Assembly (NCBI GenBank): GCA_023667315.1
Contig: JAMPAI010000017.1
Span: 1 to 37,988, forward strand
Origin: Ruminococcus flavefaciens
GTDB taxonomy: Bacteria; Bacteroidota; Bacteroidia; Bacteroidales; P3
Reading direction: 5' to 3'
DNA: 37,988 nucleotides
A program made the translations under genes and the position numbers. The notes under the pieces were generated by a model that saw nothing but the letters and a program-made list of their open reading frames with translations, made no database searches and had not been told where the DNA came from. Shown one piece after another: positions 1 to 37,988 of this stretch (position 1 is its first letter; the number at the start of each line of letters is the position of its first letter).

Positions 1-7
1 CATTTCT

Positions 8-44
8 CTATACGTTTTATCCCCGTATAGTGTCAACTTTTTTT
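8..44 (+). terminator. Weak hairpin with T-run, possible terminator of an upstream gene
   Basis: A 7-bp stem (CTATACG at 8-14 pairing with CGTATAG at 24-30) is followed, after a 6-nt gap, by a T-run at about 37-43. The gap makes it a poor intrinsic terminator. It could close a gene lying left of the window, but that gene is not visible. Confidence 0.3.
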
Positions 45-65
45 AGGGAAAGACAATCACAGTAT

Positions 66-127
66 AACATCAACATCAACATCAACATCAACATCAACAT
101 CAACATCAACATCAACATCAACATCAA
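66..127. repeat. Hexanucleotide microsatellite (AACATC)x10
   Basis: Ten perfect head-to-tail copies of AACATC occupy 66-125, followed by a partial AA. The array lies about 350 bp upstream of the promoter of the first repeat-protein gene. A short open frame (30-221) crosses it and would read as alternating Asn-Ile, but it has no signal peptide, recognisable domain or promoter box. A 6-bp unit does not change frame, so classical frameshift phase variation is not expected. Length change by slippage is plausible for an array this perfect. Confidence 0.9.
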
Positions 128-311
128 TCCAAACCTCCTGCATCGGAAGCCTCCTGTATATATAACCCCAAAACCAGATTTTATCGAAACCAAGCATTAC
201 AAAAACCTAATAAACAAATAACTACAGCAAAGAAACCAACCCAAACCACCAGCCAAACGCCGTAAAAAAGCAAAAAGCACCCTCCCGAAACTCCGGCATT
301 TTGCCAACGCA
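128..311. other. Intergenic stretch with no recognisable gene
   Basis: This sequence between the microsatellite and the inverted repeat is A/C-rich and G-poor on the plus strand. I see no credible coding frame, tRNA or perfect TAnnTTTG box in it. Confidence 0.5.
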
Positions 312-426
312 AAAATTTATATTATTATAACCGCCGCCCGCAACAATCCACGCAGCCTACGCAAGACACCCCGCCTTACCCATAACCCACTGGCCGACAC
401 TCAACAATTATAATAATATAAATTTT
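312..426. repeat. Inverted repeat upstream of the first LRR surface-protein gene (copy 1)
   Basis: The arm at 312-330 is the exact reverse complement of 408-426 (19 bp, AT-only), separated by a GC-rich 77-bp spacer. Each arm contains a smaller palindrome of the form TTATA-N4-TATAA (317-330 and 408-421, centres 91 bp apart), which looks like a dimer-binding operator half. The right arm ends about 50 bp upstream of the TATATTTG box at 475. The same arrangement occurs at 36460-36571 before the second LRR gene, and both spacers contain CGCAAGACAC (360-369 here). There is no TAnnTTTG box in the spacer on either strand, so a simple invertible promoter is not supported. Confidence 0.85.
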
Positions 427-474
427 ATCTTTTTCCAAGAAAGTAAAAATATATCGATAAAATTTAAATTACAC

Positions 475-482
475 TATATTTG
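475..482 (+). promoter_or_regulatory. Bacteroides-type -7 box (TATATTTG) of the first LRR gene
   Basis: A perfect match to TAnnTTTG lies 48 nt before the ATG at 531. No TTTG is present about 20 bp upstream, so the -33 element is missing or degenerate, as also at the paralogous promoter 36620-36627. This hints at activator dependence, perhaps through the inverted repeat just upstream. Confidence 0.65.
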
Positions 483-530
483 CAAAGGAATAAAGCAAGG
501 CATGAATCCCTGCAGAACAAGGAAAACAAA

Positions 531-2369
531 ATGAAAAACAATAAGATAATGAAAAAACTATGGATTGGCCTAACGGCCATCTCCCTGAGCCTATGCTCGC
601 TGCAAGCCCAGGAAACCACCGCCCCCCGGATTTTGGGGTTTAGTTGCGGGTCGTCGTCTGTAACGAGTCTGGACGTGAGCGGCTGCACCGCCTTGACAAG
701 CCTGTCTTGCAGCAGCAACCAATTGACGGAATTGGACGTGAGCAAAAACACCGCCTTGACTTCCTTGGATTGCGAACGTAACAAATTGACCAGCCTGAAC
801 GTAAGCGGATGCTCCGCCTTATCTTCCTTGAATTGCTACTCCAACGACTTGACCAGTCTGGACGTAAGCGGCTGCATCGCCTTGAAAACATTGGCTGGCT
901 ATTGGACTTCTGGTTCTTCTGATCATTATTATTTAACGGTTGACACTTTGAAAATACATGGAGTGTCGATGGAGACGCTGAGTATAGGAGCGTATTCCAC
1001 CATAGGACTTCTAGATGCCCAAGGATGTACCTCTTTGCGCAGTATTTCAGGGCACAGATATAGTGAGAGCCCCAAAAGCATAGGGAGAATAAATCTCCAT
1101 GATTGTTCTAATTTGGAAAGTTTGGATTGCGCTGGAAGCTCTGGGTCTAAAGGTTCGTTAAAAGCATTGGATATACGTGGCTGTACAGCCTTGACTGAAT
1201 TGAATTGCCAATACAACGAACTTGATAGCCTAAATGTAAGCGACTGTGCGGCCTTGACGGAACTGAACTGTGCATATAACAACCTGACATATTTACACTT
1301 AAGCAAACACACCGCCTTGACTTCCTTCGATTGCCACTCTAATAGCTTGACAAATCTGGATGTAAGCAACTGCTCCGCCTTGACTTCCTTAGATTGCTCC
1401 TCCAACAACTTGCCCAATCTGGATGTAAGCAACTGCTCCGCCTTGACTTCCTTGTCTTGCTCCTCCAACAACTTGCCCAATCTGGATGTAAGCAACTGCT
1501 CCGCCTTGACTTCCTTGTCTTGCTACTCCAACAACTTGACCAATCTGGATGTAAGCAACTGCTCCGCCTTGACTTCCTTGAACTGCAGATACAACCGGAT
1601 ACCATTGTCTTCCTTGTATGAAACACTCACCCAAGTTCCTCAATTGAGTTCTTTTGTCGCTTTTGGCCAATCGGATTCCATCGTCATTCTCATCGACCAA
1701 GACTTCGATTTGTCTTCGGAACGCATCATCGGCCAAATCCTCACCTCTTTCGAGTTGACGGATGCCTACAACAAGGAAGTATCCGAGGATTTCTGGACGG
1801 AAAACCGCTTCGTGTTTCAATTCCACGAACCCCTTAAATACAAGCTGGTGCTGCGAAACGACAACATCTCAACCAACTATCCTGTCTTTACCTGGCATAT
1901 CTCGGTGGTGGAGGAAATGCCGTCTTGTACGGTGAAGGTGTCGGCCAATAATACGGAATGGGGCACGGCCAACATTACCGGCAACGGAATCTATGGATAC
2001 GGCTCGGAAGCGACCGTTACGGCCACCCCGAAGGAGGGCTACCGCTTCGTGAACTGGACGAAGAAGAACGGCACGGTGTTCAGCACCGAGGCGGTTCACA
2101 CCTTCGCGGTAACAGCAGATATGGAACTGACGGCCAATTTCGAGGAAGACCCGAACCCTGTGGGCAACGAGACCTATGTAGCGAACAACTTCCGCGTATG
2201 GGCACAGGACTGCGTCATCTATCTGTCCGCCTACAAAGGCGATGTGCAGGTCTATAACACGGTGGGGCAATGCCTCTATAACGGTCGCGCCACGGCCATC
2301 CCGGTGCGGAACAGCGGCCTGTATATCGTAAAGGCGGGTCGGATGACATCTAAAGTGATTGTAAGATAA
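531..2369 (+). CDS. Secreted Cys/Leu-rich-repeat surface protein with T9SS sorting tail
   Basis: The protein has 612 aa. An Sec signal peptide is visible at the N-terminus (LWIGLTAISLSLCSLQAQ). About residues 38-360 are 21-residue leucine-rich repeats of the form LTSLDVSxCxALTSLxCxxN, each with regular cysteines. About residues 464-539 resemble a divergent InlB B-repeat (GYRFVNWTKKNG, then LTANFE). The last ~65 residues look like a Por-type (T9SS type A) sorting tail, with VYNTVGQCLYNG and GLYIVKAG. The inferred role is a surface-exposed or secreted binding protein; the ligand is unknown. ATG 531 is chosen because an in-frame TTG at 480 lies inside the promoter box; ATG 549 is an alternative. 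The central part (about 890-1300) is more AT-rich than the flanks, suggesting mosaic origin. A paralogue starts at 36679. Confidence 0.85.
   Translation: MKNNKIMKKLWIGLTAISLSLCSLQAQETTAPRILGFSCGSSSVTSLDVSGCTALTSLSCSSNQLTELDVSKNTALTSLDCERNKLTSLNVSGCSALSSLNCYSNDLTSLDVSGCIALKTLAGYWTSGSSDHYYLTVDTLKIHGVSMETLSIGAYSTIGLLDAQGCTSLRSISGHRYSESPKSIGRINLHDCSNLESLDCAGSSGSKGSLKALDIRGCTALTELNCQYNELDSLNVSDCAALTELNCAYNNLTYLHLSKHTALTSFDCHSNSLTNLDVSNCSALTSLDCSSNNLPNLDVSNCSALTSLSCSSNNLPNLDVSNCSALTSLSCYSNNLTNLDVSNCSALTSLNCRYNRIPLSSLYETLTQVPQLSSFVAFGQSDSIVILIDQDFDLSSERIIGQILTSFELTDAYNKEVSEDFWTENRFVFQFHEPLKYKLVLRNDNISTNYPVFTWHISVVEEMPSCTVKVSANNTEWGTANITGNGIYGYGSEATVTATPKEGYRFVNWTKKNGTVFSTEAVHTFAVTADMELTANFEEDPNPVGNETYVANNFRVWAQDCVIYLSAYKGDVQVYNTVGQCLYNGRATAIPVRNSGLYIVKAGRMTSKVIVR
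1356..1580 (+). repeat. 63-bp tandem repeats inside the LRR gene
   Basis: Units begin at 1356, 1419, 1482 and 1545, an exact 63-bp period encoding one 21-residue LRR each. The first three differ from the middle unit at only 2-3 of 63 positions. The fourth matches for its first ~36 bp and then diverges. Conservation at DNA level, beyond what the protein needs, points to recent duplication and probable copy-number instability. Confidence 0.9.
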
Positions 2370-2389
2370 AACCTAAAAGAAACAATATC

Positions 2390-2746
2390 ATGGAAAATTT
2401 AAAAATAGGGCTTTTGCTCATGTTTTTATTGTTGGCGGGCACATGGCTTTCGGCCTCCGGAAACGTTATATTGGAGAACGACCAACCGCTAACAGCCAAG
2501 ACCGCACAGGCGGATACGGTGCGGATGACCTGGAATGTAGGCAGTCCGTCATTATTTAAGTTTTTTCACTTCTACGGTGAAGAAGGAGCAACCTATAAGG
2601 TGGATTGGGGCGACGGGGAAACAGATACCTATACGGGGAAAGGTGCGGAAACCCTGGTGTCAATCCAGGTGTATTGCAAACATAATTACAACACAACAGG
2701 CACCTACACGGTACTGCTGTACGGCGTGATTGAAGACAAAAAATAG
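2390..2746 (+). CDS. Secreted PKD-like head domain protein lacking a repeat body
   Basis: The protein has 118 aa. It has a signal peptide (residues 1-22, ending near TWLSASG) followed by one compact beta-type domain with WGDGETDTYTG and HNYNTTGTYTV, typical of a PKD-like or Ig-like fold. It lies 20 nt after the LRR gene, so it is probably co-transcribed. It aligns by eye with residues 22-100 of the second LRR protein (36679), which begins DTIRI where this one begins DTVRM and has a similarly spaced GTTGKY/ETDTY region. It therefore looks like the N-terminal head of such a protein without the LRRs. It has no sorting tail and its destination after export is unclear. It may be a remnant or a small stand-alone exported protein. 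Confidence 0.65.
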   Translation: MENLKIGLLLMFLLLAGTWLSASGNVILENDQPLTAKTAQADTVRMTWNVGSPSLFKFFHFYGEEGATYKVDWGDGETDTYTGKGAETLVSIQVYCKHNYNTTGTYTVLLYGVIEDKK

Positions 2747-2782
2747 GAAGTAAATAATTTTAACCTTTAAACCATTCAAGAG

Positions 2783-3469
2783 ATGTGTTCAGACAACGAG
2801 AATCATGTTCAATACGATGGGCTCCATTTCCTCAAAAAGGGGAATGGAACGGTTTCTGTCAGCTTGAATAGCCTCTATCCCATCCAACAAAAACGTGAAA
2901 TATTCGCAAACTTAGGAACGGAGGTTACCGTTCCTGAGTATATCCAAGTAATGGAAAAGTACAAAGTAACGGAACTCGGAGATACTTCTTTTGAGTATGC
3001 CGACCAGATGGAGGTGCTGAATCTTCCCTGTAGTATATCTGCGATAAAATGGAGTTTTTGGGACTGCAACAAGTTACGGGAAATTCATGTCGCTCCCCAA
3101 AACGAATCCTTTTGCGATGTTGATGGGGTTGTGTATTCCAAAGACAAGACCAAGATTATAGTCTACCCTCCCGCTTATCCGGAAGAAGAATACCACATAT
3201 TGCCTTCCACGCGCAAAATAGCTGAACTCTGCTTTAAAAATGCCAATAATTTAAAGACGTTGTATATCCCTGAATCAGTCCGGGAAATTGGATCCAACGC
3301 CCTTTACGGCTGCTTTAACTTAGAGCATGTCTATATTGAGGGCGAACTCAAGAGTTTTTTAGGTGTTCCCTCAGACGAATGGTGTCCGAAAAAGACGGTT
3401 GTCCATTACCAAAACAAACAATGGCCAATAAACGAGTTTAGGGAAGCGTTTTCGCAACGCAAGCAGTAG
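2783..3469 (+). CDS. BspA-type (TpLRR, LRR_5) leucine-rich-repeat protein
   Basis: The protein has 228 aa. The first ~60 residues resemble the lead-in of BspA-like proteins (YDGLHFLKKGNGTVSVSL, then EVTVPEYI). LRR_5 repeats follow, of the form VTELGDTSFEYADQMEVLNLP and LKTLYIPESVREIGSNALYG, with a DVDGVVYSKD insert common in this family. No signal peptide or sorting tail is visible, so it may be cytoplasmic or a fragment of a larger surface protein. It starts 36 nt after the head-domain gene and is the last gene before the hairpin at 3491. The LRR class differs from the 21-residue class of the gene at 531. Function is unknown beyond likely protein binding. Confidence 0.7.
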   Translation: MCSDNENHVQYDGLHFLKKGNGTVSVSLNSLYPIQQKREIFANLGTEVTVPEYIQVMEKYKVTELGDTSFEYADQMEVLNLPCSISAIKWSFWDCNKLREIHVAPQNESFCDVDGVVYSKDKTKIIVYPPAYPEEEYHILPSTRKIAELCFKNANNLKTLYIPESVREIGSNALYGCFNLEHVYIEGELKSFLGVPSDEWCPKKTVVHYQNKQWPINEFREAFSQRKQ

Positions 3470-3490
3470 AACCTTGGCCATAACAAAAGG

Positions 3491-3533
3491 AAAGCGGGAC
3501 GGTTCCCCTTGCGGAGAACCGCCCCGCTTTTCG
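3491..3533. terminator. Strong, probably bidirectional, intrinsic terminator
   Basis: A 15-bp stem with one mismatch (AAAGCGGGACGGTTC at 3491-3505 with GAACCGCCCCGCTTT at 3516-3530) has a 10-nt loop. T-runs follow on the plus strand, and the minus strand reads CTTTCCTTTTG after the stem. It lies between the plus-strand LRR cluster and a minus-strand ORF ending at 3542. Confidence 0.8.
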
Positions 3534-3541
3534 CATCCACA

Positions 3542-3745
3542 TCACAGCAGATTCACATCAACATCACGAATCACTTCCCGAATGGAATCTATCGACGGCA
3601 CATCAACCAATTCCATCAACCTTCTTTTTAATTCTTCCGCCCTGTTTTCCGAAATAGAACGTAATATATAGCAAACCACCAGCAAACACCCTGTCAAGTT
3701 ATGCTTCAGCCTATCCTTCGCCAACAAAGGCATAGGGCCAATCAT
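3542..3745 (-). CDS. Small hypothetical protein, possible
   Basis: This 67-aa frame starts at ATG 3745; a longer version would start at 3841 but its extra N-terminus is unconvincing. The product has a hydrophobic stretch (LTGCLLVVCYIL) followed by a charged C-terminus (ENRAEELKRRLMELVDV, then VIRDVDVNLL). I do not recognise a family. Support for a real gene is contextual: a minus-strand TATCTTTG box lies upstream at 3859-3852, and the hairpin at 3491-3533 would end its transcript. It also lies downstream of the exbB-tonB operon with no terminator in between. A degraded gene remnant is equally possible. Confidence 0.35.
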   Translation of the reverse strand: MIGPMPLLAKDRLKHNLTGCLLVVCYILRSISENRAEELKRRLMELVDVPSIDSIREVIRDVDVNLL

Positions 3746-3851
3746 CAGCGATTTTTGCAGCCTATAAAAAAAGGGAGTATCGCGAAGACACCCCCAGATC
3801 CTTATTATAGTGCAGAATGTACAGCTTGTGCACACAGGCACTTTATAGTTG

Positions 3852-3859
3852 CAAAGATA
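3852..3859 (-). promoter_or_regulatory. Minus-strand TATCTTTG box
   Basis: On the minus strand this reads TATCTTTG, a perfect TAnnTTTG, just past the stop of the metallophosphoesterase gene and directed at the small ORF 3745-3542. No TTTG lies at the usual -33 distance. A chance match is possible. Confidence 0.35.
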
Positions 3860-3876
3860 TAAAAAATTCCCGAACC

Positions 3877-5025
3877 TTACAGCTCAAACAAGGTAAAGCA
3901 AGGCCGCATGCCGAGCCGGAACGGAATGCCGTTGAAGCCGCAGCCGGTGTTTACGTAGAGCGCCTGGCCGTTGGCCATGATGTACAGCCCCGAGTAGTGT
4001 TCATACACGAAACGCGCCGGGCTGTAGTCCTTTCCGTTGATGCGCAGGCCGAACTGCATGCCGTGCGTGTGGCCTGCCAGCGTAAGGTCGATCTGCGGAC
4101 AGCGCAGATACACCGCCGAATCGAAATGCGAGGGGTCGTGCGAGAGCAGCACCGTATATACCTGCGGATTGTGCCTGCCGCGCACCGTGTCGGCCAGCGG
4201 ATCCTGCGAGGCACTCCGCCTCACTTCCAGCAAGGCCTCCGGCGAAAGCGCAGCCTTCAGATCCCCCTTCTTCGGAAAACGCTTCTCCCTGCCCCAGTTC
4301 TCCACCCCCACCAGGTGCAGGGTGTCGCCTCCGCGTTCAATCTTTACCGAGGCGTTGTTCAGGCACACCCAGCCTATGTTCCTGTAGTATTGCAGCATCT
4401 TCTGCAGGTTGGCGTGGCGCGAGGCAGTGTCCGGCCAACGCACATAGCCCCCGTAGTCGTGGTTTCCCAACACGCAATACACCCCGTCGGGCGCGCGCAG
4501 GTGCGACAGCTCGGCCAGATGCGGCGTCATCTCCGAGGTACTGAAGTTCACCATATCGCCCGTAAACACCACCATATCAGGCTTGGTGTGCAGGGCCTGC
4601 TGCACCAGCAGCCTTACCTGCCTGGGCGAGGTAAAGCTGCCGATATGCATGTCCGAAATCTGCAGGATACGGTAATGGCGCAGCCCCTGGGGCGCCTTTC
4701 GTTCGGGATTCGCCTGCGAGATCCGAACTTTATCGATCCGTATATTGAAGGTCGAGATAACCATAGCGTAAACACAAATCAAAAATAAAACACCCGTGGC
4801 GATGGCCGCGTACTTGCCGAAGCGCTTCCCGCCAACCAGCCGCAAAAAGGCGTAGAACAGATACAGCAGAAAGAATACCGCCAGATTCCCTATCAGGTAG
4901 GTGCGCCAGAAAGGAGGCCAGAACGGAACGTTCGCGAAACGGAACAGCAGGAACAAGACCGCCAGGTCCGCTATCGGGAAACCGATCCAGAACAACAGCC
5001 TGTATATGCGCTTGCGGTCCGCCAT
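3877..5025 (-). CDS. Membrane-anchored metallophosphoesterase
   Basis: The protein has 382 aa. Three predicted membrane segments (about residues 9-28, 42-62 and 72-92) are followed by a calcineurin-like phosphoesterase domain. The metal-binding motifs are in order: SDMHIGS (Asp125, His127), TGDMV (Asp157), GNHD (188-190), SHDP (His296) and GHTHG (318-322). Overall it resembles the YaeI/YkuE-type membrane phosphoesterases; some of these act on lipid A precursors or other phospholipid-type substrates, but the substrate here cannot be read from sequence. It begins 12 nt after tonB and is the last clear gene of the exbB-exbD-tonB transcription unit. Confidence 0.85.
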   Translation of the reverse strand: MADRKRIYRLLFWIGFPIADLAVLFLLFRFANVPFWPPFWRTYLIGNLAVFFLLYLFYAFLRLVGGKRFGKYAAIATGVLFLICVYAMVISTFNIRIDKVRISQANPERKAPQGLRHYRILQISDMHIGSFTSPRQVRLLVQQALHTKPDMVVFTGDMVNFSTSEMTPHLAELSHLRAPDGVYCVLGNHDYGGYVRWPDTASRHANLQKMLQYYRNIGWVCLNNASVKIERGGDTLHLVGVENWGREKRFPKKGDLKAALSPEALLEVRRSASQDPLADTVRGRHNPQVYTVLLSHDPSHFDSAVYLRCPQIDLTLAGHTHGMQFGLRINGKDYSPARFVYEHYSGLYIMANGQALYVNTGCGFNGIPFRLGMRPCFTLFEL

Positions 5026-5037
5026 CGGTTCCCTCTC

Positions 5038-5856
5038 CTATGCTCCCCGCACAAAACGGTAGGTAATCGTGCCCAGCTGCTTGTCGGGCGCGTTCTCCTT
5101 AGGCACGAACTTCGACTGCAGGGCCGCCCGTTCGGCCGTTTTCCAAAGGTTGCCGTCCATCGTGGTCGTACCTTTCAGTCCCGCCGTGGCTTCGGTAACG
5201 ACCCCGTTCCTGTCCACCACGATGCGCACCACCACCACGCCTTCTTCCTCCGAATCGTAATTGGGCTTCACCAGGCTCATGAGCGTGCGCCCGTTCAGCG
5301 AGAACGAAATGCCGCCCGATCCTCCCGAGCCCGTATATCCCTTGGCGTTCACGTCGCCGTTCGGCTTGCCCTGGTCGCCCGGCTCCCCGGTCTCGCCCTG
5401 GGCGGACGTCTCGCTGCCCTTGCGCTTGCCCGGATAGAGCGCCATCGGGTTTATCTCGGGTTCCTTGGGCTGTTCCACCTTTTTCTCGGGCTGTTCCTGA
5501 ACCGCCGGCTTGGGCAGATCCTTTTGGGGCTCCGGCTTGGGCTTCACCTTTTCCGGCTTAGGCAGGGCCGGAGCTTCCTCCGAAACGGCGGTAACCACCT
5601 CCTCTTCTTCCTGCACCTGTTCCGGCTCGTCGGGCACCTCCACCGGCGAGGCATCGGGCTCAAACGCCTGCATCTGGCCGCTGCCCACCTCCGAATAACC
5701 GAGGTTCACCTCAATGCCGTATTCGGGCGGAGGCGGATAGGTCCTGTACAGGCCTAACCAAAGCAGGGCGCACACCGACACCACGGCAAACAGGAAGGTT
5801 GCCAGCAATGCCCAAAGCCTTGCCCTGCGGTCGTTGTCTTGATCGAAATCATTCAT
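5038..5856 (-). CDS. tonB: TonB energy-transducing protein
   Basis: The protein has 272 aa. A single N-terminal membrane anchor (about residues 14-36) precedes a Pro/Glu/Lys-rich periplasm-spanning region (about 70-137) and a Gly-rich linker (about 150-182). A TonB C-terminal-like domain follows (about 185-272, with GVVVVRIVVDRNGVV and FVPKENAPD). Its N-terminus overlaps the exbD stop by 8 bp, which implies translational coupling. With ExbB and ExbD it would transmit proton-motive force to outer-membrane receptors such as the one at 33459-35840. The C-terminal part is of the AgmX/TonB-family type common in Bacteroidota, so it might serve another cell-envelope motor, but TonB is the simplest reading. 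Confidence 0.85.
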   Translation of the reverse strand: MNDFDQDNDRRARLWALLATFLFAVVSVCALLWLGLYRTYPPPPEYGIEVNLGYSEVGSGQMQAFEPDASPVEVPDEPEQVQEEEEVVTAVSEEAPALPKPEKVKPKPEPQKDLPKPAVQEQPEKKVEQPKEPEINPMALYPGKRKGSETSAQGETGEPGDQGKPNGDVNAKGYTGSGGSGGISFSLNGRTLMSLVKPNYDSEEEGVVVVRIVVDRNGVVTEATAGLKGTTTMDGNLWKTAERAALQSKFVPKENAPDKQLGTITYRFVRGA

Positions 5857-6262
5857 GCGGAGCGGTCGCCAAAATGGTTTTCAACTTGTATCCCGTCTGT
5901 TCGTTCACCGTGTTCACCGCGTCCATGACCCGCACCAGGTACTGCACCGGCACCGTGCGGTCCACCCGCAGTACGATGGTGGCCTCCGGATTGGTCTCGG
6001 TCATGCCGTAGATGGCCTGCTCCAGGTCGGGAGACTCCACGTAGGTCTGTTCCACGAAATACTCGTAGCGGTCGTTGATGTAGATGGTGTAGTTCTGCTT
6101 GGCCATCGTGCGGCTGCCGCTGTTGGGCAGCAACAGCTTGATGGCGTTGGGGCTCACCATCGTGGAAAGCAGTATGAAGAAGATAAGCAACAGGAACACC
6201 AGGTCGGACATCGAGGCCGAGCTGAAGTTCAGGTCCTGTTTGTAGCGAGATTTCAATGCCAT
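5849..6262 (-). CDS. exbD: ExbD-type biopolymer transport protein
   Basis: The protein has 137 aa. It has one N-terminal membrane helix with the key proton-pathway aspartate (MSDLVFLLLIFF, Asp20), then a periplasmic domain with the family pattern VLRVDRTVPVQYLVRVMDAV. It sits between exbB (gap 23 nt) and tonB (8-bp overlap). It pairs with ExbB to form the stator. Only one exbD is present here, whereas many Bacteroidota TonB clusters carry two. Confidence 0.9.
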   Translation of the reverse strand: MALKSRYKQDLNFSSASMSDLVFLLLIFFILLSTMVSPNAIKLLLPNSGSRTMAKQNYTIYINDRYEYFVEQTYVESPDLEQAIYGMTETNPEATIVLRVDRTVPVQYLVRVMDAVNTVNEQTGYKLKTILATAPHE

Positions 6263-6285
6263 GGAGGTTGGTTTTCGCCCGGCGG

Positions 6286-6990
6286 CTATTTTACCGGTTC
6301 GTTCAACAAATCCATAAACTGGGCCGAACGCGACTCGAACTCGTGCGTTACCCGGCCTATGCGCGACACCACTATATTATAGCACACGTAGGCGATGATG
6401 CCCACGATAAGCCCCGCCACCGTCGTAACCATGGCCTGGTACATGCCGTTGGCCAGCGTGCCCACCTCGATGTTGCTGCCTTTGGAGGCCATGTCGAAGA
6501 ACACGCGCACCATGCCCGTCACGGTTCCCAGGAACCCGATCATGGGCGCCGCCCCCGCCGTGGTCGAAAGCCAGCCGATGCGTTTTTCCAGACGCGCCAC
6601 CTCCAGGTTGCCGGCGTCTTCCATGGCCGCCTTGATGTTCTCGATCGGCTTGCCGATACGGTCCACACCTTTTTCTATAATGCGTGAGGTGGGCGTTCCC
6701 GTATTCTGGCACAGGGTCTTGGCCGAGTCCAGCCGGTCGCTCAGCACATAGTCGCGCACAGAATCCAGCAGGCCCGACTCGTTGTGCATCGAGCGCTGTA
6801 TCACCACCAGGCGTTCCACGAACACATAAACGCTCACCAGAAGCAGCAGCACGATGGGTATCATGATCCAGCCCCCCTTCATGGCCAGCTCCATCACCGG
6901 AATCTTTTCCTGGGTCTGCACCGCGGCGTTCACCGCCTGTTCCATCGAAGCGCCCGCCTCCAATCCGTTCTGAACAATCTGTAAAAACAT
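6286..6990 (-). CDS. exbB: ExbB/TolQ/MotA-type proton channel protein
   Basis: The protein has 234 aa. It has a membrane helix near residues 42-60 and the characteristic MotA/TolQ/ExbB region with GWLSTTAGAAPMIGFLGTVTGM and GMYQAMVTTVAGLIVGIIAY, forming the second and third helices. I take ATG 6990 as the start; an in-frame TTG at 7008 adds only six residues. It is the first gene of the exbB-exbD-tonB-phosphoesterase unit and is divergent from rpsL. It forms the inner-membrane proton channel of the complex. Confidence 0.9.
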   Translation of the reverse strand: MFLQIVQNGLEAGASMEQAVNAAVQTQEKIPVMELAMKGGWIMIPIVLLLLVSVYVFVERLVVIQRSMHNESGLLDSVRDYVLSDRLDSAKTLCQNTGTPTSRIIEKGVDRIGKPIENIKAAMEDAGNLEVARLEKRIGWLSTTAGAAPMIGFLGTVTGMVRVFFDMASKGSNIEVGTLANGMYQAMVTTVAGLIVGIIAYVCYNIVVSRIGRVTHEFESRSAQFMDLLNEPVK

Positions 6991-7019
6991 AGCTGTACTA
7001 TTATGCAATTAAACGCCTG

Positions 7020-7027
7020 CGAAGATA
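7020..7027 (-). promoter_or_regulatory. Possible exbB promoter box (TATCTTCG)
   Basis: The minus strand reads TATCTTCG, one mismatch from TAnnTTTG, 29 nt before the exbB ATG. A CTTG 18 bp further upstream could be a weak -33 element. Confidence 0.35.
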
Positions 7028-7169
7028 CGCCCTTTTAAGCGTCTCCAAGGCGGTTCCCCGAGCGAGAAATAAACACCGGCCTGTTAATTTCCCGGAGCCT
7101 TCCGCGAACCCGGATTCCCCAAACAGCCCACCCCCGGGAGCATGTTGCGTTAAAATTTTCCGCATTTGG

Positions 7170-7200
7170 TTGTTTTTTATCAAAAAAGCATATATCTTTG
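7170..7200 (+). promoter_or_regulatory. Promoter of the ribosomal-protein superoperon
   Basis: TATCTTTG at 7193-7200 is a perfect -7 box. GTTG ending at 7172, 20 bp upstream, fits a slightly degenerate TTTG -33 element. The predicted transcript start is near 7204, about 50 nt before the rpsL ATG. I see no convincing hairpin in this short leader. Confidence 0.7.
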
Positions 7201-7254
7201 CCCTCCATTTTGGACTACGCATTTAGATTGCATAACTAATACAAAACCAACAAT

Positions 7255-7632
7255 ATGCCAACAATCCAACAGTTAGTTCGCAAGGGACGGCAGAAATTGA
7301 CAGACAAGAGCAAGTCCCCGGCATTGGACTCCTGCCCGCAACGCAGAGGCGTTTGCGTGCGTGTGTACACCACCACCCCCAAGAAGCCTAATTCGGCTAT
7401 GCGTAAGGTGGCCCGTGTGCGCTTGACCAATCAAAAAGAAGTGAACGCTTACATCCCCGGCGAAGGCCACAACCTTCAGGAGCACTCCATCGTGATGATC
7501 CGCGGCGGACGTGTGAAGGACCTCCCCGGTGTAAGATACCATATCATCCGCGGTGCGTTGGACACCTCCGGCGTAGAAGGCCGTAACCAGCGCCGTTCCA
7601 AATACGGTACCAAGCGTCCCAAGAAAAAATAA
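7255..7632 (+). CDS. rpsL: 30S ribosomal protein S12
   Basis: The protein has 125 aa, the normal length. S12 lies at the decoding centre and monitors tRNA selection. The conserved loops [12 protein letters not shown] and [13 protein letters not shown] are intact. The lysines at 43 and 88, where streptomycin-resistance changes usually fall, are the wild-type residues. It is the first gene of the superoperon and is followed by rpsG after 30 nt. Confidence 0.98.
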
Positions 7633-7662
7633 GTTGCACCACAGAGGTAATAACAGCATATC

Positions 7663-8130
7663 ATGAGAAAGACAACTCCCAAAAAGAGAGAGATTTTACC
7701 CGACCCGAAATATAATGAAGTGTTGGTGACCAAATTCATCAACAACATTATGTTGCAGGGCAAGAAGAGCATTGCACACGAAATTTTCTACAATGCTATC
7801 GACGAAGTTTCGGCCAAGACGAAAGAAAACGGCCTGGAAATCTGGAAGAAGGCGCTGGCTAACGTAACGCCTTCGGTGGAAGTAAGAAGCCGCCGCGTGG
7901 GTGGTGCCACCTTTCAGATTCCTTCCGAAATCCGTCCTGAAAGAAAGCAGTCGCTGGGTATGAAGTCGCTTATTTCGTACGCCCGCAAGCGCAACGAAAA
8001 GTCGATGGCCAGCAAACTGGCTGCCGAGATCATGGCCGCCTACAAGGAAGAAGGCGCCGCTTTCAAACGTAAGGAAGACATTCACCGCATGGCTGAGGCC
8101 AACAAGGCTTTCTCCCACTTTAAATTCTAA
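7663..8130 (+). CDS. rpsG: 30S ribosomal protein S7
   Basis: The protein has 155 aa. S7 nucleates assembly of the 30S head and contacts the E-site tRNA. Typical segments are visible ([57 protein letters not shown]). It lies in str-operon order between rpsL and fusA, with only 8 nt to the fusA start. Confidence 0.98.
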
Positions 8131-8138
8131 AAACAACC

Positions 8139-10226
8139 ATGGCACACGATTTATCCCAGACCCGGAACATCGGTATTATGGCGCACATCGACGCCGGCAA
8201 GACCACTTGTTCCGAGCGTATTCTGTTCTACACGGGAAAGACCCACAAGATCGGCGAAACCCACGAGGGTACCGCCACCATGGACTGGATGGCGCAGGAA
8301 CAGGAACGTGGTATCACCATCACCTCCGCCGCCACCACGGTATTCTGGAAATACCTGAACAATAGTTACAAAATCAACCTTATCGACACCCCGGGGCACG
8401 TTGACTTCACGGTAGAAGTGGAACGTTCCTTGCGCGTGTTGGACGGTGCCGTAATGGTGCTCTGTGCGGTAGGCGGCGTTCAGCCCCAGTCTGAAACCGT
8501 TTGGCGTCAAGCCAATAAGTACAAGGTTCCCCGCATCTGCTTCATCAATAAGATGGACCGTACGGGAGCCGATTTCTATAATGTCGTGGGCCAAATCAGC
8601 GAACGCCTCCACGCCCACCCCGTTCCCATGCAGCTTCCTATCGGGCAAGAGGATTCCTTTGTCGGGATTGTTGACCTCATTACCAAGAAAGCCTACAAGT
8701 GGGAAGACGAGAAGGGTACCGAATACGACGAGATTCCCGTTCCCGCCGATATGGTGGATCAGGTGGAAGAATACCACAATAAGTTGGTGGAAGCCGCTGC
8801 CGAAGAAGACGAAGCCTTGATGGAAAAGTTCTTCGAGGATCCCGCCTCCATCAGCGAAGATGAAATTATCGCGGCCATCCGCAAGGGTACGATTGCCATG
8901 CACATCAACCCCGTTTTCTGCGGTTCGGCCATCAAGAATAAAGCCGTGCAGCCCCTTTTGGACGCCGTTGTACGCTATCTGCCCAGCCCTCTCGACGTAG
9001 AGGCCGTGGTAGGTACCGACCCCAACACGGGCGAGGAAACCACCCGCAAGGTGGATGTCAAGGAACCTTTCTGCGCCTTGGCGTTCAAGATTGCCACCGA
9101 CCCCTTCGTGGGCCGTATCGCGTTCTTCCGCGTTTATTCCGGTGCGTTGGATGCCGGTTCCTACGTGTTGAACGCCTCCACGGGCAAGAAGGAACGTATC
9201 TCGCGTATCCTCCAGATGCACGCCAACAAGCAGCAGCCCCTCGACCGCATTGAAGTGGGCGATATCGGCGCCGCCGTGGGCTTCAAGGAAATCAAGACGG
9301 GTAACACCCTCTGCGATGAGGCTCATCCCATCAACCTCGAAACCATGACCTTCCCCGAACCGGTTATCAGTATCGCCATCGAACCGGTTTCCCAGCAGGA
9401 TGTGGACAAACTTTCGAACGGTCTGGTCAAACTGGCCGAAGAAGACCCCACCTTCCGCATCAAGAGCGACGAAAACTCGGGTCAGACCATCATCAGCGGT
9501 ATGGGCGAGTTGCACTTGGATATCCTCTTGGACCGCCTCAAACGCGAGTTCAAGGTGGAATGCAACCAAGGCCGTCCCCAGGTTGCCTACAAGGAAGCCG
9601 TATGCTCCACGGTTGAACACCGCGAAGTCTATAAGAAACAGACCGGCGGCCGCGGTAAGTTCGCCGACATCCTTTTCGAGATCTCTCCCGCCGACGAAGG
9701 CGTGAAGGGCCTCCAGTTCATCAACGAAGTGAAGGGCGGTAACATTCCCAAGGAATTCATCCCCGCCATCGAAAAAGGGTTCAAGTCGTCGCTGGAAAAC
9801 GGTGTCTTGGCCGGCTATCCGCTGGAAAGCCTCAAGGTACGCATCCTCGACGGTTCTTTCCACCCGGTCGATTCCGATGCCCTTTCTTTCGAAGTTTGCG
9901 CCCGGATGGGCTTCCGCGAAGCCTGCCGCAAGGCCAAGTCGATCCTGCTCGAACCCATCATGTCGGTCGAAATCGAAACGCCCGACGCCAACGTGGGTGA
10001 TGTCTCGAGCGACTTGAACCGTCGCCGCGGCGTGATGGAAGGTATCGAAGGCAAGCCCGGTGGCCAGGCCATCCGCGCCAAGGTACCTTTGGCAGAAATG
10101 TTCGGTTACGTAACGGCATTGCGTACGTTGACTTCCGGCCGTGCAAGCTCCACGATGGAATACTCGCACCATGCCGAAGCTCCCGCCAACATCACCGCCG
10201 AAGTTATTAAACAAGCTACAAAATAA
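8139..10226 (+). CDS. fusA: Elongation factor G
   Basis: The protein has 695 aa, the full length for EF-G. The GTPase motifs are intact: AHIDAGKT (15-22), DTPGH (83-87) and NKMD (137-140). The later domains contain [16 protein letters not shown] and the domain IV/V region with [17 protein letters not shown]. It drives ribosome translocation and, with RRF, recycling. A 687-aa frame on the opposite strand is a shadow of its codon bias. Unlike the E. coli str operon, no tuf follows; rpsJ comes next after 17 nt. Confidence 0.98.
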
Positions 10227-10243
10227 TTTAAACGTTTAATACC

Positions 10244-10552
10244 GTGAGTCAGCAAAAAATCAGAATCAAGTTAAAGTCTTACGACTACAACTTGGTGGAC
10301 AAGTCCGCCGAGAAGATCGTAAAGACCGTGAAGATGACCGGTGCCATGGTAAGTGGTCCTATCCCCTTGCCTACCAACAAGAAAATCTTCACCGTGAACC
10401 GCTCTACTTTCGTCAACAAGAAGTCGCGCGAACAGTTTGAATTGTCTTCTTACAAACGTTTGTTAGACATTCACAGCAGCAGCTCCAAGACCATCGATGC
10501 CTTGATGAAGCTGGAACTGCCCAGCGGCGTGGAAGTTGAAATCAAAGTCTGA
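10244..10552 (+). CDS. rpsJ: 30S ribosomal protein S10
   Basis: The protein has 102 aa and starts at GTG (10244), the only non-ATG start I accept in the operon. The family segment [20 protein letters not shown] is clear. S10 is in the 30S head and is the NusG-contacting NusE factor in transcription-translation coupling. It directly follows fusA, joining the str and S10 clusters into one run. Confidence 0.97.
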
Positions 10553-10639
10553 GGTTCAGGCTTGAAACCCGAAAAAGCCCGGATCCGAGCATCCGGCAAA
10601 CAACAAACAAAGTAAACAAAACCATTAACAAGCAAAGTA

Positions 10640-11269
10640 ATGTCCGGATTAATTGGTAAAAAAATCGGAATGACTAGCATCTGGGATGCCTCCGGCAAGA
10701 ACGTGCCGTGCACAGTCATAGAGGCTGGTCCTTGTGTGGTAACGCAAGTAAAAACAAAAGAAAAGGATGGCTACGATGCCATTCAGCTGTCGTTTGGCGA
10801 ACGCAAGGAAAAACATACGCCCAAAGCCTTGAAGGGCCACTACGCCAAGGCGAACACGACTCCCAAGCAGATCAGCATGGAGTTCACCCGCTTTGAGGAA
10901 GGCCACCGCAAGCAGTTCGGCGAAAGCATCAACGTGGATGTATTCACCGAAGGCGAGTTTATCGACGTTGCGGGCCTCACCAAAGGACACGGTTTTCAGG
11001 GTGTGGTAGGCAGACACGGATTCGGTGGTGTTGGACAAAGCACTCACGGTCAACATAACCGCCTCAGGGCTCCCGGTTCGGTGGGCGCGTCTTCTTACCC
11101 TTCCCGTTTGTTTAAAGGCTTGCGTATGGCCGGTCAGACCGGTCACGTTCGCAGGAAGAGCATCAACCTCGAAGTGGTTAAGATCATTCCTGAAAAGAAT
11201 TTGATTTTGGTCAAGGGTTCCGTACCTGGTCCTAAAGGTTCATTTTTAAAATTAGAAAGATGGAGTTAA
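10640..11269 (+). CDS. rplC: 50S ribosomal protein L3
   Basis: The protein has 209 aa. L3 is an early assembly protein whose extension reaches the peptidyl-transferase centre. The conserved loop region [11 protein letters not shown] (130-140) and [15 protein letters not shown] are present, including the glutamine that is methylated in some bacteria. An 87-nt spacer precedes it, the longest in the operon interior, with an imperfect hairpin at about 10577-10597. The gene overlaps rplD by 10 bp. Confidence 0.98.
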
Positions 11270-11895
11270 CAGTTTTAAACACAGCCGGAAAGGAAACCGG
11301 GAAGAAGGTGCAGATTTCCGATAGCATCGTAAATGCCGAACCCAACGATCACGCCATTTACTTGGATGTGAAGCAATATTTGGCCAACCAGCGCCAAGGC
11401 ACGCACAAGAGTAAGGAACGCTCCGAAATGACGGGCAGTACCAAGAAATTGGGCAAGCAAAAAGGCGGTGGCGGAGCCCGTCGCGGGGACATCAACTCTC
11501 CCCTGTTGCACGGCGGTGCCCGCGTGTTTGGTCCGCGTCCGCGCGATTACAGCTTCAAATTGAACAAAAAGCTCAAGCGCCTGGCCCGTCTTTCGGCCTT
11601 GTCCTACAAGTTCAAGGAAAGCAACGTCATGGTGGTGGAAGACCTGTCTTTCGACGCCCCCAAGACCAAGCGGATGGTTGAGATTCTCAAAAATCTCAAT
11701 TTGTCTGAAAAAAAATCGCTTATCGTGCTTGCGGAATCAAATAAATTCGTATTTTTGTCCTCCCGAAATCTGCCGCAGATTAAAGTTGTAAATGTTTCAG
11801 ATTTAAACACTTACGATATTCTCAATGCGAAAAATCTGCTGTTTGTGGAAAGTTCGGCCAAGAAACTGGACGAGATTTACGCAACGCAAGAATAG
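11260..11895 (+). CDS. rplD: 50S ribosomal protein L4
   Basis: The protein has 211 aa. L4 lines the exit tunnel through its central extended loop, seen here as [21 protein letters not shown]. The start overlaps the 3' end of rplC (ATGGAGTTAA), implying coupled translation. In E. coli L4 represses the S10 operon; whether that applies here is unknown. Confidence 0.97.
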
Positions 11896-11917
11896 GGAAC
11901 TGCTTAATTAAAGAACA

Positions 11918-12208
11918 ATGAACGTGATAATTAAACCTATCGTCACCGAAAAAATGACCAAGGTGGCGGAAAAATTCAACCGCGTCGGTTTCATCGTTGA
12001 CAAAGCAGCGAACAAGATTGAGATTAAAAAGGCGGTGGAAGATGCGTACGGCGTAAAGGTGGTTGCCGTGAACACGATCAACCAGAAGGGCAAGTCCAAA
12101 TCGCGTTACACGCGTGCCGGATTTATCGAAGGCCGCACCAGCGACATCAAGAAAGCAATTGTAACCTTGGCTCAAGGCGACACGATCGATTTTTACAGTA
12201 ACATTTAA
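11918..12208 (+). CDS. rplW: 50S ribosomal protein L23
   Basis: The protein has 96 aa. L23 sits at the tunnel exit and docks trigger factor and SRP. The segments [11 protein letters not shown] and [12 protein letters not shown] are typical. The tunnel-facing loop is short compared with some bacteria. The gene follows rplD by 22 nt and precedes rplB by 5 nt. Confidence 0.97.
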
Positions 12209-12213
12209 GAGAG

Positions 12214-13038
12214 ATGGCTTTAAAGAAATTGAAACCCACTTCGGCGGGTCAGCGTTTTAGAAGCACCAGCACCTTCGAAGAAATCACGGCTACCAAGCCC
12301 GAAAAATCGCTGGTCGTTTCCTACCGTAAAACGGGCGGTCGCAACAATGAAGGCCACCGCACGATGCGTTACATCGGTGGCGGTCACAAAAGACAATACC
12401 GTATCATCGACTTCAAGCGCGACAAGGACCAGATACCCGCTATCGTAAAGACCATTGAGTACGATCCCAACCGTACCGCGCGTATCGCCCTGCTGGCTTA
12501 CGCTGACGGCGAAAAACGGTATATCATCGCACCCCAAGGCTTGCAGGTAGGCCAGAAGGTTATGTCGGGCAAGGACATCGCTCCCAACCTCGGCAACACC
12601 CTCTACCTGAGCGAAATTCCTTTCGGTACGCTGATTCACAACATCGAATTGCGTCCCGGTCAGGGAGCCAAGATCGTACGCAGTGCCGGTTCTTACGCAC
12701 AATTGCTTTCCCGCGACGACAAATACGCCATTATCAAGTTGCCTTCCGGCGAAACCCGTAAAATCCTCCAGGCCTGCAAGGCCACCATCGGGGTTACCTC
12801 CAATGTGGACCACAACCTGGAATCTTCGGGCAAGGCCGGCCGCAGCCGTTGGTTGGGTCGCAGACCCCGCAACCGTGGCGTGGTCATGAACCCTGTCGAT
12901 CACCCGATGGGTGGTGGTGAAGGTCGTGCCTCCGGTGGACATCCCCGTTCCAGAAAGGGTATGCCCGCAAAAGGATACAAGACTCGCCGCTTGAAGAATC
13001 CTTCGAATCAGTACATCATTGAAAGAAGGAAGAAGTAA
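12214..13038 (+). CDS. rplB: 50S ribosomal protein L2
   Basis: The protein has 274 aa. L2 is needed for subunit association and peptidyl-transferase function. The hallmark [19 protein letters not shown] is present, with the conserved histidine at residue 230 (His229 in E. coli numbering). The RNA-binding region includes [19 protein letters not shown]. Confidence 0.98.
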
Positions 13039-13057
13039 TTTTTAAAAACGCAGAATC

Positions 13058-13336
13058 ATGAGCCGTTCAATTAAAAAGGGTCCATATATCCACTACAAGC
13101 TGGAAAAGAAAGTGCTTGCCGCTGCCGAAAGCAAGAAGAAGGTTACAATTAAAACCTGGTCGCGCGCATCCATGATCTCTCCCGACTTCGTTGGTCAAAC
13201 CATCGCCGTACACAACGGAAACAAGTTCGTTCCCGTTTACGTTACCGAAAACATGGTAGGTCACAAACTGGGCGAGTTCGCCCCCACCCGCACCTTCCGT
13301 GGTCACGCCGGCAACAAGGATAAAGGTAAAAAGTAA
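13058..13336 (+). CDS. rpsS: 30S ribosomal protein S19
   Basis: The protein has 92 aa. It begins [15 protein letters not shown] and carries the family stretch [21 protein letters not shown]19 binds the 30S head near the A site with S13. It lies in standard S10-cluster position between rplB and rplV. Confidence 0.98.
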
Positions 13337-13362
13337 TTCACCGTTAGTAAAAGCATAGAGCA

Positions 13363-13815
13363 ATGGGATCGAGAAAACGTATTCGTGCCGAAAAGATAAA
13401 AGAGCAGAAGAAGACGCTCTACGTGGCCAAGTTGAACAACAACCCCACCTCGCCTCGCAAAACGCGCTACACCGCCGATTTGATCCGCGGGCTGGATGTT
13501 GAAAAGGCTTTGGCCGTTCTCCAATACGGTCACCGGGAAGCTGCTCCCAAGCTGCACAAGTTACTCCGTTCGGCCATGGCCAACTGGCAGGCCAAGAACG
13601 AAGGCGTGCGCATGGAAGACGCCCACCTGTACGTAAAGGAAATTTTTGTGGACGGTGGAGCTCAACTCAAACGCTTGCGCCCCGCGCCTCAAGGCAGAGG
13701 CTACCGGATCCGCAAACGTTCCAACCACGTAACCCTTATTTTGGGTAGCCGCGATTTGACCGCACAGGCCGAACCGAAGAAAAAGAATGTCGAAAAAGAA
13801 GCTGAAAACAAGTAA
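13363..13815 (+). CDS. rplV: 50S ribosomal protein L22 with basic/acidic C-terminal tail
   Basis: The protein has 150 aa. The extended beta-hairpin that lines the exit tunnel is visible ([20 protein letters not shown]). A Lys/Glu-rich C-terminal tail (about 20 residues after SRDLTAQ) makes it longer than the ~110-aa E. coli protein; such tails are usual in this phylum. The stop is 2 nt before the rpsC start. Confidence 0.97.
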
Positions 13816-13817
13816 CC

Positions 13818-14552
13818 ATGGGACAAAAAACAAACCCGATAGGCAATAGATTAGGGATCATCAGAGGCTGGGATTCCAGTTGGTATGGCGGTCGCCGTTT
13901 CGAAACCAAGTTGGTGGAAGACGACAAGATCCGCAAATACTTGAACGTTCGTTTGGCCAAAGCCAGTGTTTCCAAGATTTTGATCGAACGGACACTGAAA
14001 ATGGTTACGATCACCATCTTTACCGCTCGTCCGGGATTGATTATCGGCAAGGCCGGTCAGGAAGTGGACAAACTCAAGGAAGAGTTGAAGAAACTTACCG
14101 GAAAGGAAATCCAGATCAGCATTTCCGAAATCAAACGTCCCGAATTGGACGCCGTTATCGTGGCTTCCTCCATCGCCCGCCAGCTCGAAGGCCGTGTTTC
14201 GTACCGCAAGGCTATCAAGACGGCCATCTCGTCGGCTATGCGTATGGGTGCCGAAGGTATCAAGGTTCAGATTTCCGGCCGTTTGGGCGGTGCCGAAATG
14301 GCGCGTACCGAACACTTCAAGGAAGGCCGTACCCCCTTGCACACCTTGCGCGCCGATATCGACTACGCCCTGGCTGAAGCCCACACCACTTACGGCCGCC
14401 TCGGTATCAAGGTTTGGATCTGCAGGGGCGTTATCTACGGCAAGTGCGACCTGTCGGTAGCCTTTACCGCCGCTCCCGCCGCCAAAGAAAACTCCGGAAG
14501 GTCGATGGCTCCCCGCTCCGGTATGGGTGGAAGAAGAAAGAAAGCCAACTAA
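13818..14552 (+). CDS. rpsC: 30S ribosomal protein S3
   Basis: The protein has 244 aa. S3 helps form the mRNA entry channel and its helicase activity. The KH domain GxxG loop is GKAG (77-80) in [13 protein letters not shown], and the C-terminal domain contains [18 protein letters not shown]. Long antisense frames opposite it are codon-bias shadows. Confidence 0.98.
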
Positions 14553-14582
14553 CATTCGCTAACATTTTAACCTTATACAGAG

Positions 14583-15005
14583 ATGTTACAACCCAAGAAA
14601 ACCAAATTCAGAAAGCAACAAAAAGGCAGACTGAAAGGCAATACCAAGAGAGGCGCCGAGATTGCTTTCGGTTCTTTTGGAATCAAGTCCTTGGAAACCG
14701 CTTTCATTACGGCCCGCCAATTGGAAGCCGCACGTCAGGCCGTAACCCGTTATATGAAACGTGAAGGTCAGATTTGGATACGTGTTTTTCCCGACAAGCC
14801 CATTACCAAGAAGCCTAACGAAGTACGTATGGGTAAGGGTAAAGGTGCTCCCGAATACTTTGTGGCCCGTATCAACCCGGGACGTATTTTGTTCGAAGCC
14901 GACGGTGTACCCATGGATGTAGCCAAGGAAGCACTTAGGTTGGCATCGCAGAAGTTGCCCGTAGCCGTTAAGTTTGTAGTAAGGAGAGATTACGTAGCCG
15001 AATAA
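14583..15005 (+). CDS. rplP: 50S ribosomal protein L16
   Basis: The protein has 140 aa. L16 shapes the A-site tRNA binding region. It begins [16 protein letters not shown], with typical RIFPDKP-like sequence ([21 protein letters not shown]). It follows rpsC after 30 nt in the usual order. Confidence 0.98.
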
Positions 15006-15018
15006 TAAGGGATAAGCC

Positions 15019-15216
15019 ATGAAATCAGAATTCGTAGTAAAGGAACTGTCGACCGCGGAACTGCAGGACCGCTTGGACACGGAAAGGGTCGAGTTGCACA
15101 AGATGAAATTGAATCATGCAATTTCTCCTGTTGAAAACCCGAACCTTATCAAGACTCACAAGAAAAATATCGCCCGTATCCTGACGGAATTGCGCCGCAG
15201 GGAATTGGCTCAATAG
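15019..15216 (+). CDS. rpmC: 50S ribosomal protein L29
   Basis: The protein has 65 aa. L29 is a small helical protein near the tunnel exit. Residues [16 protein letters not shown] and the end [17 protein letters not shown] are characteristic. Confidence 0.97.
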
Positions 15217-15220
15217 CCCC

Positions 15221-15228
15221 AAAGGAGG
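15221..15228 (+). promoter_or_regulatory. Perfect Shine-Dalgarno-like site before rpsQ
   Basis: AAAGGAGG lies 5 nt before the rpsQ ATG at 15234. Most genes in this window have A-rich leaders with no such motif, in line with the known rarity of Shine-Dalgarno use in Bacteroidota, so this site stands out. Confidence 0.6.
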
Positions 15229-15233
15229 AAAAG

Positions 15234-15488
15234 ATGGAAAGGAATCTTAGAAAAGAAAGAATCGGTGTAGTGGTCAGCAATAAAATGCAGAAAACCATAA
15301 CCGTTCTGGTTGAGCGCAAGACGAAACACCCCATTTACGGTAAGTTCGTCAAGAAATCGACCAAGTTCAAAGCCCATGACGAGGAAAACACGTGCAACAT
15401 CGGAGATACCGTGCGCATCATGGAAACCCGTCCTTTGAGCAAAGATAAATGTTGGAGATTAGTTGAAATCATTGAAAGAGCTAAATAG
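15234..15488 (+). CDS. rpsQ: 30S ribosomal protein S17
   Basis: The protein has 84 aa with the OB-fold signature [19 protein letters not shown] and [23 protein letters not shown]17 is a primary 16S rRNA-binding protein. The start is unusual for this phylum in having a full AAAGGAGG site 5 nt upstream. rplN follows after 2 nt. Confidence 0.97.
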
Positions 15489-15490
15489 TT

Positions 15491-15859
15491 ATGATACAGC
15501 AAGAAACTAGGCTTAGTGTTGCCGATAACAGTGGGGCGAAGTCGGTACTCTGCATCCGCGTCTTGGGTGGTACCAAGAGAAGATACGCGAGTGTAGGTGA
15601 CAAAATCGTTGTCGCCATTAAAGACGCGCTTCCTTCCGGCAACGTTAAGAAAGGAACCGTATCGAAGGCTGTTGTTGTAAGAACCACCAAAGAAGTACGC
15701 AGACCCGATGGCTCGTACATCCGGTTTGACGACAACGCTGTTGTATTGCTTAATGCCGCCGACGAAATGCGTGGTACCCGTATCTTCGGCCCGGTAGCCC
15801 GCGAGTTGCGTGAAAAGCAATTCATGAAGATTGTTTCACTGGCACCCGAAGTGCTTTAA
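15491..15859 (+). CDS. rplN: 50S ribosomal protein L14
   Basis: The protein has 122 aa. It begins [17 protein letters not shown] and contains [20 protein letters not shown] and [16 protein letters not shown], all diagnostic. L14 forms inter-subunit bridges and is the binding site of the RsfS silencing factor. Confidence 0.98.
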
Positions 15860-15873
15860 TAGGAAATACGACC

Positions 15874-16191
15874 ATGAAATTACACATCAAAAAAGGAGAC
15901 ACCGTTAAGGTGCTGGCCGGTGACGACAAGGGCATGCAGGGTAAGGTGCTGATGGTGGATCGCGAAAAGCTCCGCGCCAAGGTGGAAGGTATCAACATGG
16001 TATCCAAGCACACCAAGCCCAACTCCAAGAATCCTCAGGGCGGCATCATCAAGAAAGAAGCAGGAATCCATATTTCGAACCTGATGGTGGTTGACGGCAA
16101 GGGCAATGCCACCCGTATCGGCCGCAAGTTGGATGAAAAGACCAATAAATCAGTTCGCTATTCTAAAAAATCAGGGGAGGTAATTAAGTAA
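15874..16191 (+). CDS. rplX: 50S ribosomal protein L24
   Basis: The protein has 105 aa with an N-terminal KOW motif ([20 protein letters not shown]). L24 is an assembly initiator bound near the 5' end of 23S rRNA. Its TAA stop shares one base with the rplE ATG (TAATG), so the two are likely translationally coupled. Confidence 0.97.
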
Positions 16192-16748
16192 TGAGCTATT
16201 CGCCGAGACTTAGAGAAAAATACGCTACCACTATCGTGCCGAATCTCAAGAACGAATTCGGTTACAAGAGCGTGATGCAGGTTCCCCGCCTTGTTAAGAT
16301 TTGCTTGAACCAGGGCCTCGGGAATGCCGTTGCCGACAAGAAGCTGATCGACTTCGGCGTGGAAGAAATGACGGCCATTACCGGCCAGCGTGCGGTTGCC
16401 ACCAAATCGAAGAAGGACATCTCGAACTTCAAGGTTCGTAAGGGCATGCCCATCGGCGTAAGGGTTACCTTGCGCGGAGAACGCATGTACGAATTCCTCG
16501 ATCGCCTTATTTCGGTGGCCATCCCCCGTATCCGCGACTTCAGGGGTATCAGCGACAAAGGATTCGACGGAAAGGGTAACTTTTCTTTCGGTGTAACCGA
16601 ACAGATTATCTTTCCCGAAATCAATATCGACAAAATCAATAAAATCAGCGGTATGGACATTACATTTGTAACTACCGCAACCAACGATAAGGAAGCATAC
16701 GCTTTGTTAAGAGAGTTTGGCATGCCTTTTCAAAAACAAAACAAGTAG
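16191..16748 (+). CDS. rplE: 50S ribosomal protein L5
   Basis: The protein has 185 aa. Typical blocks are [37 protein letters not shown] and [17 protein letters not shown]5 binds 5S rRNA and contacts P-site tRNA. It overlaps rplX by one base. Confidence 0.98.
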
Positions 16749-16754
16749 CGCACT

Positions 16755-17024
16755 ATGGCAAAAGAATCAATGAAAGCCAGAGAGCTCAAGAGAGAACGCA
16801 TGGTTGCTAAATATGCCCAGAAGCGTGCCGAGCTCAAGAAAGCAGGCGATTACGATGCCCTGCAAAGAATACCCAAGAACGCTTCGCCCGTTCGCTTGCA
16901 CAACCGTTGCAAACTGACCGGTCGTCCCAAAGGTTATATGCGGGTGTTTGGCATTTCGCGTATCAACTTCCGGGAAATGGCGCTGCAAGGTTTGATTCCG
17001 GGCGTAAAGAAAGCCAGTTGGTAG
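16755..17024 (+). CDS. rpsN: 30S ribosomal protein S14 (zinc-free, long form)
   Basis: The protein has 89 aa, the long C-minus form. The region that carries two CxxC pairs in zinc-type S14 instead reads [20 protein letters not shown], with a single cysteine. The end [18 protein letters not shown] is typical. It binds the 30S head. Confidence 0.97.
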
Positions 17025-17055
17025 TCCCTTAACCTAAAAAAGAAAGAGAGAAACC

Positions 17056-17451
17056 ATGATATCAGATTCTATTGCGGACTTTTTGACCGTTATCAGAAAC
17101 GCCAATATGGCCAGAAAGAGGATGGTGGAAGTGCCTTCCTCCAAAATGAAGGCGGGCATCGCGCGCATTTTGTTTGAAAAGGGTTATATCGTAAACTACA
17201 AGGTGGAAGAAGGTGTGAAACCCACGCTGAAAATCGCTTTGAAATATCATCCTGCCACCAAGACTCCGGCCATCCACCGGATCGACCGTGTGAGCACGCC
17301 CGGTTTGCGTCGCTATGCCGACACCGAAAACCTTCCCCGCGTGATGAACGGTCTGGGCATCGCCATCATGTCGACCTCCAAGGGCCTGATGACCGACAAG
17401 GAAGCCCGCAAGGAAAATGTTGGCGGCGAAGTTATTTGTTTCATCAGCTAA
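17056..17451 (+). CDS. rpsH: 30S ribosomal protein S8
   Basis: The protein has 131 aa. It begins MISDSIADFLTVIRNA, and its C-terminus holds STSKGLMTDKEARKENVGGE, close to the STSKGxMTDxxAR signature. In E. coli S8 represses the spc operon; no S8-like mRNA site was sought here in detail. Confidence 0.98.
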   Translation: MISDSIADFLTVIRNANMARKRMVEVPSSKMKAGIARILFEKGYIVNYKVEEGVKPTLKIALKYHPATKTPAIHRIDRVSTPGLRRYADTENLPRVMNGLGIAIMSTSKGLMTDKEARKENVGGEVICFIS

Positions 17452-17462
17452 ACAACAAAACA

Positions 17463-18032
17463 ATGTCAAGAATTGGTAAAGCACCTATAAACCTTCCTAA
17501 GGGAGTAACGGTAACGGTTGCCAGCAACAACCTGGTAACGGTAAAGGGCCCCAAGGGCGAATTGAACCGTATGGTAGATCCCGACATCACGGTGCGAGTA
17601 GATACGGAAAACAACCACGTATTGGTTGAGCGTCCCACCGACCAGAAGCGCCACCGCGCGCTGCACGGTCTGTACCGCGCCCTCATCCACAATATGGTGG
17701 TTGGTGTTTCGGAAGGATATAAGACCACGATGGAAATCGTGGGTGTCGGTTACAGGGCCACTGTCAACGGACAGATCATCGACTTGGCTTTGGGCTTTTC
17801 GCACAACCTGTTCCTCGAACTGCCCAAGGAAGTCAAAGCCACGGCTACCGCCGAAAAAGGTAAGAACCCTACCCTGACTTTGGAATCCTACGACAAGGAG
17901 TTGCTCGGTATGGTTTGCGCCAAAATCCGCTCCTACCGTAAGCCCGAACCTTACAAAGGAAAAGGTATCAAGTTTGAAGGCGAAATCCTGCGCAGAAAAG
18001 CCGGTAAATCGGCGGCCAGCGCTAAGAAATAG
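17463..18032 (+). CDS. rplF: 50S ribosomal protein L6
   Basis: The protein has 189 aa from ATG 17463 (MSRIGKAPINLPKGV); an in-frame TTG at 17436 lies within the end of rpsH and is not used. Family blocks are VKGPKGELNRMVDPD, EIVGVGYRA and RKPEPYKGKGIKFEGE. L6 lies near the factor-binding site of the 50S subunit. Confidence 0.97.
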   Translation: MSRIGKAPINLPKGVTVTVASNNLVTVKGPKGELNRMVDPDITVRVDTENNHVLVERPTDQKRHRALHGLYRALIHNMVVGVSEGYKTTMEIVGVGYRATVNGQIIDLALGFSHNLFLELPKEVKATATAEKGKNPTLTLESYDKELLGMVCAKIRSYRKPEPYKGKGIKFEGEILRRKAGKSAASAKK

Positions 18033-18044
18033 CGGACTATTAAA

Positions 18045-18052
18045 TATATTTG
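18045..18052 (+). promoter_or_regulatory. Internal TATATTTG box directly before rplR
   Basis: A perfect TAnnTTTG lies in the 24-nt rplF-rplR spacer, with only 4 nt between its final G and the rplR ATG (18057). If used, transcription would start at or next to the ATG, giving a leaderless mRNA. No -33 TTTG is evident. A chance match is possible. Confidence 0.4.
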
Positions 18053-18056
18053 CACG

Positions 18057-18410
18057 ATGGCTATTACAAAATCATATAGAAGAACGCGCATCAAGATGCG
18101 CATTCGCAAGAAGATTACGGGCAGCAAGGAAATGCCCCGTTTGAGCGTGTTCCGCAGCAACCGCGACATCTACGCTCAAATCATTAACGACCTCGATGGC
18201 AAAACGCTCGTACAGGCTTCCTCCAAGGAAAAGTCCTTTACCGTAAAGGGAACCAAAACCGAGCAGTCTGTGGAAGTTGGCAAAATCTTGGCGGAACGCG
18301 CCAAAAGCGCGGGAATCTCCCAAGTGGTTTTCGACCGCAACGGATATTTGTATCACGGACGTGTTAAAGCTTTGGCAGATGGTGCCAGGGAAGCTGGTCT
18401 CAAATTCTAA
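18057..18410 (+). CDS. rplR: 50S ribosomal protein L18
   Basis: The protein has 117 aa. Blocks include [19 protein letters not shown] and the end [20 protein letters not shown]18 binds 5S rRNA with L5. The start codon follows a TATATTTG box by 4 nt. Confidence 0.97.
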
Positions 18411-18422
18411 GGATATAAGGTT

Positions 18423-18941
18423 ATGACAGACGCAAACGTAAAGAGAGTGAAATCGAGCGATATCGAGTTCCAGGACAAGTTGGTGGCCATCAACCGCGTT
18501 ACCAAGGTAACCAAGGGTGGCCGTACGTTCAGTTTTTCGGCCATCGTTGTGGTTGGAAACGGCAACGGAGTGGTAGGCTACGGCCTTGGTAAAGCCAAGG
18601 AAGTTCAGGCCGCCGTTCAGAAAGGCTTGGACGATGCCAAGAAAAACCTTATCAAGGTGCCCGTTCTCAAAGGAACCATCCCCCACGAACAATATGGCAA
18701 GTACAGCGGTGCCACCGTATTCCTCAAACCGGCCGCTCCCGGTACGGGTGTTATCGCCGGCGGTGCCATGCGTGCCGTATTGGAAAGCGTAGGCGTACGT
18801 GACGTGTTGGCCAAATCGAAAGGTTCTTCCAACGCCCACTCGGTGGTGAAGGCCACCATCAACGCCCTTTCCCAGTTGCGCGATCCTTATACGGTAGCTC
18901 AGTTGAGAGGCATTGAATTGGACAAAGTGTTTAACGGCTAA
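18423..18941 (+). CDS. rpsE: 30S ribosomal protein S5
   Basis: The protein has 172 aa. The N-terminal dsRBD-like domain has [20 protein letters not shown], and the C-terminal domain has [20 protein letters not shown]5 contributes to decoding accuracy and mRNA entry. It follows rplR by 12 nt. Confidence 0.98.
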
Positions 18942-18953
18942 GCCCCAAACAGA

Positions 18954-18960
18954 AAAGGAG
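18954..18960 (+). promoter_or_regulatory. Shine-Dalgarno-like site before rpmD
   Basis: AAAGGAG lies 7 nt before the rpmD ATG at 18968, the second clear Shine-Dalgarno-like site in the operon after that of rpsQ. Confidence 0.5.
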
Positions 18961-18967
18961 AAACGCC

Positions 18968-19147
18968 ATGAAGAAGGTTAAATTGACACAAGTTAGGAGT
19001 GCGATCGATCGCCCCCTCCGGCAAAAGAGAACCCTTGAAGCCTTGAAGTTGGGCCGCATCGGCAAGATGGCCGAAGCCACGCTTACGCCTCAGGTGGAAG
19101 GTATGATTGCCAAAGTAAGCCACTTGATTACGATCGAAGAAATCTAA
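18968..19147 (+). CDS. rpmD: 50S ribosomal protein L30
   Basis: The protein has 59 aa ([20 protein letters not shown], then [19 protein letters not shown]), a clear L30 in its usual place between rpsE and rplO. It is short and easily missed by length cut-offs. The start is supported by AAAGGAG 7 nt upstream. Confidence 0.96.
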
Positions 19148-19194
19148 TCCGGGGCTCAAACTTAGTTACAAACGCGAGAAAAAGAATTTTAGAT

Positions 19195-19659
19195 ATGGAC
19201 TTATCAGTTTTAACCCCTGCCAAAGGTTCGGTAAGAACCAACAAACGCAAGGGCCGTGGCTACGGCTCGGGCAACGGTCAAACTGCCGGCAGAGGTCACA
19301 AGGGTGCGCAATCCCGTTCGGGTTACAGCCGCAAAATAGGTTTCGAAGGTGGTCAGATGCCCTTGTACAGGCGAGTTCCCAAGAGCGGTTTCAAGAACAT
19401 CAACCATATTGAATACAACGCCGTCAACCTGGATACGTTGGAAAAGATTGCCTCCGAAAAAGGTATCAAGGAAATCAACCTTCAGGTGCTGGTAGATTGC
19501 GGTTTTGCCGCCAAGCGCGACAAAATCAAGATCCTCGGCCGTGGCGAACTGAACTCCGCCATTACGGTTGTTGCCGACGCTTTCTCCGCCAAGGCGAAAG
19601 AAGCGATCGAAGCCAAAGGCGGTTCCGCCAATCTGGTTGAACAAAAGCCCCAAGCCTAA
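19195..19659 (+). CDS. rplO: 50S ribosomal protein L15
   Basis: The protein has 154 aa. The Gly/Arg-rich N-terminal extension ([19 protein letters not shown]) that threads into 23S rRNA is intact, followed by [19 protein letters not shown]15 is a late assembly protein and precedes secY as in other bacteria. Confidence 0.98.
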
Positions 19660-19694
19660 CCAGCTTACAGTTTCCACCTTATTACCGATAATTG

Positions 19695-21056
19695 ATGAAA
19701 AGATTCATTGAAACCATAAAGAACATCTACAAGATAGAGGAACTCCGCAAGAGAATCCTCTATACGCTGGGAATCATCGTGATTTACCGGGTAGGTTCTT
19801 TTATTGTATTGCCGGGTGTCGATCCCGCCCAGTTGGGAGCGCTCCAGCAACAGACAAGCGACGGTCTGCTCGGCTTGTTGAACATGTTCTCCGGGGGTGC
19901 GTTCTCCAATGCATCTGTATTTGCGTTGGGGATTATGCCCTACATTTCCGCATCGATTATCGTGCAATTGTTCGGAATGGCTATCCCCTACTTCCAGAAA
20001 CTTCAGAAAGAAGGGGAAAGTGGCCGCCGGAAGATGAACCAGATTACCCGCTGGCTCACGATTGCCGTTACCGCCATGCAGGCGCCCGCCTACCTCACCA
20101 ATGTGGTAAGCCAGCTGCCCGCCACGGCCTTCATTCCCTTTAACGGCGCCAATCCAGGCGTGTTCTTCTGGGTGTCTTCCTGCATCATCCTTACCGCAGG
20201 CACCCTGTTCGTGATGTGGTTGGGAGAAAAGATCACCGACAAGGGTATCGGAAACGGTATCTCGCTCATCATCATGATCGGTATCATCGCCCGTCTGCCT
20301 TTCGCGCTCTTCGGCGAATTCGTTTCGCGTCTGGAACAGCAGGGCGGCGGTCTGGTGGTGTTCATGGTGGAACTGGTGGTCCTCATCGTGGTGATATTCC
20401 TCTGCATCCTCCTGGTGCAGGGTACCCGCAGGATTCCCGTTCAGTACGCCAAGCGTATCGTGGGCAACAAACAGTACGGCGGTGTGCGTCAATACCTTCC
20501 CATGAAGGTGAACGCGGCCGGTGTCATGCCCATCATCTTCGCCCAGGCGCTGATGTTCATTCCCGTTACCGTAGCGGGATTCGCCTCTCCCGAATCCGTA
20601 AACTCAGGTTTTTGGAGGGCATTCATGGATTTTAACAGTTTTTGGTATAACTTTGTGTTCGCGTTGCTGATCATCGCATTCACCTATTTCTATACGGCGA
20701 TTACGATGAACTCGCAGCAGATTGCCGACGACTTGAAGCGCAACAACGGGTTCATCCCCGGCATCAAGCCCGGCAAGAAGACGATGGAATTCATCGATGA
20801 CGTGATTTCCCGCATTACCCTGCCCGGTTCCATTTTCCTGGCTTTCGTAGCCATCCTGCCGGCCATCGTAAGGCTTTTCGGCGTGAGCACCCAGTTCGCC
20901 CAGTTCTACGGCGGAACCTCGCTGCTGATTATGGTGGGCGTTATCCTGGATACCTTGCAACAAATCGAAAGTCACCTGTTGATGCGCCACTACGACGGCT
21001 TGACCAAGTCGGGCCGCATCAAGGGACGTTCGGGCGGAGCTTACGGCGTTGCTTAG
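19695..21056 (+). CDS. secY: Protein translocase subunit SecY
   Basis: The protein has 453 aa from ATG 19695, with ten hydrophobic helices as expected. Diagnostic segments are FALGIMPYISASIIVQL, GIGNGISLIIMIGIIARLP, RRIPVQYAKR and the last-helix region LLIMVGVILDTLQQIESHL. It forms the inner-membrane channel with SecE and SecG, encoded elsewhere, for export of signal-peptide and membrane proteins. adk, often next, is absent; map follows 13 nt after the secY stop. Confidence 0.98.
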   Translation: MKRFIETIKNIYKIEELRKRILYTLGIIVIYRVGSFIVLPGVDPAQLGALQQQTSDGLLGLLNMFSGGAFSNASVFALGIMPYISASIIVQLFGMAIPYFQKLQKEGESGRRKMNQITRWLTIAVTAMQAPAYLTNVVSQLPATAFIPFNGANPGVFFWVSSCIILTAGTLFVMWLGEKITDKGIGNGISLIIMIGIIARLPFALFGEFVSRLEQQGGGLVVFMVELVVLIVVIFLCILLVQGTRRIPVQYAKRIVGNKQYGGVRQYLPMKVNAAGVMPIIFAQALMFIPVTVAGFASPESVNSGFWRAFMDFNSFWYNFVFALLIIAFTYFYTAITMNSQQIADDLKRNNGFIPGIKPGKKTMEFIDDVISRITLPGSIFLAFVAILPAIVRLFGVSTQFAQFYGGTSLLIMVGVILDTLQQIESHLLMRHYDGLTKSGRIKGRSGGAYGVA

Positions 21057-21069
21057 TCTGTTTCGTAGA

Positions 21070-21849
21070 ATGACACCGCGCATCTACACCGAACAGGAAA
21101 TCGCGAAGATCCGCACCAGCGCGCTTCTGGTAGCCGACACCCTGGCCGAAGTGGCCAAGATGATAGCTCCGGGGGTAAAGACGATAGAACTGGACCGGAT
21201 GGCGGAAGCCTTTATCCGCTCCCAAGGCGGGGTTCCGGCCTGCAAAGGTTACGAAGGCTTTCCCTTTACCCTTTGCGTATCGGTGAACCAGATGGTGGTG
21301 CACGGGTTTCCTTCCGAAGAGGAACTGAAAGAAGGAGACATCGTTTCGGTAGATTGCGTGGTCGAGAAAGACGGCTACCACGGAGACTCGGCCTATACGT
21401 TCGCGGTAGGCCGGATCGAGGAACCGGTAAGACAGTTACTGGAAGCCACAAAGGCCTCGCTTTACCAGGGCATTGAACAGGCCCGCGTCGGAAACCGCAC
21501 CGGCGATATAGGAAACGCGGTACAGACATACGTGGAATCGCGGGGTTACGGGGTTGTTCGCGAACTTTGCGGCCACGGGGTCGGCGCCCATATGCACGAG
21601 AAGCCGGATGTGTTGAACTACGGCAAACGCGGTAGCGGCTGCCTCCTGAAAAAAGGCATGGTTATCGCGATAGAGCCCATGATTACCTTGGGCAAGCGCA
21701 ATATAGGCGTAGCCAAAGACGGCTGGGGTATATTTACCTTAGACGGAAAACCGGCGGCACATTTCGAACACAGTGTTACGATTACCGAACACGGAGCGGA
21801 TGTGCTGTCGAGTTTTGAAAAAGTGGAAACCATTTTAAAGAACAGATAA
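21070..21849 (+). CDS. map: Methionine aminopeptidase, type I
   Basis: The protein has 259 aa. It removes the N-terminal Met from nascent proteins. Substrate and metal residues are at expected spacing: His78, Asp95, Asp106, His169 (CGHGVG), Glu202 (IEPM) and Glu233 (FEHS). ATG 21070 matches the usual start of the family; an upstream in-frame TTG at 21049 lies inside the secY end. It sits between secY and infA with a 3-nt gap to infA. Confidence 0.97.
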   Translation: MTPRIYTEQEIAKIRTSALLVADTLAEVAKMIAPGVKTIELDRMAEAFIRSQGGVPACKGYEGFPFTLCVSVNQMVVHGFPSEEELKEGDIVSVDCVVEKDGYHGDSAYTFAVGRIEEPVRQLLEATKASLYQGIEQARVGNRTGDIGNAVQTYVESRGYGVVRELCGHGVGAHMHEKPDVLNYGKRGSGCLLKKGMVIAIEPMITLGKRNIGVAKDGWGIFTLDGKPAAHFEHSVTITEHGADVLSSFEKVETILKNR

Positions 21850-21852
21850 AAC

Positions 21853-22071
21853 ATGGCAAAACAGCAATCCATACAACAGGACGGAACGGTTTTAGAATCG
21901 TTGGGCAATGCCATGTTCAGGGTGGAGTTGGAAAACGGGCATACGGTTATCGCCCACATTTCCGGCAAGATGCGCCTGCACTACATCAAGATCCTGCCCG
22001 GAGACAGAGTACAGTTGGAAATGTCGCCCTACGATCTGAGCAAGGCCCGCATCGTATTCCGCTACAAATAG
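21853..22071 (+). CDS. infA: Translation initiation factor IF-1
   Basis: The protein has 72 aa, an S1/OB-fold protein ([20 protein letters not shown], then [20 protein letters not shown]). It binds the 30S A site during initiation. Position between map and rpmJ is standard for this phylum. Confidence 0.98.
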
Positions 22072-22104
22072 TAATTTTGAGCAAACTTTATAACACGAAG
22101 ACCG

Positions 22105-22221
22105 ATGAAAGTAAAGCCATCAGCAAAGAAGAGATCGCCCGAATGCAAGATTGTAAAACGCAAGGGGGTGGTTTACGTGATTAATAAGAAGAACCCTAAG
22201 TACAAAATGCGTCAGGGTTGA
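22105..22221 (+). CDS. rpmJ: 50S ribosomal protein L36 (zinc-free form)
   Basis: The protein has 38 aa, beginning [19 protein letters not shown] and ending NPKYKMRQG. Of the four zinc ligands of classical L36 only Cys14 remains; the positions of the others are Ser11, Asn27 and Tyr33. This is the C-minus form and it should not depend on zinc. It lies between infA and rpsM. Confidence 0.96.
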
Positions 22222-22235
22222 TAACGCACGCAATT

Positions 22236-22243
22236 TAGGTTTG
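22236..22243 (+). promoter_or_regulatory. Possible internal promoter box before rpsM (TAGGTTTG)
   Basis: A perfect TAnnTTTG in the 43-nt rpmJ-rpsM spacer, with a predicted start near 22247 and an 18-nt leader. It could give the alpha cluster its own transcript. No -33 TTTG is visible and chance is not excluded. Confidence 0.35.
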
Positions 22244-22264
22244 ATTTTAAAACAGGAATAATAC

Positions 22265-22645
22265 ATGGCACGTATTGCAGGTATCGATTTACCTAAGAAC
22301 AAAAGAGGGGAAGTAGGCTTGACCTACATCTACGGCATCGGAAGGAGCACCGCTCGTAAGATTTTGGCCGATTCCGGTATTTCTTTCGACAAGAAAGTGG
22401 AAGAATGGAACGACGATGAATTGGCGAAGATCCGTACCTATATCGGCGACAAGCTGAAAGTGGAAGGCGCCTTGCGTTCGGAAGTTCAAACCAACATCAA
22501 GCGTCTGATGGATATCGGTTGCTACCGTGGTATCCGTCACCGTCTGGGATTGCCCCTCCGTGGTCAGAGCACCAAGAACAACGCCCGTACGCGCAAGGGC
22601 CGCAAGAAGACCGTGGCCAACAAGAAGAAGGCGCCCAAAGGCTAA
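22265..22645 (+). CDS. rpsM: 30S ribosomal protein S13
   Basis: The protein has 126 aa. Blocks include [31 protein letters not shown] and [20 protein letters not shown]13 forms bridges with the 50S subunit and contacts P-site tRNA. Confidence 0.98.
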
Positions 22646-22705
22646 TCCTTGTTCGCGTGTGCTGATAGTTTTTGATAGGATAAACATCATTCATTTAAAT
22701 AAAAC

Positions 22706-23113
22706 ATGGCAAAAGTTGCTACCGGCGGTAAAAACGCCAAGACTGCAAAGAAGAAGATTGTCAAGGTTGAGCCCCAAGGCAAGGCTTTCATCTTTGCTTC
22801 ATTCAACAATGTGATCATCTCGCTCACTAACAATTCAGGCCAGGTAATCTCGTGGGCTTCTGCCGGCAAGATGGGATTCAAGGGTTCCAAGAAGAACACT
22901 CCCTACGCCGCCCAGATGGCTGCCACCGATTGCGCCAAAGTTGCCTATGATTTGGGATTGCGTAAGGTAAAGGTTTTCGTGAAGGGCCCCGGTGCCGGTC
23001 GTGAATCGGCCATCCGTACCTTGCACGGCGCCGGTATCGAAGTAACCGAAATTACGGACGTTACTCCCCTGCCCCACAACGGCTGCCGTCCTCCCAAGAG
23101 AAGAAGAGTTTAA
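22706..23113 (+). CDS. rpsK: 30S ribosomal protein S11
   Basis: The protein has 135 aa. Blocks include [39 protein letters not shown] and the end [13 protein letters not shown]11 lies on the 30S platform near the E site. Confidence 0.98.
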
Positions 23114-23148
23114 TTTCAGAGTACACGTACATAAAATCATAGCAAACA

Positions 23149-23754
23149 ATGGCAAGATATATTGGACCCAAGTCTAAGATTGCAAGAAAGTTCCAAGAAC
23201 CCATCTTCGGAGCTGACAAGGTGCTGGAACGCAAGAACTACGCACCCGGTCAACACGGCCAGAACAAACGCCGCAGCAAACTTTCCGAGTACGGTGTGCA
23301 GTTGAAGGAAAAACAGAAAGCCAAATATACTTACGGCATTTTGGAACGCCAGTTCCGCAAGATTTTCGCCCAGGCCTCGCGCAAGCAGGGTATCACCGGT
23401 GAAAACTTGCTCAAGATTCTGGAATCCCGTCTGGACAACGTGGTTTACCGTCTGGGCATCGCCCCCACCCGTAGCGCCGCCCGTCAGTTGGTGGGACACC
23501 GCCACATCGAGGTGAACGGCCAGGTGGTGAACATCCCCTCGTTCCAGTTGCGTCCCGGCGACATCGTTGAAGTCCGCGAAAAATCCAAATCGCTGGAAGT
23601 GATCAACAACTCGCTGGAAGGCCGCAGCAACCAATACAATTGGTTGGAATGGGATGGCAAGCAGATGTGCGGTAAGTTCCTGAGCTTCCCCGAACGCGAA
23701 AACATTCCCGAAAACATCAAGGAACAACTCATCGTGGAATTGTACTCCAAGTAG
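23149..23754 (+). CDS. rpsD: 30S ribosomal protein S4
   Basis: The protein has 201 aa. The N-terminus ([20 protein letters not shown]) lacks the zinc cysteines seen in some S4 proteins. The S4 RNA-binding domain has [20 protein letters not shown] and [19 protein letters not shown]. It is a primary 16S binding and assembly protein. Confidence 0.98.
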
Positions 23755-23765
23755 CCCTCGGCTGC

Positions 23766-23801
23766 TTGAAGTGCTTTTCCGCACTTTGGAGTTTGTTTTT
23801 C
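23766..23801 (+). terminator. Weak hairpin between rpsD and rpoA, possible attenuator
   Basis: AAGTGC (23769-23774) pairs with GCACTT (23781-23786) around a TTTTCC loop, with a few wobble pairs below the stem. A T-rich stretch ending TTTGTTTTT follows a few bases later. It may partly reduce read-through into rpoA-rplQ; it is too weak to call a full terminator. Confidence 0.4.
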
Positions 23802-23832
23802 CTTGGTATAAAACATTAAACTTAAAAAACTA

Positions 23833-24840
23833 ATGGCAATTTTAGCTTTTCAGAAACCGGATAAAGTAAGTATTCGCAGCTTGGACGACCACACAGGCGT
23901 GTTCTCGATCCGGCCGCTGGAACCTGGTTATGCGGTTACTATAGGGAATGCTCTGCGCCGTATTCTGATTTCGTCCTTGGAAGGGTTTGCCATCACGTCC
24001 ATCCGTATCGACGGGGTTGAACACGAGTTCGCCTCGATCAAGGGTGTGTTGGAAGACGTTACCAATATTGTGTTGAACTTGAAACAGATCCGTTTCAAGC
24101 AACAGATCAAGGGCACGGATCACGAAAAGGTTCACTTGGTGATTTCCAACAAGGAAGTGTTTAAGGCCGGCGATTTGAACAACGCCTTGAACGGCTTTAC
24201 CGTGTTGAATCCTGACTTCGAAATCTGCCACATGGAAAGCAACGTGAAGCTGACCATGGACATCACGATCGACAAAGGTCGCGGTTGGGTGCCGGCGGAA
24301 GAAAACAAAAACGCCGCCGACCCCGTGGGTACGATCGCCATCGACTCGATTCACACGCCGATCAAGAACGTTCACTACGAAAAGGAAAACTTCCGTGTTG
24401 AACAGAAGACCGACTACGAAGAATTGATCCTGACGGTTGTTTCCGACGGCTCGATTTCGCCCAAGGAAGCCTTGAAGGATGCCGCGAAGATCCTTATCTC
24501 GCACTTCATGCTCTTCTCCGACGAAAAGATCGCCATCGAACAGACCGAGCCCACCGTCAGCAGCGACATTGATGAAGACGACTTGCACATGCGCCAGTTG
24601 CTCAACACCAAGCTGTCTGAAATGGAACTCTCGGTTCGCGCTTTGAACTGCCTTAAGGCAGCCGAAGTGGAAACCCTGGGCGAACTGGTGTCGTTCGAAA
24701 AGGCCGACCTGCTCAAATTCCGCAATTTCGGTAAGAAATCACTTACCGAACTTGAAAACCTGGTTAAGTCCAAGAACCTGGAATTCGGCTTGAACGTCGG
24801 CAAATACAAATTGAATAAAACAGATAAAGACGAAGAATAA
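23833..24840 (+). CDS. rpoA: DNA-directed RNA polymerase subunit alpha
   Basis: The protein has 335 aa. The N-terminal dimerisation domain (about 1-235) includes [20 protein letters not shown] and a DEVEF-like region. The C-terminal helix-hairpin-helix domain (about 250-320) has [20 protein letters not shown] and [13 protein letters not shown]. Alpha dimers nucleate polymerase assembly, and the C-terminal domain binds UP elements and activators. It is the penultimate gene of the superoperon. Confidence 0.98.
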
Positions 24841-24857
24841 TTAGGGGGAGCCTTAAA

Positions 24858-25337
24858 ATGAGACACGGAAAGAAATTCAATAAGCTTAGCAGGACGCACG
24901 CCCACAGACGTCAATTGTTGGCCAATATGGCATCGTCGCTGATCCTGCACAAGAAGATCAATACCACCTTGGCCAAGGCCAAGGCCCTGCGCAGCTATGT
25001 GGAACCTATCCTCACCAAGTCGAAAGAAGATACGACCCACTCGCGCCGCGTGGTGTTCAGCTACCTGCAGAACAAGGAAGCCGTAACCGAACTCTTCCGC
25101 GAAATTTCGCAGAAGATTGCCCAGCGCAACGGCGGTTACACCCGCATCCTTAAAACCGGCTACCGTATCGGCGACAATGCGGAAATGGCCTTCATCGAAC
25201 TGGTGGACTACAGCATGAACGCTACCAAGGCCACCGAAACGAAGGCGAAGAGCACCCGTCGCGGCGGCAAGAAGAAAGCGGCCGAAGCTCCGGCTGCCGA
25301 AACGCCGGCTGCTGCGGAAGAACCGAAAGCCGAATAG
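24858..25337 (+). CDS. rplQ: 50S ribosomal protein L17 with Ala/Glu/Lys-rich tail
   Basis: The protein has 159 aa. The core matches L17 ([40 protein letters not shown]). A low-complexity tail of about 30 residues rich in Ala, Lys and Glu extends beyond the ~127-aa E. coli length; such tails are common in Bacteroidota. It is the last gene before the strong terminator at 25369. Confidence 0.97.
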
Positions 25338-25368
25338 GTTCCGGAATTCTTCCCGATAGGGAGTTTTT

Positions 25369-25410
25369 AAAGGGAAGGGGAAAAGCATGGCTTTTCCCCT
25401 TCCCTTTTTT
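25369..25410 (+). terminator. Terminator of the ribosomal superoperon
   Basis: A perfect 18-bp stem (25369-25386 with 25390-25407, loop ATG) runs into a T-run ending at 25410. It begins 32 nt after the rplQ stop. The stem is long enough that it might act in both directions. Confidence 0.92.
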
Positions 25411-25415
25411 GCTTT

Positions 25416-25433
25416 ATACGCCTGACGGCGTAT
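25416..25433 (+). terminator. Small secondary hairpin after the main terminator
   Basis: ATACGCC (25416-25422) pairs with GGCGTAT (25427-25433) around TGAC, just downstream of the main terminator. There is no clean T-run, so it may be only an accessory structure. Confidence 0.3.
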
Positions 25434-25520
25434 GCTGCTTTTGCCTTTGTCTTGCGAGGACGGTGCCGGCGGCGGTTGTTAGTTCGCCTTGGGGGCGCGG
25501 GGCGGGGCTGTTCTAAGAGA

Positions 25521-25552
25521 TTTGCAGATATTTTTTTCTTTTGCTATTTTTG
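25521..25552 (+). promoter_or_regulatory. Promoter of the 977-aa secreted protein gene
   Basis: TTTG (25521-25524), then exactly 20 bp, then TATTTTTG (25545-25552) is a full Bacteroides-type -33/-7 promoter. The predicted start is near 25556, giving a leader of about 119 nt that contains the hairpin at 25564-25618. Confidence 0.75.
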
Positions 25553-25563
25553 TATTATTCTTT

Positions 25564-25618
25564 CATTGCCTCTGTATCGCATTCGGATTGACACTTATCC
25601 GCGATACTTCCGGCAATG
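25564..25618 (+). promoter_or_regulatory. Stacked hairpin in the 5' leader
   Basis: Three helices nest in order: CATTGCC (25564-25570) with GGCAATG (25612-25618), GTATCGC (25574-25580) with GCGATAC (25601-25607), and GGAT (25585-25588) with ATCC (25597-25600), around an 8-nt loop. That is 18 base pairs in 55 nt with small internal loops. It sits about 8 nt after the predicted transcript start and has no T-run, so it is not a plain terminator. It could stabilise the mRNA or bind a regulator. I do not recognise a known riboswitch. Confidence 0.7.
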
Positions 25619-25674
25619 ACTTGTACTTACGGAACCCAAACAAAATTAATTTTATAACCTAAACAAACATCATC

Positions 25675-28608
25675 ATGAAAAAAATGCTTGTTTCGTTGGG
25701 ACTGTCGGTCAGTGTCTTGCTGTCGGCCGCTTTGGCTCAGCCGACAATGCTTAAAACCAAGACGGCCTCAACCGTTGCGACATCTTCCGATGTTCAACAA
25801 TCATCCAAAACCAATCCTCGGATTGTAGAAAGAGTCTCTGCACAACTGGCCGCCCAAAAGGCAGCCGCAGAAGCAAAAAGTGCAAAAGCCGCTGCCGACA
25901 CGATTCCTGACATCTCGGCTCAAGAAATCATATTGCCTGTAGTCGGATGCGAAATCGACGGTCCGATTGAAATCTCGCTTGTTGTGGCCAACAGCGGCAA
26001 AACCGCCATCGATTCCTATACCATCTGGTATACGATTAAAGGAGGCACCGATACCGTAAAACAGCAAGTGGATGCAAAATTGGATACAGGAAAATCCGTT
26101 ACCCATACCTTCACCACCAAAATGGCTGAACTGAAAGAGGATTCGCTTTATATCGTTTACGCGGGCATAACTCCCCTCGAAGGAGAAAAAGCCCTATATA
26201 ACAACAAAACCGAACGCCGAATCATCAAAAAGGCACCGGCAACGCTTCCTTATAAATTCAGTGTAGCAAACAACGACTTCATGACCTCCAACGAAGATGC
26301 CTGGGCTTTCAGCAAGACCGATGATGAAATCACCGCTTACATCGGATACCTCAATATTCCCGTGGTTTCCCGTTGCTTTAACCTGACCGGCGGCAAACAT
26401 TACCGCCTTACCTACGAATTTTTTGCCGGCTTAAAATTCTTATTTTGGGAATATTCTGAAACATACAGCATCTATTTTGGCAAAACGTCGGACCCCTTAT
26501 CCGAATGGGATTCCGTTTACCGCAGCGAAAGCGGATTTATTGAAGACTATCAGGTGCACGAAGTAACCTTCTCCCCGAAAGAAGACGGAACCTATGCTTT
26601 CTTTTTCCAAGTGGAAGAATCCGGTGTAATGGGTATCCTGAATATATCACTGGCGGAAATGGCAGACCATGACATCCGCCTGAACGAATTCACCACCGGC
26701 TTGTCCCGCCTGCTTCCAATCAAGCATGTAAACCGGGATATCGCCATCACCACCACAATTGAAAACAGGGGCGTTCTGGACATCGACAAGACCAATGTTT
26801 CCATCAATCTGAATGGGAATGTTATCGGAAAACAGGAAGTTTCGAACCTCAGCCCCGATTCCATTCATTCCTCCGAATTTACGATGGAACTTAACGGACT
26901 GAACGTGAATGACCAAATAGAACTGATTGCCACCGCCTCTATCGAAAACGAACCGGAAGCCTATCTGTTCGATGACACCATTACCAAAACTTTGGAAATA
27001 ACCGACTCCATCATGGCTTTCGACTATATCACGGAAACATTTTTCGACTCCACCGGTATCGGTGAATCTAGCCCCATTGGGGTCGGTCTTCCCTTCAGGC
27101 TTACCGTAAAAGACACCCTGACCGCCGTTTCCATCGCCTGGGCAAAAACTGACGTTCAAAAAACGGTAGGCATCCGCATTCAGGAATGGGATCCCGCCAC
27201 CCTGATTCCCGGCAAAAAGATTTACGAAACCTCGGTACGGAGAGGGACGACAATCGGTTTTTATGAATATCCAATGCCTTCCATTATCCTGGATGCAGGT
27301 TATTATATGATTTCCGCCATGCAGTTGACCGATGAAAACTACGGTCTGCTGGCCGACGGCACCGAAGATGGCTCGCTCTATATTTCTACCTACAGCCCCG
27401 CCCGCCTTATCACCGGATTCGGAACCCCGGGTATCCGCGCCGTTTTCGGCACCGGCAAACCGATGGAAAAAGACATCTTCGTTGAAGAAATCACCAAGCC
27501 TGCCAAATCGGCTCTGTTTGCTGAAAACCAGGAAGTGACCGCCACGGTGGGCAGCAACGGATATGCCGACGCCAAGGTGCCTGTTTCCCTAATGGTAAAC
27601 GGCAAGGTGGTGGATACAAAGACCGTGAGCATTGAAGCCTATGGAAAGACCGAAGTGTCCTTTACCGCCGACCTGTCCGCACCCGATACCGAATTCGAAT
27701 TGACCGTGTTCGCCGCCTTGGAAGGGGATGAAGATCCCGCAAACGACACGGCCCGCAAAACCATCAAATCCTTCCCCGAACCGAATCCTTACGTAATGGA
27801 CTGGGAATACTGCGAAGACTTCATCATCGACAACTTCACCCCCGCATGGAGAGCGATCGACGTGGATAAGGCGATGACTTGGGGAATCGATGGCTGTTAC
27901 TTTCCCAACAGCGGCAGTGCCTTTGCCTTTATCGCCTTCAATCCAGACGTCGCGGATCTTACCAATTTCGGCGGGGCGACCCACGGCGGAGACCGCTATG
28001 GCGCCGCCTTGTCGGCCCGGGCCGACTCCAACAACGACTGGCTGGTGTCCCCGAAATTGAAATTATTGGGAGAGGATGCCGAAATGAACTTTTTCGTGAG
28101 GTCTTACAACGCTCAATACGGATTGGAACGCTATAATGTTCTGGTTTCGCCCTCCGATGAGGATCTGGATAGTTTTATTCAAATCGGTGAAACCCGCGAA
28201 GCTCCTGCCGGCGCATGGAATGAAGTAAAGATCGATTTGGGCGACTATGCGGGCAAGGAAATACACGTGGCCATTCAATGCGTTTCGAAAGGGGCTTTCA
28301 TGTTTATGATCGATGACATCACGGTGTTCCCCGGCACTTCCAACACCGGCAATGCCAATACGGTGAACATCGCTTCCCATCTGTCGCTCTATCCGAATCC
28401 CGCCCATGAGATGATCAACATCCATGCCGAAGGCGTGAACATCAACCAAGTATCGATATTCAACCTCAGCGGCATGATGCTGTACAACTCCAAAACCTTG
28501 AACCAAAGCGATTTCCGTTACAGCACGAGCGGCCTCAACACCGGCATTTACTTTGCCCGCGTCATAACGGATCAGGGTTCCGCCGTTCTCAAGTTCGTGG
28601 TTCAGTAA
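25675..28608 (+). CDS. Large T9SS-secreted protein with choice-of-anchor J (cleaved adhesin) domain
   Basis: The protein has 977 aa. The signal peptide is residues 1-22 (LSVSVLLSAALAQ). A low-complexity Ala/Lys region follows (about 40-75), then several beta-rich, CARDB-like modules (about 85-180, 340-450 and 600-700) with the recurring pattern of adhesin extension domains. About residues 707-882 resemble a choice-of-anchor J/cleaved-adhesin jelly-roll (DWEYCEDFIIDNFTPAWRAI; SNNDWLVSPKLKLL; FMFMIDDITVF). Residues 903-977 are a Por-type sorting tail (LSLYPNPAHEMINI; VSIFNLSGMMLYN; GIYFARV). The inferred location is the cell surface or medium, with adhesion or polymer binding possible; no catalytic motif is seen. 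It has its own promoter, structured leader and terminator, so it is monocistronic. Confidence 0.85.
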   Translation: MKKMLVSLGLSVSVLLSAALAQPTMLKTKTASTVATSSDVQQSSKTNPRIVERVSAQLAAQKAAAEAKSAKAAADTIPDISAQEIILPVVGCEIDGPIEISLVVANSGKTAIDSYTIWYTIKGGTDTVKQQVDAKLDTGKSVTHTFTTKMAELKEDSLYIVYAGITPLEGEKALYNNKTERRIIKKAPATLPYKFSVANNDFMTSNEDAWAFSKTDDEITAYIGYLNIPVVSRCFNLTGGKHYRLTYEFFAGLKFLFWEYSETYSIYFGKTSDPLSEWDSVYRSESGFIEDYQVHEVTFSPKEDGTYAFFFQVEESGVMGILNISLAEMADHDIRLNEFTTGLSRLLPIKHVNRDIAITTTIENRGVLDIDKTNVSINLNGNVIGKQEVSNLSPDSIHSSEFTMELNGLNVNDQIELIATASIENEPEAYLFDDTITKTLEITDSIMAFDYITETFFDSTGIGESSPIGVGLPFRLTVKDTLTAVSIAWAKTDVQKTVGIRIQEWDPATLIPGKKIYETSVRRGTTIGFYEYPMPSIILDAGYYMISAMQLTDENYGLLADGTEDGSLYISTYSPARLITGFGTPGIRAVFGTGKPMEKDIFVEEITKPAKSALFAENQEVTATVGSNGYADAKVPVSLMVNGKVVDTKTVSIEAYGKTEVSFTADLSAPDTEFELTVFAALEGDEDPANDTARKTIKSFPEPNPYVMDWEYCEDFIIDNFTPAWRAIDVDKAMTWGIDGCYFPNSGSAFAFIAFNPDVADLTNFGGATHGGDRYGAALSARADSNNDWLVSPKLKLLGEDAEMNFFVRSYNAQYGLERYNVLVSPSDEDLDSFIQIGETREAPAGAWNEVKIDLGDYAGKEIHVAIQCVSKGAFMFMIDDITVFPGTSNTGNANTVNIASHLSLYPNPAHEMINIHAEGVNINQVSIFNLSGMMLYNSKTLNQSDFRYSTSGLNTGIYFARVITDQGSAVLKFVVQ

Positions 28609-28642
28609 GCTTTTGCACGGACTCCGGAACGGAAGTTCCCCC

Positions 28643-28680
28643 AAAGGAGCGGCGAAACAAGTTTCGCCGCTCCTTTTCTT
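28643..28680 (+). terminator. Intrinsic terminator after the secreted protein gene
   Basis: A perfect 15-bp stem (AAAGGAGCGGCGAAA at 28643-28657 with 28662-28676, loop CAAG) is followed by TCTT. It lies 35 nt past the stop codon. Confidence 0.88.
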
Positions 28681-28719
28681 TAAGGGCAATTTAATCCGTT
28701 GACAAAAACAAATTCTTCG

Positions 28720-28727
28720 TACCTTTG
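28720..28727 (+). promoter_or_regulatory. Promoter box of enolase (TACCTTTG)
   Basis: A perfect TAnnTTTG, with GTTG 18 bp upstream (28698-28701) as a degenerate -33 element. The predicted start is near 28731, leaving a 63-nt leader. Confidence 0.65.
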
Positions 28728-28731
28728 TGCC

Positions 28732-28764
28732 CCTTGAAAAACTCCCCTGTGGGGTTTGGAAAGG
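28732..28764 (+). promoter_or_regulatory. Possible hairpin at the 5' end of the eno leader
   Basis: CCCC (28744-28747) pairs with GGGG (28751-28754), AAA (28739-28741) with TTT (28755-28757), and CCTT (28732-28735) with AAGG (28761-28764), with a small bulge and a 3x3 internal loop. It begins at the predicted transcript start. It is less stable than the leader hairpin at 25564. Confidence 0.35.
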
Positions 28765-28775
28765 ATTGTTTATGA

Positions 28776-30083
<1,308 letters not shown>

Positions 30084-30115
30084 TCTGAATTCCGCGGACC
30101 CGTTCCGCCCTCGGT

Positions 30116-30163
30116 AAAGAGGTTGCCTGTAAACGCTTGCGCGTGGTCGGGCAACCTCTTTTT
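30116..30163 (+). terminator. Intrinsic terminator after eno
   Basis: AAAGAGGTTGCC (30116-30127) pairs with GGCAACCTCTTT (30150-30161), 12 bp with a 22-nt loop, followed by TT. It separates eno from the patatin-like gene. Confidence 0.85.
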
Positions 30164-30181
30164 ATATCGGGCGCTTTTTCC

Positions 30182-30189
30182 TACATTTG
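30182..30189 (+). promoter_or_regulatory. TACATTTG box immediately before the patatin-like gene
   Basis: A perfect TAnnTTTG whose final G is separated from the ATG at 30195 by only 5 nt. Transcription would begin about at the start codon, so the message may be leaderless. The -33 position falls in the T-run of the eno terminator and is not a clear TTTG. Confidence 0.5.
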
Positions 30190-30194
30190 CCTTG

Positions 30195-32507
30195 ATGAGA
30201 AAAGTTTTCCACCTACTGCTGTTTATTACTCTCCTATTGGTTCTTATGCCGTCGTTACCGGCACAGGACACCGACACATTGCCGCCGTTGGAGGGGAAAC
30301 GGCCGCGCGTGGGCGTGGTGCTGAGCGGCGGCGGAGCCAAAGGCATGGCGCATGTGGGCGTACTCAAGGTGCTGGAAGAACTGAACATTCCCATCGACTA
30401 TATTGCCGGAACCAGCATGGGCTCGATTATCGGCGGGCTGTACGCCTACGGCTACACGGCACACGAACTGGACTCGATCTTGCGCGCCACCGACTGGAGC
30501 CAGCTGCTGAGCGACGCCCCCGACTGGCGCGACGTGTTTTACGTAAACAAGGACGCCTACTTCCTGAACCTGCCTTGGTCCTGGAAATCGAAAGAGGAAA
30601 AGACAAACTTCGCCCCGGTAGGCCTGCTCAAAGGACAACATGTCGAAAACCTCTTCTATACGCTCACTTCCCGATCCTACCGGTACAAGACATTCGAAGA
30701 CTTCAACATTCCCTTTTTCTGCGTGGCGGCAAATATCGCCAACGGTCAGCCGGCCTACCTCGACAGCGGCAACCTTGCACTGGCCATGCGGGCCTCGATG
30801 GCCATTCCCAGCGTGTTCACGCCCGTAAAGCTCGACACAATGGTGCTGGTGGACGGCGGGGTGCTCAACAACTTTCCCGTGGACAAGATGAAGGAAAAGA
30901 ACGTGGCGGACATCATCATCGGGGTGGACGTGGGATTTTCGTATGCCGGAGCCGAACACATATCCAACTTCATGGACGTGTTGGAAGAGGTGATCTTCAT
31001 GGGTTCCAAAACGCGCGTGATGAATAACCGCACCATGTGCGACGTGTTCATCAAGCCCGACATGACAGGTCTGAGCACGGCTTCGTTCAATAAGGCGGAC
31101 TCCATTCTGGCCCGCGGGGAAAACGCCGCGCGCGATTCGCTTATCTACGCCCGCTTGCAATGGGTCGCCGACACCGTGGCACGCTACCGGCCGAATCCCC
31201 CCAAAGAGAAACGCCCCTACCTGCCGCCCGAAGACGTATATGTCTCGCGCATTGAATACAACGGACTGAAATCCTTCAACCGTTCCTATGTGAACCAGTT
31301 CATGCAGGTGGAGACGGGCAAGAAAGTAAAGCTGGCCGACATCACCCAGGGGGTGAACCGGCTTTACGGAACGAGGAAATTCAGCACCGTATCCTACGAG
31401 TTCAAGGTGGATGAGGAGGATCCTTACGCGACCGTGCTGGCGCTCAATATGGAAGAATCGCCCTCCAATTCGTTCAAGGTGGGGGGACGCTACGACAACA
31501 TCCGTATGGCGGGGTTGCTGGCCGGTGTGGAACTGCAGGACTTCGGCCTAAAGAACTCGGTGGTCACGCTGGATATCGAGCTGTCGAAGATGCCGGCCGT
31601 TTCGGCGAACTTCCGCTTTACCCCCCGGTGGCAGCGCAAGAAAGCCAGATATTCGTTCTGGGTACCCACGCTCGGGGTCGGTCTGGATTACTTCAACTTC
31701 TACTCCTACCTGTACCGGAATCCCGAAAACCGGAGACGGCGCACTTCCGATATGACCGCCAACCGCTACAAGGCCAAGATTTACGCCCAGTCCTCCTGGC
31801 GCACCAATGTATTGGGTGTCGGTTTCGCCTATGAATTCTCCAACAACAAAATACGGCTCTCCAACCCTGACTCCATAAACCGACACGACATCTACAACAA
31901 CCATCACGTTTATCCCTACTTTTACTACCGGCACGACAATTTTGACAAGAAATTCTACCCGAACAAAGGTTTCAAGATGACCTTGGACGCGTCTTTTCCC
32001 ATACTCTTAGGAAAGAACGACAGAGGCGACGGCCGAAAGGCGTCCGACTTTTTCCTGAGCGTGTACTGGAAAGGGGATTTCGCCATTCCCGCCGGCAAGC
32101 GGATCACGTTCTACCCCGGCTTCACCATCGGGCTGACCCCCGTGAAGAACCATGCCATCGTACCCATACAGCACCAGTTCTTTCAGGGCGGCTGCGCGGA
32201 TTTGAGTTCCATGTACACCACCATGATGCCGGGCGTGCTCCTGGGGCAGTCGAGCGGCTATCAATTGGTGAACCTGCGGCTCACGGCCCAGGTAATGATC
32301 ATCAAGAACCTCTATTTCAGCCTGCGGGGAGGCATCGGGAAGGCCGATTACGAACTGAACGACTTTATACGCCACTACGACCGCCTGATTTACGGCGGAA
32401 ACATCGGCCTGTCTTACAACACGCCCATCGGCCCGGTGGGATTGAGTTTCCAGACTTCCAACGTCAACAGCTTCAACGTATTCCTGCACATCGGATATTG
32501 GTTCTAA
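30195..32507 (+). CDS. Patatin-like phospholipase fused to a POTRA and Omp85-type beta-barrel
   Basis: The protein has 770 aa. The signal peptide (about 1-23) leads into a patatin domain with the oxyanion motif GGGAKG (45-50), the nucleophile Ser74 in GTSMG and the catalytic Asp220 in DGG. One POTRA-like domain follows (about 346-407, RIEYNGLKSFNRSYVNQFMQ). The rest (about 420-770) is beta-strand rich and ends in an aromatic residue like outer-membrane barrels (FLHIGYWF). This architecture matches the PlpD/type Vd group, in which the barrel anchors or secretes a lipid hydrolase. In Bacteroidota the patatin part probably stays in the periplasm or at the surface, which sequence cannot settle. 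ATG 30195 is chosen because the signal peptide starts there; an upstream in-frame start at 30123 lies in the eno terminator. The 3' end overlaps the convergent DUF4249-like gene by 35 bp. Confidence 0.9.
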   Translation: MRKVFHLLLFITLLLVLMPSLPAQDTDTLPPLEGKRPRVGVVLSGGGAKGMAHVGVLKVLEELNIPIDYIAGTSMGSIIGGLYAYGYTAHELDSILRATDWSQLLSDAPDWRDVFYVNKDAYFLNLPWSWKSKEEKTNFAPVGLLKGQHVENLFYTLTSRSYRYKTFEDFNIPFFCVAANIANGQPAYLDSGNLALAMRASMAIPSVFTPVKLDTMVLVDGGVLNNFPVDKMKEKNVADIIIGVDVGFSYAGAEHISNFMDVLEEVIFMGSKTRVMNNRTMCDVFIKPDMTGLSTASFNKADSILARGENAARDSLIYARLQWVADTVARYRPNPPKEKRPYLPPEDVYVSRIEYNGLKSFNRSYVNQFMQVETGKKVKLADITQGVNRLYGTRKFSTVSYEFKVDEEDPYATVLALNMEESPSNSFKVGGRYDNIRMAGLLAGVELQDFGLKNSVVTLDIELSKMPAVSANFRFTPRWQRKKARYSFWVPTLGVGLDYFNFYSYLYRNPENRRRRTSDMTANRYKAKIYAQSSWRTNVLGVGFAYEFSNNKIRLSNPDSINRHDIYNNHHVYPYFYYRHDNFDKKFYPNKGFKMTLDASFPILLGKNDRGDGRKASDFFLSVYWKGDFAIPAGKRITFYPGFTIGLTPVKNHAIVPIQHQFFQGGCADLSSMYTTMMPGVLLGQSSGYQLVNLRLTAQVMIIKNLYFSLRGGIGKADYELNDFIRHYDRLIYGGNIGLSYNTPIGPVGLSFQTSNVNSFNVFLHIGYWF

Positions 32508-33465
32508 TCCGATTCTTACTTATACTTACCGTTGTTTGAGCGGGGATTTCCGGCCTTTTGCCCACCGTGCAGGAGGCTTTCGCCAACGAATAGACCGCGA
32601 AGTAGCCGAACGCATCGTTGCTGACATTGCCCTCGATATTGGCCGGCGCCGCGCTGAAAACGGGAATGCTGGTGGAGATGGCGCTGCGCACCTGGCTGAT
32701 ATAGCTGTTGTAGCCTTCGGTAAGGCTATAGCCTATCAGGGTAAGGGTGTCGCCTTCATGAACGATCACCTTCAGAAGATCGGCGATTTCTTCGGTTGAA
32801 TCGGGAAAGAAATACATGGAGACCCCGCGCAGATACAGGCCCGATGAAAAGTTATCGGGAAAAAGGTACATATTGGTGATACTGTCTTCATACACCTTTC
32901 CGTTTACGGCATAGCTGAAACCGTAGTATTCCTTGGTGGGGGGATCCTGCGCATAGACCAACAGGTTCCAGCCTAAGTACGAGCCGTAGCCGAACGGCGG
33001 CAACGGAAGCCCATAGACCGCCTTGGCCGAGTCGATGGGCGGCATGAAGGGCATGGTGGCCTGCGCCTCGTAATGCTCGCGCGTGCCGGTACCGTGCAGG
33101 TCGGCCCAGATATGCAGCTGATAGGTCTCGCCCATGACGCCGTACACATCTGGCGCGGAGACATACCAGGAAGGCATCGTATCGACGGGCGTAAAGTCGA
33201 TGCGCCTGCCGCGTTCGTCGGTGATATAGACCTCGGCACCGGCCACGCCTATATCGTCGATTTCCGGGTCGAAATAATCGCAGGTGCGGCTCAACTTAAC
33301 GATATGGGAGGTGGTGTCGTTGGTGAAGCGGGCATCCACCACGAGGCGCACCGCCGAAGAAGACAGTTGCAGTTCTATCCTTTCGCGGCAGCCCGACAGC
33401 ATCCACAGCAGGAAGATTCCGAAAAATATCTTGATAAGCCTGTTCCTTGCCATTTTCCTTACCAT
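32473..33465 (-). CDS. DUF4249-like outer-membrane lipoprotein
   Basis: The protein has 330 aa. The signal peptide ends in a lipobox, LSGC, near residues 23-26, so it should be a lipoprotein. The beta-rich body with RLVVDARFTNDTTSHIVKLS and the end region GNVSNDAFGYFAVYSLAKAS resembles the DUF4249 family, which is commonly paired with TonB-dependent receptors. It follows the receptor gene with a 7-bp overlap (a start at 33453 would remove it), so the pair is probably one outer-membrane uptake unit. The last ~30 residues beyond SLAKAS look unlike the family and run into the convergent patatin gene, so the original stop may have been lost. Confidence 0.75.
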   Translation of the reverse strand: MVRKMARNRLIKIFFGIFLLWMLSGCRERIELQLSSSAVRLVVDARFTNDTTSHIVKLSRTCDYFDPEIDDIGVAGAEVYITDERGRRIDFTPVDTMPSWYVSAPDVYGVMGETYQLHIWADLHGTGTREHYEAQATMPFMPPIDSAKAVYGLPLPPFGYGSYLGWNLLVYAQDPPTKEYYGFSYAVNGKVYEDSITNMYLFPDNFSSGLYLRGVSMYFFPDSTEEIADLLKVIVHEGDTLTLIGYSLTEGYNSYISQVRSAISTSIPVFSAAPANIEGNVSNDAFGYFAVYSLAKASCTVGKRPEIPAQTTVSISKNRIRTNIRCAGIR

Positions 33466-35840
33466 TTGAAGTTGAACGAGACAAAAGGCACGGCCGAGAA
33501 AAGGTAGATCTTCTCGGCGTAGGCGATATTGGGGTTGTCTTTATCCTGACGGAACGACACCGTCCAGGGGTTCTTGCGGGCGTAGGCGTTGTAAAGCCCC
33601 GCCGAAAGGCTCCAGCTGAAGCGCTTGCCCGTATTGGGCTTAGACTTGAAGGTGTAGGACACGTCGAGGCGGTGGTAGTCTTCGAAGCGGTCGGAATTGC
33701 GCTTGCCGTAAACGGGTATGAACTGGCCGTCGATCACGGCCTTGCCTACCGGATAGGTGGTGGGCTGCCCCGAATAGAACACCCAGTTGAAGGAGAGGGA
33801 GTGGCGCGGGTGCGGGTCGATGTTGAGCAGCAGGTTCACCGCGTGCGGCCTGTCCTGGGGCGAGGGATAGGCCTTGCCGTCGTTCACCTGGTCGATGACG
33901 CGCATGGAACGCGAATAGGTGTAGCTGAGCGAGCCGTACACCATGCCTTTCTTGCGCTGTACATACACCTCCACGCCGTAGGCCCAGCCCCTGCCCATGC
34001 GCAGTTCGCCGTAGAGGTCGCTGTTGAGCAGCACGTTGGAATGATCCTTGAAGTCGATGACGTGATGCATGAACTTGTAATAGCCTTCCACCGAGGCCGA
34101 CCACTGCCCGTCCCTGCCCCAGTCGGCACTGAGACCCAGGGCCAGCATATCGGCGGTCTGCGGCCTTACAAACGGATTGGCGGGGAACCAGATATCCATG
34201 GGGTTGCCCGAATTGGAATTGGTGGCCAATTGCAGGTACTGCACGGTGCGGGTGTAGTTGAACTTGAGGCTGATGTCGTGCCTGAACAGCCAGGCGATGC
34301 CCACGCGGGGTTCGAGGCCGTACCAGGTGTGGTAGAAATCGCGCTCGCCCTCGTACACGCGGTCGATGCGCTGGTAGTCTTTGTCGAAGCGGGACACTGA
34401 GTCCTTGCCCTGGTTGGAGAAGGTGCTGAAACGCAGGCCGTACTTGATGGACAGATGCTTGCCGATGGTCTGGCTGTTGCCTACATAGACGGCGCTCTCG
34501 AGGCTGTGCATCTTGTCTTGGTTGAACGCCATCCGCTGCGTCGAATCGAGGAACCCCATGCTCTCGCTCATATGCAGCCTCAGTTCGCCGGGCTGGCAGG
34601 TGTGGTATTTGAACTGCAGGCCGAAGCGGAGGTCGTGGTTGTCGGGCGTGAAAACACCGTCGATCTGAGCGCCGATGTCGGTGATGCGGCTTTTCCACGA
34701 GAAGTCGTAGCCGTCGGCATCGGCCAGCACATCGCTGATATAATCCGTTACATTCACGGTGGTGTTCAGTGCCAAACGGTTCGAGAAAAGATGGGTGTAG
34801 GTAAGCGCCAGCATCTTGTTTCCGAAATTGAGCCCCATCTTGGTTTCCGTCCCCATGCCGAAGCGGTCGCGTCCCATGTAGCCCGACAAAGAGATCTTGT
34901 CCTTATTGTTGTCGAACTTATGCACGATGCGGGCGTTCAGGTCGTAGAAACCTAATTTGGTGCCTTTCATGCCCACCAGGGGCAGGAACATATCGAAGTA
35001 GGTGGTGCGCCCCGACACGAGAAAGGAGGTGTGGTCTTTCCAGATGGGGCCGTCAACGGTGAGCTTGGCCAGCAGCAGCCCCACCCCGCCCTCCAGATGG
35101 TAGTCGTTGAAATTGCCGTCGCGCATCGACACGTCCACCACCGACGACAGCCGGCCGCCGTAGGCGATGGGTATGTCGCCCTTGTAGATCTCCGCGCCGC
35201 CAATCACGTCGTTGTTGAAGACCGAGAAGAAACCGCAGGTATGGGTGGGATTGTAGATCAGGGTGCGGTCGAGCAGGATGGCGTTCTGGTCGAGCCCGCC
35301 GCCGCGCACGCTGAATCCGGAGCTGCTCTCGGAGGCCATGAGCACGCCGGGCAGCATCTGCACGGCCTTGATGATGTCGGCCTCGCCCAAAAGGGCGGGA
35401 ATGCGCTGCACCATCTCGGAAGTGAAGGTGTTCATGCCGATGGTGTTGCGCGCGGCCTGTTGGGCGCGGCTGCCCCGGATCTCCACGCCTTCGAGCTGCA
35501 CGGCATCGGCCTCGAGGTAGAAGTTCTCGGTAAGGTTCCTGGACTTGACCTCGACGCTGCGGCTGATGGTGCCGTAGCCCAGGCTGCTCACCTTAACGGT
35601 GTAGGTGCCGGGAGGCAGTTTAAGCTGGTAGCGGCCGTCGATATCGGACGTGGTGCCCTTGCCCGCGGGTTCAACCCAAACAGCTGCATCGGGCATGGTC
35701 TGCGAGGTCTTCTTGTCCTGGATCCTGCCCGAAAGCAGGTAGGCGGTCTGGGCGTATATACGCCCATGAGCACACAGAACAGCAACGCATATCAACATGC
35801 GCAATATCTCGCGGAAACGATGTCGGAAGCAGTGATTCAC
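33459..35840 (-). CDS. TonB-dependent outer-membrane receptor with carboxypeptidase-like N-terminal domain
   Basis: The protein has 793 aa. The signal peptide (about 1-30, ending IYAQT) is followed by a CarboxypepD_reg-like domain (about 34-115, with GTTSDIDGRYQLKLPPGTYT and SLGYGTISRSVEV). A plug domain follows (about 125-240, with DIIKAVQMLPGVLM and SGFSVRGGGLDQNAILLDRT), then a long barrel ending in aromatic FNFKW. It would import an unidentified ligand using TonB energy. The pairing with a DUF4249-like lipoprotein rather than SusD suggests a substrate other than a typical SusCD glycan, but this is inference. Its promoter is at 35917-35886. Confidence 0.9.
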   Translation of the reverse strand: MNHCFRHRFREILRMLICVAVLCAHGRIYAQTAYLLSGRIQDKKTSQTMPDAAVWVEPAGKGTTSDIDGRYQLKLPPGTYTVKVSSLGYGTISRSVEVKSRNLTENFYLEADAVQLEGVEIRGSRAQQAARNTIGMNTFTSEMVQRIPALLGEADIIKAVQMLPGVLMASESSSGFSVRGGGLDQNAILLDRTLIYNPTHTCGFFSVFNNDVIGGAEIYKGDIPIAYGGRLSSVVDVSMRDGNFNDYHLEGGVGLLLAKLTVDGPIWKDHTSFLVSGRTTYFDMFLPLVGMKGTKLGFYDLNARIVHKFDNNKDKISLSGYMGRDRFGMGTETKMGLNFGNKMLALTYTHLFSNRLALNTTVNVTDYISDVLADADGYDFSWKSRITDIGAQIDGVFTPDNHDLRFGLQFKYHTCQPGELRLHMSESMGFLDSTQRMAFNQDKMHSLESAVYVGNSQTIGKHLSIKYGLRFSTFSNQGKDSVSRFDKDYQRIDRVYEGERDFYHTWYGLEPRVGIAWLFRHDISLKFNYTRTVQYLQLATNSNSGNPMDIWFPANPFVRPQTADMLALGLSADWGRDGQWSASVEGYYKFMHHVIDFKDHSNVLLNSDLYGELRMGRGWAYGVEVYVQRKKGMVYGSLSYTYSRSMRVIDQVNDGKAYPSPQDRPHAVNLLLNIDPHPRHSLSFNWVFYSGQPTTYPVGKAVIDGQFIPVYGKRNSDRFEDYHRLDVSYTFKSKPNTGKRFSWSLSAGLYNAYARKNPWTVSFRQDKDNPNIAYAEKIYLFSAVPFVSFNFKW

Positions 35841-35885
35841 GTATTACCCGTATGAAAGTCTAACAGCGTTTTATGCCGTAAGTGA

Positions 35886-35917
35886 CAAAGGTAAGGGTTC
35901 GCACGGGATTGCGCAAA
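35886..35917 (-). promoter_or_regulatory. Promoter of the TonB-dependent receptor operon
   Basis: On the minus strand TTTG (35917-35914), then exactly 20 bp, then TACCTTTG (35893-35886) is a full -33/-7 promoter. The predicted start near 35882 gives a leader of about 40 nt. It overlaps the divergent toxin-antitoxin promoter region. Confidence 0.75.
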
Positions 35918-35933
35918 TGTGGGGAATATTTCG

Positions 35934-35941
35934 TATCTTTG
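35934..35941 (+). promoter_or_regulatory. TATCTTTG box immediately before the antitoxin gene
   Basis: A perfect TAnnTTTG, with 3 nt between its final G and the ATG at 35945. A transcript starting the usual distance downstream would begin at the A of the ATG (leaderless). Confidence 0.5.
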
Positions 35942-35944
35942 GCT

Positions 35945-36145
35945 ATGAATCAATTGGTCTTAAATATCGAGGATCCCAAAATCCTCCCCAGCCTCCGCAA
36001 AATCCTGGCTTCGATAAAGGGAGTGTCTATCGAACGGCAAACCCTGAGGCGGACCGGCCTGGACGATGCCATAAACGATGCGAAAGAAGGCCGTATAAAC
36101 CGCTACGAAAGCGTTGATGCCCTCTTTAACAAGTTCGGACTATGA
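35945..36145 (+). CDS. Antitoxin of a YafQ-type toxin-antitoxin pair
   Basis: The protein has 66 aa, starting MNQLVLNIEDPKILPSLRKI. An in-frame GTG at 35882 would lengthen it but lies upstream of the promoter box. The N-terminus is beta-strand-like with a following helix, and the C-terminus (RINRYESVDALFNKFGL) would be the toxin-wrapping part. The family is not certain; its identity rests mainly on the toxin next door, with which it overlaps by 4 nt (ATGA). Such antitoxins usually repress their own promoter. Confidence 0.7.
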   Translation: MNQLVLNIEDPKILPSLRKILASIKGVSIERQTLRRTGLDDAINDAKEGRINRYESVDALFNKFGL

Positions 36146-36417
36146 GCTACATAGTCAACACCACGAACCATTTCGAAAAAGCCCTCGCTAAATGCATTAA
36201 ACGTGGACTTGATGTATCTCTTCTAAAAACCGCTGTCCGTATTCTTTCCGAAAACGGGAAACTACCTCCTGCATATCGTCCGCACAAATTATCCGGCAGA
36301 TATTCCGGTTATTGGGAGTGCCATATTTCTTCCGATTGGCTTCTTGTCTGGGAGCAAGACGATAACCGCCTAACGTTATTGCTGATTACCACCGGAACCC
36401 ATTCCGATATCTTCTAA
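36142..36417 (+). CDS. YafQ-family mRNA interferase toxin
   Basis: The protein has 91 aa of the RelE/YafQ superfamily. Residues matching the E. coli YafQ active site are all present: His48 (PHKLSG), His61, Asp65, Trp66 (HISSDWLLVW), His87 (GTHSD) and Phe91. It would cleave mRNA on the ribosome when not bound by the antitoxin. The ATGA overlap with the antitoxin stop implies translational coupling. It lies between a receptor operon and an LRR gene, a plausible stabilising element. Confidence 0.88.
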   Translation: MSYIVNTTNHFEKALAKCIKRGLDVSLLKTAVRILSENGKLPPAYRPHKLSGRYSGYWECHISSDWLLVWEQDDNRLTLLLITTGTHSDIF

Positions 36418-36459
36418 AATTTTTCATCCTCTCCCCAACGAACTTGCAAACACCTCGGT

Positions 36460-36571
36460 TTTATATTATTATAATTTGCCGCAAGACACAACGGGCATTG
36501 CATGAACCAAGGGTTCCAGCCTCCACCCGCAAGCCAGCAAACCTCGCAACAGCAAATTATAATAATATAAA
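36460..36571. repeat. Inverted repeat upstream of the second LRR surface-protein gene (copy 2)
   Basis: The arm at 36460-36479 is the exact reverse complement of 36552-36571 (20 bp), with a 72-bp spacer. The core TTTATATTATTATAA is identical to that of copy 1 (316-330). TTATA-N4-TATAA palindromes lie at 36461-36474 and 36557-36570, centres 96 bp apart. The spacer differs from copy 1 except for CGCAAGACAC at 36480-36489. The right arm ends 48 bp before the TATATTTG box. Confidence 0.85.
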
Positions 36572-36619
36572 TCTTACGTTTAATCAAGAGTATTGATTTT
36601 TAGTTACAAATAATTAAAT

Positions 36620-36627
36620 TATATTTG
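36620..36627 (+). promoter_or_regulatory. -7 box (TATATTTG) of the second LRR gene
   Basis: Identical in sequence to the box at 475-482, 51 nt before the ATG at 36679 (48 nt for copy 1). As there, no TTTG lies about 20 bp upstream. CAAGA occurs 30-35 bp before both boxes. Confidence 0.65.
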
Positions 36628-36678
36628 CTACATATTGAAGTCGGATACAAGACCTCAAACCCACTAAAAACCAACAAA

Positions 36679-37988
36679 ATGAAACGTTTATTTTACCTAT
36701 TGGCGGCAATCCTCGCATTCACCGCCACCAGCCTCGCAAAATCCGACACGATACGAATTGGCGTGGAGGAAGGCTCGTACTCTTTTGGAAACGGAGGGCA
36801 TCTATATTTTTATCTCACAGAAGACGTTTTCGCCAATGTGGAAATGGAATGGGTTTATGAGGACGGCACGACTGGAAAATATAAACCGGAAAAAAGCGGA
36901 CAGCATTCGCTAAGCTTGAAAAGCGGGCAACTCTACATCCACTATTCCGAAACAAGCAAGCCTTATAGCCTTAGAATCACCAGCTGTTACGATGCCGGTA
37001 ATAATCCCCCTATCGATTTCAAGCATTGTGGAATAGAAGTAGGTTACTATACTGGTACTAGCTCTGCCACTAGTCTTGGTGGGACTATCAAGCTTACATC
37101 ATTAGACGTACACGGATGTACAGCATTGAGCAATTTAGATTGTTCCGGCAATCCTCTCATAGCAAGTTTAGATGTTAGTAATAACACCGCTTTAATAAAC
37201 TTGAACTGTTCGGGACGCGTGTGGAATGACCGTTCTATAGGAAGCCTTAAAGAATTGAATGTAAGCACATGTCCATCTTTGCAAGTATTGACGTGCTCTG
37301 GTCAGGAGTTAACAAGTTTGGATGTAAGCAAAAACACAGCTCTGAGGGTTTTGGATTGTTCTTTCAATCAACTGACAAGTTTGGATGTGAGCAAAAACAC
37401 GTCCTTGATAAGTTTGGATTGCAGTTCCAATCAATTAACAAGTTTGGATGCGAGCGAAAATACTGCTTTATCTGAGCTATATTGCACTTCTTCAACATTG
37501 ATAAAATTGGACGTAAGCGGATGCACGTCTTTGTCAAGTTTAGATTGTTCTGGTGTATTAGATTCGACACACTATGATGATAGATTTTACAAAGGAAATT
37601 TGCAGGACTTGAACATTAACGGCTGTACAGCTTTGACTGTACTGAAATGTAACTTCAATCAATTGTCTAGTCTGGATATAAGTAGTTGTACTTCCTTGAC
37701 GGAATTATATTGTGCAGGAATCAGTTCTGCTCATGCATATGGAAGAGTCATCTATAATGGCCTTTTAGAAAAATTAGAAGTGGCTGAATGTAAAAATTTA
37801 AAAACGATAGATTGTTCCGGACATAAGTTGTCAAGTTTAAACGTGAAGAATTTAACATCCCTAAGGGAATTGTCTTGCGCAGGCAATCAATTAAAGACTT
37901 TGAATGTAAGCGGCCTTACAGCACTGACCAAACTGCAGTGCACCGAAAACCAATTAACAAGTTTAGAGGCCAAAGGTTGTACTGCATT
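36679..37988 (+). CDS. Second secreted Cys/Leu-rich-repeat surface protein (3' end beyond window)
   Basis: The frame is open from ATG 36679 to the end of the window (436 codons, no stop), so the gene is truncated by the window edge. The signal peptide (residues 1-19, MKRLFYLLAAILAFTATSLA) is followed by a PKD-like head (about 22-100) similar to the 118-aa protein at 2390. A 21-residue LRR array runs from about 137 onward, with LTSLDVSKNTALxxLDCSxNQ units and irregular longer units. It is more AT-rich than the ribosomal genes. A T9SS tail would be expected downstream but cannot be seen. It is a paralogue of the gene at 531. Confidence 0.85.
   Translation, partial: MKRLFYLLAAILAFTATSLAKSDTIRIGVEEGSYSFGNGGHLYFYLTEDVFANVEMEWVYEDGTTGKYKPEKSGQHSLSLKSGQLYIHYSETSKPYSLRITSCYDAGNNPPIDFKHCGIEVGYYTGTSSATSLGGTIKLTSLDVHGCTALSNLDCSGNPLIASLDVSNNTALINLNCSGRVWNDRSIGSLKELNVSTCPSLQVLTCSGQELTSLDVSKNTALRVLDCSFNQLTSLDVSKNTSLISLDCSSNQLTSLDASENTALSELYCTSSTLIKLDVSGCTSLSSLDCSGVLDSTHYDDRFYKGNLQDLNINGCTALTVLKCNFNQLSSLDISSCTSLTELYCAGISSAHAYGRVIYNGLLEKLEVAECKNLKTIDCSGHKLSSLNVKNLTSLRELSCAGNQLKTLNVSGLTALTKLQCTENQLTSLEAKGCTA

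Follow-up and report, generated by a model that had tools for sequence, protein, structure and literature searches.

Looping repressors such as LacI, GalR and AraC act on paired operators, and short protein bridges between two DNA sites usually need helical phasing. In invertons, the promoter lies inside the inverted repeats. Helicobacter pylori Fur is reported to have two sites upstream of one promoter at arsR, and bridging of the two has been proposed (PMC5007355). Invertons of the Bacteroidales, the order to which our genome also belongs, carry inverted repeats near surface-gene promoters (PMC8748976 and others), and the BrickBuilt MITE of Porphyromonas gingivalis is described as having 23-nt tandem repeats, containing promoters and showing promoter activity (PMC4596501). 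The element analyzed here resembles LacI, GalR, AraC and H. pylori Fur in placing two upstream sites, defined here by sequence only, on one promoter, with bridging proposed; unlike in those systems, its sites are asymmetric and AT-only, show no phasing, nearly always come as a pair and are common to a putative exported-protein regulon. It also differs from a Fur-regulated operator in that FUR, which we considered as the regulator and set aside, gave no match at E 1e-5 in the element-bearing genomes G002, G009 and G011 (76, 91 and 90% complete, at which its absence is not certain). Unlike in invertons, the promoter lies outside the repeats, and orientation is kept in 110 of 112 interior pairs. 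Compared with BrickBuilt, the element is likewise intergenic, multi-copy and lineage-restricted with small inverted ends, but it has no tandem array and no target duplication, and its promoter is external, at a similar distance each time. We found no description of this layout in the openly accessible literature, where the motif strings turned up only in unrelated papers.

The window is the whole of contig C8 (37,988 nucleotides) of G000, a genome of 2.93 Mb in 88 contigs whose T9SS sorting domains and promoter boxes mark it as a member of the Bacteroidota. The original prediction was that a perfect inverted repeat and a promoter box stand in front of one leucine-rich repeat (LRR) gene and recur, almost in register, in front of a second, and this observation is confirmed (Table 1). 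Copy 1 is present exactly as described; copy 2 has the described layout, with perfect arms slightly longer (20 bp) than had been claimed. The genes behind both copies encode LRR proteins, the right arm lies at the predicted distance of about 50 bp from the box in each, and the two interiors show no significant alignment to each other, in line with the claim that they are unrelated. All four window arms carry the same 15-mer, TTTATATTATTATAA, which at up to 2 mismatches finds 4 sites in the window against 0.05 expected, a number reached in 0 of 100 shuffles. We take the TATATTTG box of copy 1 to be a -7-type box, as known from Bacteroidota, in the promoter of the LRR gene. Copy 1 lacks the inner pairing at +1. 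Separately, an AACATC hexanucleotide tandem repeat of ~10 copies occupies positions 66-126, ~190 bp 5' of copy 1, and is a possible slippage site.

Table 1. Coordinates of the two element copies and their genes in the window.
Feature	Position	Strand	Remarks
Copy 1 left arm, 19 bp perfect	312..330	+	core TTATATTATTATAA at 317-330
Copy 1 interior, 77 bp	331..407		no significant alignment with any other collected interior
Copy 1 right arm, promoter-proximal, 19 bp perfect	408..426	-	
Copy 1 promoter box TATATTTG	475..482	+	53 bp from 14-bp core arm
LRR / InlB B-repeat exported protein gene, behind copy 1	531..2369	+	
Copy 2 left arm, 20 bp perfect	36460..36479	+	
Copy 2 interior, 72 bp	36480..36551		homologous, in the same orientation, to interiors at G000:C35:4539, G004:C19:89635 and G004:C20:102936
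Copy 2 right arm, 20 bp perfect	36552..36571	-	
Copy 2 promoter box TATATTTG	36620..36627	+	49 bp from core arm
Second LRR gene, behind copy 2, truncated by contig end	36679..37988	+	

Searching the genome and its relatives for arm pairs returned many more copies, well beyond two. The element consists of two AT-rich inverted arms of ~21 bp each; G000 holds at least 14, and 13 of the 14 have a TAnnTTTG box 45-55 bp from one arm. The exact 15-mer arm occurs 19 times in the whole of G000 (reversed control, 0), making up nine exact pairs and one pair with 1 mismatch in the right arm, and a second arm variant, TTTTATTATTATAA, provides four more pairs; in three of them the interior is longer, and one of those three has a diverged arm. 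Two main arm variants, class 1 and class 2, recur across the family. Using a covariance model built on 50 elements, we collected at least 63 elements in 8 of the 13 genomes of the genus (G000, 14; G002, 14; G003, 12; G004, 13; G008, 1; G009, 1; G010, 5; G011, 3); these counts are lower bounds, the model having scored 150 first-look candidates in 12 of the 13 genomes and 145 of 145 in G010, and the copies are not independent, as gene duplication carries element and gene together. The model found no element in G001, G005, G006, G007 or G012, each of which had 186-289 first-look candidates, 150 of them scored. The exact pair pattern matched in 7 of the 13 genomes, with 0 control matches. One of the 13 in G004, at G004:C1:48709, is a weak model match (E 0.011, one strand); its 20-bp inverted repeat is perfect and keeps the layout, but the letters differ somewhat.

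Matches beyond the genus looked like background. A looser pattern run over 190 genomes of the family matched in 7 more genomes outside the genus, once each, and its reversed control matched in 12. A scan of genome contigs at large returned 55 stretches, 37 of them matching on both strands and 18 on one. Thirty-six of the former come from six MAGs of the genus (JAAVBQ, JAFLTI, JAMPIH, CAMWVZ, CAMWTX and CAMWQD) and one from the symbiont Stammera; the latter comprise a diverged element in JAAVBQ and 17 stretches in other organisms, two of which are Bacteroidota (L138 and L172). These 17 and the Stammera stretch are taken as chance in AT-rich DNA. Carriage by viruses looks unlikely, the two viral contigs matching on one strand only, in AT-rich DNA. 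The covariance model gave E values of 0.001 and 0.78 for the viral contigs L284 and L285 in a 44-kb search and of 0.0012 for L172, a one-strand match in Crocinitomicaceae; because all three had been preselected by the arm pattern, they are provisionally treated as background.

A survey of 1.24 Mb of G000 yielded 23 long-spaced inverted repeats past threshold, 12 of which are this element, eight of those lying in stretches taken because they bear it. Eight of the other 11 are 126-130 bp long, and the four that were read belong to a different, GC-richer family. This second dispersed family of ~127 bp (G000:C33:27873-27999, C33:331108-331237, C22:124921-125047, C22:127526-127652 and probably others) has A-run and T-run ends, arms that vary yet stay complementary and, further in, a palindrome centred around GTAC; it looks terminator- or REP-type. 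Two further loci that resemble each other, G000:C22:260305-260409 and C22:310733-310836, each carry two near-identical 28-bp palindromes ~49 bp apart, with a TATCTTTG box between and after the palindromes.

Arms of the element mostly come in pairs. Among 122 exact arms in the genus (the reversed control gave 1 match in the 13 genomes), 109 lie in pairs of ~100 bp and 2 in a 282-bp pair, the partner being counted whether exact or diverged. The remaining 11 have no known partner, and 9 of them lie beyond known elements (4 in G009, 4 in G011 and 1 in G001). G000, G002, G003, G004, G008 and G010 together hold 105 exact arms, made up of 101 in ~100-bp pairs, 2 in the 282-bp pair and 2 unpaired; in G009 and G011, eight exact arms are paired. 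In the 282-bp case (G003:C36:185-480), two exact arms face each other in inverted order at an unusually long spacing. Individually, the arms are poor palindromes, and the sites are asymmetric.

Complementarity of the two arms reaches past the core. With the contig-edge element L025 excluded, the fraction of elements paired at positions -3 to -1 and +1 to +3 beyond the core is 0.64-1.00, compared with 0.36-0.56 after shuffling between elements. Changes on both sides occupy 134 cells of the alignment, against 53.5 when shuffled and 6-30 with the partner column slid, counts that are inflated by related sequences; pairs with any both-side change number 8 against 7.9 shuffled, which is no excess. 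L104 has a mismatch at a position where its orthologue L119 pairs. Between the classes, both arms change together.

The element is tied to a promoter on one side. In 46 of 63 elements that side has a TAnnTTTG box at 35-62 bp from the arm, compared with 105 of 12000 random positions, which is an unbiased comparison, and with 2 of 61 opposite flanks, which is a biased one since element orientation was set largely by the box; where there was no box, orientation was taken from gene direction or flank homology. Several elements without the exact box carry a near box such as TACTTTCG. By local alignment the 63 right flanks fall into 20 unrelated groups, and a box is found in at least one member of 17. 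The predicted absence of a -33 TTTG from both promoters does not carry over as a general rule, since 11 of 12 class 2 representatives keep T at positions -23/-22 relative to the box. In class 1 (16 representatives), the right arm has an extra conserved TTTTAnnTTT towards the promoter, and the left arm lacks it; a bare hairpin would not need such an extension. Arm profiles were made from 16 and 15 hand-picked representatives and box profiles from 16 and 12.

Of the 63 elements, 57 have arm centres 81-96 bp apart, and in the other 6 the distance is 115-119 bp. We detected no helical periodicity in this spacing at periods of 10, 10.5 and 11 bp, either among the 63 elements (Rayleigh p 0.26-0.54) or in a 51-element set (p 0.249-0.735). 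In that set, the 40 elements with a TAnnTTT[GC] box have arm-box distances of 38-59 bp, and their periodicity was not significant either (p 0.096-0.51). The proposal of paired operators or DNA looping stands as far as paired sites on one promoter are concerned, and the absence of helical phasing speaks against a simple short rigid loop.

An additional box, GTTGATAACTTTTTT (up to 2 mismatches allowed), accompanies 20 of 63 elements on the outer side of the left arm, from which it is 26-28 bp away in 19 of them and 17 bp away in the remaining one; the elements that bear it are all class 2 except L105 (class 1) and L209 (unclassified). Of its 19 copies in the genus, 14 are at elements; at the other five, two of them near contig ends, no element was found. 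Ten of the 11 exact copies in G002 occupy that position outside the left arm, and G000 has 0 exact copies. GTTGATAACTTTTTT may resemble DnaA boxes.

The genes downstream are predominantly predicted to encode exported proteins. By a home-made hydropathy rule, 53 of 61 downstream frames are signal-peptide-like, against 178 of 521 background ORFs; the 61 comprise 44 hand-picked proteins (41 positive) and 17 frames (12 positive) from the other 19 elements, two of which have no frame. L107 and L213 have no obvious signal peptide, nor is the rule satisfied by the frames chosen at L103, L204 and L206. Domains among the 44 proteins, which include that of L118, an element probably oriented wrongly, are LRR_4 (18), FGE-sulfatase (10) and CarboxypepD_reg (7). 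Of the 44, 2 have a T9SS sorting tail that passes the Pfam threshold applied, and of 10 proteins compared with NCBIfam, 2 exceed its cut-off for such tails. The predicted link to a surface-protein family and its promoter is borne out, but its restriction to LRR genes is not, as genes for FGE-sulfatase-fold and CarboxypepD_reg lipoproteins also have the element. Seven class 2 elements (L083, L086, L092, L102, L116, L208 and L214) have in common a MKKLLYVLTGLCLLAG-like leader peptide and promoter module, although the mature proteins that follow differ, some being FGE-type and others CarboxypepD_reg lipoproteins; this looks like reuse of a 5' cassette. At L107 (G004:C20:102936), element and promoter are near-identical to those of the LRR paralogue group, and the gene is non-LRR. 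Elsewhere, the minus strand of L023 carries a TPP riboswitch at 1703-1810 (59.5 bits, above the gathering score).

In G000, 51 LRR matches (to the window's 223-aa query at E 1e-5) correspond to 10 genes, and an element lies directly before all 10; nine of these elements are class 1 and one, at C3:24556-24665 with a gene start at 24850, is class 2. The LRR_5 gene at 2783-3469 of the window represents another LRR type and has no element in front. The link between LRR genes and the element is weaker in the relatives. The prediction had named absence of the repeat before LRR genes of relatives as evidence against it, and this is in part what we see: G001, G005-G007 and G012 have LRR genes, and no element was detected in them. 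The model, with filters off, had no match in the stretches fetched at the LRR loci G003:C20, C56 and C21:18.3 kb, G004:C20:85.8 kb and G002:C53. Thirteen LRR loci were fetched from sister genomes, 9 of them with a readable frame, and upstream inverted repeats there reach at most 11 bp.

Conservation was clearest in L105 (G004) and L114 (G010), syntenic orthologues with the same divergent neighbour gene and 81% identical coding DNA. Their core arms are identical at 28 of 28 positions (39 of 42 with the edges), whereas identity is 52% in the interior, 54% in the right flank and 45% in the left flank, all at the shuffled level. As the arms are kept while their surroundings are saturated, the element is selected in place rather than being a scattered mobile repeat, and the predicted stronger selection on arms than on spacer is supported. 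Ten other compared pairs are less extreme; L119 and L104 have interiors 96% identical, and L020 and L109 interiors 89% identical against 56% for coding DNA. Core arms agree at 27 or 28 of 28 positions in all eleven pairs, most elements having been found by the exact core; in alignment A1 (without L025), whose members were chosen by near-exact core arms, core invariance is largely by construction. Reading an empty site through orthologues failed, as the best G000 match of the L105 gene is 41%, with no close orthologue and no readable empty site.

The explanation that we favor, and to which we would give about an even chance, is a clade-specific cis-regulatory module for an exported and surface-protein regulon, in which a candidate DNA-binding protein most likely occupies and bridges both sites. 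The module would consist of two asymmetric AT-only sites of ~21 bp, face to face and just 5' of an ordinary TAnnTTTG promoter. One candidate protein would sit on both at once, with its main contact on the right arm and the promoter-side extension, and the bridged complex would turn the adjacent promoter on or off. Pairing, position, gene class, arm constraint against a drifting interior and conserved orientation come directly from the computation; that a protein bridges the arms and thereby controls transcription is what we infer. We favor a bridging protein because the core letters and the extension are conserved, elements occur between divergent genes, and no clear structure is seen in the interior. 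Simple looping, however, is seriously hampered by the unphased spacing, and, unlike with ordinary operators, single-site promoters do not stand out. Further points against this reading are that the arms are poor palindromes, that LRR genes without an element occur in G003, G004 and the sister genomes, and that the copies are not independent.

Alternatively, the arms could pair with each other as a nucleic-acid hairpin in single-stranded DNA or in read-through RNA, with the stem being recognised or blocking transcription, which we consider rather unlikely. Such a stem would account for arms that are inverted and complementary, with pairing that runs 3-4 bp past the core in changing letters, for a loop length without phasing, and for the layout kept at G004:C1:48709 by a perfect repeat of somewhat different letters. 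However, the promoter lies downstream of the element, so a transcript from that promoter lacks the stem, and several elements have divergent genes on either side. No clear structure emerges in the interiors (mean RNA z -0.59; 8 of 51 below -2; no shared fold seen), and no Rfam family matched at the element in the 10 loci scanned. Core letters change little where a pure stem would allow change, albeit in a set found mostly by the exact core, and covariation between the two arm classes would also follow if each class had its own protein that recognises both arms.

That a site-specific recombinase acts on the arms, with an interior that can be inverted as a switch or once could, seems distinctly improbable, although inverted repeats near surface-gene promoters are what Bacteroidales invertons would lead one to expect. 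The promoter box common to the elements lies outside the arms, and between unrelated groups the interiors cannot be aligned. Among 1953 interior pairs, 112 align significantly; the forward alignment is the better one in 110 of them and the reverse one in 2, which makes frequent inversion unlikely. One of the two reversals, L111/L118, is explained by a probable misorientation of L118, which lies at a contig edge and has a left flank that corresponds, by eye, to the right flank of L111. The candidate that is left involves L102 (G004:C2:60166) and L214 (G010:C55:6813), which belong to orthologous lipoprotein genes (proteins 63% identical over 410 residues) and whose interiors align in reverse (p 0.0008) and not clearly forward (p 0.063) by global alignment; it may represent one real inversion event.

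A MITE-type mobile element, to our mind quite unlikely, would likewise form a dispersed family of ~100-140 bp with inverted ends, restricted to a clade and with partly homologous interiors (a 15-member group). Yet the random scatter that the original prediction had set against its own reading is not what the genome shows: copies sit at promoters, in the same kind of place rather than in varied contexts, and the syntenic place is kept in L105 and L114 while the surroundings are saturated. Target duplication of 3-9 bp is not clearly above the shuffled expectation in 61 elements, and a 2-bp AT/TA match is part of the inverted repeat itself. No autonomous element was seen in the stretches read, where exact arms occur mostly as short pairs, and an inverted-repeat survey of 1.12 Mb (C33, C22 and C11) returned 4 copies, all already known. 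Least of all do we credit a functionless repeat hitch-hiking with duplicating LRR genes, a highly improbable reading that would suit paralogues sharing element, promoter and gene, and the homology that runs through the promoter into the leader peptide in G002, G010 and G011, but not the 20 unrelated promoter flanks, the several protein families downstream or arms unchanged beside a saturated interior.

Beyond the bridged regulatory module that we favor lies a bolder reading, unlikely in our estimate, in which one structure-and-sequence-coded element, read only with both inverted halves together, would set the expression of much of the clade's exported proteome; the halves would either form a hairpin or be obligately bridged across a loop that is free to vary. 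If true, this class of promoter switch would not have been described before in the literature searched. To our knowledge, the regulation of exported proteins in uncultured Bacteroidales has been little studied, and the elements, 14 each in G000 and G002, would supply a ready-made regulon definition for them. Near-obligate pairing without helical phasing is unusual, and it would offer a clear test of two distant asymmetric sites acting as one.
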